Below, one piece after another: positions 1 through 48,304 of a stretch of DNA of 48,304 nt (positions within the stretch are counted from its first letter, which is position 1; the number at the start of each line of letters is the position of its first letter). The notes beneath the pieces are model-generated. The model was not told where the DNA came from. It made no database searches and was given only the letters and a program-made list of their open reading frames with translations. This DNA is from Planktothrix serta PCC 8927 (lineage in GTDB: Bacteria > Cyanobacteriota > Cyanobacteriia > Cyanobacteriales > Microcoleaceae), in NCBI RefSeq assembly GCF_900010725.2, contig NZ_LR734877.1, positions 574,130 through 622,433 on the forward strand, given 5' to 3'. A program made the position numbers and the translations under genes.

Positions 1-228
1 CCAACGAGACATCGCTCACGAATGCAGATTCATAAAGGCTTTCAGACGGGCGATATTGTTAAAGCTGTTGTTACCAAAGGCAAGAAAATAGGCTTTTATT
101 TGGGTCGAGTTCTCTGCCGTGCATCTGGTAGTTTTGATATTGTTACTCAGAATGGAAGAGTAACAGGAATTAGTCATAAATATTGTCAATCAATTCATAA
201 AAAGGATGGTTATTCTTATGGATTCTAA
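1..228 (+). CDS. IscB-family RNA-guided nuclease, C-terminal end (partial)
   Basis: The frame is open from base 1 to the stop at 226-228, so the gene enters from outside the window. The visible 75 residues include KGFQTGDIVKAVV, GRVLCRASGSF and ISHKYCQSI followed by a final DGYSYGF. This resembles the C-terminal segment of IscB/HNH proteins, the RNA-guided nucleases carried by IS200/IS605-type elements and ancestral to Cas9. The RuvC and HNH domains would lie upstream and cannot be checked. A hairpin (232-249) follows directly, which fits a transposon end. In IscB elements the omega RNA normally lies upstream of the gene, so it would also be outside. A different HNH-type protein sharing this tail is possible. 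The family call is moderately sure; activity cannot be judged. Confidence 0.6.
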   Translation, partial: PTRHRSRMQIHKGFQTGDIVKAVVTKGKKIGFYLGRVLCRASGSFDIVTQNGRVTGISHKYCQSIHKKDGYSYGF

Positions 229-334
229 AAAAACAGGCGGTTAAAACCGCTTGGGTCGGTTTTCCTCCTCGCTCTGAAGATACGAGGCTTCCAACCTTCC
301 CATGTTTTTCTTGTGAGAGGTTCCCGGTTAGTGA
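229..334. repeat. Hairpin and spacer after the IscB-like gene, possible element end
   Basis: Directly after the stop there is a short perfect hairpin, GCGGTT-AAAA-type loop-AACCGC, at about 232-249, followed by T- and C-rich sequence. Subterminal hairpins of this kind mark the ends of IS200/IS605-type elements. Without the left end or an empty site I cannot define the boundary. It could equally be a transcription terminator for the preceding gene. Confidence 0.3.
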
Positions 335-1096
335 TTACGCACTACCCGTTTTCACCTCTCGAATGGGTGGATATTTGCCATTGAGTCTAGCGGTGCGAAC
401 GGTTTCCGCTTTCAGGACTTCTAAATTAAGACGATAGCCAACATTCCGAACCGTTTGGATTAAGTTCGGTTGTCGGGGGTCAATTTCTACTTTTTTCCGT
501 AACGACAGAACATGAGTGTCAATCGTGCGAGGATTATCAATAGAATCTGGCCATGCTCGTCGCAACAGTTCTGAACGACTCAAGGGTTCTCCGCAAGCTT
601 GAGCGAGAACATAGAGGAGACTGTATTCTTGGGGAGTCAGTTCAATTAATTGACTCTGTAAACGCACACGACGTTGTACCAAGTCAATTTTGAGTGCTCC
701 ATAATCCAAGGTTGTTGGCGGAACGATGGTGCGACTCCGCCGCATCAAGGATTCTGTTCTTGCCAAAAACTCTTGCATTCCAAAGGGTTTTGCTAAATAG
801 TCATCAGCACCCGCTCTCAAGCCTCGGACAACATCCGATTCCGTTGTGCGAACCGATAACATTAAAATTAACGATTGTCGTTGCTGTTGAAGCCATTGGC
901 AAAATTCCAAACTATTTCCCTCTGGCAGTTCAGCATCCAAAATCACTAAATTGGGTTGATGAGCATAGAAGATATCCCTTGCATGGTGCAAATCCGCCGC
1001 CTGATAAACCGAGTACCCGACGTGCTGTAAATGCCAACCCAAGAGCGATCGTAAATGCGGGTTTCCTTCAATAATTGAAATACAAGCAGATCCCAC
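335..1096 (-). CDS. OmpR/PhoB-family response regulator, NblR-like
   Basis: A 253-residue two-domain transcription factor. The receiver domain spans about residues 5-118, with phospho-acceptor Asp54 in VILDAELPEG, Ser81 and Lys103 in YLAKPFG. The winged-helix DNA-binding domain spans about 128-228 (LTPQEYSLL, DTHVLSLRKK, VRNVGYRL). The acidic pocket is atypical: where most receivers have Glu/Asp-Asp, this one reads Glu10-Gly11-Asn12, so Mg2+ binding and phosphorylation may be weak. NblR, the cyanobacterial regulator of phycobilisome degradation, is also described as working without phosphorylation, and the N-terminus looks like that group, but I cannot prove orthology. The start is GTG, chosen because a GAAGGAA ribosome site lies about 12 bases upstream and no ATG fits. 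No sensor kinase gene is adjacent. It is transcribed away from the IscB-like gene's strand. Confidence 0.85.
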   Translation of the reverse strand: MGSACISIIEGNPHLRSLLGWHLQHVGYSVYQAADLHHARDIFYAHQPNLVILDAELPEGNSLEFCQWLQQQRQSLILMLSVRTTESDVVRGLRAGADDYLAKPFGMQEFLARTESLMRRSRTIVPPTTLDYGALKIDLVQRRVRLQSQLIELTPQEYSLLYVLAQACGEPLSRSELLRRAWPDSIDNPRTIDTHVLSLRKKVEIDPRQPNLIQTVRNVGYRLNLEVLKAETVRTARLNGKYPPIREVKTGSA

Positions 1097-1413
1097 GGAT
1101 ACGAGATTCCTTCTTCAATATTGACTTCAAGGTTAACAGGGTAATCTTTCTGATTTTGTAGCTCCTGTTACTCTGTAATCAGCTTATTGCGTCAAAAGTA
1201 GAAAAGTAGAAAAGGAAGTCCAGGTGAGGGAGAGAAACAGTTAAGATAGAGGGAGTTAAGATTAGAGATAGACAAGTCAGTGTCCCATTACTCCCTCGTG
1301 ACCCCAGAAGCCAGCACCGGAATTCTCCGGCGATTAAACTCTTAATAAAATGACCGGATGGCGAACCCATTCCCGTCGAATCTAGTAGTTACTACTCAAA
1401 CCCCATTCAAACC

Positions 1414-1668
1414 ATGCTTCAAGACACCTTAACGATTCGCCATTATCAAAAACTCACCGACGCCCTCGTCGAGATGTGGAACCGAGGTTATCGTTATGAT
1501 GACTTAAGGTTATATTTGGACGGTTACTTAGCCGCACTCAGACACACGAATACCTTGGAACCCTATTTAATTAGTCGTTTGGAGGAAGAAGCGACTCGAT
1601 ACATTTACGATCCCTCTAATTTTGAAATGCCAATGCCTCAACCTCAAACTCAAATAGATTATTATTAG
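1414..1668 (+). CDS. DUF6761 family small protein
   Basis: An 84-residue protein with the cyanobacterial DUF6761 pattern: MLQDTLTIRHYQ at the start, LRLYLDGYLAALRHT in the middle, EPYLISRLEEEA, and a proline/glutamine-rich end finishing in DYY. It is predicted helical and soluble, without signal peptide or membrane segment. The function is not known. It stands alone on this strand between the divergent response regulator and the convergent glutaredoxin gene. The family assignment is from memory of the conserved sequence and is fairly sure. Confidence 0.8.
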   Translation: MLQDTLTIRHYQKLTDALVEMWNRGYRYDDLRLYLDGYLAALRHTNTLEPYLISRLEEEATRYIYDPSNFEMPMPQPQTQIDYY

Positions 1669-1753
1669 GGGAGGAGTCAGGAAAGGGTTTGGGAAAGCGG
1701 GGATATAGGGATAGGGCGACAGGGGGACAGAGAGAGGAAATAAACTCCATCCA

Positions 1754-1795
1754 ACCCGACACCCGACACCCGACACCCGATACCCAACACCCCAC
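1754..1795. repeat. Heptamer tandem repeat (ACCCGAC type)
   Basis: Six units of seven bases run head to tail: three exact ACCCGAC and three with one or two changes (ACCCGAT, ACCCAAC, ACCCCAC). Such short tandemly repeated repetitive (STRR) heptamers are well known in cyanobacterial spacers. A dyad AACAGGCA-N3-TGCCTGTT follows at 1803-1821; the same dyad occurs at 38163-38181. Confidence 0.85.
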
Positions 1796-1841
1796 TTCAC
1801 TTAACAGGCAAGATGCCTGTTCCACAAACCCAACACCGATT

Positions 1842-2165
1842 CTATGAAGCTAGAGCCACTTCTAGCATTTCCTGTAATTGACCTTTTTGATAGAGTTCAA
1901 CCATCACATCCGAACCGCCAACAAATTCACCATTGATATAGACTTGGGGAATCGTGAGCCAGTTAGAATATTCTTTAATTCCTTGGCGAATTTCATAATC
2001 TTCTAAGACATCCAAGGTTTCAAAAGGAACCCCTAAACTATTTAAAATCTGTACAACCTGATTAGAAAAACCGCACATTGGCATGAGCTTTGTCCCCTTC
2101 ATAAAGACAAAGACTTTGTTTTTCTTGACGAGATTTTCAATTCTTTCTGTTACTTCTGGAGTCAT
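1842..2165 (-). CDS. grxD: Monothiol glutaredoxin, CGFS type (Grx4/Grx5 family)
   Basis: A 107-residue single-domain glutaredoxin. The active site PMCGFSNQ has one catalytic Cys in the CGFS motif, which marks the monothiol class that binds a [2Fe-2S] cluster with glutathione across a dimer. The family pattern WLTIPQVYINGEFVGGSDV carries the cis-Pro TIP and the GG glutathione-binding turn. A longer open frame reaches 2240, but family proteins begin at MTPEVTERI, so the ATG at 2165 is used. The BolA gene lies 142 bases upstream on the same strand; CGFS glutaredoxins and BolA proteins form heterodimers in iron-sulfur transfer and iron sensing. The gene symbol follows the E. coli name; cyanobacterial naming varies. 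Confidence 0.93.
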   Translation of the reverse strand: MTPEVTERIENLVKKNKVFVFMKGTKLMPMCGFSNQVVQILNSLGVPFETLDVLEDYEIRQGIKEYSNWLTIPQVYINGEFVGGSDVMVELYQKGQLQEMLEVALAS

Positions 2166-2307
2166 GGTTCTTTCTTGAATAAATGAAATCAAATCAGTTG
2201 GTTTGAGATCGGGAAATAGATGAGCAAAACGATTGCACAATCTCCGATTTGAGTTTAGCCTATTTTAGAGAATTTCAGCGTTAACTTGCGTCAGGATTCA
2301 ATCACAA

Positions 2308-2565
2308 TTAAGCTGCTGAAGTAGCTTTTTCCCACTCTTGAGGGGTATAGGTCTTTAATGCTAAGGCATGAATCGCTTCTGTCGCCATCGCGTCTTTAAC
2401 AGCCTTATAAACCATTTGGTGTTGTTTCACCAAAGTTTTCCCTTCAAACTCAGCAGACACCACAATGGCTTGTAAATGGTCACCGCCTCCCAAATCTTGA
2501 ACTTGAACCACCGCATCCGGTAATTCTGACTGAATCATGGCTTCAACTTGATTGAGTGTAATCAT
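2308..2565 (-). CDS. BolA family protein
   Basis: An 85-residue BolA-like protein with the class II KH-like fold. Recognisable parts are the GGGDH turn at residues 26-30, the [11 protein letters not shown] helix with the conserved His49, and the closing [13 protein letters not shown]. His49 and the loop before it are the usual [2Fe-2S] ligand region when a BolA protein pairs with a CGFS glutaredoxin. Gene order supports this: the glutaredoxin gene is the next gene downstream on the same strand. The start is the ATG at 2565. Cytoplasmic. Regulation cannot be read from the sequence. Confidence 0.93.
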
Positions 2566-2604
2566 CTCTATTCCTGAACGAGAGTGTTTTAAATATTTTA
2601 GATG

Positions 2605-2630
2605 CTGACTGTTGACTGTTGACTGTTAAC
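2605..2630. repeat. Heptamer repeat (TGTTGAC type)
   Basis: About three and a half copies of a seven-base unit related to GACTGTT lie upstream of the BolA gene. The same unit type recurs at 29461-29510 and around 34010. Confidence 0.7.
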
Positions 2631-2704
2631 AGGTGTCGGGTTTCAGGTGTTAATTATTTTCTTCTCTCCCCCTGCTCCCGGTGCTCCCCCTACTCTCCCT
2701 GCCG

Positions 2705-3373
2705 CTATTGCGCCGCAGAGGTAGGTTGATTTTCTGTGTTACCTGCGCGGGGAAAAGGATCGGTTACAAATCCTAATTCGAGTAACTGTTGATATGCTTT
2801 TTTACCTAAATCTCTCGTGGGTGCTTGAGAGCGGATAATCTGAATTAATAGCGGGACAGCGAGTTCCGGTTGATTTTTAGCTCGGTGGAGTAAAGCTAAC
2901 TGATAGGTGGCGGTATCGCGCATTTGTGCCGTGTCACGGGCTGCATTTCTGTGACTGTCTGCAATGCGGTTATCGACACCGGAAAAACTAGCTGCTAACT
3001 GTTGATAAAAATTGGATAATTGGTTAAAAACTTGACGAGCTTCCTGAAATTTTTTTTCGGCTTCAGCATAATTTTCCTGAGAAACAGCAGTGTCAGCTTC
3101 TTGAAGCAGCCGTTTTCCCCCCTCAATACTTAAAAAACTACTATCCAACGACAAAGGACGAATATCATTAGGATTGAGCGGAACCGGATCACCTGATGGG
3201 GGCGCAATCTCAGTTTCTGTTCCATCCCTCAACTGTACATCCCCTGGTGAAAGGGTGGGAGAAGATTCTTGAGCATTAACGTGAAGTGGGAATAAGACAC
3301 CCCAAGCCATCATCACAGGGATGGATAGATAGGCTGTACGTTGAAGGAAACTGACAGTTCCAGAGGATACCAT
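2705..3373 (-). CDS. Exported helical repeat protein, unknown function
   Basis: A 222-residue protein that begins with a signal peptide: a hydrophobic stretch at about residues 14-32 followed by HVNAQ, a likely signal peptidase I site (VNA|Q). Residues 85-205 look like helical pairs of the TPR type (AVSQENYAEAEKKFQEARQ; TATYQLALLHRAKNQPELA). The region between is Pro/Asp rich. It is a cyanobacterial conserved hypothetical; I know no assigned role. Expected in the periplasm or thylakoid lumen. It lies 139 bases upstream of bolA on the same strand, so co-transcription is possible but not shown. ATG start at 3373. Confidence 0.75.
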   Translation of the reverse strand: MVSSGTVSFLQRTAYLSIPVMMAWGVLFPLHVNAQESSPTLSPGDVQLRDGTETEIAPPSGDPVPLNPNDIRPLSLDSSFLSIEGGKRLLQEADTAVSQENYAEAEKKFQEARQVFNQLSNFYQQLAASFSGVDNRIADSHRNAARDTAQMRDTATYQLALLHRAKNQPELAVPLLIQIIRSQAPTRDLGKKAYQQLLELGFVTDPFPRAGNTENQPTSAAQ

Positions 3374-3609
3374 GACTCAATTGCGCGAACGCGATAAAAA
3401 AAAACATTAAACTTCATGGATCTTATCATCTATTTTGACCAATCCCATACTGTATCAGTAACCTTATCCCGGCTTAACCCAGACAGGTTATATTTTTTCT
3501 GGGGGTGGGGATCATGACTCGATTGATTTTCTGCCAAACCGTCCAGAATAGATAGATCTACATTATGAATGTGAATTTAAACCGTTGAGAAGAAAGGATA
3601 GATTAAATT

Positions 3610-5730
3610 ATGGCATCACCAGTTAACTCATCTCGTGTTTCACAACAAAACTATCAAGGAATTGGCGTCCCTGACGGGAGTATCGCCAATGTTTTACAAC
3701 GGGGTGGAGAGGAATTAATTCTACATAAAGTTCCTGATCGCTTTACGGTAAGATTGTCTCCCAGTACCACTGGAATTAAAGATTTACCCCAGCCACCGAT
3801 TCCAATGCAACACGCCAATAGCGTTCCTCCTTCCCTAGAAGAGGTCACAGTTGCTCCAAATCAACTGGATGAGGCGATGACATTAGCCCGGAATTCTGAG
3901 TATATTGACTTTGCTAGTCATGTTTACCAACTGGATAACGATCCCGCCTCAGTGATTTATTTAACCAATCAGCTTACGATTCAATTTCAAGAAGACGTTG
4001 AAGCATCAACACGAGAGTCTATTACTTCAGAACTGGGATTAAAAGAGTTAAAACCCATAGAAGGAATACCGAATGGTTTTGTTTATGAAATTACAAATCA
4101 AGCTCAAGAAAATCCTCTAAAAATCACGAATCGTTTAACTCGGAATACTCAGGTTTTATTGGCTGAACCGAATATTGTGATTAGAAGTCAGCCCTATTAT
4201 GTTCCCCGTGATTCCCTCTACAGTAAACAATGGTATTTACACTGTAATGAAGGCAATCAAATGGCAGCAAGTTGTCATATTTCAGCCGAGAAAGCCTGGG
4301 ATATTACCAGAGGAATTCGTTCTGTGATTGTGGCAATTAGCGATGATTCTGTCGATCTCAATCACCCGGATTTTCAAGGAGTGGGTAAAATTGTTGCGCC
4401 TTTGGATTTAAAAGGTCGAGATAGTCTTCCCCTTCCCGAAGCTCCTACAGATAATCATGGCACGGCTTGTGCCGGGGTGGCTGTAGCCGAAGAAAATGGT
4501 AAAGGAATTGTGGGGGTAGCACCGGGTTGTGCTTTAATGCCGATTCGGACAACGGGGTTTTTAGATGATGAATCCGTTGAACAAATTTTTAACTGGGCGA
4601 TTGATAAAGGAGCTTCTGTTATTTCCTGTAGTTGGGGCGCCAGTGCGATTTACTTTCCTTTATCTGTCCGTCAAAAAGCTGTTATTAATAAAGCTGCAAC
4701 CAAAGGTCGTAAGGGTAAAGGCTGCGTGATTGTTTTTGCGGCGGGAAATGCGAATCGTCCGATTAATGGAATGCTTGATGAATCGGGTTGGCCGAACGAT
4801 GTTATCAAAGGTCGGGTAAAATGGTTATCTGGATTTGCGGTTCATCCCGATGTGATTACGGTTTCTGCTTCTAATAGTTTAAGTAAGAAATCCGCCTATA
4901 GTAATTGGGGAACTGGGGTTTGTGTCTGTGCTCCCAGTAATAATGCGCCGCCGGGGATGTGGTTACAAGAAACAGGATATATTGGCACACCTCCAGTTCT
5001 GAAGGGGACGTTACCGGGATTAGGAGTATTTACCACTGACCGCGTGGGAGCCGGTGGTTATGATCCATCGGATTTTACACCCTATTTCGGCGGAACGTCT
5101 AGCGCGACTCCTGTTGTGGCTGGGGTGGCGGCTTTAGTTTTATCCGCTAATCCAAATTTAACAGCCCCAGAAGTCCGCCGAATTCTTGAACAAAGTTCGG
5201 ATAAAATTGTGGATGGTGATCCTGACCCTCAGTTAGGGATTCGCATGGGAAATTATGATAAAAATGGCTATTCTCAATGGTTTGGCTATGGCAAAGTAAA
5301 TGCGTTTAAAGCGGTGCAAATGGCACAAAATAAACGCATGGTTCAGCAACAAATTTCTCGGAATATTTCTCACGAAAATAGTCAGATTAAGGCTATCCCT
5401 GATAATAATCCTAACGGACTTACCAGTTCAATTACGATTACAGAAACCAGTCCAATTCAAGATATTCAGGTGAGTGTAGAAATTGAACATAGTTTTTTAG
5501 GAGATATTGAAGTTTGGTTAGTTGCACCTAATGGGGATAAAGTGTTACTCCAAAATCGAACGTTAGGGGTTAAAACTCAATTAAAAACGACCTACACATT
5601 ACAAAATACACTCCATTTAAGACAGTTTTTAAATCTCCCAGCCCAAGGAAATTGGCAGTTAAGGGTTATTGATGCTATTGCTGAAAATACCGGAACTCTC
5701 AAATATTGGAAACTGGATTTAGGGTTGTAA
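3610..5730 (+). CDS. S8 family serine protease with C-terminal P-domain
   Basis: A 706-residue subtilase. The catalytic domain is at about residues 205-575: Asp245 in ISDDSVDLNHPDF, His283 in DNHGTACAG, oxyanion Asn380 in FAAGN and Ser497 in GGTSSATPVVAG. The Asp motif reads Asp-Asp-Ser, close to the Asp-Asp-Gly of furin/kexin proteases, and a proprotein convertase P-domain (about 590-706, with ITETSPIQDIQVSVEIEHSF) follows the catalytic domain. The first 200 residues look like a propeptide. There is no Sec signal peptide, so a cytoplasmic role or non-classical export must be considered. Some cyanobacterial P-domain subtilases mature cyanobactins, but no precursor peptide or other cyanobactin gene is nearby. 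An AAGGA site precedes the ATG. Confidence 0.93.
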   Translation: MASPVNSSRVSQQNYQGIGVPDGSIANVLQRGGEELILHKVPDRFTVRLSPSTTGIKDLPQPPIPMQHANSVPPSLEEVTVAPNQLDEAMTLARNSEYIDFASHVYQLDNDPASVIYLTNQLTIQFQEDVEASTRESITSELGLKELKPIEGIPNGFVYEITNQAQENPLKITNRLTRNTQVLLAEPNIVIRSQPYYVPRDSLYSKQWYLHCNEGNQMAASCHISAEKAWDITRGIRSVIVAISDDSVDLNHPDFQGVGKIVAPLDLKGRDSLPLPEAPTDNHGTACAGVAVAEENGKGIVGVAPGCALMPIRTTGFLDDESVEQIFNWAIDKGASVISCSWGASAIYFPLSVRQKAVINKAATKGRKGKGCVIVFAAGNANRPINGMLDESGWPNDVIKGRVKWLSGFAVHPDVITVSASNSLSKKSAYSNWGTGVCVCAPSNNAPPGMWLQETGYIGTPPVLKGTLPGLGVFTTDRVGAGGYDPSDFTPYFGGTSSATPVVAGVAALVLSANPNLTAPEVRRILEQSSDKIVDGDPDPQLGIRMGNYDKNGYSQWFGYGKVNAFKAVQMAQNKRMVQQQISRNISHENSQIKAIPDNNPNGLTSSITITETSPIQDIQVSVEIEHSFLGDIEVWLVAPNGDKVLLQNRTLGVKTQLKTTYTLQNTLHLRQFLNLPAQGNWQLRVIDAIAENTGTLKYWKLDLGL

Positions 5731-5734
5731 TTTC

Positions 5735-5810
5735 CACAAACCGGGTTTTTTTCAAACTTTGGGTTTTCCCAATTTTATGTTGAAAAACTCGGTTTTTTAT
5801 TGCGATCGCT
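5735..5810. repeat. Copies of the AAACCGGGTTT-type dispersed motif
   Basis: The spacer after the protease holds AAACCGGGTTT and a diverged partner AAAACTCGGTTTT, followed by a HIP1 site. It belongs to the same family as the inverted repeats at 7008-7053 and 8016-8079. It may double as a terminator between the two converging genes. Confidence 0.5.
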
Positions 5811-5813
5811 TTT

Positions 5814-6200
5814 TTAAGGATTTAAACCCAGACTTAACCGGACTGCTTGTCGGACTTCCTGACAAAAATTTAAGGCTTCACGCGCTGTATCTTTATCAGC
5901 AGAAGCACCGGGATAACGATAAGCAACTGCAAACAGAGTTAATGCTAAAAGTTTGAGGCGAAACCCATCGTAACTTGGTTCGACAGGTAAAAGCAAATCC
6001 AATAAAACGGTCAAATTATGGGTTTTACTAAAAGTAATTCCTGCTTCTTGCAAACGAGCTTTCAAATATTTCTCAACACACTGTTGAGCGTGAAAACAGG
6101 CTGCATCATAGTTCGGAGATTTCCTCGCTCGTAATTCCCTTAAAGCGGTAGTAAAATCTCCCTCTGCTTTATCAACCCATTCAATGGTTAGGGGATTCAT
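5814..6200 (-). CDS. HEPN domain protein of an MNT/HEPN pair
   Basis: A 128-residue all-helical HEPN protein. The family pattern is seen in DAACFHAQQCVEKYLKA, SKTHNLTVLLDLL and the late VAYRYPG. In this class the HEPN protein is either a ribonuclease toxin or the partner and substrate of the nucleotidyltransferase. The RNase motif of HepT-type toxins (Arg-x4-6-His) is not evident here, so nuclease activity is uncertain. Its start overlaps the last 20 bases of the upstream nucleotidyltransferase gene, which indicates translational coupling and a two-gene module. Cytoplasmic. Confidence 0.88.
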   Translation of the reverse strand: MNPLTIEWVDKAEGDFTTALRELRARKSPNYDAACFHAQQCVEKYLKARLQEAGITFSKTHNLTVLLDLLLPVEPSYDGFRLKLLALTLFAVAYRYPGASADKDTAREALNFCQEVRQAVRLSLGLNP

Positions 6201-6501
6201 AAATCACCTTTCCTTTTTCAATAATTTCTTTGATAAAAAAATCATTCCAAGCCAGTCTTTGCTTGATCTCTACAGGAGTTCTAACTAACAAATCTATAGA
6301 AAAATCGGGCTTAATTTTATTTAAAATTTCCCAACTTTTCCGAAAACTATTCCCTTCATAAGGCAAAATTACTAGCAAATCAACATCGGAATCATTTTGA
6401 GGGTTTCCATAGGCATAGGAGCCAAATAAAATTATTTTATCGGGCTGAAATTCCTTGGCAATATTTTGGCTTAATTGCATAATTTTAGAGCTTTCGATCA
6501 T
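6181..6501 (-). CDS. MNT-type nucleotidyltransferase (antitoxin side of the HEPN pair)
   Basis: A 106-residue minimal nucleotidyltransferase of the pol beta superfamily. The signature GS-x10-DxD is complete: Gly27-Ser28, then Asp39 and Asp41 in NDSDVDLLV. In characterised MNT/HEPN modules this enzyme adds AMP groups to the HEPN toxin and so silences it. The gene overlaps the HEPN gene by 20 bases. The ATG at 6501 is used; Met8 is an alternative start. The third catalytic acidic residue is probably Asp74 in FSIDLLVRT. Confidence 0.9.
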   Translation of the reverse strand: MIESSKIMQLSQNIAKEFQPDKIILFGSYAYGNPQNDSDVDLLVILPYEGNSFRKSWEILNKIKPDFSIDLLVRTPVEIKQRLAWNDFFIKEIIEKGKVIYESPNH

Positions 6502-6683
6502 TTTTCTCGACCCTAATCCTTGTGAGTAGAAATTGACTTGCTAATTGATATTATATCAGGTCAAGATGATGAGATTTACAGATAACTGTTATAAACCCGC
6601 CCGCCCTTTTCAGTGATTGTACCTTGTCAAAAACCTGGTTTTTAACAATAAAATCTTATGTTTGAAAAAAGAATAGGTAATCA

Positions 6684-6863
6684 ATGTTTATGTTGCTGAT
6701 TATACTCAACTCATGTTTATACTGAGTAATAACTGCTCCTGTTACTGTACCAGTTGCGGGAGTTCTGGCAGTAGGAGGTATATTTGCAATAGGAGCAGTT
6801 GGAGTTTATCAATTTTTAAATAATCAAGAAACACCTAATAACGAAAGACGAAACGAAGCCTAA
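6684..6863 (+). pseudogene. Small membrane-protein frame interrupted by one TGA
   Basis: Starting at ATG 6684 the frame codes for a short hydrophobic stretch (MFMLLIILNS), meets TGA at 6723-6725, then continues for 45 codons to TAA at 6861. The second part has a clear membrane segment (VAGVLAVGGIFAIGAVGVY) and a polar tail (NNQETPNNERRNEA). No ATG starts the second part. I read it as a decayed or truncated gene; readthrough is possible but unsupported. I do not recognise the family. Confidence 0.3.
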
Positions 6864-7007
6864 ATCTTAAAATCAAGTCATTTTTCAGAAGATGGTTTTC
6901 TTCAAAATCTCGGTTTTCATAGGGTTTTGTTGGGAAAATCAGCTTTTACGTTTCTACCTATGAAGATAGGCTATGTTTTGATGAGTGTTTTGTGTGCACA
7001 GGTGTCC

Positions 7008-7053
7008 AGAAACCGGGTTTTTCCTAATAGTTTTTTTCAAAAACCCGGTTTCT
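7008..7053. repeat. Inverted repeat of the AGAAACCGGGTTT family
   Basis: AGAAACCGGGTTTTT at the left faces AAAAACCCGGTTTCT at the right across a T-rich loop, giving a stem of about 15 base pairs. A HIP1 site and a short TGTTCCC heptamer array (about 7067-7096) follow. Related copies lie at 5735-5810 and 8016-8079. It probably forms a hairpin in RNA of either strand. Confidence 0.8.
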
Positions 7054-7066
7054 CAGAGCGATCGCT

Positions 7067-7096
7067 ATTTCCCTGTTCCCTGTTCCCTATTCCCTT
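7067..7096. repeat. Heptamer array (TGTTCCC type)
   Basis: Three to four copies of TTCCCTG/TTCCCTA run up to the 3' end of nadC. Same family as the arrays at 8476, 9671, 13972, 31566, 34108 and 39107. Confidence 0.8.
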
Positions 7097-7114
7097 TCGC
7101 GTAGCGCTATAGTT

Positions 7115-7966
7115 TCACATTTTCATGCTCAAGTCTAACCAATTTGAACGGGTAATAGGAGCACTCGTTGAAATATAATCAACCCCAGTTTCTGCAACGG
7201 AACGAATTGTTTCTAAGGTAATATTACCCGATGCTTCTATTTTAATACGGGAGTTATATTGACGAATCAGATTAACGGCTTCCCGCATTAACCCTAAAGA
7301 CATATTATCCAACATAATAATATCCGCTTGATGTTCTAAGGCTATTTTTACCTGTTCTAAGGTTTCGGTTTCTACTTCAATTGTTAGAGGATAAGGCATT
7401 GTTTCTCGAATTTTTGTAATCGCTTCTGCAATACCTCCGGCCGCTACAATATGGTTATCTTTAATCATAATCGCATCATCTAATCCCAGGCGATGATTTT
7501 TTGCACCCCCGACTTGAATGGCGTATTTTTCTAATAATCTCAATCCCGGTGTTGTTTTGCGGGTATCAACTAATTGACAGGGTAAATCTGCGATCGCTTC
7601 TACATATTTTCGCGTTGCTGTCGCTATTCCACTCAGTCGCATCGCTAAATTTAACGCGACTCTTTCCCCCATTAATAACGCTTCTAAACTCCCTTCTAAA
7701 ATAGCTATTTTTGTGCCTTTTTCACAATATTCTCCCTCCTGAATTAAAGGAGTAAATTTCATCTGATGATCTAAAAGTTGAAACACTCTCGCCGCTACGG
7801 ATAATCCAGCAATAACACCCTTTTCTTTAACAATCCAATCCGCAGATTTTATCTGATTTCCGATTAATAATCCGGCGGTCGAGCGATCGCCTCGTCCAAT
7901 ATCTTCTAATAACCATTGTTGCAATAGCGGATCTAAAATAATCCCAGGAGGTAATATCGCCTTCAT
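7115..7966 (-). CDS. nadC: Nicotinate-nucleotide pyrophosphorylase (carboxylating)
   Basis: Quinolinate phosphoribosyltransferase: quinolinate plus PRPP gives nicotinate mononucleotide, CO2 and pyrophosphate, the step that enters NAD synthesis. Family landmarks are LLEDIGRGDRST near the N-terminus, VDTRKTTPGLR (substrate-binding Arg136 and Lys137), KNHRLGLDDAIMIKDNH (His158, Arg159, Lys169), IEVETETL, IIMLDNM and ASGNITLETI. The 283-residue length matches the family. The ATG at 7966 is preferred because homologues begin close to LPPGIILDPLL; a TTG at 7990 with an AGGA site just upstream is an alternative that adds 8 residues. No nadA or nadB is in the window. Confidence 0.95.
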   Translation of the reverse strand: MKAILPPGIILDPLLQQWLLEDIGRGDRSTAGLLIGNQIKSADWIVKEKGVIAGLSVAARVFQLLDHQMKFTPLIQEGEYCEKGTKIAILEGSLEALLMGERVALNLAMRLSGIATATRKYVEAIADLPCQLVDTRKTTPGLRLLEKYAIQVGGAKNHRLGLDDAIMIKDNHIVAAGGIAEAITKIRETMPYPLTIEVETETLEQVKIALEHQADIIMLDNMSLGLMREAVNLIRQYNSRIKIEASGNITLETIRSVAETGVDYISTSAPITRSNWLDLSMKM

Positions 7967-8015
7967 ATTCAGTCTATTTAGGAATTTCAAAACATCCTAT
8001 AATACCGAGGGTCAA

Positions 8016-8079
8016 AGAAACCGGGTTTCTGTATAAACCCTGATTTCCCATCCCAAATCTTGAAAGAAACCCGGTTTCT
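8016..8079. repeat. Inverted repeat of the AGAAACCGGGTTTCT family
   Basis: AGAAACCGGGTTTCT at 8016-8030 (itself almost a palindrome) and AGAAACCCGGTTTCT at 8065-8079 flank a 34-base centre. It sits between the nadC start and the 5S rRNA terminator. Same family as 7008-7053. Confidence 0.8.
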
Positions 8080-8095
8080 AGGTATGGTAAAATAC

Positions 8096-8134
8096 TAAAG
8101 CCCCCTTCCGATTTATCACTGGAAGAAGGCTTTA
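8096..8134 (-). terminator. Rho-independent terminator of the 5S rRNA gene
   Basis: On the minus strand the sequence forms a stem AAAGCC-TTCTTCC against GGAAGGGGGCTTT with one bulge and an 11-base loop. It begins about 13 bases after the end of the 5S rRNA. The run of T after it is short, but stem strength and position are convincing. Confidence 0.75.
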
Positions 8135-8146
8135 GTTAGATATTAA

Positions 8147-8263
8147 CCTGGCATCGAGCTATTTTCCCAGGCGGCTACCCGCCAAGTATCTTCGCCGTAT
8201 CAGCGTTTCACAGCCGAGTTCGAGATGGATCGGAGTGGTTCCACTGAGCCATAGGCACCAGGA
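8147..8263 (-). rRNA. rrf: 5S ribosomal RNA, solitary
   Basis: The minus strand reads TCCTGGTGCC at the 5' end and GATGCCAGG at the 3' end, which pair as helix I. Between them are the strongly conserved GGAACCACTCCGAT and CATCTCGAACTCGGC of loops B and C, and the GCCTGGGAAAATAG segment of loop E/helix IV. Length is about 117 bases, as expected. No 23S, 16S or tRNA lies upstream: the next gene on this strand is a pentapeptide protein only 280 bases away, so this is not the tail of a normal rRNA operon. Its own promoter (8341-8369) and terminator (8096-8134) suggest independent expression. Confidence 0.96.
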
Positions 8264-8340
8264 AAGCTTTATAAACTTTTCGGTGATTTTTGAGGAGTTC
8301 GCGGTTTTGTTGTTCGCTTGTTTTCCTCTCACAATTTACT

Positions 8341-8369
8341 AATATACTCGCTTTTTCTGGGAATGTCAA
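8341..8369 (-). promoter_or_regulatory. Strong housekeeping promoter for the 5S rRNA
   Basis: On the minus strand a perfect -35 box TTGACA (8364-8369) is followed after exactly 17 bases by TATATT (8341-8346). Transcription would start near 8335, about 70 bases before the mature 5S rRNA, leaving a leader that needs processing. The boxes and spacing are seen directly; use in the cell is inferred. Confidence 0.75.
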
Positions 8370-8475
8370 CCCCTGTTCCAAAAAAACTTTTTGTTCCTCT
8401 CATCCGGCTTGCTGAGGGGGTTTGGGGATTTAAGGGGGTCAAAGAGTCGTTCAAATATAGTGCTATGCACTCTTA

Positions 8476-8508
8476 GAACAGGGAATAGGGAATAGGGAAT
8501 AGGGAATG
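8476..8508. repeat. Heptamer array (GGGAATA type)
   Basis: Four consecutive units of GGGAACA/GGGAATA downstream of the pentapeptide gene. The rest of 8370-8541 holds no gene that I can see. Confidence 0.8.
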
Positions 8509-8541
8509 TCTGGATAGAGATTTTTAATTAAATCAATGCCA

Positions 8542-9369
8542 TTAACGAGAAAGAAAAGCACTTAAACTATTACCTGAATTATCATCAAAAATCGCACCTC
8601 TACTAATGAGATCATCCTTAACTTCTGCTGAAATCCCTAGGATATATCTAAATTGAGTTTTTTTCACTACGACTTGACTGAGGTTAGCTAGGCTTAAATT
8701 AGTCAAACTCAAATTAGCAAAACTCAAATTAGCAAAACTCAAATTAGCTTGAAATAGGTTAGCTTTCGTTAAAACTGCTCGGCTTAAATTGCTTTCTATC
8801 AGATTAGTTTTAGTTAGGTTAGATTGGGTTAAATTTGCTCCCATTAAGTTAGCTTGGTTCAAGTTTGCTTTACTTAAATAGACTTGATTGAGGTCGGCTC
8901 CTAGGAGATTAGTATTGCCTAAATAAGCCCCACTGAGATAAGCTTTCGTTAAGTCCGTTCCACTAAGATTTGTATGACTGAGGTAGGCTTCACTCAAGTC
9001 CGCTTCTCTAAGATTTGCTCCCCTTAAATTAGTCCCTACTAGATTAGAATAACTGAGGTTAGCTTCTCTTAAATCGGCATTTTCTAGGTTCGCTCCCATT
9101 AAGTTAACACCGCTCAAATTAGCTTGACTTAAGTTAGCTTGACTCAGGTTAGCTTCAGTGAGGTTAACGCGGCTTAGGTTGGCTTGACTGAGGTTAGCTT
9201 CTCTTAAGTCAGCTTTTGTTAAATCAATCCCCTGCAAATCAGCCCCAATTAAATCCTTTTTGGGGTCAATTCCGATCAGTTTTGCTAATTCTAATAAATT
9301 ATCAGTATTGGCATTAACAAGGGTTTTAATATAGCTTTTGACTTGCTCTCTTAACTCTTTATCATTCAT
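8542..9369 (-). CDS. Pentapeptide repeat protein
   Basis: A 275-residue protein. After a 40-residue N-terminal helical segment (MNDKELREQVKSYIKTL...) it consists, to about residue 250, of pentapeptide repeats A(D/N)LxX such as LREANLSQANLSRVNL. These fold as a right-handed four-sided beta-helix. The C-terminal 25 residues (ISAEVKDDLISRGAIFDD) match the usual cap of cyanobacterial members. No signal peptide or membrane helix, so probably cytoplasmic. The function of most such proteins is unknown; DNA-mimic, gyrase-protection and scaffold roles exist in the family, but nothing here selects one. Confidence 0.92.
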   Translation of the reverse strand: MNDKELREQVKSYIKTLVNANTDNLLELAKLIGIDPKKDLIGADLQGIDLTKADLREANLSQANLSRVNLTEANLSQANLSQANLSGVNLMGANLENADLREANLSYSNLVGTNLRGANLREADLSEAYLSHTNLSGTDLTKAYLSGAYLGNTNLLGADLNQVYLSKANLNQANLMGANLTQSNLTKTNLIESNLSRAVLTKANLFQANLSFANLSFANLSLTNLSLANLSQVVVKKTQFRYILGISAEVKDDLISRGAIFDDNSGNSLSAFLSR

Positions 9370-9767
9370 TGTAAAATCTCCACTTCACTTGAATAAGGTT
9401 TAATTTTAGTGAGGATTCAATGGGCTGTTGATCCTGGTAATCATACCCAAAAAAATCAGGAGTTAGAAGATAGGAAAGAGAAGCGATGTTAAGTCTCAGC
9501 CTGAAATTCCAAGCTGTTCTATGAGAGTATTGAGATTGTATGTCCAGTTGATCCTTAGTCGTTTTGTTTATGTTCGTATTATTTTCAATATAACATTATT
9601 TTCACTCATATATGGGACAGTCAGCTTTGAATATTAAATGATATGAAATCTAATTATAGTTGCTACAGATGGGAAGGGAACAGGGAACAGGGAACAGGGA
9701 ACAGGGAACAGGGAACAGGGAATAGGGAACAGGGAACAGGAGGGAAAATTGTTAATTTGAGAAAATC
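9370..9767. other. Spacer with a half MITE-like element and a heptamer array
   Basis: No gene is visible. From about 9637 there is ATATGAAATC..., then GTTGCTACAGATGGGAAGGG, the left end of the same inverted-repeat element found complete at 13938-14090. It runs straight into a long GGGAACA array (9671-9742) that ends close to the murQ stop codon. The matching right end is absent, so this copy is partial. The remainder (9370-9636) is AT-rich and unremarkable. Confidence 0.6.
9671..9742. repeat. Heptamer array (GGGAACA), about ten units
   Basis: About ten consecutive seven-base units, nearly all GGGAACA with one GGGAATA. It is the longest uninterrupted array of this unit in the window and lies 25 bases beyond the murQ stop. 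Confidence 0.9.
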
Positions 9768-10682
9768 CTAATTTGGAAAACTGAATACCGCCTGTCTTAA
9801 TTGTCCTTGATGCTGATCTAATAATTCTTGACCCGATACCGCATCTAATCCTGTCCACTGCATTAATAACGCTAACTTGACCGATTTTCCACTTTTTTCT
9901 AATAAAATTTCGGCAGCTTCTCGATTAATTTCGGTCAAATCCATTAATATTCTTAAGGCTCGATCCTGTAATTTTTTATTCGTCACCGCCACATCAATCA
10001 TGCGATTTCCATAAACCTTTCCTAACTTCACCATCACACTTGTTGAGAGAATATTTAACGCCATTTTCGTCACTGTTCCGGCTTTTAATCGAGTCGAACC
10101 TGCTAATATTTCTGGCCCCACTAATAAGCGAATATCCACATCCGCTTCAAATTCCACCTGTTCTACCGGAACACAGGCAATAAACACCGTTTTCGCCCCC
10201 CGTTGACGGGCGGCTTGTAACGCTCCCTGCACATAGGGTGTTGTCCCTCCGGCCGTAATCCCAACGATCACATCTAAATAGGTAATTTGGCGCAAAGCGA
10301 TCGCCATCGCCCCATCTTCTGCCCGATCTTCCAAATCTTCAGAACTGCGAACCAAGGCACCCGCTCCCCCCGCAATAATGCCCTGGACTAATTCTGGAGG
10401 GGTACAGAAGGTGGGGGGACATTCCGCCGCATCCAAAACCCCCAGACGGCCACTGGTGCCCGCCCCAACATAAAATAGTCGCCCTCCCTGATGCAATGCA
10501 ACAGTGGCGAGATCAATCGCTTGGGCCAACGATTCACGGGAACGGGCGATGGCCAGTAACGTTTGTACATCTTCCCGGTTGAACAAATCCACTAATTCTA
10601 AAGAACTGAGTTGATCCAAGTTCTGACTATTAGCGTTGATTTGTTCGGTTAATAAATGTCCCCGCGACTCCCACTGTTCCAT
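9768..10682 (-). CDS. murQ: N-acetylmuramic acid 6-phosphate etherase
   Basis: A 304-residue SIS-domain enzyme that cleaves MurNAc-6-phosphate to GlcNAc-6-phosphate and D-lactate in peptidoglycan recycling. The N-terminal signature TEQINANSQNLDQLS, the phosphosugar-binding AGTSGRLGVLDAAECPPT and ITAGGTTPYVQGAL, and AGSTRLKAGTVTKMALN are all present. The C-terminal helical part ends KLALLMQWTGLDA. A frame upstream to 10754 exists but overlaps the preceding gene; the ATG at 10682 gives the family length. The DUF3110 gene ends 37 bases upstream on the same strand, so the two are probably co-transcribed. No anmK or transport gene is next to it. Confidence 0.96.
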   Translation of the reverse strand: MEQWESRGHLLTEQINANSQNLDQLSSLELVDLFNREDVQTLLAIARSRESLAQAIDLATVALHQGGRLFYVGAGTSGRLGVLDAAECPPTFCTPPELVQGIIAGGAGALVRSSEDLEDRAEDGAMAIALRQITYLDVIVGITAGGTTPYVQGALQAARQRGAKTVFIACVPVEQVEFEADVDIRLLVGPEILAGSTRLKAGTVTKMALNILSTSVMVKLGKVYGNRMIDVAVTNKKLQDRALRILMDLTEINREAAEILLEKSGKSVKLALLMQWTGLDAVSGQELLDQHQGQLRQAVFSFPN

Positions 10683-10719
10683 ATTTAACTTAACCTTGGA
10701 TTGTCCTAGTTTGACCCAT

Positions 10720-11094
10720 TCATAATAACCCTTCCAGTCGTTTGCGAATATCATCCAGTTCAGGAGAGCCTAAATTAGACTCTACCTCCACCTGTTTCTC
10801 CGCCTCAACTTGCCAGTCGGTTTCATCGACATTATGTTCCGGGGGAATGGCCAACTCTCCAGATGCCACTAATTCCCAGTCATAGTCAACACTCTGGCAA
10901 AATTCTTTAATTTCTTCTTCGTCCAGGGCTTCAACCTTAGCAGTCGGGAAATCTTGAGCCTCCAGAAGCACGCCAAAGCGGGTGGCATCATCTTCGTCTT
11001 CAAACATTAACACTTTATTGCGATCGCCCATCTGAATCGTATGAATCCCCTCATTTTCTGTTCCGGCATTGAACAGCAGCACGTAAACTCGCAT
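10720..11094 (-). CDS. DUF3110 family protein
   Basis: A 124-residue acidic protein. The first 75 residues match the DUF3110 domain of cyanobacteria and plants (MRVYVLLFNAGTENEGIHTI, VLMFEDEDDATRFGVLLEAQDF). The C-terminal third is very acidic and ends with a short helix (LDDIRKRLEGLL). Function unknown. No signal peptide. It lies 37 bases upstream of murQ on the same strand. ATG start at 11094. Confidence 0.9.
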   Translation of the reverse strand: MRVYVLLFNAGTENEGIHTIQMGDRNKVLMFEDEDDATRFGVLLEAQDFPTAKVEALDEEEIKEFCQSVDYDWELVASGELAIPPEHNVDETDWQVEAEKQVEVESNLGSPELDDIRKRLEGLL

Positions 11095-11240
11095 AGCTTT
11101 CCATGAAGTTTTGATAACTATTGCTTTACTATCTTACTGCCAAAACGTCAAATTTTTTCCTGGGGTGGCCTGATTGTTTTGGGGAACAGTCTTCTGTAAG
11201 ATGAAATTGCGAGGAAAACTTCTATTTTTTAAAACAGTCA

Positions 11241-12371
11241 ATGCAGCTTGTTGATTTATCTCGTCAATCCTTAGCCCTACAACGGTTTATTCAAGATCAA
11301 ACCTTATTTCCTGCTACCTTTAATTCCGCTATTTGTGATCAGGATGAAATGTATTTATTTGCTTTAGCGAATCATCACACACCGGATCGGGCTTGTATTC
11401 GTTATTATTTTAATGGTCGTCGAATTTTAGATACTGTCCGACAGGTTTTAAACTGGCATTTTGGGGATTTGAGTCAAATTTCATCTTTCTTAGATTTTGC
11501 CAGTGGTTATGGACGTTTTACTCGGTTTTTAGTTCAAGATATTCCTCCTGAAAATATCTGGATTTCTGATATTTATGCTCAGGCGGTACAATTTCAAAGG
11601 GAACAGTTTGGCGTTCAGGGAATTGTTTCTACGACCTATCCACAGGATTATCCGATTCAACAATCCTTTGATTGTATTTTAGCCTGTTCTTTTTTTAGTC
11701 ATCTTCCTGAAGCGACATTTTTAACCTGGTTACAAAAACTCTATGCTTTATTATCTCCTCAAGGAATATTAATGTTTAGTGTTCATGATCGAGAACTATT
11801 ACCGCCCCATTTAGCCATTTCAGCCTCCGATCTTTTATTTGTTCCCAATAGTGAAAGTCAAACCTTAGATGTGAATGAATATGGCACAACTTATGTCGGT
11901 GAAACCTTTGTTGCTAATTGTTTAAAAACCATAAGTCAGGGAGAAGCAATTTATTCTCGAATTCCTAAAGGAATTTGTCGCTATCAAGATTTATATTTAG
12001 TCACCCGCAACCCTCAAAAACCCTTATCTTCTTTACAATTTAATCACCATCCCCAAGGAAAAATCGAACAGTGTGAATTAACCGAAGCCGGAAACCTTTT
12101 AATCAAAGGATGGGTATCAGAAATCAATCCTAATAGCCAATTAAAAGAAATTTTAGTCTTCATTAATGGAACATTAATAAAAAATTGTTTATTATCTTCT
12201 CAACCCTCAGCTTCTGACTCTCAATGGTCTTGGTCTTATCAACTTCCCCTGGCCAAAATTTCTCAGCAAGACATCATTCTGATTAAAGCCGTCAATACTC
12301 AAGGCTTAGAATGGGTTTTTGAAACAACGACGGTAGAAACTTTAATTCAAACCTATACGGTCTTTTTATAA
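11241..12371 (+). CDS. SAM-dependent methyltransferase with extra C-terminal beta domain
   Basis: A 376-residue protein. Motif I of class I methyltransferases is FLDFASGYGRFTRFL at about residues 83-97, followed by the acidic end of beta-2 (IWISDIYAQAV), then FDCILACSFFSHLPE and LSPQGILMFSVHD, which cover the remaining Rossmann strands. Residues 270-376 form a separate domain (IKGWVSEINPNSQLKEILVFINGTLI), similar to a beta-rich module found in cyanobacterial glycosyl- and methyltransferases. The substrate cannot be told from sequence; sugars, surface glycans and natural products are all possible. Soluble, ATG start. It stands alone. Confidence 0.85.
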   Translation: MQLVDLSRQSLALQRFIQDQTLFPATFNSAICDQDEMYLFALANHHTPDRACIRYYFNGRRILDTVRQVLNWHFGDLSQISSFLDFASGYGRFTRFLVQDIPPENIWISDIYAQAVQFQREQFGVQGIVSTTYPQDYPIQQSFDCILACSFFSHLPEATFLTWLQKLYALLSPQGILMFSVHDRELLPPHLAISASDLLFVPNSESQTLDVNEYGTTYVGETFVANCLKTISQGEAIYSRIPKGICRYQDLYLVTRNPQKPLSSLQFNHHPQGKIEQCELTEAGNLLIKGWVSEINPNSQLKEILVFINGTLIKNCLLSSQPSASDSQWSWSYQLPLAKISQQDIILIKAVNTQGLEWVFETTTVETLIQTYTVFL

Positions 12372-12515
12372 ATCCTCTTTTTTAATATATTTTATCAAAA
12401 GTTAAAAACTATTAATACATAGTTTACGAATTATCTCTGAAAGAGAATAAAAAAACCTCCTGATTCTATACTCAAATCAGAGTGTACTACTTCAGATTCT
12501 TTACCCTTAAGTACA

Positions 12516-13310
12516 ATGTCAAATTTGCAACCAGTATCTAACCCCGTACCTAGAGAAACCCAAATCTCTACCCTACAATTAATTATGTTTGATAGTGAAG
12601 TCGATACCCTGATTGGAGGAGAGGGAGCAGATTCGTTCTTTTTGCGTCAAAATGGAGATCAAATTCCTCCCTTAACTCCGGCTGCGTCTCTGATTGGTAC
12701 TAACCAAGACGATACTTTAGAAGGAACGAGCAATCGTGATGTTATCCCCGGTCGGGATGGAAATGACATGATTTCCAGTTTCCTGGGAGATGATTTTATT
12801 GAAGGACAAAATGGCAATGATATTCTGTTTTCCGGTCAAGGAAATGATTTAGTCATCGGAAGTTCAGGAGTTGATACCCTGTTTGGTGATATCGGAGTTG
12901 ATACCGCTTATGGTGGGTCAGAAGAGGATATCGTGTTTGGAAATAACGACGCAGATACTCTGTTTGGAGATGGCGGGGATGATAGTATTTATGGCGGTCA
13001 AGGAAATGATAGTCTGATTGGCGGGACTGGAAACGATTTACTATTAGGCGACCGGGGAAATGATACCCTTTTAGGTATTTCTAGTGATAGTTTAGGATAT
13101 ACCATGATTACAGATTTTAATGGAGATGAAGATAAGTTACTATTAGCAGGAACTCCAGACTTGTATGCGATTGATAGTTCCCCTGCAAATGTCCCTGAAG
13201 GGGTTGCTATTTTCAAGATTAATACAACAAATAACTCAAAACAATTATTAGCAATTGTTCAAGGGGATATAGCATCGACATTTGATAGTAATCAATATGT
13301 CTTTATTTAA
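12516..13310 (+). CDS. RTX-type calcium-binding repeat protein
   Basis: A 264-residue secreted-type protein with RTX nonapeptides (GGxGxDxux) at about residues 65-190: GRDGNDMI, GQNGNDILF, GQGNDLVIG, GDGGDDSIYGGQGNDSLIGG, GDRGNDTLLG. These bind Ca2+ and fold as a beta-roll outside the cell. The last 70 residues (MITDFNGDEDKLLLAG ... QYVFI) match the C-terminal module that often carries the type I secretion signal. No Sec signal peptide, as expected for that route. No hlyB/hlyD-type exporter is nearby. No enzymatic domain is visible, so it may be a surface or matrix protein. Confidence 0.88.
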   Translation: MSNLQPVSNPVPRETQISTLQLIMFDSEVDTLIGGEGADSFFLRQNGDQIPPLTPAASLIGTNQDDTLEGTSNRDVIPGRDGNDMISSFLGDDFIEGQNGNDILFSGQGNDLVIGSSGVDTLFGDIGVDTAYGGSEEDIVFGNNDADTLFGDGGDDSIYGGQGNDSLIGGTGNDLLLGDRGNDTLLGISSDSLGYTMITDFNGDEDKLLLAGTPDLYAIDSSPANVPEGVAIFKINTTNNSKQLLAIVQGDIASTFDSNQYVFI

Positions 13311-13665
13311 TTCTTTTTAGAACTTGAAACCACCCCTTGCGACCAATAAAATCTTTAATCAAATCCTAGGGGTGGATTCTCCAAACAAACAGAAATTATT
13401 CCAGAAGCTATCCCAACAATAAACTGGGAAAAATTGTAAACAAATGTAAACTATTTTAAAGAAACTCCCCGGTTTGTAAATAAATTATTAAAGATTTCAT
13501 AAAATCCTCTAAAAATTCTCTAAGTTTGTCCTTAAATTAATTATAGAACTATTACAATACAAATACTCACGGGATCACGGTGTTTGTTGATTTTGTACTG
13601 ACATCTCACCGGATTTTAAGGGAGCATCAAAGTTTTTGTCCGGCGTTAAAAACAATGAAATCTTT
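13311..13665. other. AT-rich spacer with one long-loop dyad
   Basis: No gene is visible. CCACCCCT (about 13330) pairs with AGGGGTGG (about 13368) across a loop of over 30 bases, which may end the RTX transcript, though no T run follows. The rest is AT-rich. Confidence 0.4.
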
Positions 13666-13938
13666 ATGAAAAAAATAACAGAAACAAAAACTAATTTACC
13701 GACTAGAAATATACTTTCTTTCCTGAGTTCAATTGATGGTGTATTAGAAAATTGGGGTTATAAACGAATTGGCATCCCTTGGGAACAAGTGGAATATAAT
13801 CCCCGATTTCATCAACCCGATGTTAAGGATATTCAACCCGGAGAAACGGTTTATGTTCGCTTTGTTGGATATCGAGATGGGGATAGAATTTGTTGTCCAG
13901 CAAAAGTTAGTCGAAAATTACCCAACCCATTAAAATAA
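13666..13938 (+). CDS. GrpE-like C-terminal domain protein, short
   Basis: A 90-residue protein whose second half matches the C-terminal beta domain of cyanobacterial GrpE-related nucleotide exchange factors: VEYNPRFHQPD, QPGETVYVRFVGYRDGD and PAKVSRKLP. GrpE releases ADP from DnaK, but full proteins have a long helical dimerisation region before this domain, which is missing. The start at 13636 would be TTG, so the ATG at 13666 is used. The stop codon TAA is formed where the MITE-like element at 13938-14090 begins, so the present C-terminus may have been created by insertion. It may be a free-standing domain or a gene remnant. Confidence 0.55.
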   Translation: MKKITETKTNLPTRNILSFLSSIDGVLENWGYKRIGIPWEQVEYNPRFHQPDVKDIQPGETVYVRFVGYRDGDRICCPAKVSRKLPNPLK

Positions 13939-14090
13939 TATGAAATCCTTAAATTAGTGCTACAGATGGCAAGGGAACAGGGAACAGGGAACAGGGAACA
14001 GGGGGAAAAGAAAATAGGGAATAGGGGATAGAAAAAATTGATTAGCCACCCGATCAAGTATTTGTAGCAAACATTTAAGAATTTCATATA
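13938..14090. mobile_element. MITE-like inverted-repeat element with heptamer core
   Basis: The left end reads ATATGAAATCCTTAAATTAG then GTGCTACAGATGG. The right end, on the opposite strand, reads ATATGAAATTCTTAAATG then TTTGCTACAAA. These are imperfect terminal inverted repeats of about 30 bases. The 150-base interior contains a GGGAACA array and no coding sequence. Relatives are at about 9637 (left end only), 42585 (left end only) and 48151-48272 (both ends). It lies between two convergent genes and its first base is part of the GrpE-like stop codon. A transposase supplying it in trans is not in the window. Confidence 0.65.
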
Positions 14091-14096
14091 ACAATG

Positions 14097-14984
14097 TCAA
14101 CGTCGCACTTTAAAATAAGGATTAGGGTCTTCTGCAATCCATCCCAAATCTGAATTATAACGAATTTCAAAATGCAGATGGGATACTTTACTATCGGGTT
14201 GTCCCGTTGTTCCTACTGTCCCTAATACATCCCCTAAATTAACCGATTGACCCACTTTTACCCCAATATTATCCAGATGAGCAAAACGGGTTTGTTTTCC
14301 CGACCCATGATTAACTACCACTAATTTTCCATAGCCTTCCCGTTCTCCCGCAAAGGCAATTTTTCCGGCTCCAACGGATAAAACTGGAGTTCCCACTGTT
14401 GCAATTAAATCTAAACCACTGTGGAACACAACCCGACCCAAAACCGGATTTAATTGCCAACCATAACCCATTTGTATCGTTGTCGGTTGCGGTAATGGAT
14501 AACCCGATAAGACGAATAAAGCGGGAATCGGGGGGCCTTTTGGCGACCAATTCACACCGGGTAAAAATAATACCGTTGGTTGCGTTTGACAGCCATTGAT
14601 CTCAAAAACCACGTCAGGACGGGCCTGATAAGCTTTAGCCACTTCCTGCCACTGACGACCGGGGGGAACTTCCACCTGAATCCCATTATAGGGCGGAATC
14701 AGAATTTCTTGTCCGATCGCTACGGGTTGCCGTTGTAAAATCGGATTCATCCCTAGTAAGGTTGCCGGAATTAAATTATATTGACGGGCGATACTATCTA
14801 CCGTTTCCCCAGCTGCAATGCGATGACGTTTTAAACGAGAGAGTACCGGGGTTGGACAAACCGCTTCAGCTTCTGGTTGAACTTCTTGTGATTTTATTGA
14901 AGGTAGGGGACTCGCTAACATCCCGATTAGACTTCCCATCAACCCCAACAAGACTATTCCTAAACGTTGAAACCTCATGATCAT
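14097..14984 (-). CDS. M23 family metallopeptidase with LysM domain
   Basis: A 295-residue cell wall hydrolase. A signal peptide or N-terminal anchor occupies residues 1-32. A LysM domain, which binds peptidoglycan, covers about 53-98 (HRIAAGETVDSIARQYN), with a weaker second LysM-like stretch to 142. The M23 peptidase domain is C-terminal: zinc ligands His188 and Asp192 in HSGLDL, and His269/His271 in SHLHFE. The expected activity is endopeptidase on peptide cross-links in the periplasm, with a role in growth or division. All ligands are present, so it is probably active. ATG at 14984, with a second ATG two codons later. Confidence 0.93.
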   Translation of the reverse strand: MIMRFQRLGIVLLGLMGSLIGMLASPLPSIKSQEVQPEAEAVCPTPVLSRLKRHRIAAGETVDSIARQYNLIPATLLGMNPILQRQPVAIGQEILIPPYNGIQVEVPPGRQWQEVAKAYQARPDVVFEINGCQTQPTVLFLPGVNWSPKGPPIPALFVLSGYPLPQPTTIQMGYGWQLNPVLGRVVFHSGLDLIATVGTPVLSVGAGKIAFAGEREGYGKLVVVNHGSGKQTRFAHLDNIGVKVGQSVNLGDVLGTVGTTGQPDSKVSHLHFEIRYNSDLGWIAEDPNPYFKVRR

Positions 14985-15224
14985 TTATCAAAATTTAACT
15001 GAAAACGAGCGGATCACCCACCGATCGCCAAGTCATTGATTAGCAATGGGTTTGGGCGAATATCTGAATCAACAAAGTGGCTCACAGATCACAAACTCAA
15101 GGTTCAAGATGTGCTAAGTAAAGTTAAAGAGTCGTGATTCAAGACTTTTGATCTTAAGATTAGAGGACAGAGAACCTATTCCGGTAGACCCTCAACAGAA
15201 TTGTATTTCCAGACGGCAGCACAA

Positions 15225-16445
15225 ATGGATTTATCTTTCAAACAGTTTACGGTATACCTGACTTTACTCTCCCTCGGTGGAGGTGCGGGATGGTTAGGAA
15301 GTCGCTATGTCCAAACCAACAGCCCCACCCAGTTATCGGCGACGGTAGCTGTCGTCAAACCCTTGGCGACCATTCCTCCCCCAATGGTTACTGAACAGCA
15401 GGTAATTGACCGCAGTAGTCCTAATTTTATTGCAGAAGCCGCAGAAATTGTTGGCCCGACGGTGGTTCGGATTGATGCGACGCGCAAATCGGAACAAGAC
15501 GTCCCCGATGCCTTTAAAAATCCCCTATTTAAACGCTTTTTTGGCAATCAAATCCCCACACCAGAAGATCGAGTTCGCCGAGGAACAGGTTCAGGATTTA
15601 TTCTGCATTCTGATGGTCGCATTATTACCAATGCTCATGTTGTCGATGGGGCCGATACCGTCCAAGTCACCCTGAAAGATGGTCGGGTCTTTGAAGGGAA
15701 AGTCAAAGGGGTTGACCCGGTGACGGATGTGGCGGCGGTGAAAATTGAGAGTAAGGAGTTACCGACGGCTCCGATAGGTTTCTCGGAGAATTTAGTTCCG
15801 GGACAGTGGGCGATCGCCATTGGTAATCCGTTAGGCTTAGATAATACCGTAACCATTGGCATTATTAGCGCCACAGGACGTTCGGCTACCCAAGTAGGCA
15901 TTCCCGATAAACGAGTTCGCTTCATTCAAACCGATGCCGCCATTAATCCAGGGAATTCTGGGGGGCCGTTGTTAAACGATCAAGGTCATGTGATTGGGAT
16001 TAATACGGCAATTCGAGCCAATGCTCAAGGGTTAGGATTTGCGATTCCCATTGAAACAGCGATTCGCATGGCGAGTCAACTGTTTGTTAAGGGTAAAGCC
16101 GATCATCCTTATGTAGGGGTGCAAATGGTGGAATTAAATCCGGCGGTGAAAGCGGAAATGAATCAACAACTGGAAGTTGACCTCACCCAAGATACGGGGG
16201 TAATTGTGGTGCGGGTGGTGGAGAATTCGGCGGCGGCTCAAGTCGGAATTCTCAAAGGAGATATTCTGGTGAAAGTAGACGGCGTTGCGGTTAACACTCC
16301 ATCTCAAGTTCAAGAACAAATTGAAACCAAAGCCGTTGGAGAGGAACTCCCGATCGAAATTAATCGCCAGGGTCAAAAACAAACCCTAATTGTTAAAACC
16401 GGGGTGTTCCCCGAATCTGCCTTAGCAGGAGAATTTAATAATTAG
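15225..16445 (+). CDS. HtrA/Deg-type serine protease with PDZ domain
   Basis: A 406-residue periplasmic or lumenal protease of the cyanobacterial HtrA/HhoA/HhoB group. An N-terminal membrane anchor or signal (FKQFTVYLTLLSLGGGAGWL) is followed by a trypsin-like domain with His138 (TNAHVVDGA), Asp168 (DPVTDVAAVKI) and Ser245 (INPGNSGGPL). One PDZ domain follows at about 290-395 (PYVGVQM, GILKGDILVKVDG). These enzymes degrade or refold damaged exported proteins and form trimers or larger cages. The first in-frame start at 15201 is TTG; the ATG at 15225 is chosen. Which of the three paralogues this is cannot be settled here. Confidence 0.94.
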   Translation: MDLSFKQFTVYLTLLSLGGGAGWLGSRYVQTNSPTQLSATVAVVKPLATIPPPMVTEQQVIDRSSPNFIAEAAEIVGPTVVRIDATRKSEQDVPDAFKNPLFKRFFGNQIPTPEDRVRRGTGSGFILHSDGRIITNAHVVDGADTVQVTLKDGRVFEGKVKGVDPVTDVAAVKIESKELPTAPIGFSENLVPGQWAIAIGNPLGLDNTVTIGIISATGRSATQVGIPDKRVRFIQTDAAINPGNSGGPLLNDQGHVIGINTAIRANAQGLGFAIPIETAIRMASQLFVKGKADHPYVGVQMVELNPAVKAEMNQQLEVDLTQDTGVIVVRVVENSAAAQVGILKGDILVKVDGVAVNTPSQVQEQIETKAVGEELPIEINRQGQKQTLIVKTGVFPESALAGEFNN

Positions 16446-16459
16446 GGCGGGAAACAGGG

Positions 16460-16792
16460 TTAATTGGGGTCAATGGAATGGGTTCGAGAGAGGTTTTCTT
16501 CTAGGTGCATCCGTTGTTCCATCTGACGTAAAAAGTAACCCGTCATCATTGCTGATGCTAACAAACCCGCCAAGTTTTCCCGGTTGGTGGTAATCTGCAC
16601 GTCAAAGTGATCGGAGGGTAAGACCCCGACTAATCCTTGGACGTTTCTACTAATAATTTCTTTAATTTCTGAACTCGCAGACTGAGCCACCGTTGCCAAA
16701 ACGTCAGGATGTTGACTTTGCAGGTAGGTCAACAACGGGTTTTCGGCGGTTTCTTGAACATCAGATTTGGGAAAGTCAGGGTTAAAAACCAT
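16460..16792 (-). CDS. DUF760 family protein
   Basis: A 110-residue protein matching DUF760 of cyanobacteria and plants: ENPLLTYLQSQHPDVLATVAQ, EIKEIISRNVQGLVGVLP, and NRENLAGLLASAMMTGYFLRQME. Predicted helical and soluble. Function unknown. It follows scpB after 43 bases on the same strand, so the two probably form an operon. Its 3' end meets that of the HtrA gene. Confidence 0.9.
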   Translation of the reverse strand: MVFNPDFPKSDVQETAENPLLTYLQSQHPDVLATVAQSASSEIKEIISRNVQGLVGVLPSDHFDVQITTNRENLAGLLASAMMTGYFLRQMEQRMHLEENLSRTHSIDPN

Positions 16793-16835
16793 GATGTGCG
16801 TCTCTATGTCAGGCTTATGCTATTTCTAGTTTATC

Positions 16836-17351
16836 CTACTGTGCCGGAGAATCGAGGGGTAAATCTTCGGCAAAATTCAAAGATAATTGTTTAGGAAGCT
16901 GATCGACTTGGAAATACTGATGGAATTTTTTCGTGACTTGTAGCCAATAGGAGCGAGCGTTGGGTTGTTTGCGTTTGTGAACAAATCCTAGTTCTACCAG
17001 TTCTTGAACTTGTTGATACGCTCCTGATCCTCTTAATTCAACTAAATCGGTTTGGGTAATTCCCCCGTTGAGGGCGATGGCGGCTAAGGTTCTTAAGGCG
17101 CCGACTCCTAACTCTGGAGCGACTAAGGTGTGCATTAACTCCATATAGGCTTCTCGGAGTTGTAAGGTATATCCAGAGTCGGTTTCTACCACTTCTAAGG
17201 CGCTATCTCGATGGGCATAGTCGGACATGAGTTGAATTAATGCTTCTTCAACTTCTTTGCGATCGCACCCTGCTAATTCTGCTAGTCCTCCAATGGAAAG
17301 GGGTTGACCTTTTAAATACAAAATTGCTTCAATTTTCGCCAATAAACTCAT
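16836..17351 (-). CDS. scpB: Segregation and condensation protein B
   Basis: A 171-residue ScpB with two winged-helix domains (about 1-80 and 85-165). Family landmarks are LLAKIEAILYLKGQPLS, RDSALEVVETDSGYTLQLR, RTLAAIALNGGITQTDLVELRG and the closing LVELGFV. ScpB dimers bind the ScpA kleisin in the SMC complex that compacts and separates chromosomes. A GTG at 17375 would add 8 residues; the ATG at 17351 is preferred because homologues begin here. DUF760 lies 43 bases downstream. scpA and smc are not in the window. Confidence 0.93.
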   Translation of the reverse strand: MSLLAKIEAILYLKGQPLSIGGLAELAGCDRKEVEEALIQLMSDYAHRDSALEVVETDSGYTLQLREAYMELMHTLVAPELGVGALRTLAAIALNGGITQTDLVELRGSGAYQQVQELVELGFVHKRKQPNARSYWLQVTKKFHQYFQVDQLPKQLSLNFAEDLPLDSPAQ

Positions 17352-17504
17352 GTTTAAGCACAGATTACAGGTCACGGTTTGGAGTCCATAACTGTTGACT
17401 GTACACAGTTACCTGCTAACCGTCAACTTTTCATAGTAACTCAGAGTCAGTAGTCAGGAATAAGAGGAGCATTTTTTAACAGTTAACAGTCAACACCTCA
17501 ACCG

Positions 17505-17802
17505 TCGTAGGGGCGGGGTTCCCCATCGGTGTCAACTTAAAGCCAAAAGCCTTGAAATCAATTTCAGGCGTAGGGGCGAGGCGCGCCCAAAGTCCGTCAA
17601 CTTTAAGGCTAAAAGTAAGCCAAAAAACCAAAAGTTCGTTGATTTTTTTAAGCGTCCTAGATCCCCCCTAACCCCCCTTGAAAAGGGGGGAACAGGAGAT
17701 CAAAGTCCCCCTTTTTAAGGGGGATTTAGGGGGATCTAATCTGGGCTATAATTCAGAGGTTTTCGGCTTAAGTTGACACTAATGGGCGCGCCTCGCCCCT
17801 AC
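17505..17802. mobile_element. Nested inverted-repeat element, non-coding
   Basis: A perfect 20-base inverted repeat, GTAGGGGCGAGGCGCGCCCA, is at 17570-17589 and in reverse at 17783-17802. Inside, a second inverted repeat of about 33 bases per arm (17659-17691 and 17705-17737, built on AGATCCCCC and CCCCCTT) forms a strong hairpin. A further diverged copy of the outer arm begins near 17505. No coding sequence. The whole stretch 17352-17982 holds no gene apart from this. It resembles the dispersed MITE-like repeats of cyanobacterial genomes. Confidence 0.7.
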
Positions 17803-17982
17803 CCGTCAACATTTAACTTAGAAAATGGCATTTTTGTCAACTCTCTTGAGGAATATTTAAGCATCAACAGTGAGCTTAATTAAACTTAACAAAAATATAG
17901 AGTAACTGTAAGTTAGATAACAAAGTGAAACGCACAAATCATAGACAATCGGAAATAATATCGTAATTTGGGAGGCTTCAAA

Positions 17983-18216
17983 ATGACAAGGGAAAATCCA
18001 GTTCCCTCAAATTGTCGCAATTGTCGTTATTATAAGCCAGAAGGGCGGCGGGGGGGAACCTGTCAAATGTTTCATGCTCCCGTTCAAAGCCATTGGAAAT
18101 CCTGCACTTTAGCGACTTTACCTTTTATTTACCTATGGGATCAAGTCGATGTAGAATTTCAAGGGGTACAAGAGGGGAAAGATCCTAGAGTTCGCTTAAA
18201 GGATAATATTGTATAA
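17983..18216 (+). CDS. Small cysteine-rich protein, cyanobacterial hypothetical
   Basis: A 77-residue basic protein with four Cys in its first half, CRNCRYY, GGTCQMFHAP and KSCTLATLPF, so it probably binds one zinc ion or another metal. The C-terminal half is charged (VDVEFQGVQEGKDP). The start is well supported: a GGGAGG ribosome site lies 7 bases before the ATG at 17983. I recall similar proteins widely in cyanobacteria without assigned function. Cytoplasmic. Confidence 0.75.
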   Translation: MTRENPVPSNCRNCRYYKPEGRRGGTCQMFHAPVQSHWKSCTLATLPFIYLWDQVDVEFQGVQEGKDPRVRLKDNIV

Positions 18217-18265
18217 TCCTCATTGATCACGCTGAAAAATTATTTGTAGGATAGGAGGGCAAACT

Positions 18266-18316
18266 ATGATCAAAACTGTTTATAATTGTATTTTAGAATT
18301 ACTCCAATTTTACTAA
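18266..18316 (+). CDS. Possible 16-residue peptide with strong ribosome site
   Basis: ATG at 18266 opens a 16-codon frame (MIKTVYNCILELLQFY) ended by TAA. A perfect GGAGG sits 7 bases upstream, far better than most ribosome sites in this window. It lies between the small Cys protein and the M28 peptidase gene. It may be a short protein, a leader peptide, or chance. Confidence 0.3.
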   Translation: MIKTVYNCILELLQFY

Positions 18317-18389
18317 GTTGTTCAAGTTCGTTTTTTTTCAAATTCATGGTAAAATCAATCTGAAGAAAAACATCCTTTAAGATTAGTGA

Positions 18390-19238
18390 ATGCTGTTCAA
18401 TTTAAAAACCCAGTTAACTCAACATCTACAACAAATTATTCGGGAACGTGACCCTTATCTAGCTTCGGAGGGTCATTTTTATGTCCGTGAATATATTCGT
18501 CAGCAACTCCAACAATGGGGAACAGTAATTACAGATGAGTTTCAACTTCGGGGTAGAACCCATCAGAATTTAATCCTAAATTTACCTGCTTTAGCCACAA
18601 GTCATCAAGATGCTATTCTGTTAATTGGTGCTCATTATGATGCGGTGCCCGGTTGTCCGGGTGCTGATGATAATGGGACGGGTATTGCGGTTTTATTAGA
18701 ATTAGCGAGAACTATTGCGGAACATCCCCTCAACTATCCCGTTCAATGTGTAGCGTTTGATTTAGAAGAATATGGTTTTGTCGGGAGTCAACATTATGCT
18801 CAACATTTAAAAGAGCAAAACCAACCTATTCGTTTGATGCTCTCTTTAGAAATGTTAGGTTATTGTAATTCTAACCCTAATTCCCAAATTTATCCCCCTG
18901 GATTAAAATATTTTTATCCGAATTCTGGTAATTATATTGCATTAATTGGTAATTTAAAAACGATTCCTGATTTAATTAAGATTAGTCGCGGAATTCGTCG
19001 CACAAAAACGCCTTGTGAATGGCTTCCGGTTCCCAACCGAGGAATGATGGTTCCTGATACCCGACGCAGTGATCATGTTCCTTTTTGGGATTTAGGATAT
19101 TCAGCTATTATGGTGACAGATACAGCAAATTTAAGAAATCCTCATTATCACAAATCTACAGATACCCTAGAAACTTTAGATTTAGATTTTCTCACGGGAG
19201 TTTGTCAGGGTTTAATTGCAGGTTTACGGCGAGTTTAA
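18390..19238 (+). CDS. M28 family zinc aminopeptidase
   Basis: A 282-residue M28 peptidase. Two-zinc site ligands are visible: His82 in GAHYDAVPG, bridging Asp93 in GADDNGTG, catalytic Glu126 and ligand Glu127 in DLEEYGFVGS, Glu154 in LSLEMLG, and His254 in NPHYHKSTD. Length matches the single-domain bacterial type. There is no signal peptide, so a cytoplasmic peptidase or hydrolase is likely. Glutaminyl cyclase-like enzymes share this fold and cannot be excluded. ATG start; it stands alone. Confidence 0.9.
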   Translation: MLFNLKTQLTQHLQQIIRERDPYLASEGHFYVREYIRQQLQQWGTVITDEFQLRGRTHQNLILNLPALATSHQDAILLIGAHYDAVPGCPGADDNGTGIAVLLELARTIAEHPLNYPVQCVAFDLEEYGFVGSQHYAQHLKEQNQPIRLMLSLEMLGYCNSNPNSQIYPPGLKYFYPNSGNYIALIGNLKTIPDLIKISRGIRRTKTPCEWLPVPNRGMMVPDTRRSDHVPFWDLGYSAIMVTDTANLRNPHYHKSTDTLETLDLDFLTGVCQGLIAGLRRV

Positions 19239-19285
19239 ATCTGAGGAATAGCCTACAAAAATATAGAAAAATTGGGTTATTATGA

Positions 19286-19528
19286 CTATAGCAAATTATA
19301 ATGCCCTGAACTAAAGTTCGGGCTGAAAGCTAAAGTTATCTAAAGATAACTAAATACCTGTCTTTCTTAACCCGTTTTAACGGGTTTGAGCTTTTAGCCT
19401 GAAATTTATTTCAAGGCTTTTGGCATTAAGTTAACACGGATGGGAGGGACGCCACCCAGGTAAAAAGAGGGTTGGAAGGGACGCCACCCCTACGGGTTTT
19501 GAACACAAATTATTTGGACTTGCTATAG
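19286..19528. mobile_element. MITE-like element with CTATAGCAA ends
   Basis: The left end CTATAGCAA (19286-19294) is repeated inverted as TTGCTATAG (19520-19528). The interior has short dyads (CCCGTT-AACGGG; TCTTTAGA-type; GGGACGCCACCC twice) and no frame. A related element at 24590-24694 shares its right end, CACAAATTATTT followed by a CTATAG end. The right end lies 37 bases from the CHAT gene start and carries TATAGTTATAAT, which could act as a -10 region for that gene. Confidence 0.6.
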
Positions 19529-19565
19529 TTATAATCATAATGAATGTGCGTAGGGGATTGGGTGT

Positions 19566-22427
19566 ATGTTGCAACGAATTATTCGGTTTTTTAAACGATT
19601 ACTGCAACGACTCCTGAACCGACAACCACCGCCACCGCCACCCTCAAACCCTGTGCGTCCTAACCGTAGCGATACGGAATATGAGGGGTTATTTTTGCAA
19701 TTGTTGGAGATCGTGCATCAAGGTGCAAGTCGGGGTGAGGTGAAGGGATGGTTAATGGGAAATCAACTGAAACCGGGGGAGTTTGTCGTCTGGTTGGAAA
19801 GGTTTGGACAACGCATCGCAGATAACCCAACTCCCCAGGAAGAATTAGCAAAGCGGATGGTTTTATTGGGGAATTTGGAGATCGGAGAATTAGGAATTGT
19901 TGCGGGGAGAATTGGGAGAGAAATTTTAGAGGGAATTAATTCAAAATCAGATGATAATTCCTGGTTTGATCAGGGTTGTCAGCAAGTTGAAAAAGGTAAT
20001 TTTGAAGACGCACTTTTCTGTTTTGAAAAGGTTATTCAACTAGAACCAGATAATCATGTGGCTTGGAGCAACCGAGGCGCTGCTTTATCTTTATTCGGAA
20101 GGTTAGAGGAAGCGATTGATTCTTATGACAAGGCTTTAGAATTTAAACCGGACGATCACTATGTCTGGTACAACCGAGGCATTGCTTTAGATAATTTAGG
20201 AAGGTTAGAAGAAGCGATTAATTCCTTTGACAAGGCTTTAGAATTTAAACCGGACGATCACGAAGCTTGGAACAGCCGAGGCGGTGCTTTAAATAATTTA
20301 GGAAGGTTTGAGGAAGCGATTAATTCTTATGACAAGACTTTAGAATTTAAACCGGACTTACACCAAGCCTGGGGCAGCCGAGGCAATGCTTTAGCTTATT
20401 TAGGAAGGTTAGAGGAAGCGATTAATTCTTATGACAAGGCTTTAAAATTTAAACCGGACGATCACAAAGCCTGGTGCAACCGAGGCAGTGCTTTATATAA
20501 TTTAGGAAGGTTAGAGGAAGCGATTAATTCTTATGACAAGACTTTAGAATTTAAACCGGACTTTCACTATGCCTGGAGCAACCGAGGCGGTACTGCTGGA
20601 AAATCTTCCCATCCAAATCAATTCTTAACTTCTTTCAGTCAAATTGTTGCTAAACATCCTGAACTAAATCAACGAGGTTATCAGGGAAAAATAACTTGTT
20701 ATGAAATCGGATTAACTTATGTTAAAAAGGAGAAACAGCCGGAAGGTTGGGGACGGTTGCATTATTATATAGGTCGGGAGCACTATTCTGAAGGTCGGAG
20801 ACAAAAGGTAGGTGTTTCTGATTACTATGTTAAAGCGATTAACAGTTATAATACTGCCCTAACGGTTTTGACAGTAAACAATTTTCTTGAAAGCTATTTA
20901 GAGGTTTTACGAGATTATATTAAAGTCTTATGGGAGTTAGGAGAAACTGAAAGAGTAAAGGTATTACAACAAGAAGCAACGGATGGGTTGCGTCGGTTGA
21001 TTGAAGAAACGCCTTCTAATTATATAAAACAACAACTGTCCCTAAAGTTTATTGGGTTTGATCAATTAACTGTTGATTTAGCGGTGAAATCGGGGGATTT
21101 TATTAACGGGTTGGAGTTAGCAGAAGAAGGGAAAAATACCTGTTTGCGTTGGATGTTGTTAGGGTGGAGTGATAAGATTCCCAAGTTTAGTTATGGGGAA
21201 ATGCGACAATTTTTAACCGCAGCTTTTGGGGAGAAAACGGCTATTGTCTATTGGCATCTTAGCCCCATTGCTTTAACAACCTTTATTTTAAAACCGGATA
21301 ACCCCGAATTAGAAGTGATTCAACAACCGAGTATTCAAACTTTAAGTGATTTTGAAGATTGGTTAACAGATTGGAATAAAAGTTATCAAGAATATCGAGA
21401 AAAAACACCCGATAAAGACCGTTTATCGCGTGACTGGCGACAAAACATGATTCCTAACCTGAGAGCGTTAAAAGAAATTCTCAGAATTGATGAAATTATC
21501 GAAAAACTGGATAGCATTAATCATGTTATTTTAGTTCCCCATCGAGATTTACACTATTTACCCCTAGAATCTCTATTTTTATTAAGTGATTTTGCTCCTC
21601 CTCCCTTCAGTTTAACCCGTTTACCGAGTTTAAAAATCGGTCAAAACTTACAATCAACTCCTCGAATTACTGCCAATCAAACTTTACTAAATATTGAAAA
21701 TCCCCCTAGTATTATTCAAGCGGGAGAAGGAAATAAAAAACGGTTAATGCCTTTACCTGTGGCGGATATTGAATCGGAATTTGTTAGTCTCAGATTTGAT
21801 CATCCCACTCGATTAGCAGAAGATGAAACAACCTTAGAAAAAGTTAGCCAAGGGTTAAAACAAAAATACCAAGTTTTGCATTTTGCGGGTCATGGTTATT
21901 ATAACACAAATGATCCTAAATCATCGATGTTATTTTTAAAAGATAGCGATCGCTTAACCCTAGAAGAAATTATTCAACCCGATTATTGTCTCAATTCCTA
22001 TCAATTAGTTTGTTTAGCCGCCTGTGAAACGGCCGTTGCTGGGAAACAAACCATTTTGAGTGAATATGTGGGACTCGCAAGCGGGTTTTTAATGCAGCAA
22101 GTTGACCATGTTCTAGGGACATTATGGGTCGTTGAATCCGTCGCTTGTTCGTTATTTGTGATAGAATTTTATTATCGTTGGCAGGTTCTGAAGTTATCGA
22201 AAACCGATGCTTTTACCCAAACCCAAACCTGGTTAAAAACAGCAACCCATCAGGAGTTACAAGACTGGTGTGAAGCGAGAATAGCGGAGTTACCCCCGGA
22301 AAAAGGTTTATTAGGAAAACGGTTTAAAATCAGTGTCGATGAACTTGCTATAATAGAACAAAATCCACCTTTACAGCATCCCTACTATTGGGCTGCATTT
22401 ATTTTAAGCGGCTATGAAAGATTATGA
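19566..22427 (+). CDS. TPR-CHAT caspase-like protease
   Basis: A 953-residue protein. Order of parts: basic amphipathic N-terminus with a Pro run (1-30); a helical domain (about 37-123) common at the start of cyanobacterial TPR-CHAT proteins, perhaps an adaptor; six TPR units (about 131-341), several nearly identical; a helical linker (350-640); and a CHAT domain (about 645-953). The caspase-like dyad is present: His776 in LHFAGHGYYN and Cys820 in CLAACETAV. CHAT domains are proteases (separase/caspase clan) used in bacterial conflict systems, including ones that activate gasdermins or respond to type III-E CRISPR. The stop overlaps the start of the next gene by 14 bases. The target and trigger are unknown. 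ATG with AGGGGA upstream. Confidence 0.93.
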   Translation: MLQRIIRFFKRLLQRLLNRQPPPPPPSNPVRPNRSDTEYEGLFLQLLEIVHQGASRGEVKGWLMGNQLKPGEFVVWLERFGQRIADNPTPQEELAKRMVLLGNLEIGELGIVAGRIGREILEGINSKSDDNSWFDQGCQQVEKGNFEDALFCFEKVIQLEPDNHVAWSNRGAALSLFGRLEEAIDSYDKALEFKPDDHYVWYNRGIALDNLGRLEEAINSFDKALEFKPDDHEAWNSRGGALNNLGRFEEAINSYDKTLEFKPDLHQAWGSRGNALAYLGRLEEAINSYDKALKFKPDDHKAWCNRGSALYNLGRLEEAINSYDKTLEFKPDFHYAWSNRGGTAGKSSHPNQFLTSFSQIVAKHPELNQRGYQGKITCYEIGLTYVKKEKQPEGWGRLHYYIGREHYSEGRRQKVGVSDYYVKAINSYNTALTVLTVNNFLESYLEVLRDYIKVLWELGETERVKVLQQEATDGLRRLIEETPSNYIKQQLSLKFIGFDQLTVDLAVKSGDFINGLELAEEGKNTCLRWMLLGWSDKIPKFSYGEMRQFLTAAFGEKTAIVYWHLSPIALTTFILKPDNPELEVIQQPSIQTLSDFEDWLTDWNKSYQEYREKTPDKDRLSRDWRQNMIPNLRALKEILRIDEIIEKLDSINHVILVPHRDLHYLPLESLFLLSDFAPPPFSLTRLPSLKIGQNLQSTPRITANQTLLNIENPPSIIQAGEGNKKRLMPLPVADIESEFVSLRFDHPTRLAEDETTLEKVSQGLKQKYQVLHFAGHGYYNTNDPKSSMLFLKDSDRLTLEEIIQPDYCLNSYQLVCLAACETAVAGKQTILSEYVGLASGFLMQQVDHVLGTLWVVESVACSLFVIEFYYRWQVLKLSKTDAFTQTQTWLKTATHQELQDWCEARIAELPPEKGLLGKRFKISVDELAIIEQNPPLQHPYYWAAFILSGYERL
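20058..20590 (+). repeat. Tandem 102-base repeats encoding TPR units
   Basis: Five to six head-to-tail copies of a 102-base unit (34 codons) code for the TPR array; stretches such as GAGGAAGCGATTAATTCTTA and TTTAGAATTTAAACCGGAC recur almost unchanged at DNA level. Identity at silent positions means recent duplication or gene conversion, so repeat number probably varies between strains. Confidence 0.9.
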
Positions 22428-22854
22428 AGTTGAAATGTTAACGGCGTTTTTTGCCGCCTTAACTCAACAGTCTAAACCGTTACCTGCGGATTTCGTTGTT
22501 CAGTTAAATCAAATTAGTGAATCTTTAGATTTGAATCAATTAGATGAGTTGATTACTAATTCCATTTTGGGAAAAAATTATGACACTATCTATAACTTGT
22601 TAGTGTCTAAATCGAGTTTTCGCAATTTAGGATTAGATGTAATTCCGAATCATAAATCTGAGGTTGAAAACACAACTTGTACAGAAGTTGAGAATTTAGC
22701 GAGTCGTATTCCCGAACAAAATTTAGATGAAATTCTAACTCAGATTGAAACCCGACTTCATCAAGAAACATCTACATCTTTAATCAAAAGAATTTGCGGA
22801 AATCCTAATCCAAGTGAAGCCGCAAAAACCATATTCTTAACCTCTGGCTTTTAG
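22414..22854 (+). CDS. Small unknown protein coupled to the CHAT gene
   Basis: A 146-residue protein whose ATG lies inside the last codons of the CHAT gene (14-base overlap), so translation is probably coupled. The first 65 residues are helical (MKDYEVEMLTAFFAALTQ, LNQISESLDLNQLDELI), then a polar linker with ENTTCTEVEN, then another helical part. No signal peptide, membrane helix or known motif. I do not recognise the family. Its place suggests a regulator, adaptor or inhibitor of the protease; this is inference from gene order only. Confidence 0.75.
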   Translation: MKDYEVEMLTAFFAALTQQSKPLPADFVVQLNQISESLDLNQLDELITNSILGKNYDTIYNLLVSKSSFRNLGLDVIPNHKSEVENTTCTEVENLASRIPEQNLDEILTQIETRLHQETSTSLIKRICGNPNPSEAAKTIFLTSGF

Positions 22855-23200
22855 TAGGGTGCGTAAGCGAAGCGCACGCACCACCCCACAATTTATAATC
22901 AATAACCATATTAATTTACAATAAATTGTTGGGTGTTTAATATTTTTATTAGGTGCGTGTTTTATTAGGGGTTTTGATGCGTGTGGTTTTTTCCGGGGTT
23001 GAGGTGTAAATTTTTTTGGAGGTTGATGTGTGGATTTTTTCAGGTTGAGGTTTGGTGCGTGCACTTTGCTTTTTAGGGTTTGGTGCGTGCGCTTTGCTTA
23101 CGCACCCTACGGTTAGGGGGAGAGTTAATTATGGTTAATCAGTTGGGGTTTGGTGCGTGCGCTTCGCTTACGCACCCTACGGTTAGGGAGAGAGTTAATT
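22855..23200. repeat. Spacer of GGTGCGTGCGC repeats, with a duplicated start region
   Basis: The spacer carries copies of a dyad repeat built on GGTGCGTGCGCTT and AAGCGCACGCACC (22857-22886, 23049, 23080, 23150). Two 64-base copies with a 70-base period, 23076-23139 and 23146-23209, both contain the ribosome site and the words GTTAATTATGGTT. The first copy opens a 25-codon frame from ATG 23131 that stops at TGA 23206-23208, eight bases into the following gene. The same dyad repeat occurs near 34444. Confidence 0.8.
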
Positions 23201-24577
23201 ATGGTTGATAATGAGCAGTTAATTTATCCGACTGTGGATTTATTTCTGTATGATTTAGGGGAAGGTTTAGGTGAATTAGACACAAAAATTGAGCAAAATA
23301 GAAGGGATTTTTTCACCCGAATTTATGGAGAGAAACTTGATACAGAAATTTTAAACAAAATTAAAAGTGTTGAGGAAAAAGCAGGAGATTATTTACCCTT
23401 ACTGTCTCATCTCCCTGGTTGTATACAACCGTTAAAACAGGGGGATGGTTATTATTCTCCGGTTAAATTAGGAGATACCTATGGGTTACAAATAGACTGT
23501 TCTGGAGAAATAGAAAAGGACGCTAAAAAGAGATTTTCTCCTAAACCTTTAATTAGTTTAGCAGAAAGCAAAACCCTGATTAAAAATCAACTCAATTCCT
23601 GTGAAGGAACAATTGGACAAAGTTGGTTTGTCTGGGGTTTACTAACCTCTCCTGAACAAAATTCTTTGGAAACAGCCCAAAAATGTTATCAACAAATTAA
23701 CTTATTTCCTGATGATAATTGGGAACGAGATTTACAACAAACAGGTGAATTTTTAGGAGCGCATTTTTATGAACTTTGGAAACCGCCATCCCATCAACAT
23801 CAAACTTGTGATTCTGTGCATTTAATCATTTGTTTATTTGATGCTCAACTCAATAATTCCTTGCCAGAGGTTTCAAAAAAAGTTGAACGGATTTATCCTC
23901 AACTGATGCAATTATTTCGCTATCGAAATAAGGTTATTTGGTCATATTGGCAAAGTCGTCAATTAAAAATTGAACTCAAAAAAGCCTATCCTATTATTCA
24001 AACAACGGTTAATAATCTACCGCAACAAGTTGATCAAACTCGGTTGAATTTGAACCAGTTACAGAAAGAATTAGCGGATATATTGAAAATATTATCAATT
24101 TATTCTAATCAATTAAGTAGTTTAGAGGAACAACAATCAACGATTAAAACGAATTTAAAGAATTATCAAAAACGAGTTGACGCTATTGCTGAATTAGACT
24201 TTAATTTCAATTCAGAAGCAACGCGAAAATTTTTAATGTTTTTTAGTGATTATGTTGAAGAAAAATATTTAGAACAAACTAAATCTGACTTAAGAAGTTT
24301 AAATAGTGGATTTAAGCTATTAGAAAATGCGATTAAAACGATAGAGGGAATTATTAGTATTGAACAAACAAAAAGCGATCGCAATCTCAATTTAACGATT
24401 GGTGTTGTTGGTACAGCATTAACCATGAGTGGCGTTACTGCGAGTGTTTTATCTGCCCAACCCGAACCTCCTAAATCTCATGGCGATTTTTCCTTTATGG
24501 CTTCTCCGACTTTTTTTATTAGTAGTTTACCCGTGTTAATTTCAGTGATAATTTTATTATATCGTTTTTTTCGATAA
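23201..24577 (+). CDS. Coiled-coil protein with two C-terminal membrane helices (CHAT-linked)
   Basis: A 458-residue protein. Residues 1-245 form a soluble domain that I do not recognise (PTVDLFLYDLGEGLG, IGQSWFVWGLL, LGAHFYELW). Residues about 255-390 are coiled coil (QVDQTRLNLNQLQKELADI, SLEEQQSTIKTNLKNY). Two membrane segments end the protein: about 397-418 (LTIGVVGTALTMSGVTASVL) and 436-455. This topology, helices and then a membrane hairpin, recalls CorA-like proteins found in conflict systems, but the CorA GMN motif is absent. The start at 23150 would be GTG inside a repeat; the ATG at 23201 with GGGAGAGAG upstream is chosen. It lies 346 bases after the CHAT-coupled gene on the same strand. 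A membrane effector role is inferred. Confidence 0.8.
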   Translation: MVDNEQLIYPTVDLFLYDLGEGLGELDTKIEQNRRDFFTRIYGEKLDTEILNKIKSVEEKAGDYLPLLSHLPGCIQPLKQGDGYYSPVKLGDTYGLQIDCSGEIEKDAKKRFSPKPLISLAESKTLIKNQLNSCEGTIGQSWFVWGLLTSPEQNSLETAQKCYQQINLFPDDNWERDLQQTGEFLGAHFYELWKPPSHQHQTCDSVHLIICLFDAQLNNSLPEVSKKVERIYPQLMQLFRYRNKVIWSYWQSRQLKIELKKAYPIIQTTVNNLPQQVDQTRLNLNQLQKELADILKILSIYSNQLSSLEEQQSTIKTNLKNYQKRVDAIAELDFNFNSEATRKFLMFFSDYVEEKYLEQTKSDLRSLNSGFKLLENAIKTIEGIISIEQTKSDRNLNLTIGVVGTALTMSGVTASVLSAQPEPPKSHGDFSFMASPTFFISSLPVLISVIILLYRFFR

Positions 24578-24589
24578 TTAATAAAAATT

Positions 24590-24694
24590 TATAGTAATCC
24601 GTGTAGGGGTTGGGTCTTCCAACCCAGGTTACAAGAGGGTTGGGAGACCCAACCCCTACGGATTTTGATCACAAATTATTTAGAGTTTCTATAG
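24590..24694. mobile_element. Short MITE-like inverted repeat
   Basis: TATAGTAATCC at the left and the inverted CTATAG end at the right enclose GTAGGGGTTGGGTC and GACCCAACCCCTAC arms, giving a hairpin of about 100 bases. The right end matches that of the element at 19286-19528. It lies between the converging membrane effector gene and htpX and may serve as a terminator for both. Confidence 0.65.
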
Positions 24695-24699
24695 AAGAA

Positions 24700-25548
24700 T
24701 TAGATTTTTTGCTCTAACTTCATTAACGCTTGAATACGAGCTTCTGTAGACGGATGAGTTGAGAATAAATTTGCCATTGTTTTTCCCGAAAAACTATTCA
24801 TAATTAATAAAGGTTCAAAGGCAGGATTTCCTTCAATGGGAATTTGTCTAGCCGTTAAATCTAACCGTTGTAATGCTCTGGCTAAGGCTTTGGGATTTCC
24901 AGTTAATTTAGCCGCACCTGCATCGGCGGAAAATTCCCGTGTTCGAGAAATTGCTAATTGAATCACAGTTGCTGCAATAGGAGCCAGCATAATTGTTAAT
25001 AATAATCCAATGGGATTTCCCCCGCGATTATTATTCCGTGACCCCCCAAACCACATCCCATAACTAGCAAATTGTGCTAACCCAGAAATAGCGCCAGCAA
25101 CGGTTGCAGCTACCGCTTGGGTGAGGGTATCCCGATTATTAACATGGCTTAATTCATGGGCAATAACGGCCTCTAATTCATCTTCGGGTAACAGACTAAT
25201 AATTCCTTCGGTAACAGCAACGGCGGCGTGTTTAGGATCTCGACCTGTGGCGAAAGCATTAGCAGCCGCACTGGGAACAATATAAACGCCAGGGAGAGGT
25301 AAATTAGCGCGATCGCATAATTGTTTTACCATTGCATATAAACCGGGTGCTTGTTCCGGCGTCACGGGTTGAGCATTATAGGCTTTGAGGGCAATTTGAT
25401 CGGAAAAATACCAGCTACCTAAGTTGGTCACGGCGGCGAAGATAATACCCACAAACAAGCCATTAGTTCCCCCAATGACCCAATAGCTAATGCTGACTAA
25501 AAGAGCACTTAATAATCCGAGTAAAGCTACTGTTTTAAATTGATTCAT
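24700..25548 (-). CDS. htpX: Membrane zinc metalloprotease HtpX (M48)
   Basis: A 282-residue membrane protease for quality control of misfolded membrane proteins. Membrane helices at about residues 5-25 and 29-45 precede the zinc motif HELSH (His131-Glu132, His135), and a second helix pair at about 145-200 precedes the third ligand in TREFSADAGA (Glu205). The C-terminal LFSTHPSTEARI is typical of the family. A GTG at 25554 would add two residues; the ATG at 25548 with AGGAAAGTGGG upstream fits better. It stands alone on this strand. Confidence 0.95.
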   Translation of the reverse strand: MNQFKTVALLGLLSALLVSISYWVIGGTNGLFVGIIFAAVTNLGSWYFSDQIALKAYNAQPVTPEQAPGLYAMVKQLCDRANLPLPGVYIVPSAAANAFATGRDPKHAAVAVTEGIISLLPEDELEAVIAHELSHVNNRDTLTQAVAATVAGAISGLAQFASYGMWFGGSRNNNRGGNPIGLLLTIMLAPIAATVIQLAISRTREFSADAGAAKLTGNPKALARALQRLDLTARQIPIEGNPAFEPLLIMNSFSGKTMANLFSTHPSTEARIQALMKLEQKI

Positions 25549-25723
25549 ACCCACTTTCCTAAATTAGGTATCGGCTGTAACCCTTTGTTTTCAGTTCTAT
25601 TTTAGTCTGAAAGTTGCCAACAATAGGAGGAAATACAGACCTAAATAATACGGGTTGACGGAATTCTTGAGAACGGAGTTGTTATACTGAACAAGCATAA
25701 TTTTACCATAAACACAGAAATCT

Positions 25724-26383
25724 ATGAGAGAACTGTTAGCGGATGGCCTGGAGATCTTTGATCGACACAGTGGTTGGATTATTTGGAATCTGTTTTTGGC
25801 GTTTATTCCGTTAGTCTTAAGTTTTTGGCTGTTTCGGAGGAGAAGTATTTCTCGAACTTGGTTTTGGTGGATTATTTATGTCATTTTTATTGCTTTTTTA
25901 CCTAACGCGCCTTATTTACTCACGGATATTGTTCATTTAATTCGCGCAATTCGTGGAAGGTATTCGGTTTGGATTATTACTCTAATTTTTATTCCACTTC
26001 ATACCTTTGCCATTCTTAGTGGGTTAGAAGCTTATGTTGTATCGTTAATTAATCAAAATCATTATCTCAGAAAGCAAGGCGCGAAACAATATATTTTTCT
26101 GTCGGAAATTCTGACTCACCTTTTGTGTGCTATTGGGGTATTTATGGGACGATTTCGGCGCTTTAATAGTTGGGATTTAGTCACTCAGCCAGATGTTGTT
26201 TTCGTTAAAACCTTAGATGATTTAACAACCAAAAAGCCTTTGTTAGTGATTTTTATTACTTTCCTTGCAATTACAATATCCTATAGTTTAATGAAGCAAG
26301 TCACTTTTGGATTAATGCTTCAGTTTCGACGAATTTATTTAGGCTTAGATGAATTAGATCCTGAAGAAATTCTCAAGCGATAA
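25724..26383 (+). CDS. DUF1361 membrane protein
   Basis: A 219-residue protein with about five membrane helices. DUF1361 landmarks are FLPNAPYLLTDIVHLI after the second helix and GRFRRFNSWDLVTQP before the last. Function unknown. It diverges from htpX; the 175-base spacer between them must hold both promoters. A sequence TTGTTATACTGAAC at about 25678 is AT-rich but I see no clear box pair. The C-terminal tail is acidic and faces the cytoplasm if the helix count is right. Confidence 0.88.
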   Translation: MRELLADGLEIFDRHSGWIIWNLFLAFIPLVLSFWLFRRRSISRTWFWWIIYVIFIAFLPNAPYLLTDIVHLIRAIRGRYSVWIITLIFIPLHTFAILSGLEAYVVSLINQNHYLRKQGAKQYIFLSEILTHLLCAIGVFMGRFRRFNSWDLVTQPDVVFVKTLDDLTTKKPLLVIFITFLAITISYSLMKQVTFGLMLQFRRIYLGLDELDPEEILKR

Positions 26384-26390
26384 ATTTAGA

Positions 26391-27056
26391 TCACCGATCA
26401 AAGCGACAAACGTATTTAGGATTAATCGGACATTGAGTAGATGTGAGGGGATTATTTTGAATAAATAAGAAGCGAAGTTTGGTTAAAGCTTTTAAATCGG
26501 TAATATCAACAATTTTGTTATGGTTGAGATAGACTTCAATTAAACTCGTTAAGCTCTGAAGTGGGGAAATATCAGAAATCTGATTATAACTTAAATTAAT
26601 TCGGACTAATTGGGTTAAAGGTTGTAACGGACTAATATCCGTAATTTTATTAAAACTTAAATCCAATTCTTTTAAATCAGTTAAACTTTGTAAGGGAGTG
26701 AGATCAGAAATCTGGTTATTGTTAATTCTCAATGACGTTAAATGGGTTAATCCTGTTAAGGGACTTAAATCCGAGATCAGAAAGGTACTTAAATCTAACC
26801 TTTCTTGTTCAGAAAGCATTTGATTGGCGCGATCGCAATCAGAGGTTCCCACTTGTTGTAATAAAACATCCACAGTTCTCCTCGCTTCCGGTGACAACTG
26901 TTGACGATTAGAACACCAATCTTGAAAGGTTTTAAAGGTTGGTGTATCCGCTTCTGATTGGGCTAAACTCAAAGTGGGTAAACCGATAACGGTTAATATA
27001 AATAAAATTCCGCTTATTCTTTGTTGAATTGTCCTTTTTTTTGAGAGTTTATTCAT
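26391..27056 (-). CDS. Exported leucine-rich repeat protein
   Basis: A 221-residue protein with a signal peptide (hydrophobic residues about 15-32, then SLAQ). A helical part with two Cys (DWCSNRQQLS, SDCDRANQML) leads to five leucine-rich repeats of the internalin SDS22-like type, LxxLxxLxxLxLxxNxIxDI, residues about 88-205. The end has two more Cys in a cap (STQCPINPKYVCRFD). It probably binds protein in the periplasm or at the surface; no partner is evident. A TTG at 27065 lies almost on the ribosome site; the ATG at 27056, with AAGGAGG 10 bases upstream, is chosen. Confidence 0.88.
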   Translation of the reverse strand: MNKLSKKRTIQQRISGILFILTVIGLPTLSLAQSEADTPTFKTFQDWCSNRQQLSPEARRTVDVLLQQVGTSDCDRANQMLSEQERLDLSTFLISDLSPLTGLTHLTSLRINNNQISDLTPLQSLTDLKELDLSFNKITDISPLQPLTQLVRINLSYNQISDISPLQSLTSLIEVYLNHNKIVDITDLKALTKLRFLFIQNNPLTSTQCPINPKYVCRFDR

Positions 27057-27294
27057 AATATGCAATCCTCCTTAAGGGTTGTAATTCAGTATTTTCAGTG
27101 GGTTTTAAATTCAGTGTATAAATTTTTTTAAGATTCTCTATTGTTAGCCTAGCATATCACCAAAGCCAGGACATTTTTTAACAATCTTCCATAACTGACT
27201 GATAAACATCCGTTTCAACACCGGGCTATTCTATGGGATAGGAAGTGCTATTTTAGGAAGGATCAGTATTCAGTTTAGGACGATTTTAGGTTGT
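27057..27294. other. AT-rich spacer, divergent promoter region
   Basis: Lies between the LRR gene and the leader of the lysozyme gene, which diverge, so it should contain both promoters. I see no frame and no convincing box pair. Confidence 0.4.
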
Positions 27295-27384
27295 GTCCTG
27301 ACTCAAGGAGGCTGCTAGGCGAGAGGGAGAAGCCCGGAAACGGATAGACACCTGTGAGCAGAGAATAAAATTTTGACTCAGGAC
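27295..27384 (+). ncRNA. Candidate structured RNA in the lysozyme gene leader
   Basis: GTCCTGACTCA (27295-27305) pairs with TGACTCAGGAC (27374-27384) over 11 positions with one mismatch. Within it CTGCT (27312-27316) pairs with AGCAG (27357-27361), and a CCG-GAAA-CGG tetraloop hairpin sits at 27334-27343. This nested fold is 121 bases upstream of the lysozyme start. It does not match any riboswitch consensus I can recall. It may be a leader element, an independent small RNA, or chance. Confidence 0.35.
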
Positions 27385-27505
27385 AAGAAGATCTAAATTT
27401 TGAGAATGATCGTTTATGATCGAAACCGTATTGTAAAATATGGCGATAAAAATAACAATTGACAACGCGATCGCTAATTTTCCTAATTCCTAAACATCTA
27501 AACCA

Positions 27506-28786
27506 ATGAGTATTCGCGGGATTGACGTTTCTGATTACCAGCCTAACGTAGATTGGCAAGCCGTTGCCCGTTCTGGTATTGCCTTTGCTATTATTAAAGC
27601 AACTGAAGGAGAAAGCTTTGTTTGTGAAGTTTTTCCCCGCTATTGGGAACAAACAAAAACCAATGGTTTAATTCGGGGTGCTTATCATTTTTTTAAACCC
27701 GCCAGTGATCCGATTAAACAAGCCTATCATTTCCTCAAAACCGTTAAACTTCAAGATGGCGATCTTCCTCCGGTTTTGGATATTGAAACGATGGGAGGAT
27801 TAGATGCTACAGCGCTGTGCGATCGCGCGGCACAATGGATTGATATTATTGAAAAAGAAATCGGTTTTCGTCCGATTATTTACACCTATCCTGGGTTTTG
27901 GCAAAAACTCAATACCACCCGTTTTTCCGATTATCCCCTGTGGATTGCTCACTATACCACGGCTGAACAACCGATGATCCCCGGAGGATGGAAAACCTGG
28001 GTATTGTGGCAATTTACCGATCAAGGTCAAGTCGAAGGAATTAGCGGGGGTATAGATGTTAATTTATTTGAAAGTGTTCGGAAAGGAGATCAGGGAACAA
28101 AAGTTGAAAAAATTCAAAACTTACTGAAAAATTCTGGTTATGATCCGGGAATTATTGATGGAGATTTTGGCACGGGTACAGAAACAGCTTTAATCAAATT
28201 TCAACAAACAAAACAGTTAGAAGCTGATGGAATAGCGGGGTTAAAAACCTGGACAGCATTAATGGGACGTTCAGATTCTTTTGTATTACCTGGAGGGAAC
28301 GTTGAACCTACCCCCGAACCTACCCCAGCACCCACTCCCGCACCTGTTCCCAGTATTGAACTGATTGATATTTGTAAAGTTTACAAAGGAAATCCGAATC
28401 AGGATCAAGTTTTAGGGTGGTTACAGCAACAAATTCCCCAAGCGACGTTATTAGAATTTTCTAAACTCTGGCGAAACCAAACAAAAGCACAAACCACTTC
28501 TGTGAAGTTGATTGATGTTTGTAAATATTATCGAGGTTTACCGAATCAAGATCAAGCTTTGCGTTGGTTACAAGAGCAAATTGCACCCACAATTTTAAGT
28601 GAATTAGCTCAAAAATGGAATCAACAAACCCTACCACCACCGAGTATTAAATTACAGGATGTTTGTAAATATTATAAAGGTTTACCGAATCAAGCGGCGG
28701 CATTAGATTGGTTACAAAGTCAAATTCCTGCTGCTACCTTAGATGAATTTGGCAAGAAGTGGCGACAACCTGCACCGAAAAAATAG
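27506..28786 (+). CDS. GH25 lysozyme with peptidoglycan-binding domain and three C-terminal repeats
   Basis: A 426-residue muramidase. The GH25 domain spans about 1-190, with Asp7 in GIDVSDYQ and the catalytic pair Asp92/Glu94 in PVLDIETMG. A peptidoglycan-binding type 1 domain follows at about 191-254 (GTKVEKIQNLLKNSGYDPG). After a Pro/Thr/Glu linker come three copies of a 41-residue repeat (about 284-324, 333-373, 381-421) with the pattern I-L-DVCKYYKGLPNQ-AL-WLQ-QIP-TL-EF-KKW. I do not recognise this repeat. There is no signal peptide, so export would need another route, a holin or lysis. Phage-type endolysin origin is possible, though no phage genes are near. Confidence 0.92.
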   Translation: MSIRGIDVSDYQPNVDWQAVARSGIAFAIIKATEGESFVCEVFPRYWEQTKTNGLIRGAYHFFKPASDPIKQAYHFLKTVKLQDGDLPPVLDIETMGGLDATALCDRAAQWIDIIEKEIGFRPIIYTYPGFWQKLNTTRFSDYPLWIAHYTTAEQPMIPGGWKTWVLWQFTDQGQVEGISGGIDVNLFESVRKGDQGTKVEKIQNLLKNSGYDPGIIDGDFGTGTETALIKFQQTKQLEADGIAGLKTWTALMGRSDSFVLPGGNVEPTPEPTPAPTPAPVPSIELIDICKVYKGNPNQDQVLGWLQQQIPQATLLEFSKLWRNQTKAQTTSVKLIDVCKYYRGLPNQDQALRWLQEQIAPTILSELAQKWNQQTLPPPSIKLQDVCKYYKGLPNQAAALDWLQSQIPAATLDEFGKKWRQPAPKK

Positions 28787-28840
28787 GAGCAGGGGAGAAG
28801 GGGAGCAGTGCGAGCGTCCTCGCTCGCCAACAGTCAACTA

Positions 28841-29437
28841 TTAACTGATTCCACTTGCTAAAATTCCCAGAATTTTATTCACATCTTTGAGATAATATTC
28901 ACTCAAGTCAATGCTTAATGTTTGTCCTTGGAGTTTGAGAAATTGCCAAATACTTCCCGTCGTTACCACACCGTAAATTGTTTTAATCTCTGTTGCTGAT
29001 CGCTGATTAAAAATTTGGGCTGCTACCATTTCTGCTGCACATTGACCTAAACCTGCATTAATATTCTCTTTTTTCGCTTCTACAACAGTAATTACTGGTG
29101 CTGTTATCATCAGAATTTCTGGTGATTTAGTAATAATAAAATCGCAAATACCGTTTAATCCTTTTTGCTCATCTACTGTAAAATCTACACCTGAAAATAA
29201 ATTAATTTCCTCCTGTAATTGTCGTCGCAAATCAACTAAAATGGGTGCAATAATAAGTTCAGAACGTGCCTTTTCACTATTACTTCCTAATGCAATAGGC
29301 AAGTTATAGTTGAGGGTTTCTGTAAGTAAGTTACTAGCGATTAATTCAGGAATATCCACAAAAATATCCTGTTTTTCTAAAGTAGTTAATCCAAAATTCT
29401 GTTTGGCTTTAAATAAACTAAACTCGCTGTAAGACAT
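28841..29437 (-). CDS. PD-(D/E)xK nuclease-like cyanobacterial protein
   Basis: A 198-residue protein. The pattern SEL (residues about 58-60), GICDFIIT (about 96-103) and VVEAKKENI (about 116-124) matches the Glu, Asp and Glu-x-Lys positions of the PD-(D/E)xK fold used by restriction-type nucleases. Similar proteins are common in cyanobacteria as hypotheticals, often noted as type I restriction-related. No partner methylase is near. The frame extends to 29512 through heptamer repeat DNA; the ATG at 29437 is chosen because homologues begin with SYSEFSLFKAK-like sequence. Confidence 0.65.
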   Translation of the reverse strand: MSYSEFSLFKAKQNFGLTTLEKQDIFVDIPELIASNLLTETLNYNLPIALGSNSEKARSELIIAPILVDLRRQLQEEINLFSGVDFTVDEQKGLNGICDFIITKSPEILMITAPVITVVEAKKENINAGLGQCAAEMVAAQIFNQRSATEIKTIYGVVTTGSIWQFLKLQGQTLSIDLSEYYLKDVNKILGILASGIS

Positions 29438-29460
29438 AGGACAAATTGCCTCTATTTTGC

Positions 29461-29510
29461 TGACGGTTGACGGTTGACTATTGGCTGTTGGCTGTTGGCT
29501 GTTGACAGTC
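29461..29510. repeat. Heptamer array (GTTGACG/GTTGGCT type)
   Basis: About seven units of a seven-base repeat with two variants lie upstream of the nuclease-like gene. The same unit is seen at 34010-34036. Confidence 0.8.
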
Positions 29511-29618
29511 AATTATTTCCCTCTCTCCCCCTGCTTCCGGTGTTCCTCCTTTGGACAGAAGGTATAGTAGAACAGAACACCTTCCCATTTCAGGGGATAG
29601 CCTGCGACAATAGCGCCT

Positions 29619-31538
29619 ATGGAAACTTCATCTTTTCACATTACCCTGTTGATGGTGATTACCGTCATTGCAGGGATTACGGCTCAAGTCTTGGCAGACT
29701 ACCTGAAAGTTCCTGCCATCGTCTTTCTGTTATTCTTCGGAATTCTCGCCGGGAATGATGGCTTGGGTTTCGTGCAGCCAAACCTCTTGGGAAGTGGGTT
29801 AGAAGTAATTGTCTCCCTCTCCGTCGCCTTGATTTTATTTGAAGGGGGATTAAGTTTAGACCTGCGGGCGTTAGGTCAAGTTTCGGGCAGTATTCGCAAT
29901 TTAGTCACCTTTGGAACTTTAATCACCCTGATGGGGGCAGGAATGGCTGCCCATTGGTTGGGGGAATTCCCTTGGCCTATTGCCTTTCTGTACGCTTCTT
30001 TAGTGGTAGTTACAGGCCCAACAGTAATCGGGCCATTGTTAAAACAGGTTTCCGTAGACCGTCAGGTATCGGCTTTATTAGAAGGGGAGGGGGTTCTGAT
30101 TGACCCCGTTGGGGCGATTTTAGCGGTTTTAGTGCTCAACGTTGTCTTAAATGGCAATACTGGCCCGTTAGAAATTATGGGACAATTGCTATTACGTTTG
30201 AGTATTGGTGCGGGAATTGGGATGATTGGCGGTGGCATCTTGGGATGGTTCTTGAAAACCGCTAAATTTATGTCAGAAGAATTAAAGAATTTAGTCGTAT
30301 TAGCAGCCCTTTGGGGATTATTTGATATTGCGGAATTGCTAATGAGTGAATCGGGGTTAATGACAACGGTAGTCACGGGAATGATGGTGCGTTATGTGGG
30401 GATTCCCGATATGCGTCAGTTACTCCGATTTAAAGGTCAATTAACGATGTTGGCGGTTTCGGTATTATTTATTTTGTTAGCGGCGGATTTATCCTTAGAT
30501 AGTATTGTGGCTTTGGGATGGGGAAGTGTATTAACGGTTTTTGCCTTAATGTGGGTGGTGCGTCCGATTAATATTTGGCTTTGTACGCTTAATAGTAATC
30601 TGAATTGGCGACAAAAATTATTTGCTTCCTGGGTTTCGCCTAGAGGTATTGTTTCCGCTTCCGTTGCTTCTTTATTTGCAATTTTACTCACCCAACGAGG
30701 AATTAACGGGGGAGATTCAATTAAGGCTTTAGTGTTTTTAACGATTATTATGACGGTGGTGATTCAAGGATTAACTGCTCGATGGATGGCGAAAACATTA
30801 GGAGTTACTTCACATTCCGTCACCGGGGCGGTGATTGTGGGTTCAAATCCTTTAAGTCGATTAATTGCTAAACTCTTCCAAGAACGGGATGAGTTAGTCG
30901 TAATAATTGATACGGATACCGAAGCCTGTGAAAAAGCAAGACAGCAAGGGTTAAGGGTTTATCAAAGTAGTGCTTTAGATCCGAATGTATTGGAAGAAGC
31001 CGGATTAGAATCGATAGGAACGTTTCTAGCTATGACGAATAATGGTGAGGTGAATGTTGTCTTAGCTGAACGTGCAGATGCAGAATTTAAACCGCCCCGT
31101 GTATTGGCTTTGTTTCCCCGTGAACCGCAAACGAAAGCAACGGTTAATCGAGAGAAAGTCCAACAAGCTTTTATCCCCGATTTACCGTTAAAACAGTGGA
31201 ATACCTATCTCGAAGATCGAGAAGTGAAATTAGGAGAAACGGTATTACGTCAACCGGGGTTAGAATTTCAACGGGCGCATCTACAAGCGTTAATTCGGTC
31301 TAGGGAATTAGTGCCTTTATTAATTGAAAGAGGCGGAAATCTTCAAGTCTTACCCGCCTCAGAATCTGGGCAAGTCGGAGATCGGATTATTTATCTACTT
31401 CATGACCCTAAACCGAAGTTACTCAAGCGTTTATCGGGTTCTCAACAGTCTAATTTAACCTTAGAAAAACATCCCGTTGTTGAGGAGGTTCCCATTGAAG
31501 TCGCTTTGAATCATCAACAATCTGCGATGATCAGTTAG
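29619..31538 (+). CDS. Na+/H+ antiporter (CPA1 type) with TrkA-N domain
   Basis: A 639-residue membrane protein. Residues 1-390 carry about twelve membrane helices of the cation:proton antiporter family; the ion-binding region is VVVTGPTVIGPLL and LEGEGVLIDPVGAI, where the usual Asn-Asp pair reads Ile-Asp. An SPRGIVSASVA stretch in the tenth or eleventh helix is typical of NhaP-like proteins. Residues about 400-520 form a Rossmann TrkA-N/RCK domain (AVIVGSNPLSRLIAKL, VVIIDTDTEAC) that binds nucleotide and gates transport; the end resembles a TrkA-C domain (LPASESGQVGDRIIYLL). Role in Na+ and pH homeostasis at the plasma or thylakoid membrane. Which NhaS paralogue it is cannot be said. Confidence 0.92.
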   Translation: METSSFHITLLMVITVIAGITAQVLADYLKVPAIVFLLFFGILAGNDGLGFVQPNLLGSGLEVIVSLSVALILFEGGLSLDLRALGQVSGSIRNLVTFGTLITLMGAGMAAHWLGEFPWPIAFLYASLVVVTGPTVIGPLLKQVSVDRQVSALLEGEGVLIDPVGAILAVLVLNVVLNGNTGPLEIMGQLLLRLSIGAGIGMIGGGILGWFLKTAKFMSEELKNLVVLAALWGLFDIAELLMSESGLMTTVVTGMMVRYVGIPDMRQLLRFKGQLTMLAVSVLFILLAADLSLDSIVALGWGSVLTVFALMWVVRPINIWLCTLNSNLNWRQKLFASWVSPRGIVSASVASLFAILLTQRGINGGDSIKALVFLTIIMTVVIQGLTARWMAKTLGVTSHSVTGAVIVGSNPLSRLIAKLFQERDELVVIIDTDTEACEKARQQGLRVYQSSALDPNVLEEAGLESIGTFLAMTNNGEVNVVLAERADAEFKPPRVLALFPREPQTKATVNREKVQQAFIPDLPLKQWNTYLEDREVKLGETVLRQPGLEFQRAHLQALIRSRELVPLLIERGGNLQVLPASESGQVGDRIIYLLHDPKPKLLKRLSGSQQSNLTLEKHPVVEEVPIEVALNHQQSAMIS

Positions 31539-31565
31539 TCGGTTTAGCTCTTGTTTTAACTTACT

Positions 31566-31588
31566 ATTCCCTGTTCCCTGTTCCCTAT
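31566..31588. repeat. Heptamer array (TTCCCTG), three units
   Basis: Three TTCCCTG-type units lie between the converging antiporter and CorC-type genes. Confidence 0.75.
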
Positions 31589-31595
31589 ACTTTAA

Positions 31596-33044
31596 TTATT
31601 CTTCTTCAGAAGCGGGATAATTTAACTCAGATATTTCAGAAGCTTTAGGAATATCCTGGGGTTCGGAGACTTCCGTTTGAGTGAGGATTTCCGAAGGGTT
31701 TTCGAGGGTTTCTGGTTCAAGAATCCGAATTTCAATCTGATCTAAACGGGGGCCATCTGTTGAGAGAATAGCAAACTCCAGATGATGATAACGGAACGTT
31801 TCGCCAACGGAAGGAATTTTTTGGAGTTGATAAATTAAAAATCCTCCTAATGTTTGATATTCTTCAGTTAACGGTAAGTTTAAATCTAAACGTTCATTTA
31901 ATTCTTCCAAGTCTAATTGCGCTTGCACTAAAAAGGTATGTTCATCGACAAATTGAACCGTAATATCTTCCTCTTCCGTTAAATCAGAATGATCCCCAAT
32001 AATTTCAGCAATCAAATCTTGAATCGTGACTAATCCGGCGGTTCCGCCAAATTCATCAACAACAATCACTAATTGTAACTGCGATCGCTGCATCAAAGAT
32101 AATAACTCATTCAAAGGCATTTGTTCCGAAACAAATCGAGCCGGACGTACCCAAGGTTGAATTAAACTGACTTGAGAGAGTATCCCATCGGCTAAGGGTC
32201 GTGCTAGATCTCGAAAATCAATCGTTCCCAGAATATCATCTAAAGATTCCCCCATAATCGGATAACAGGAGTGCTCTGAACTCGTCATTTCATTCAGCAA
32301 GATTTGAAAAGTAGCGTCACTGGGAATCGCAACAATACTGGTACGAGGAACCATAATTTCTTCTGCGATCACATCCCCAAATTCAAACACATTATTTAAT
32401 AATTGTCGTTCTTCCGCTTCTAACCCAATGGATTCACTGGATGTGGTAATAATTAATTGCAATTCCTCTGGTGTAACTCTAGTATAGGGTTGTCCCGTAA
32501 ACTGAATTCCACACAATTGCAATAACCACCGGGTAGATTGATTTAAACTCCAAACAAACGGTTTAAAAAAACGTGCGATCGCTAAACTCGGAGGAGCTAG
32601 AAACCGAGATAACTGTTCAGGATAAACTAACGCCAAAGACTTAGGGTATAATTCTCCTAGAACAATTTGCAGATAAGCAATTAAGAAAAAGGCAAAAATC
32701 GGGATGACTAAAGAATGCGCGATCGTTTCCTGAAACGCCGCCGGGAGGGGTAAAGGAGTTAGGATATCCTTTAACGTCATTGCTACCGTGGCTTCTCCAA
32801 TCCAGCCTAATGCTAAACTCGAAAGAGTAATCCCTAACTGAGTCGTGGAAAGAAATAAATCAATCCGTCGTTGCAATTGCTGAACACTTCGCGCCGGAGC
32901 ATCTCCTTCATCAACCAGTTGATTAATCCGCGATCGCCTAACCGAAACCATAGAGAATTCGGCTGTAACAAAAAAAGCATTAATTGTAATGAGAAATAGC
33001 ACTGAGAACAATCGCCACAGTACATCTTGAATCGTGAGTGTCAT
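31596..33044 (-). CDS. HlyC/CorC-type transporter (DUF21, CBS pair, CorC domain)
   Basis: A 482-residue member of the CNNM/CorC family. The DUF21 membrane domain covers about 1-195 (FVTAEFSMVSVRRSRINQL, LGITLSSLALGWIGEATVA). Two CBS motifs at about 215-340 include VFEFGDVIAEEIMVPRTSI and VVDEFGGTAGLVTIQDLI. The CorC/HlyC domain at about 355-440 contains LTEEYQTLGGFLIYQLQ. These proteins export Mg2+ or related divalent cations, or regulate such transport. The last 40 residues are acidic and Pro/Glu rich. The upstream gene ends 28 bases before its ATG, so the pair is probably an operon. Confidence 0.92.
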   Translation of the reverse strand: MTLTIQDVLWRLFSVLFLITINAFFVTAEFSMVSVRRSRINQLVDEGDAPARSVQQLQRRIDLFLSTTQLGITLSSLALGWIGEATVAMTLKDILTPLPLPAAFQETIAHSLVIPIFAFFLIAYLQIVLGELYPKSLALVYPEQLSRFLAPPSLAIARFFKPFVWSLNQSTRWLLQLCGIQFTGQPYTRVTPEELQLIITTSSESIGLEAEERQLLNNVFEFGDVIAEEIMVPRTSIVAIPSDATFQILLNEMTSSEHSCYPIMGESLDDILGTIDFRDLARPLADGILSQVSLIQPWVRPARFVSEQMPLNELLSLMQRSQLQLVIVVDEFGGTAGLVTIQDLIAEIIGDHSDLTEEEDITVQFVDEHTFLVQAQLDLEELNERLDLNLPLTEEYQTLGGFLIYQLQKIPSVGETFRYHHLEFAILSTDGPRLDQIEIRILEPETLENPSEILTQTEVSEPQDIPKASEISELNYPASEEE

Positions 33045-33072
33045 GAATCACCTTTTCAGAAAATCCAGAAGT

Positions 33073-33771
33073 CTATTGAGCCACTGGAATTCCCGACATC
33101 TGTAACTGCATTTTTTGGTCAGGATAATCGGTTAAACTCATGGTCAATTCTTTAGAATTTTCCACTAATGCTGTCGGAATCGTAACTGTTCCCCCATAGA
33201 CTTTGCTATTCGGTGGTAATTGACCCGGTAATTCTTCCACACTGGCGCTCAAAGCCCGACCCTTATCATCCGTAACATTTAAAAAACTATAGAGAAAACG
33301 AACAGACTGTTGGCTTTCATTTTTCAAATTCACGTTTAAAACTAAAGAATTGCCTTGGCGAGTTGTTTCCACCACTTCTAAACTCACCCCCCCATCGCGG
33401 CTGACAATGGGAAACACCGATTTATTATTTGCTGATGCTGAGGTAGAACTTTCAGTCTTCGGCTTCTGGGCTTGAGCAGAGGTTGGCTTCTTGACATCTT
33501 TGCTAGAGGCGCTCGCCACTTCTGTATCTTTCCCTTCCATGCGTTTCTTGACCGTTGCCAAGATATCCTTTTCTTGCAGTAAAGTCACCCCGTCATGGCG
33601 GGTGCCATTTTTATTTTTATTAGCTAAATTATTCGGACGCACATCCGGTTGCGTAATTTCTTTCAAGGCAGAACGACCTAGACCATAACCCCAAACAGCA
33701 CTGGTAAAGCCAGCCCCAAACATCATGGTCAGTAAAACGACAGTCAGAACAACAGTTGAATTTAGTCCCAT
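33073..33771 (-). CDS. Membrane-anchored protein with C-terminal beta domain, unknown
   Basis: A 232-residue protein with one N-terminal membrane helix (about residues 7-28), a Ser/Lys-rich low-complexity linker (about 85-120), and a beta-sandwich-like domain at about 122-230 (GVSLEVVETTRQGNSLVLNV, VRFLYSFLNVTDDKG), like DUF4352-type immunoglobulin folds. It is probably exposed to the periplasm. It precedes the CorC-type gene by 28 bases. A cyanobacterial hypothetical with no known role. Confidence 0.75.
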   Translation of the reverse strand: MGLNSTVVLTVVLLTMMFGAGFTSAVWGYGLGRSALKEITQPDVRPNNLANKNKNGTRHDGVTLLQEKDILATVKKRMEGKDTEVASASSKDVKKPTSAQAQKPKTESSTSASANNKSVFPIVSRDGGVSLEVVETTRQGNSLVLNVNLKNESQQSVRFLYSFLNVTDDKGRALSASVEELPGQLPPNSKVYGGTVTIPTALVENSKELTMSLTDYPDQKMQLQMSGIPVAQ

Positions 33772-33907
33772 CTCAAAATTTAGATATGATCTAACTCGCT
33801 ATTTTAACGGCTAATGCCTAGAGGATATGCTATCACCTACACAGTCAACTGAAAATTTAAGCCGAATTAACAATCTTGACTGGGGGTATGGTATTATAGG
33901 GTTGCAA

Positions 33908-33980
33908 GTGCCCTTGGCCGATTGGGGAGGCAGCGAACTCATAATTCGCCTTCAGACTGGTTCGATTCCAGTAGGGCGCA
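33908..33980 (+). tRNA. tRNA with CAU anticodon (Met or Ile2)
   Basis: A full cloverleaf can be drawn. The acceptor stem is GTGCCCT with AGGGCGC (7 pairs, one G-T). The D stem is GCC/GGC. The anticodon stem is GCGAA/TTCGC with loop CTCATAA (anticodon CAU). The T stem is ACTGG/CCAGT with loop TTCGATT, and the discriminator base is A. CCA is not encoded. CAU can be elongator Met or the Ile2 tRNA whose C34 becomes lysidine. The first base pair G-C argues against initiator Met. The anticodon stem resembles E. coli Ile2, but this does not settle the identity. Confidence 0.85.
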
Positions 33981-34107
33981 CTTGTTAATTAACAAATTCA
34001 TCTTGACAGTTAACAGTTGGCTGTTGGCTGTTAGCTGCATTAGATATTGGGGAGCAACCCCTAAAATTCAAAACCTGGTGATTTTTATCAATTGAATTAA
34101 ATCATCC

Positions 34108-34153
34108 TTGTTCCCTGTTCCCTGTTCCCTGTTCCCTGTTCCCTGTTCCCTGC
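34108..34153. repeat. Heptamer array (TGTTCCC), six units
   Basis: Six near-perfect TGTTCCC units end directly at the start of the Uma2 remnant. A second short heptamer array of TTGGCTG type is at 34010-34036. Confidence 0.9.
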
Positions 34154-34166
34154 TATAGTTAAATTA

Positions 34167-34439
34167 GTGATTGAAGTCGTTAGCACAAATTGGCGGGATG
34201 ATTATGCCCATAAAATGATTGATTATGAAGCTTTAGGTATTCCTGAATATTGGATTATCGATTATTTAGGGTTAGGAGGGAGTCGTTATATTGGTTCTCC
34301 CAAACAGCCAACTTTATCGGTTTATCAGTTAATAGAGGGTGAGTATCAAATTAAGCTATTTCGGGAAGATCAAAGAATTGAGTCAGTAGTTTTTCCAGAA
34401 TTAACTTTAACAGCACAGCAAATTTTTCAGGGTGAATAA
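34167..34439 (+). pseudogene. Uma2 family (DUF820) nuclease, 5'-truncated
   Basis: A 90-residue reading frame equal to the C-terminal half of Uma2/DUF820 proteins: VIEVVSTNWRDDY, KMIDYEALGIPEYWIIDYLG, FPELTLTAQQIFQGE. Complete proteins have about 190-200 residues. The N-terminal half is missing: upstream of LVIEVVS the frame runs into the heptamer array at 34108-34153. The family has a PD-(D/E)xK-like fold, with the second catalytic part (Glu and the x-Lys equivalents) here and the first part lost. The only start is GTG at 34167, so it is most likely not functional. Confidence 0.75.
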
Positions 34440-34570
34440 TTTAGTTGTAGGGTGTGTAAGCTGAAAGCGCACGCACCATTACCATTACAGGATAATTTAG
34501 CCCTAAAGGGCTTACTACTTAGGAACAGGAATAGCTAACAACGCTTCATGCTACAATCTCCTCCCTAAAA

Positions 34571-36400
34571 TTAAGATTCAATCAATCTTATCAGACGTTC
34601 TGGGTTCCAAATTTCCTCAGCAATTTTCTGATATAGCTTCTGACGCGCTTCCAAATCTGCCTTTTTAAATTCCTCATACGGCTGAAAAGGTAAATTACTC
34701 CGTTGCTTATAGGCCAAGAAGCCGGGGTTATGGTCGTAACATTGAGGATTTAGGGATTGAGCTAAAATATTCTGACCGTAATAGTGGGGTAATTTTTCAG
34801 CGTAAGGTAAATCACCATAACTAGCATTAAAAGACTTCGGTAGCAACAACAAACCCCCAATGCGGTTGCGATACTCAAAGAAATCTTCCTTACTAGAAAA
34901 CTCATCGGCATGACGTTCAGGCTTATTTGCCCAAATATGCTCTATTTCATAGCGATTATGGCCACTCGATATGTATTCGCTGTAACGTGAAGCTATTGCC
35001 GATTGTCTTTCTAAATGGTCAGTTATTCGGGCAAGAAACTGTTTAATCGCGTTGTAGTTTTGCTGATGCAGTCTCAACCTGTCATTAGAAGCAAATACTT
35101 CTGTTTGTTCATCGAGCTTTTGATGCAGAATAGCTGCCAGTTCAATAGGGCTTTTTCCCTGAATATCCCGCATAACTACAAACATGGCATACTGCATTGT
35201 ATTGTAAGTAATGTTGCGGAAGTTCCATAACCTACGAGCAAGTAGAATATCCACAAAACTTGCCACTAAGCGAATTTTTTGATTAACAACTTGGGGTTCA
35301 TCGTCAGGATTTAGAGGCGCAAGTAGTAACGGATATTGCAAAGTAAAACCATGCTGGCTATTGTAAAAAACTTCTTCTAACCCTGATGTCAAAGATACTG
35401 ATGCTTTTCGCAACTCAAGATACTGACGGGTATAAAATGCAAAATCTCGCTCAATAAAGCGTATAAAGTCAGGACTATTAATAAGCCCAATTTTCTGTCT
35501 ATTGTCCCGTAACCACCGATGAAATTCAGTACCAATGCGGTCAAAATCCCCAGGAACAGCACCTTTTTTCCGATCTCTAATTGTTTGGGCGTACTGACTG
35601 CGAAGCCAAGTTTTAATAGCATCAGTTTCTTCCTCTTTTCCCAATTCAAGCAAAGCATTAACTTGTTGTTTCCAAAGCTGATTGGCTTGTACCTTCTTGC
35701 TTTCATCATTAATATTTGCCAGCAAGAATCCCTTAAGCATATCTGTTGGTGTCAGAGATAGCCCGCGATCATTCATTGTTTCAAAAACAGTATAAGCATC
35801 CTCATCTGAGTAAGCGGTAATCTCAACAATATGAACATTCTCTATTAACCAATCAATAAAATAGGGTAAAGCGTCTCCTGTTAAATCCTCTGGAAAATTT
35901 TCTTTAATATCTTGGTAACGATCAATAATATTTTTGACTGATTCTGGTTTATCTGTATCATCAAAAGGAGTTTGGGTAAAGAGTGCTTCCATACAAGAAT
36001 TGCGCTCTTCAACATCCAAGTTAAAGGATTTTTTAGCAAACTTTTCTGAAAAAATTAAATCGTCTATTTTAACTTGGTCAAGGCGTTCTTTTTGTAAGTT
36101 ATATAGAAAAATTAGCAATAAAGATAAGCTAGTTAAACGTTGCTGACCATCGATAATAAATTTCTTATTTTCCTTATTGCTAATAATAATCGAACCTAAG
36201 AAATAATGACCATAATTTGCAACGGCTTGGCGTTCGTGGCTTGACTCGAAGTCAGATAGAAATTTGCCTGTTAAATCTTGCAAAAGCTCTTGAATTTGTT
36301 TGGTTTCCCATTTGTATTCTCTTTGGTAATAGTCAATGGAGTATTTATTCCCCTTCAAAAGCTGGCAAATTGTTTTAGCATCTCCAAGAATCTCTCTCAT
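34571..36400 (-). CDS. DUF262/DUF1524 protein, GmrSD-like restriction factor
   Basis: A 609-residue protein. The DUF262 domain at the N-terminus has YQREYKWE and the nucleotide-handling IDGQQRLTSL (about residues 83-92), then FETMNDRGLSLTPTDMLK. The C-terminal DUF1524 domain carries an HNH-like nuclease site, EIEHIW (His488), NRIGGLLLLP (Asn512) and SFNASYGD (Asn525). GmrS and GmrD domains fused in this order form type IV restriction enzymes that cut glucosylated or otherwise modified phage DNA; related fused proteins (BrxU, SspE-like) do similar jobs. It stands alone, as type IV systems do. The ATG at 36400 with AGGAGATAG upstream is chosen over the frame start at 36478. Confidence 0.9.
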   Translation of the reverse strand: MREILGDAKTICQLLKGNKYSIDYYQREYKWETKQIQELLQDLTGKFLSDFESSHERQAVANYGHYFLGSIIISNKENKKFIIDGQQRLTSLSLLLIFLYNLQKERLDQVKIDDLIFSEKFAKKSFNLDVEERNSCMEALFTQTPFDDTDKPESVKNIIDRYQDIKENFPEDLTGDALPYFIDWLIENVHIVEITAYSDEDAYTVFETMNDRGLSLTPTDMLKGFLLANINDESKKVQANQLWKQQVNALLELGKEEETDAIKTWLRSQYAQTIRDRKKGAVPGDFDRIGTEFHRWLRDNRQKIGLINSPDFIRFIERDFAFYTRQYLELRKASVSLTSGLEEVFYNSQHGFTLQYPLLLAPLNPDDEPQVVNQKIRLVASFVDILLARRLWNFRNITYNTMQYAMFVVMRDIQGKSPIELAAILHQKLDEQTEVFASNDRLRLHQQNYNAIKQFLARITDHLERQSAIASRYSEYISSGHNRYEIEHIWANKPERHADEFSSKEDFFEYRNRIGGLLLLPKSFNASYGDLPYAEKLPHYYGQNILAQSLNPQCYDHNPGFLAYKQRSNLPFQPYEEFKKADLEARQKLYQKIAEEIWNPERLIRLIES

Positions 36401-36507
36401 TATACTATCTCCTCTAGGTAGCTGTTGATAGATTTGATCTAACCATAAAGAAGGAAGCGATCGCACTTTCCATCTCAAACTCTACCATTTGAAGCGATCG
36501 CTCTTAT

Positions 36508-36539
36508 AAAAAAAAAGGACTCCTAGTATGGAATCCTTT
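36508..36539 (-). terminator. Rho-independent terminator after tRNA-Pro
   Basis: On the minus strand AAAGGATTCC pairs with GGAGTCCTTT (one mismatch) around a 6-base loop, followed by nine T. It lies 77 bases past the tRNA-Pro gene. Confidence 0.8.
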
Positions 36540-36615
36540 CTGCTCAATTAATAATTTGTCAAACTGACAACAATCTGTCACTACAAATTAAAATAAAATA
36601 GTTACCGACTTAGAA

Positions 36616-36689
36616 TCGGAGCGGCGGGATTCGAACCCACGACCCCCACTACCCCAAAGTGGTGCGCTACCAAGCTGCGCTACGCCCCG
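36616..36689 (-). tRNA. tRNA-Pro (GGG)
   Basis: The minus strand begins CGGGGCGTAGCGCAGCTTGG and ends GCCGCTCCGA. The acceptor stem CGGGGCG/CGCTCCG has one G-T pair, the D arm is GCGC...GCGC, the anticodon stem is CCACT/AGTGG with loop TTGGGGT (anticodon GGG), and the T arm is GTGGG-TTCGAAT-CCCGC with one G-T-type pair. Discriminator A, CCA not encoded. A promoter and a terminator flank it. Confidence 0.97.
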
Positions 36690-36701
36690 ACACAATTAAC
36701 C

Positions 36702-36731
36702 AATGTAGCATCGTTAACATCAATTTGTCAA
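36702..36731 (-). promoter_or_regulatory. Promoter of tRNA-Pro
   Basis: On the minus strand TTGACA (36726-36731) and TACATT (36702-36707) are 18 bases apart, with TG just before the -10 box (TGCTACATT). Predicted start near 36695, a few bases before the tRNA. Confidence 0.7.
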
Positions 36732-36738
36732 GCCTTTT

Positions 36739-37104
36739 TTAAAAAATTTTAAAAGTTTTTGTGGCTTGTACCAATTCCGCCACGACTTCCACGGGCCAAC
36801 TCCCCTCCGCCCGACGTCCCGTATTCAAGATTAACTGCACAGTATAAGCATTAGGATAGCCTTCCACCTGCATCCACAGCCGATCACTTTCGGCTTCACA
36901 GGCTATTTTTTCTTCATCCATCAACTCCCCGGCCATTTGGGTCATCGTCTCGGCCAATTGACCCAACAGCCGACAAAAATCATCTAACTCTGCTGCGGTC
37001 AATTCCATCGCCCAGGTTTCGCCCCCGACTAACCCTTGAAATTCCGTTGCTTCGGGGTTCCAACCTAAACGCCATCCCGTTCCCGTTTTTAGAATTCTTT
37101 CCAC
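36739..37104 (-). CDS. DUF1818 family protein
   Basis: A 121-residue protein matching DUF1818 of cyanobacteria: MERILKTGTGWRLGWNPEA, VGGETWAMELTAAELDDFC, and the late SWPVEVVAELVQA. Function unknown; soluble. The start is GTG at 37104. It lies 10 bases after the preceding gene on the same strand, so it is probably the last gene of the rpoZ cluster. Confidence 0.88.
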   Translation of the reverse strand: MERILKTGTGWRLGWNPEATEFQGLVGGETWAMELTAAELDDFCRLLGQLAETMTQMAGELMDEEKIACEAESDRLWMQVEGYPNAYTVQLILNTGRRAEGSWPVEVVAELVQATKTFKIF

Positions 37105-37114
37105 GTTTTACCCG

Positions 37115-37747
37115 TTATTTCAATAAGTCCGCATCCCCCGACTGAGGAAGAGGGGTTAGACCGGGAGGAGTTTTAGGGGGTGTTGATGAAGAATTGGGTT
37201 TAGGAATAGTTCTGTTTTGAATATTAGCCGCATTAGGATTAAATAAACTAACTAATGTATTTACTAAAGCATCCCGTTGGGTTCTATTTAACTGTTGAAT
37301 TGCTTTTTGATCTCGTTCTAAAGGATTTTCTTTGAGTGCTTCTTGACCCGGATAATTTAACACTAACATCGGTTCATTTACCCCTAAATAATCAGCTAGG
37401 GTAAGTTTCCAATCTAAACGATATTGGGTAGGTCGAGCTTTAACATAAACGTGATAGCGAATTAACCGACTAATTAAAGTATTGTCCTCCGCAACTTTTC
37501 CGGTTTCTTGGGAAATATATTGATTTTCTGGGGGTAAATTTGGTAACTGTTCATAAACTTTTTTCCAAACTTCCGAGACTCTCACCCGTCCTGATGTGGA
37601 GGGTATTTGTTCAGGGGGAGTTTGGGCGAGTCCCTGGATTTCAAAACTATCAAAAAAACCACCCAAAACAATTAATAGGGTGATACTCAAAGCCACTAAC
37701 AGAAAACTTAACCCTCGTTGTTTTTGAGGTTTCCGAGATTTAGACAT
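37115..37747 (-). CDS. Membrane-anchored hypothetical protein
   Basis: A 210-residue protein with a basic N-terminus (KSRKPQKQRG), one membrane helix at about 13-30, and a periplasmic-type domain: VWKKVYEQLPNLPPENQY, LISRLIRYHVYVKARPTQYRLDWKLTLADYLG. The tail is Pro/Ser rich. It is conserved in cyanobacteria next to rpoZ or DUF1818 as far as I recall, without known function. It starts 108 bases after rpoZ ends and precedes DUF1818 by 10 bases. Confidence 0.75.
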   Translation of the reverse strand: MSKSRKPQKQRGLSFLLVALSITLLIVLGGFFDSFEIQGLAQTPPEQIPSTSGRVRVSEVWKKVYEQLPNLPPENQYISQETGKVAEDNTLISRLIRYHVYVKARPTQYRLDWKLTLADYLGVNEPMLVLNYPGQEALKENPLERDQKAIQQLNRTQRDALVNTLVSLFNPNAANIQNRTIPKPNSSSTPPKTPPGLTPLPQSGDADLLK

Positions 37748-37855
37748 AGCATTGTAGGGGTGGGTTCTGTAAGATCTTTACACTATTAGTAGGCTGTTGA
37801 GTGAACCCGCTCCTACTAATAGCACAACACCGATACCGGAGCTTAGACCCTCGGT

Positions 37856-38086
37856 TTAACGATCTGCAATAATTTCCGGTTGGGTCAGTTCATCGGACAT
37901 TTCAATAATTGCGCGTAAAACAGGTTTGATGGTATTCTCATCCCCGCTATCAAAGTCTTCATACCGACACCGTTTTGCTCGATTTGCTACTTGTACTGTA
38001 ATCCGATAGCGATTAGACGCAGCGCTAACGAGATCAGCAGCGCGACGGGTAAGTTCTATAGAGTCAATCGTTGAACGCTTTTGCAT
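37856..38086 (-). CDS. rpoZ: RNA polymerase omega subunit
   Basis: A 76-residue cyanobacterial omega subunit: [62 protein letters not shown]. It helps assemble and stabilise RNA polymerase and in cyanobacteria affects primary sigma factor binding. The frame continues upstream to 38152, but the family begins at the ATG at 38086. It is the first of three same-strand genes. Confidence 0.95.
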
Positions 38087-38162
38087 GAAGTTATGATTTC
38101 CTGGCCCTAGAGTTGCTTCTATTGTACCAAAACCCAGGATATCCGGTATCAAGTCTGTGGAA

Positions 38163-38181
38163 CAGGCATCTTGCCTGTTTG
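38163..38181. repeat. Dyad AACAGGCA-N3-TGCCTGTT
   Basis: A 19-base dyad upstream of rpoZ, the inverse-centre twin of the one at 1803-1821. It is a dispersed cyanobacterial repeat. It could mark a hairpin in RNA but no regulator is known. Confidence 0.6.
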
Positions 38182-38370
38182 TTAACCTGTTAACCTGTCA
38201 ACTGGGGTATGGGAATCGGTAAGTAAGGGCCTCTGGATAAAAAAATTGCAAAATGTAGCAGAGGAATCTAGTCAAACGCTCGCGGAGGTGTTAAGTTTTA
38301 TGAACAGCCTTTAGGAAAAAATAACTATTCTTCTAGGCATACCGTCCATAAATTAGGATTTTCAAGCCCT

Positions 38371-39066
38371 ATGCAAGCAGCGCTAAATCCAACCCTAATC
38401 AATTTATCCGTTGTTACCCAACGTCAACCTCTGAAAGTCGTGGTTTTGGGGGATAGTCTCGTCTATGGATTTGGTGATCCTGAAGGAGGGGGTTGGGTTG
38501 AAAGACTGCGGCGTCAATGGATGTCACCGGATACAGTCGGGCCAATCCTTTATAATTTAGGCGTGCGGGGAAATCGAGTGATTCAAGTCCGCGATCGCTT
38601 AGAACAGGAATTTCGCCATCGGGGAGAATTGCGAAACCGTTTACCGGACGCTAGTATTTTTTCTGTGGGATTAAATGATTCGGCGCGGGTTCAATCTTTT
38701 CAAGGTCGCAATTACACCGAATTTAATGACTTTGAAACCGCCTTACACGGTATGTTAGACCAAGCCCAACGGCTGTGTAATGTCTTGTTTGTGGGAATGG
38801 TTCCTGTTGATGAAGGAAAAATGCCCTTTCAAGGCTGTTTATACTATACCTTAGCGGATCAATTTCGGTACAAAGAAGCCACTCGTCTCGCCTGTTTAGA
38901 ACGGAATATCCCCTATTTGGATTTATTTGAAATTTGGTTAAATCGAGGGGAACATTGGTGGAAACCTCGGTTATGTTGCGATGGTTTACATCCCAATGTC
39001 ATCGGATATGAAGCGTTATTGCAAGATATTTCCCAGTGGGAACCCATTCAAAAATTAGCACATTAA
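38371..39066 (+). CDS. SGNH/GDSL hydrolase
   Basis: A 231-residue esterase-type enzyme. Block I VVVLGDSLVYGFG has nucleophile Ser29, block II has Gly64 (YNLGVRGNR), block III is SVGLNDSAR with Asn102, and block V is CDGLHPNVIGYEAL with Asp204 and His207. All four SGNH residues are present. No signal peptide, so it is cytoplasmic. The substrate (lipid, acyl ester, acetylated sugar) is not indicated. ATG start; it stands alone. Confidence 0.92.
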   Translation: MQAALNPTLINLSVVTQRQPLKVVVLGDSLVYGFGDPEGGGWVERLRRQWMSPDTVGPILYNLGVRGNRVIQVRDRLEQEFRHRGELRNRLPDASIFSVGLNDSARVQSFQGRNYTEFNDFETALHGMLDQAQRLCNVLFVGMVPVDEGKMPFQGCLYYTLADQFRYKEATRLACLERNIPYLDLFEIWLNRGEHWWKPRLCCDGLHPNVIGYEALLQDISQWEPIQKLAH

Positions 39067-39106
39067 CCTTGAGTGTGGTTGAATGGTTTAAACTGTTTTG
39101 TAGAGT

Positions 39107-39172
39107 AGGGAACAGGGAACAGGGAACAGGGAACAGGGAACAGGGAACAGGGAATAGGGAATAGGGAACAGG
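39107..39172. repeat. Heptamer array (GGGAACA), about nine units
   Basis: Nine consecutive units, seven GGGAACA and two GGGAATA, lie 40 bases after the SGNH hydrolase. Confidence 0.9.
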
Positions 39173-39271
39173 ATTAATACTTTTTCCTGTTTCATTTTCA
39201 TGCAAAACCCTGATTTTCCCTAGGCTGAAAGATCTTAACAAGGATTGATTGATAAAATCTCTGAGTCGATT

Positions 39272-39694
39272 ATGAACCGTCGAACCTTTTTAACTTGGGT
39301 GGGTGTCGGAAGTTTAGCCAGTTTCTTTCCTATGGCTTTAGCACTTTGTTCTAGCCCGAAAGATGCTACTAATTCCTCCCCTCGTCCTGATGGTTTTATT
39401 CCTGTAGGGACAATTCAAGAACTGGATAAAAAGGGATCTATTTTTAATTCTCAACTTCCCGCTTTAATTATTCATAATTCTAAAAATTCCCCAGATATTT
39501 CTGCCTTTAATCCGACTTGTCCCCATGCAGGTTGTATTGTGAAATGGAAAGCTAATAAAGAAGAATTTATATGTCCTTGTCACGGTTCTCAATTTAGAGC
39601 AGACGGTCAACTAATGAAAGGCCCTGCTCATCAAGGGTTAAAAGCTTATCTTACTAAAGTAGAAGCAAATATAATTTTAGTCAAGACCCGTTAA
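39272..39694 (+). CDS. Exported Rieske [2Fe-2S] protein 1
   Basis: A 140-residue protein with a twin-arginine signal (MNRRTFLTWVGVGSL) and a C-terminal Rieske domain. Cluster ligands are Cys83 and His85 in CPHAGC and Cys101 and His104 in CPCHGS; Cys88 and Cys103 can form the stabilising disulfide as in cytochrome b6f Rieske proteins. It lacks the membrane anchor and length of PetC (about 180). Cys26 sits in ALALC, a poor lipobox. The earlier frame start at 39245 is TTG, so the ATG at 39272 is used. It precedes a rubrerythrin gene and a second Rieske gene that is about 70% identical by my gapless count (99 of 140). Role inferred as electron transfer to the rubrerythrin. Confidence 0.9.
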   Translation: MNRRTFLTWVGVGSLASFFPMALALCSSPKDATNSSPRPDGFIPVGTIQELDKKGSIFNSQLPALIIHNSKNSPDISAFNPTCPHAGCIVKWKANKEEFICPCHGSQFRADGQLMKGPAHQGLKAYLTKVEANIILVKTR

Positions 39695-39782
39695 GTCACG
39701 AGATTGTCACTTTTTAGGTTTACCTTTAATGTCAGTAACAAAACAGTTATCTGTTCAATACTGAGCCAGGAAACCTCATCTT

Positions 39783-40493
39783 ATGAACTATTCCTTAAAA
39801 TTTCGTCCCCTATTTCGCCAAACAGCCAGTTTAGTCACCGTTACGCTTTTAAGTGGGTTAAGTTTAGTTGGTTGTAATCCCAATCAACCCACCGCCACAA
39901 ATATTCCAGCGACACCAGAAGCAGCAACCTCTGTTAATCCTGTGGCGAACAGCGAATCCGTCACCCTGAAAAATTTACAAGCTGCTTATAATGGTGAATC
40001 GAATGCTCATGCTCGTTATGTAGCTTTTGCTAAACAAGCAAAGGATGAAGGGTATCAGCAAGTTGCTACCTTATTTCAAGCGGCGAGTGATGCAGAAGCG
40101 ATTCATGCTGCTAATCATGCCGCAGTCATTCGTAAATTAGGGGCGACACCAGAAGCTAAAATTGAAACTCCCAGCGTAAAATCGACGGCTGAAAATTTGC
40201 AAGAAGCAATTAAGGGAGAGTCCTATGAACGAGATACAATGTATCCGCAATTTATTGAACAAGCGCGTGCTGAAGGCAATAAAGATGCAGTTGTCACCTT
40301 TACTTATGCGGTAGATGCTGAAAAACAACACGCTAATTTCTATACCCTAGCTAAGGATAATTTAGCCGATTGGCAACAAGCTAAAATGACGTTTTATGTC
40401 TGTCCTGAATGTGGTTTTACAACCAATGCTTTAGGCTTTACAAACTGTCCTGAGTGTAATACGGCTGAAAATCTTTTCTTAAGTGTTGCTTAG
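39783..40493 (+). CDS. Rubrerythrin lipoprotein
   Basis: A 236-residue protein. The signal ends in the lipobox LVGC with Cys31, so it is a lipid-anchored envelope protein, unusual for a rubrerythrin. A four-helix di-iron domain spans about 60-195, with ligand helices NGESNAHARY, DAEAIHAANH, KGESYERDTM and DAEKQHANFY. A C-terminal rubredoxin-like iron site follows (CPECG at about 208-212 and CPEC at about 224-227). Rubrerythrins reduce hydrogen peroxide with electrons passed through the rubredoxin site. It lies between two Rieske genes (88 and 112 bases), which suggests that they feed electrons to it. Confidence 0.92.
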   Translation: MNYSLKFRPLFRQTASLVTVTLLSGLSLVGCNPNQPTATNIPATPEAATSVNPVANSESVTLKNLQAAYNGESNAHARYVAFAKQAKDEGYQQVATLFQAASDAEAIHAANHAAVIRKLGATPEAKIETPSVKSTAENLQEAIKGESYERDTMYPQFIEQARAEGNKDAVVTFTYAVDAEKQHANFYTLAKDNLADWQQAKMTFYVCPECGFTTNALGFTNCPECNTAENLFLSVA

Positions 40494-40534
40494 TTGTTTA
40501 AACTGTTGTTTATTACTCTATTTTTTATTTTAGT

Positions 40535-40568
40535 TATGTAGAGATGTTGCCAGAAACGTCTCTACATA
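40535..40568. terminator. Hairpin of the TGTAGAGACGTT family
   Basis: TATGTAGAGA and TCTCTACATA form a 10-base-pair stem extended by GTT/AAC-type pairs around a short loop, between the rubrerythrin and second Rieske genes. The same core is a perfect palindrome at 48186-48225. It could attenuate transcription between the two genes. Confidence 0.6.
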
Positions 40569-40605
40569 ATAGTAAGAATTTATTCCTAAAATTTCTGAGT
40601 TAATT

Positions 40606-41028
40606 ATGAACCGTCGAACTTTTTTAGCTTGGGTGGGTGTCGGAAGTTTAGCTAGTTTTTTTCCCGTTGCTTTAGCGGCTTGTTCTAACTCTAAAAATAC
40701 TGCTAATATTGCTACTCGTCCTGATGGTTTTATCCCCGTAGGAACGATTCAAGAACTCGATGAAAAGGGATCTATTTTAAATTCCCAACTTCCGGCTTTA
40801 ATTATTCGTAATCCTAAAAATACAGAAGAAGTTTATGCGGTTAATCCTAATTGTCCTCATTTAGATTGTGTCGTGGAATGGGAAGCCAGTAAAAAAGAAT
40901 TTGGCTGTCCTTGTCATGCTTCCCAATTTACGCCAGATGGTCAAGTGATTAAAGGGCCTGCTGATCAAGGATTAAAACCTTATCTTGCTAAAGTAGAAGG
41001 AAATATAATTTTAGTCAAACCTAGTTAA
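40606..41028 (+). CDS. Exported Rieske [2Fe-2S] protein 2
   Basis: A 140-residue paralogue of the gene at 39272. It has the same twin-arginine signal (MNRRTFLAWVGVG) but a better lipobox, ALAAC at Cys26, so this copy is probably a lipoprotein. Cluster ligands are kept (CPHLDC with Cys83, His85; CPCHAS with Cys101, His104), but two glycines next to the cluster are changed to Asp and Ala, which should alter redox potential. The N-terminal 27 and middle regions are almost unchanged while the linker at 28-37 has diverged. It arose by tandem duplication around the rubrerythrin gene. ATG start. Confidence 0.9.
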   Translation: MNRRTFLAWVGVGSLASFFPVALAACSNSKNTANIATRPDGFIPVGTIQELDEKGSILNSQLPALIIRNPKNTEEVYAVNPNCPHLDCVVEWEASKKEFGCPCHASQFTPDGQVIKGPADQGLKPYLAKVEGNIILVKPS

Positions 41029-41349
41029 TTCCAGTTGGAATCAGTGGGAATTGAGTTCGGAAATTAATGACTGATATCAAGCATCAAAAAGTGTGCTACT
41101 ATACAAAGTGTAGCTTTTCTAACAGAACTATTTACAGTTCGGGTGCTGAGGATTAATACAATCACTATTCACAGTCAAGAAAAAATATATTATTGATGTG
41201 AATATAACTGACATAAAAACCGATTTAATCGACAAAAGTGGGTACTTTTATCCCTCTAAATTAAACTCTAAACCTATTTAATTTAATAGGTATATGCCAG
41301 TCTAAAACAATAAACCTCAAAACTGATATTAGCATTGAATTATGAACTC
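41029..41349. other. AT-rich spacer before the cyclase gene
   Basis: No gene is visible. One imperfect dyad (AAAAGTGTGCTAC with GTGTAGCTTTT) is near 41088-41118. Nothing else stands out. Confidence 0.4.
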
Positions 41350-42579
41350 ATGTATACTTCATCTGATTCGCTAAAACCCCTGTTAGAATCTCGATTTAAA
41401 GGAAATCCTTGGAGTGCTTTCTGGGGTGAACTTTTGAGTAATAGTGGTTATTTTTTAATCTTAAAAAGTCTGTCTACTATTATTTCTAAAAGTTGGATTG
41501 AATATTTAACTAACCCAACAGAATATTTTTTGATTCTAGCCATGTTAATCCAAGCATGGGTTCTTTCTCGCCCCCGATCTAATCGATTTTGGGGGAATTT
41601 AGTCGGTGTTGGTTTGTACACAGGAATGGATTTACCTATTGATGGATTAGAGTTTTTTAAAGAGCCTATCCATCTAGTATTTTTAATTTTTTCTTTTCTA
41701 ATTGCTACGCTTCAAGGATTAAGATTTCATAGCCAATTTAAAGCAGATTGGTTATTCTTTCCTTTGGAAAGTATCACCCGAACTTTAATGATTATTGCCT
41801 TTTATATTGTCGTTGAAATTCCTTGGGATTCTGATCGATTATATTGGCGAACATTTTTGAATTTTCTTCAAAGTAAAACCCATTCATTTTTGACATTCAG
41901 TCTGATTTTAATTGGGTTACTTTTGGGGTTACAATCTTTTCAATTATCACAACAACGAAATCAACTTCAACAAACGGCTAGACTATTAGGAAATATGGCA
42001 GAATGGGGGATGGGAAGTTATATGGTAGCAACTGCTTTAAATAATCCTGAAGCCTTAGCGTTTCAACAATGCGATCGCACAATTTTATTTATGGATATTC
42101 GCGGTTTTACCCAATGGTGTGAACAAACAAAACCGGATATTGTCGCCCAAGTTTTAAACAATTATTATCAAACTGTAGAACCGGAAGCAGCCCGATATCA
42201 TCCTTTAAAAATGAGCCTAGCCGGGGATGAAATTATGGCGATTTATGCCACCCCACAACAGGGAATTCAAGCGGCTCAAGCCATGCAAAATGCAGCTAAA
42301 AATAGCCTAAATTCCTATAGTTTGGGAGCAGGTTGTAGCGTTCATTGTGGGGGAGTCATTGAAGGATTATTTGGCGGAAAAGAAGTCAGAACTTACACTG
42401 TTATTGGAGATGTGGTCAATACAGGTAAACGCTTGGAAGGGATTACTCCGGCTGGAAAAATTACTATTTCTGATGCGATGTATCAAGCCTTAAATCACAA
42501 ACTAAATGTTGAACCTTGTGATCCAATTGTTGTTAAGGGAAAAGTCGAACCTTTAATTGCTTGGCGTTTGATTTCGTAG
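41350..42579 (+). CDS. Membrane class III nucleotidyl cyclase
   Basis: A 409-residue protein. Five to six membrane helices occupy about residues 30-200 and a short coiled coil (QLSQQRNQLQQTARL) links them to a C-terminal cyclase domain at about 238-405. Metal-binding Asp249 is in LFMDIRGFTQW and Asp293 in LAGDEIMAIY; the transition-state Asn357 and Arg361 are in IGDVVNTGKRLEG. Thus it should make cAMP (or cGMP). The substrate Lys normally three before the second Asp is shifted, so base specificity is uncertain. The membrane part may sense a signal. The frame start at 41335 is TTG; the ATG at 41350 is chosen. No cAMP receptor is nearby. Confidence 0.9.
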   Translation: MYTSSDSLKPLLESRFKGNPWSAFWGELLSNSGYFLILKSLSTIISKSWIEYLTNPTEYFLILAMLIQAWVLSRPRSNRFWGNLVGVGLYTGMDLPIDGLEFFKEPIHLVFLIFSFLIATLQGLRFHSQFKADWLFFPLESITRTLMIIAFYIVVEIPWDSDRLYWRTFLNFLQSKTHSFLTFSLILIGLLLGLQSFQLSQQRNQLQQTARLLGNMAEWGMGSYMVATALNNPEALAFQQCDRTILFMDIRGFTQWCEQTKPDIVAQVLNNYYQTVEPEAARYHPLKMSLAGDEIMAIYATPQQGIQAAQAMQNAAKNSLNSYSLGAGCSVHCGGVIEGLFGGKEVRTYTVIGDVVNTGKRLEGITPAGKITISDAMYQALNHKLNVEPCDPIVVKGKVEPLIAWRLIS

Positions 42580-42584
42580 GTTAT

Positions 42585-42645
42585 ATTCCACCCTTAAATT
42601 AGTGCTACAGATGACAAGGGAACAGAAAATAGGGAATAGGCAATC
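42585..42645. repeat. Left end of the MITE-like family, partial
   Basis: After the cyclase stop, TATATTCCACCCTTAAATTAG then TGCTACAGATGACAAGGG matches the left end of the element at 13938, followed by degraded GGGAATA heptamers. No right end is found. Confidence 0.55.
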
Positions 42646-42726
42646 ACACACCAAACCGCTATTAAATCGGTGTATTTAACCCATTTCCTAGAGAACGTTT
42701 CCAAGAGGGTTGAAAACATGAATTTA

Positions 42727-43851
42727 TTAGTAGACAACTTGATCAGAAAACATCTCAGTTAAAGCATGAACATAGGGCAAAAATACTCTGAAATTTTCTG
42801 GAAGTAAAACATGGTAAAGTTCCCAAAGCAGATATTTTAACATATCTTGTACCAACTTCCAACTAACATTTAACCGAGGATATAGTATCGCACAAATGGG
42901 GAATAATTCATCTTGAATGGGACGCAAGTTACCTTCTAAGGCAGATAAACATAAATAAATTTGAAACAGTTCCACATCCCGAATACTAGAATAGTAAACC
43001 ATCGAATGTACTAAATGACCACTCATGCTCCGATAGCCGGGATGTAAATGACAAACCCGTTTATAAACAGTATGAGCAATGGTTGTGGTTTGAGAGAGTA
43101 ATTGCTGTACAGCAATTAAGGCTTCAGAATCCACTTGATGGGTACCAGCTAAGGCATAAACTTCTCCTAGAGGCGCATGAAGATAATCTTCTACAGCTTT
43201 AAAATACAGTATAAAGATAGATCGAGATTTTAGAGGAATCCAGTCTAATAAAATTCTACCAACATAGTGAAATTCCATTGCTAAAACAGCTAGGAATAAG
43301 GCATTAATACTGGAATATTTTCGGCGAACTGAAATAATGTCTCGACCGACTAAAACAGATAACCGTGAAGGATATTCATATTGAGCATAAGCTTCTATTG
43401 TTTTTCGATACAACTGACAAGTATCTTGAATAATTTCGGTTTTTTCAATTAACTTTAAAAGAATTTGATGAGATTGAATATGATCTCCGAGTACCGCTTC
43501 AATTTTATTCCAAGCAATTTCTCCCGCCACATTTAACATTTGCAAAAGCTGGGAAACAATTCGAGAGCGCTGTTCGTCAAATTCTGTGATATCAATTTTG
43601 TTAAGGGACTCTAACCCTAGAGATGGATTAGCTTGATTTGTTGCCCAAATCATTGAATAATATTGTTTAGCCCATTCCACCGCCATTAGGGCCATCATCT
43701 GGGAAGAATGGGAACTGGGGCTGAGGTTTTCATCCTGGGGTTCTCCAGGTATGATAGACCCAGAAGTGGAAGTTTGAGTTAAGAAGGCAAGGGTTTCAGG
43801 GGCTCCTTGAGTCCAGTCGTGGACGGGTAAACCTTGGTATTCGGGTGTCAT
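42727..43851 (-). CDS. Unknown helical protein
   Basis: A 374-residue protein, mostly helical by composition, without signal peptide or clear membrane helix. Recognisable stretches are MTPEYQGLPVHDWTQGAP at the start, MMALMAVEWAKQYYSMIW, DIISVRRKYSSINALFLAVLAM and LFQIYLCLSALEGNLRPIQDELFP. I know no family for it; I believe it is a cyanobacterial hypothetical. The frame reaches 43923 by a TTG, but the ATG at 43851 gives a cleaner start. It converges with the cyclase gene. Confidence 0.7.
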   Translation of the reverse strand: MTPEYQGLPVHDWTQGAPETLAFLTQTSTSGSIIPGEPQDENLSPSSHSSQMMALMAVEWAKQYYSMIWATNQANPSLGLESLNKIDITEFDEQRSRIVSQLLQMLNVAGEIAWNKIEAVLGDHIQSHQILLKLIEKTEIIQDTCQLYRKTIEAYAQYEYPSRLSVLVGRDIISVRRKYSSINALFLAVLAMEFHYVGRILLDWIPLKSRSIFILYFKAVEDYLHAPLGEVYALAGTHQVDSEALIAVQQLLSQTTTIAHTVYKRVCHLHPGYRSMSGHLVHSMVYYSSIRDVELFQIYLCLSALEGNLRPIQDELFPICAILYPRLNVSWKLVQDMLKYLLWELYHVLLPENFRVFLPYVHALTEMFSDQVVY

Positions 43852-44467
43852 ATTGAATTTAGTTTTGCTTGTGTTTGTAAATTCATGAGAAAAATTCTCA
43901 AAGCACAGCAAGAGAGTGATCAATTAAAACTCTGCTGATCTCGATCTAAACGCTTATTCAGGGGGAACTTCTATCGTGATGGGGGAGGGGATTTTAGTCT
44001 GTAAAAATTGGGTTTTAGTCCAATAGACAGCAGTAATAGAACGACCTCCTTTGAATCTAACTTGGATAAGAGATACTTATTGAATTAAGGATGGGCGTAA
44101 TTCAAGTAATTAGACAAACTGAATTAGTAATTTAACTCAAGTTTAACTAGAGATTATACCATAATCTATTTCAGTGATACACCCTTTTTTGTCAAATGTT
44201 AAATTTTTCTTAAATACTGATTTTGAGATTGATCGATAATACCGCATTTTTAATAAATTTCCGTATATTTTCTATCTTTTTATTTAATTTTTGCTACATC
44301 GGTTGATCGGTGGTGGAGAGGGAACTGTGATTAGAAATCAGTGTTAGAGAAGTATTCGGCATTATTAAAATACCCATAAAGTCTATTTTTTCCAGAGCGT
44401 CAGGATTTTTCTATCTGTTGATTACAATGGAAAGTAACTCTTTTAGTTTGACAGGTTGTCGTCAATT
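43852..44467. other. Long spacer, no gene seen
   Basis: About 600 bases of AT-rich DNA between divergent genes. No frame of note, no array, no rRNA or tRNA. It should hold the promoters of both neighbours and could hold a small RNA, but I see no structure strong enough to claim. Confidence 0.4.
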
Positions 44468-44707
44468 ATGCCTAACGCTCCTGCTATTGTAACCAGCTTT
44501 ATTGTCGCCTTCTGGATCAGTGCGATCGCAATTCTCGCGGTTCAAAATGCTACACCCATTTCCCTGACGTTTCTGTTCTTCGACTCCATTCAACTTCCCG
44601 TTGGCGTAATTCTAGCCTTTAGTGTCGTTAGTGGACTTTTGGGCGCTGCTTTGTTCCAGCCGATAGCACAGCTAGGAGAAGGCGAAATGGGTAAGACAAA
44701 AAGATAG
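44468..44707 (+). CDS. LapA family (DUF1049) membrane protein
   Basis: A 79-residue protein with two membrane helices, at about residues 7-28 (VTSFIVAFWISAIAILAVQN) and 42-62. The family pattern VQNATPISLTFLFFDSIQLPVG between them is clear. LapA proteins are inner membrane proteins associated with envelope assembly; the role in cyanobacteria is unknown. The first in-frame start is TTG at 44456; the ATG at 44468 is used. Confidence 0.85.
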   Translation: MPNAPAIVTSFIVAFWISAIAILAVQNATPISLTFLFFDSIQLPVGVILAFSVVSGLLGAALFQPIAQLGEGEMGKTKR

Positions 44708-44765
44708 GGAAAATATGGGTGTTGGATTTTGGGTCAGCCCTGATTGGACAAAGCGGGTTAATTTT

Positions 44766-45746
44766 CTAAGAATAAAGACTAGCGACATATTCCCCATAAC
44801 CATTATAGGGTAAAGTTGGCTGTTTTTCCCAAGAAAAACTAGGGGTATTGCTGACAATTCGTTCTGTCGCTTGTGACCATCGAGGGTGAGGTTTTGTGGG
44901 GTTAACATTAGCCTGAAACCCATATTCATCGGGAACTAAAGTATTCCAAAATGTGGCGGGTTTTTCCTGCAAAAACTCAATCTTAACAATCGATTTTGCC
45001 CCCTTAAATCCGTATTTCCAAGGAGTTACCATTCGCAAAGGAGCACCATTTTGTTTAGAAATCGTTTTACCATACATTCCTATGGCAAAAAACGCTAATT
45101 CATTCGCCATTTCTGCCATCGTTAATCCTTCGGTATAAGGCCAAGGATAACCATTGGCCCAAAATCCTGGCCCGGTGGTAATTTTAGGATCATAAAAAGA
45201 AGTAAACCGGACAAATTTAGCCTGAGAATTGGGTTCAACCGCCGCCATTAATTCCCGCATCGGAAACCCTAACCAGGGAATTACCATCGCCCAAGCTTCA
45301 ACACAGCGAAAGCGATAAATTCGTTCTTCTAAGGGAAATTTTTTCTGAAGATCATCTAAATCATAAGTTGTCGGATTTTTAACTAATCCTGAAACCTCAA
45401 CTTTCCAATCTTCTAACGGTAATGCTTGGGCTGCTTGCCAAATTGATTTTGATCCGCCATACTCATAGAAATTATTATATTTTGTGGCTAAATCTTCAGA
45501 AGTAACGGGACGATTAACTTGAGCAAAATTCGGATTTTGGGTAAAATTCGAGATCTCTTGACCCGAAAATTTATCCTGATTTTTAACTTTTGAGGAAGAT
45601 TGACATCCGGTTAAAGGTAAAATTGAGGCTGTTAATCCCGCCCCAATTAAACTTTTCATAAACCGACGACGATTCAGAAATCCTGACTCGGGTGTAATTT
45701 GATTCTCTGGAAGTTGCCAAGAAGGAGTAATACGAATTAAAGTCAT
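44766..45746 (-). CDS. msrP: Protein-methionine-sulfoxide reductase, molybdenum subunit
   Basis: A 326-residue MsrP (YedY) protein that repairs oxidised methionines in envelope proteins. The twin-arginine signal FLNRRRFMKSLIGAG is followed by a lipobox-like LTGC (Cys48). The molybdopterin domain has the Mo ligand Cys148 in YRFRCVEAWAMV, GFPMRELM, and the cofactor-binding GAPLRMVTPWKYGFKGAKSI. The heme partner MsrQ is not in the window. The frame continues to 45815, but the ATG at 45746 is where homologues begin. It converges with the LapA gene. Confidence 0.94.
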   Translation of the reverse strand: MTLIRITPSWQLPENQITPESGFLNRRRFMKSLIGAGLTASILPLTGCQSSSKVKNQDKFSGQEISNFTQNPNFAQVNRPVTSEDLATKYNNFYEYGGSKSIWQAAQALPLEDWKVEVSGLVKNPTTYDLDDLQKKFPLEERIYRFRCVEAWAMVIPWLGFPMRELMAAVEPNSQAKFVRFTSFYDPKITTGPGFWANGYPWPYTEGLTMAEMANELAFFAIGMYGKTISKQNGAPLRMVTPWKYGFKGAKSIVKIEFLQEKPATFWNTLVPDEYGFQANVNPTKPHPRWSQATERIVSNTPSFSWEKQPTLPYNGYGEYVASLYS

Positions 45747-45995
45747 AAGTAAGTAGTAAATTTTAGAAATGAGAAAAGAAAAATCAAAACCAGGAAACGG
45801 GAAGCTAGATCTCACAAACTACTTTATCTTAACTCACCCGAATTTAAGATCACCCTTGATGTCGTCATCCTCCTGATGACGGAAAATCGGTTCAAAGATG
45901 TTGCGTTTATTTAAGAATCTGCGATCGCCACCCCTGAATCCGACTAAAGTTTGGGAAAGAAGTATCATAGAAAAATATACTAAAAAATTCCGGTT

Positions 45996-47987
45996 ATGAG
46001 TTACTGCATCAACCCCCAATGTCAGAACCCTCAAAACCCGACTCACGCTGTTTTGTGTCAGAGTTGTGGATTAGAACTACGCCTCAAACATCGCTATCGT
46101 GTGATCAGAATTTTAGGTCAAAGCCATTGTAACCGCACGTTTTTAGCGATTGATGAAGATCAACCCTCCAAACCCCGATGTGTGATTAAACAATGTCTGG
46201 ATGATGGCCTATCCACCCCAGAAGCGAGTGTAGAGTTTCGCCTTTATGCAGCAGCCTTAGATCAAATTAGTCAACATCCAGCCCTTCCCAAGCTGTTAGC
46301 CGTCTTTGAAGAAAATGGCTATGGGTATCTGGTACAAGACTATATACCAGGGCGAAATTTAGCCGAAGAACTCGAACAAGAAGGGGTTTTTTCGGAACTG
46401 CAAATTTGGGCTTTACTGAGTGCAATTCTCCCCATGCTGGAATTTATTCATAAAAAAGATCGGGTGCATGGGGATATTAAACCTGAAAATATTATTCGTC
46501 GTTTAGTTTCAACCCCTGCTTTTCCGAATTCATCCCCTAAAAAACAACTGGTTTTAGTCGATTTTGCCGGGAGAAATCCCCTACAAGCTGCGGCGGAATA
46601 TATCGCACCGGAACAACTTCAAGGCGAAATTAGCACGAAAAGTGATCTCTATAGTTTAGGAGTAACTTGTTTGCATCTGTTAACTCAGATGTCTGCTTTT
46701 GATTTATGGGATATTAAAACCAATTCTTGGGTTTGGCATCACTATCTCAAAACACCGATTAGTCATCGTTTAACTCGGATTCTGAATCAATTAATTGAAC
46801 GCAACCCCGCAAAACGTTATCAGTCGGCGACGGCGGTAATTCAGGATTTAAAATCAGGGCCAATTGCTGTTAATCTCACCCCAGTTACCCCCAAAAAATG
46901 GATCTTAACGGCCTTGGGGGGAGCCGGGTTAGCTCTGTTATCCTTGTTCATGAGTTCCCGTTTTTCCCAACCGCTTCCGCAATTTTCCCCCGAACCCGTA
47001 GAACCGATTTATCAGGTTCCTGATATTCATATTCCTTCTCCCCAAATCGAGAATTTTGACCCGCCAATTCCGCAAAAATTTCCGGCCGTTCGCACCCTGT
47101 CCCACAATTCGGGCCCAGTGTGGTCAGTGGCCGTCAGTCCCGATGGTCAATTTGTGGTTTATGGAAATACGGATGGTTCAATTAATATTATTGATGCCAA
47201 TACTGGAGGATTAATTAACACGTTGTTAGGACATTCTCAACCCGTGGGAACCTTAGCAATTAGTAACGATGGTCGGACGTTAGTAAGTGGAAGCGGTGAT
47301 AAAACTATTTTAGTTTGGGATTTGTGGAATGGCCGTCAGAAAAAGATGCTCTACGGTCATCAAGGATGGGTCTATGCGGTTACCATTAGTCCCGATGGGG
47401 AAACGGTGGCGAGTGTCAGTCGTGACCAAACAATTCGGCTGTGGAATATCTACACGGGACAAACCTTGATGACCTTACAAGGGTATGGGACAGAGGTGCA
47501 GTCCTTGGCTTTTAGTGCGGATAATCAAACGTTAGTTAGTGGTGGAAGTAACGGTATTGTTGATATTTGGAATTGGCACACCGGACAATTATTAAGAACA
47601 TTTAAAGCCCATTCTGAGGCAATTTGGTCGGTTGCTATCAGTCCCGATGGTCAAAATTTAGCGACGGGAAGTTGGGATCATTCGATTAAATTGTGGAATT
47701 TCGAGGAATTAGAATCTCGCTATTTTAATAATACTCCTCAGCAAATTCTTTTGGGTCATGGGGAGAAGGTTCAATCTGTTGCTTTTAGTCCCGATGGTTA
47801 TACCTTAGCCAGTGGAGATTTAGCGGGAACCGTTAAACTTTGGGACGTGAAAAATGGAGGACTCCGAGGAACATTTAAAGGACATCGAGCTTGGGTAAAT
47901 GTAGCGTTTAATCCTCAGAATTATACCTTAATTACCGGGAGTTTAGATGATACATTGAAAGTTTGGCAGTTATTACCACCAGACTGA
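45996..47987 (+). CDS. Zinc-ribbon, degenerate Ser/Thr kinase and WD40 protein
   Basis: A 663-residue protein. Order: zinc ribbon with Cys4, Cys9, Cys21, Cys24; kinase domain at about 33-285; membrane helix at about 302-320; Pro-rich linker; seven WD40 repeats at about 366-660, a full propeller (VSPDGQ...; LWDLWNG; LWNIYTG). The kinase keeps VAIK-type Lys65 and Asp160, but the catalytic loop reads HGDIKPEN (non-RD) and the DFG motif has become DFAG in a shortened activation loop. The glycine loop is also degraded (LGQSHCNRTF). It may be a weak kinase or a pseudokinase scaffold. The cytoplasmic domain faces in and the propeller faces the periplasm if the helix spans the membrane. ATG start. 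Confidence 0.93.
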   Translation: MSYCINPQCQNPQNPTHAVLCQSCGLELRLKHRYRVIRILGQSHCNRTFLAIDEDQPSKPRCVIKQCLDDGLSTPEASVEFRLYAAALDQISQHPALPKLLAVFEENGYGYLVQDYIPGRNLAEELEQEGVFSELQIWALLSAILPMLEFIHKKDRVHGDIKPENIIRRLVSTPAFPNSSPKKQLVLVDFAGRNPLQAAAEYIAPEQLQGEISTKSDLYSLGVTCLHLLTQMSAFDLWDIKTNSWVWHHYLKTPISHRLTRILNQLIERNPAKRYQSATAVIQDLKSGPIAVNLTPVTPKKWILTALGGAGLALLSLFMSSRFSQPLPQFSPEPVEPIYQVPDIHIPSPQIENFDPPIPQKFPAVRTLSHNSGPVWSVAVSPDGQFVVYGNTDGSINIIDANTGGLINTLLGHSQPVGTLAISNDGRTLVSGSGDKTILVWDLWNGRQKKMLYGHQGWVYAVTISPDGETVASVSRDQTIRLWNIYTGQTLMTLQGYGTEVQSLAFSADNQTLVSGGSNGIVDIWNWHTGQLLRTFKAHSEAIWSVAISPDGQNLATGSWDHSIKLWNFEELESRYFNNTPQQILLGHGEKVQSVAFSPDGYTLASGDLAGTVKLWDVKNGGLRGTFKGHRAWVNVAFNPQNYTLITGSLDDTLKVWQLLPPD

Positions 47988-48043
47988 AAGGGTAACGGGG
48001 TAGGTTTATTGAGGTTAATTATTCTTCAAAAAAACCAGGGGGA

Positions 48044-48154
48044 ATGACTTTTATAAAAGCAGCAGTTAAATCATTAATTTAGTCAGGGACTAATATTAGT
48101 GATTAAAATCAACGTGGATATACAGCTTTAATGTTGGCTGAATTTAAGGGTTAT
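48044..48154 (+). pseudogene. Ankyrin-repeat gene remnant
   Basis: Read from 48044 the frame gives MTFIKAAVKSLI, TAG at 48080, SGTNISD, TAA at 48104, then NQRGYTALMLAEFKGYN. This is one ankyrin repeat (A-VKSLIxSGxNIxDxNxxGYTALMLAxxxGY) with two stop codons. It ends where the inverted-repeat element at 48151 begins. Confidence 0.7.
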
Positions 48155-48272
48155 AATATTCCATCCTTAAATGTTTGCTACAAATCCCCCTGTAGAGACG
48201 TTGCATGCAACGTCTCTACAGGGGGGGGTTGGGGGGGATCATCTGTAGCGTTCATAATGGGATTTCATATAA
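48151..48272. mobile_element. MITE-like element with perfect palindromic core
   Basis: Ends match the element at 13938-14090: the left has CCATCCTTAAATGTTTGCTAC, the right has CTGTAGCG...GGGATTTCATAT on the other strand. The interior holds a perfect 40-base palindrome, 48186-48225, with half-site CCCCCTGTAGAGACGTTGCA, which also appears in diverged form at 40535-40568. It is non-coding. Confidence 0.65.
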
Positions 48273-48304
48273 GTCAGTTGTTCAACAGTTGAGAAAAGCA
48301 AATG

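Follow-up and report, generated by a model that had tools for sequence, protein, structure and literature searches.

The CATRA system that Burroughs and Aravind described in 2020 reportedly comprises a caspase-type protease with TPRs, a small protein of the Pfam family CATASP (PF20271), and a larger CATRA-N/C protein. CATRA is classed as a caspase-dependent ternary system (excerpt of PMC8195603). Bacterial gasdermins act on membranes and are cut by a caspase-like protease encoded beside them, and the gasdermin of Runella is cut after a leucine at P1, with a glycine at P1′ (excerpt of PMC9079055). The TPR-CHAT protease Csx29 cuts Csx30 in a flexible loop at residues 427-429, which relieves the inhibition of a sigma factor (excerpt of PMC10028731). 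The cyanobacterial orthocaspase MaOC1 cuts an antitoxin encoded beside it, when the antitoxin is free and not when it is in complex with the toxin (excerpt of PMC7935541). A CorA-family protein serves as the membrane effector of SAM-AMP type III CRISPR (excerpt of PMC12255297).

The window, a stretch of 48,304 nucleotides from Planktothrix serta PCC 8927, contains a trio of genes for a TPR-CHAT protease, a small protein (SMALL), and a predicted CorA-like membrane protein (EFF; Table 1). The trio looks like a cell-suicide or defence switch of many filamentous cyanobacteria. The original prediction that no system with this gene set had been described agrees with the literature searched, in which this set of parts was not found, an earlier mention in Burroughs and Aravind 2020 being possible; a caspase-clan protease gating an effector is, however, a known kind of arrangement (gasdermins, Craspase, MaOC1, and CATRA).

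Table 1 Features of the three-gene locus, in positions of the window
Feature	Position	Strand	Description
TPR-CHAT protease gene	19566..22427	+	953 aa; Pfam CHAT E 2.8e-33
Cationic amphipathic helix, residues 1-19, then proline run	19566..19622	+	hydrophobic moment 0.91; predicted membrane tether
TPR repeats, about residues 142-331	19989..20558	+	six TPR_1 stretches, Pfam
CHAT domain, residues 632-949	21459..22412	+	Pfam
CHAT dyad, His776 and Cys820	21891-21893 and 22023-22025	+	residues read in window protein
SMALL gene	22414..22854	+	146 aa; helical part 3-70, linker about 71-100, helices 101-142
R70-N-L-G73 of SMALL (window form of R-x-K/L-G)	22621..22632	+	alignment of SMALLs
Repeat DNA between SMALL and EFF	22855..23200	.	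346 bases; 74 own-genome matches, self included
EFF gene	23201..24577	+	458 aa; ATG start; predicted CorA-like membrane protein
EFF alpha/beta N-terminal domain, residues 1-220	23201..23860	+	predicted structure
EFF helical stalk, residues 221-397	23861..24391	+	predicted structure
EFF hydrophobic segment 1, residues 398-418	24392..24454	+	hydrophobicity; low model confidence here
EFF hydrophobic segment 2, residues 430-458, basic residues at end	24488..24574	+	hydrophobicity and model

The gene trio and its conservation

The ORF list of the window bears out the 146-residue gene and the 14 bases that it shares with the CHAT reading frame. The start of EFF was taken as the ATG at 23201; a mechanical ORF finder gives a TTG 51 bases further upstream. 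The repeat DNA between SMALL and EFF was regarded as the weak point of the original prediction. Its matches in the own genome are mostly short pieces, and the dispersed repeat core within 22855-23200 reads GTGCGTGCGCTT..CGCACCCTA. In the nearest relatives, L051 and L052 (EFF identity 91% and 88%), the spacer measures 65 and 172 bases, and the weak point is therefore only local, a repeat insertion. We rejected the gap as a border of the unit, since its DNA is dispersed and the spacer is shorter in these two relatives.

Homologous loci were collected with EFF alone as the query and with its neighbours ignored, which gave 79 loci in named genomes (best 80 of 91 relatives). Counted were the 77 loci whose EFF reaches 300 aa; L102, in which EFF is broken by a stop, and L169, with an EFF of 244 aa, were left out. 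The loci L031-L090, whose genomes partly overlap the named set, were kept out of the named counts. Within the best 80 of 91 relatives, the nearest named ones are Planktothrix and 'Oscillatoriales' genomes, and the non-cyanobacterial ones are Parabeggiatoa (L143) and Thiomargarita (L159). On the same basis, an iterated profile finds SMALL at most 1.5 kb upstream of EFF, in the same orientation, in 65 of the 77 loci. Up to 8 kb upstream, 67 of the 77 have a CHAT or C14 gene, including L128 and L159 with the protease 3.4 and 4.5 kb off. Seven of the ten loci without a protease have less than 5 kb of contig upstream, and L110, L127, and L131 have more. No SMALL was detected in 12 named loci; in L110, L127, L128, and L131 among these, the DNA available upstream spans 6-9 kb. 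Five SMALL-less EFFs (L125, L127, L128, L131, and L133; two at contig edges, three not) form one starred group in the EFF tree, which means that EFF does not always require SMALL.

The question whether EFF homologues occur mostly without CHAT receives a mixed answer. In the first layout, TPR-CHAT, SMALL, and EFF follow each other on one strand (41 of 77 named loci); in the second, a divergent C14 gene stands instead beside SMALL and EFF (26 of 77). Own profiles detect nSTAND1 in 20 of the 26 C14 genes and also WD40 in 15; six have no nSTAND1 match, and in three of these the C14 gene is a piece of 121-201 aa. With Pfam models, nSTAND1-WD40 was confirmed in L140 and L163, where the best 25 Pfam matches are filled by WD40 models and C14 rests on our own profile; C14-nSTAND1 was confirmed in L034 and L035, where this gene shares its strand with SMALL and EFF. 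The C14 histidine and the second cysteine of the DCC motif are kept in 32 of 34 aligned proteins. Among 39 CHAT loci, the window included, 29 have a CHAT ORF that runs into the SMALL ORF, and SMALL and EFF are at most 100 bases apart in 27 of 39, both counted from mechanical ORF starts.

The own genome (6.27 Mb) has only 25 CHAT and 7 C14 matches. The trio is thus more than a chance assembly, because EFF alone mostly retrieves SMALL and a protease although CHAT and C14 are sparse. Seven EFF matches occur in the own genome and five places are listed, with the window itself at C57 (574130-622433): a CHAT gene at C57, C62, and C51 and a C14 gene at C49 (about 4 kb) lie upstream on the same strand, and C65 has neither in the own-genome match lists. 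EFF matches were found in 74 of 98 genomes of a near sample and in 35 of 291 of an even phylum sample, two figures that differ in query and cut-off. Of 398 genomes in the phylum to which the sulphur bacterium Parabeggiatoa belongs, the Parabeggiatoa genome alone has a match. Twelve plasmid records carry EFF, in all cases annotated as hypothetical protein; on a Planktothrix agardhii plasmid, CHAT is followed by hypothetical proteins of 130 and 471 aa with gaps of 7 and 1 bases.

Together the three genes form a genuine, conserved unit, in which SMALL and EFF are the constant core and the protease is exchangeable. The predicted module of CHAT, coupled small gene, and membrane protein is accordingly conserved, but CHAT is not a fixed part of it.

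Some loci carry additional elements. In L034 and L035, the caspase-nSTAND1 protein has a C-terminal YukD-like match, and its gene is followed by an extra gene of 117-133 aa, SMALL, EFF, and lastly a same-strand NAD synthetase gene. A single ORF of 1913 aa in L045 (9343-15084) joins C14, AAA/STAND, and TPR parts with RelA/SpoT, TGS, and ACT domains; it is either a caspase-stringent-response fusion or the result of a stop missing in the assembly.

The protease and the predicted membrane protein

The CHAT domain of the window protease matches PF12770 with 116.1 bits against a cut-off of 24. The intact dyad and the six TPR units of the original prediction were both recovered. Of 40 CHATs aligned from EFF loci, 37 keep histidine and cysteine at the dyad columns. 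The N-terminal helix of the window protease is predicted from its sequence to be a membrane tether. Of 28 CHAT ORFs no shorter than 600 aa, 20 have, close to their start, an 18-residue stretch with a hydrophobic moment of at least 0.6, that of L094 at an inner methionine. When CHAT ORFs and other ORFs were judged by one rule (ORF no shorter than 300 aa, stretch beginning at residue 1-6), 18 of 36 CHAT ORFs had such a start versus 4 of 309 other ORFs. The amphipathic start is weaker in L113, L114, and L149 and different in L104 and L154; L100 and L118 have masked stretches. The window protease scores 39.1 bits with the Csx29 model NF041237 of NCBIfam, the cut-off of which is 300. In L123 (1590-2768), a TPR protein of 392 aa, with an amphipathic N-terminus like those of the CHAT partners and no CHAT match, is encoded directly upstream of EFF.

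The single-chain model of EFF (pLDDT 86) is composed of an alpha/beta domain, a helical stalk, and a C-terminal transmembrane hairpin. The original description of a 458-residue protein with a novel soluble domain, a coiled coil, and a hairpin was right in strand, length, the two hydrophobic segments, and the long helices, but the whole, as modelled, resembles the architecture of CorA channels. CorA has an alpha/beta domain, a stalk, and a C-terminal two-TM hairpin with a basic C-terminus, in this order, and a GMN motif at the end of TM1; CorA, CmaX, MRS2, and ZntB belong to one superfamily. The top 25 PDB chains found by Foldseek with the EFF model are CorA-type channels, mostly of one protein (E 7.8e-5, TM-scores of 0.16-0.29 of the query), and in VIA-align unrelated helical bundles outscore CorA. 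The GMN motif was found in the last 100 residues of none of 70 EFFs, and no match of EFF to CorA was detected at the sequence level. The predicted architecture of EFF is compatible with a CorA channel, and we infer an oligomer.

EFF belongs to no clear Pfam family, and its complete Pfam match list contains no gasdermin model. The best of the PADLOC models reaches E 0.0019, inside the coiled coil, and none fits well. The alignment of CHAT- and C14-partnered EFFs differs at 12 columns, which are spread over the protein and contain neither a conserved basic nor a Leu-Gly site in a loop. The EFF of L155 (8995-10515) exceeds the Pfam cut-off for Gemini_V2 (24.3 bits versus 21.2), surely a chance match within the helical part. 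A stop splits EFF into pieces of 132 and 272 aa in L061 and L102.

SMALL and its partner-linked motif

The model of SMALL (pLDDT 76.6, pTM 0.70) is helical, with a low-confidence linker at about residues 71-100. Structure comparison with this model found no fold match, and SMALL has no match to PADLOC models. In an alignment (A5) of 38 CHAT-partnered SMALLs, the columns of window residues 70-73 contain R in 37, S or N in 32, K in 31 (L in 3, M in 2, R in 2), and G in 35 proteins. Of 23 C14-partnered SMALLs, 22 have gaps at the K and G positions. The string R.[KR]G is present in 30 of the 38 CHAT-partnered SMALLs versus one of the 23 C14-partnered ones, where it is located elsewhere in the protein; after shuffling, 0.47 of 37 would be expected to have it. 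The arginine is the third most conserved column of CHAT-partnered SMALLs (37 rows), and in the model a helix ends at the motif, after which the disordered linker follows. The window SMALL has R-N-L-G rather than R-x-K-G and was counted among those without the string.

R-x-K/L-G is a candidate cleavage or docking site, as judged from the alignment. Because the motif goes with the protease partner and borders a disordered linker, SMALL appears to equal or surpass EFF as a candidate substrate of the protease. The motif may also be a mere clade mark. The EFF tree, a quick one with long branches, needs only about two changes of protease partner, and the motif tracks two large clades; the association of motif and partner is therefore suggestive and does not amount to proof by independent contrasts. 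The SMALLs of L135, L148, and L154, all CHAT-partnered, have R.[KR]G, and the EFFs of L135 and L154 are on the C14 side of the tree.

We rejected L106 as a case of a C14-partnered SMALL with the motif, since a CHAT gene is upstream, and included it in the final counts as a CHAT locus. A C14-GUN4 gene and one more gene lie between its CHAT gene and SMALL (L106:2321-8871). A second subtype (L032, L047, L048, and L049; C62 of the own genome and its Planktothrix kin) consists of CHAT, a gene of 111-124 aa, and an EFF of 477-483 aa. Its small proteins do not match the SMALL profile, lack R-x-K/L-G, and have the stretch RIPGT...GNxPxPNQQ in common.

Proposed mechanism and comparison with known systems

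We favour a protease-gated module, at somewhat less than an even chance, in which SMALL silences EFF, the protease cuts SMALL, and the freed CorA-like EFF harms the membrane. SMALL would bind EFF and hold it silent. The TPR-CHAT protein, predicted to be tethered to the membrane through its amphipathic N-terminus, would be activated through the TPRs or another sensor part and would cut SMALL at the junction of helical part and linker, in CHAT systems at R-x-(K/L/M/R)-G. The C14-nSTAND1-WD40 protein would be the sensor-protease of the sister layout. EFF, freed by the cut and probably oligomeric, would pass ions or damage the inner membrane, upon which the cell would stop or die, most likely as abortive defence. 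This reading is favoured because SMALL and a caspase-clan protease recur in most EFF loci, because two unrelated layouts and two protease families use the same pair, and because of the CHAT-SMALL overlap, the kept active-site residues, and the partner-linked motif of SMALL. The known caspase-clan cuts in the Runella gasdermin, Csx30, and the MaOC1 antitoxin, together with the Foldseek match of EFF to CorA and the precedent of a CorA immune effector, also argue for it. Against it count the SMALL-less EFFs, the clade problem, the second Planktothrix subtype without the motif, the R-N-L-G of the window, and the excerpted finding that MaOC1 spares the complexed antitoxin. Its CorA part is weakened by the low TM-scores, obtained mostly with one protein, by the higher VIA-align scores of helical bundles, and by the lack of GMN and of a sequence match.

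Two alternatives concern the nature of EFF. Its CorA likeness could be nothing but a common arrangement of long helices, EFF being another membrane protein such as a helical pore former. We consider this unlikely, since Foldseek puts CorA, CmaX, MRS2, and ZntB above almost everything else and the order of alpha/beta domain, stalk, two-TM hairpin, and basic C-terminus matches that of CorA. The unit could also serve housekeeping or stress, for example ion or envelope homeostasis, with the level of a CorA-like transporter set by proteolysis. The CorA-like fold prediction, the mostly chromosomal location, and the place conserved in Planktothrix relatives would suit such a role, which is nevertheless very unlikely given the absence of GMN, the patchy presence in both genome samples, the several paralogues per genome, the plasmid copies, and partners (C14-nSTAND1-WD40 and CHAT) that are typical of conflict systems.

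Other alternatives assign the cut differently. EFF itself could be the substrate, opened like a gasdermin by cleavage of a cytosolic loop, with SMALL as the adaptor that docks it on the protease. The cutting of bacterial gasdermins by an adjacent caspase-like protease (excerpt of PMC9079055), the partner-linked differences in EFF, and the existence of SMALL-less EFFs are in line with this, but the 12 columns do not converge on a loop site and the clear partner-linked motif is in SMALL, which makes it rather improbable. Alternatively, SMALL could be an activator or scaffold joining protease, sensor, and EFF, with R-x-K-G as a dock; SMALL and EFF would stay uncut and the protease would act on other cell proteins. 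Strong retention of a short motif beside a linker also suits docking, and adaptor domains that go with effectors are a recurrent feature of bacterial conflict systems (excerpts of PMC8195603 and PMC10907252). Such adaptors are, however, usually folded domains common to several proteins, and no SMALL-protease fusion was found in the loci read; we regard the scaffold as quite improbable.

The protease-gated module names a specific pair of neighbours for both CHAT and C14 proteases and predicts a four-residue cut site. To our knowledge, the targets and the killing route of cyanobacterial caspase homologues are an open question in the field. If the module works as proposed, release of EFF would explain cell death, and EFF would be a direct candidate for carrying out the caspase-dependent death of cyanobacterial cells. 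It would also be the first CorA-like effector that proteolysis unlocks and would add such an effector to protease-gated immunity.

Like CATRA as it is reported, the trio has three parts, a TPR-bearing caspase-type protease with a small and a larger protein. CATRA and CATASP models match none of the three window proteins (complete Pfam lists at E 1 for SMALL and EFF), and CATRA is not among the 25 commonest Pfam families listed for 47 SMALL and 58 EFF homologues. PF20271 was found in none of 59 genomes of the window's class, in a search with no positive anywhere that does not establish absence. Among 299 genomes of the Parabeggiatoa phylum, it gave three weak matches and none over the cut-off, and four large actinobacterial plasmid records gave none. 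PF20270 had no matches in seven genomes or records, again with no positive anywhere and absence not established. We do not assign the trio to CATRA, as the Pfam models do not recognise its SMALL and EFF; a distant link is possible.

The remaining comparisons rest on excerpted accounts. The effector of SAM-AMP CRISPR and EFF are a CorA-family and a CorA-like membrane protein in an established and a proposed immune role; the former responds to SAM-AMP, whereas EFF has a protease partner and no CorA sequence match. As in gasdermin systems, a caspase-like protease adjoins a membrane-acting effector, and the Leu-Gly cut of the Runella gasdermin resembles L72-G73 of the window SMALL, but the predicted fold of EFF is CorA-like with two TM helices, and SMALL is a third gene of the unit. 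In Craspase (type III-E CRISPR: Csx29, Csx30, and CASP-sigma), a TPR-CHAT protease likewise cuts a two-domain inhibitor and frees an output protein; the output of the trio would be a membrane protein instead of a sigma factor, and no Cas7-11 was found next to the genes among the window ORFs. MaOC1 is also a cyanobacterial caspase homologue that adjoins a pair, in its case a RelE/ParE-like toxin and antitoxin, and cuts the antitoxin; the families of toxin and antitoxin differ from those of the trio, and EFF is a predicted membrane protein. Taken tentatively, the module could be a counterpart of NLR-caspase-pore immunity, with a CorA-fold pore and the protease-specific 'fuse' SMALL plugged into either a tethered TPR-CHAT or a C14-nSTAND1-WD40 protein, so that a switch of protease would be a switch of cut motif.
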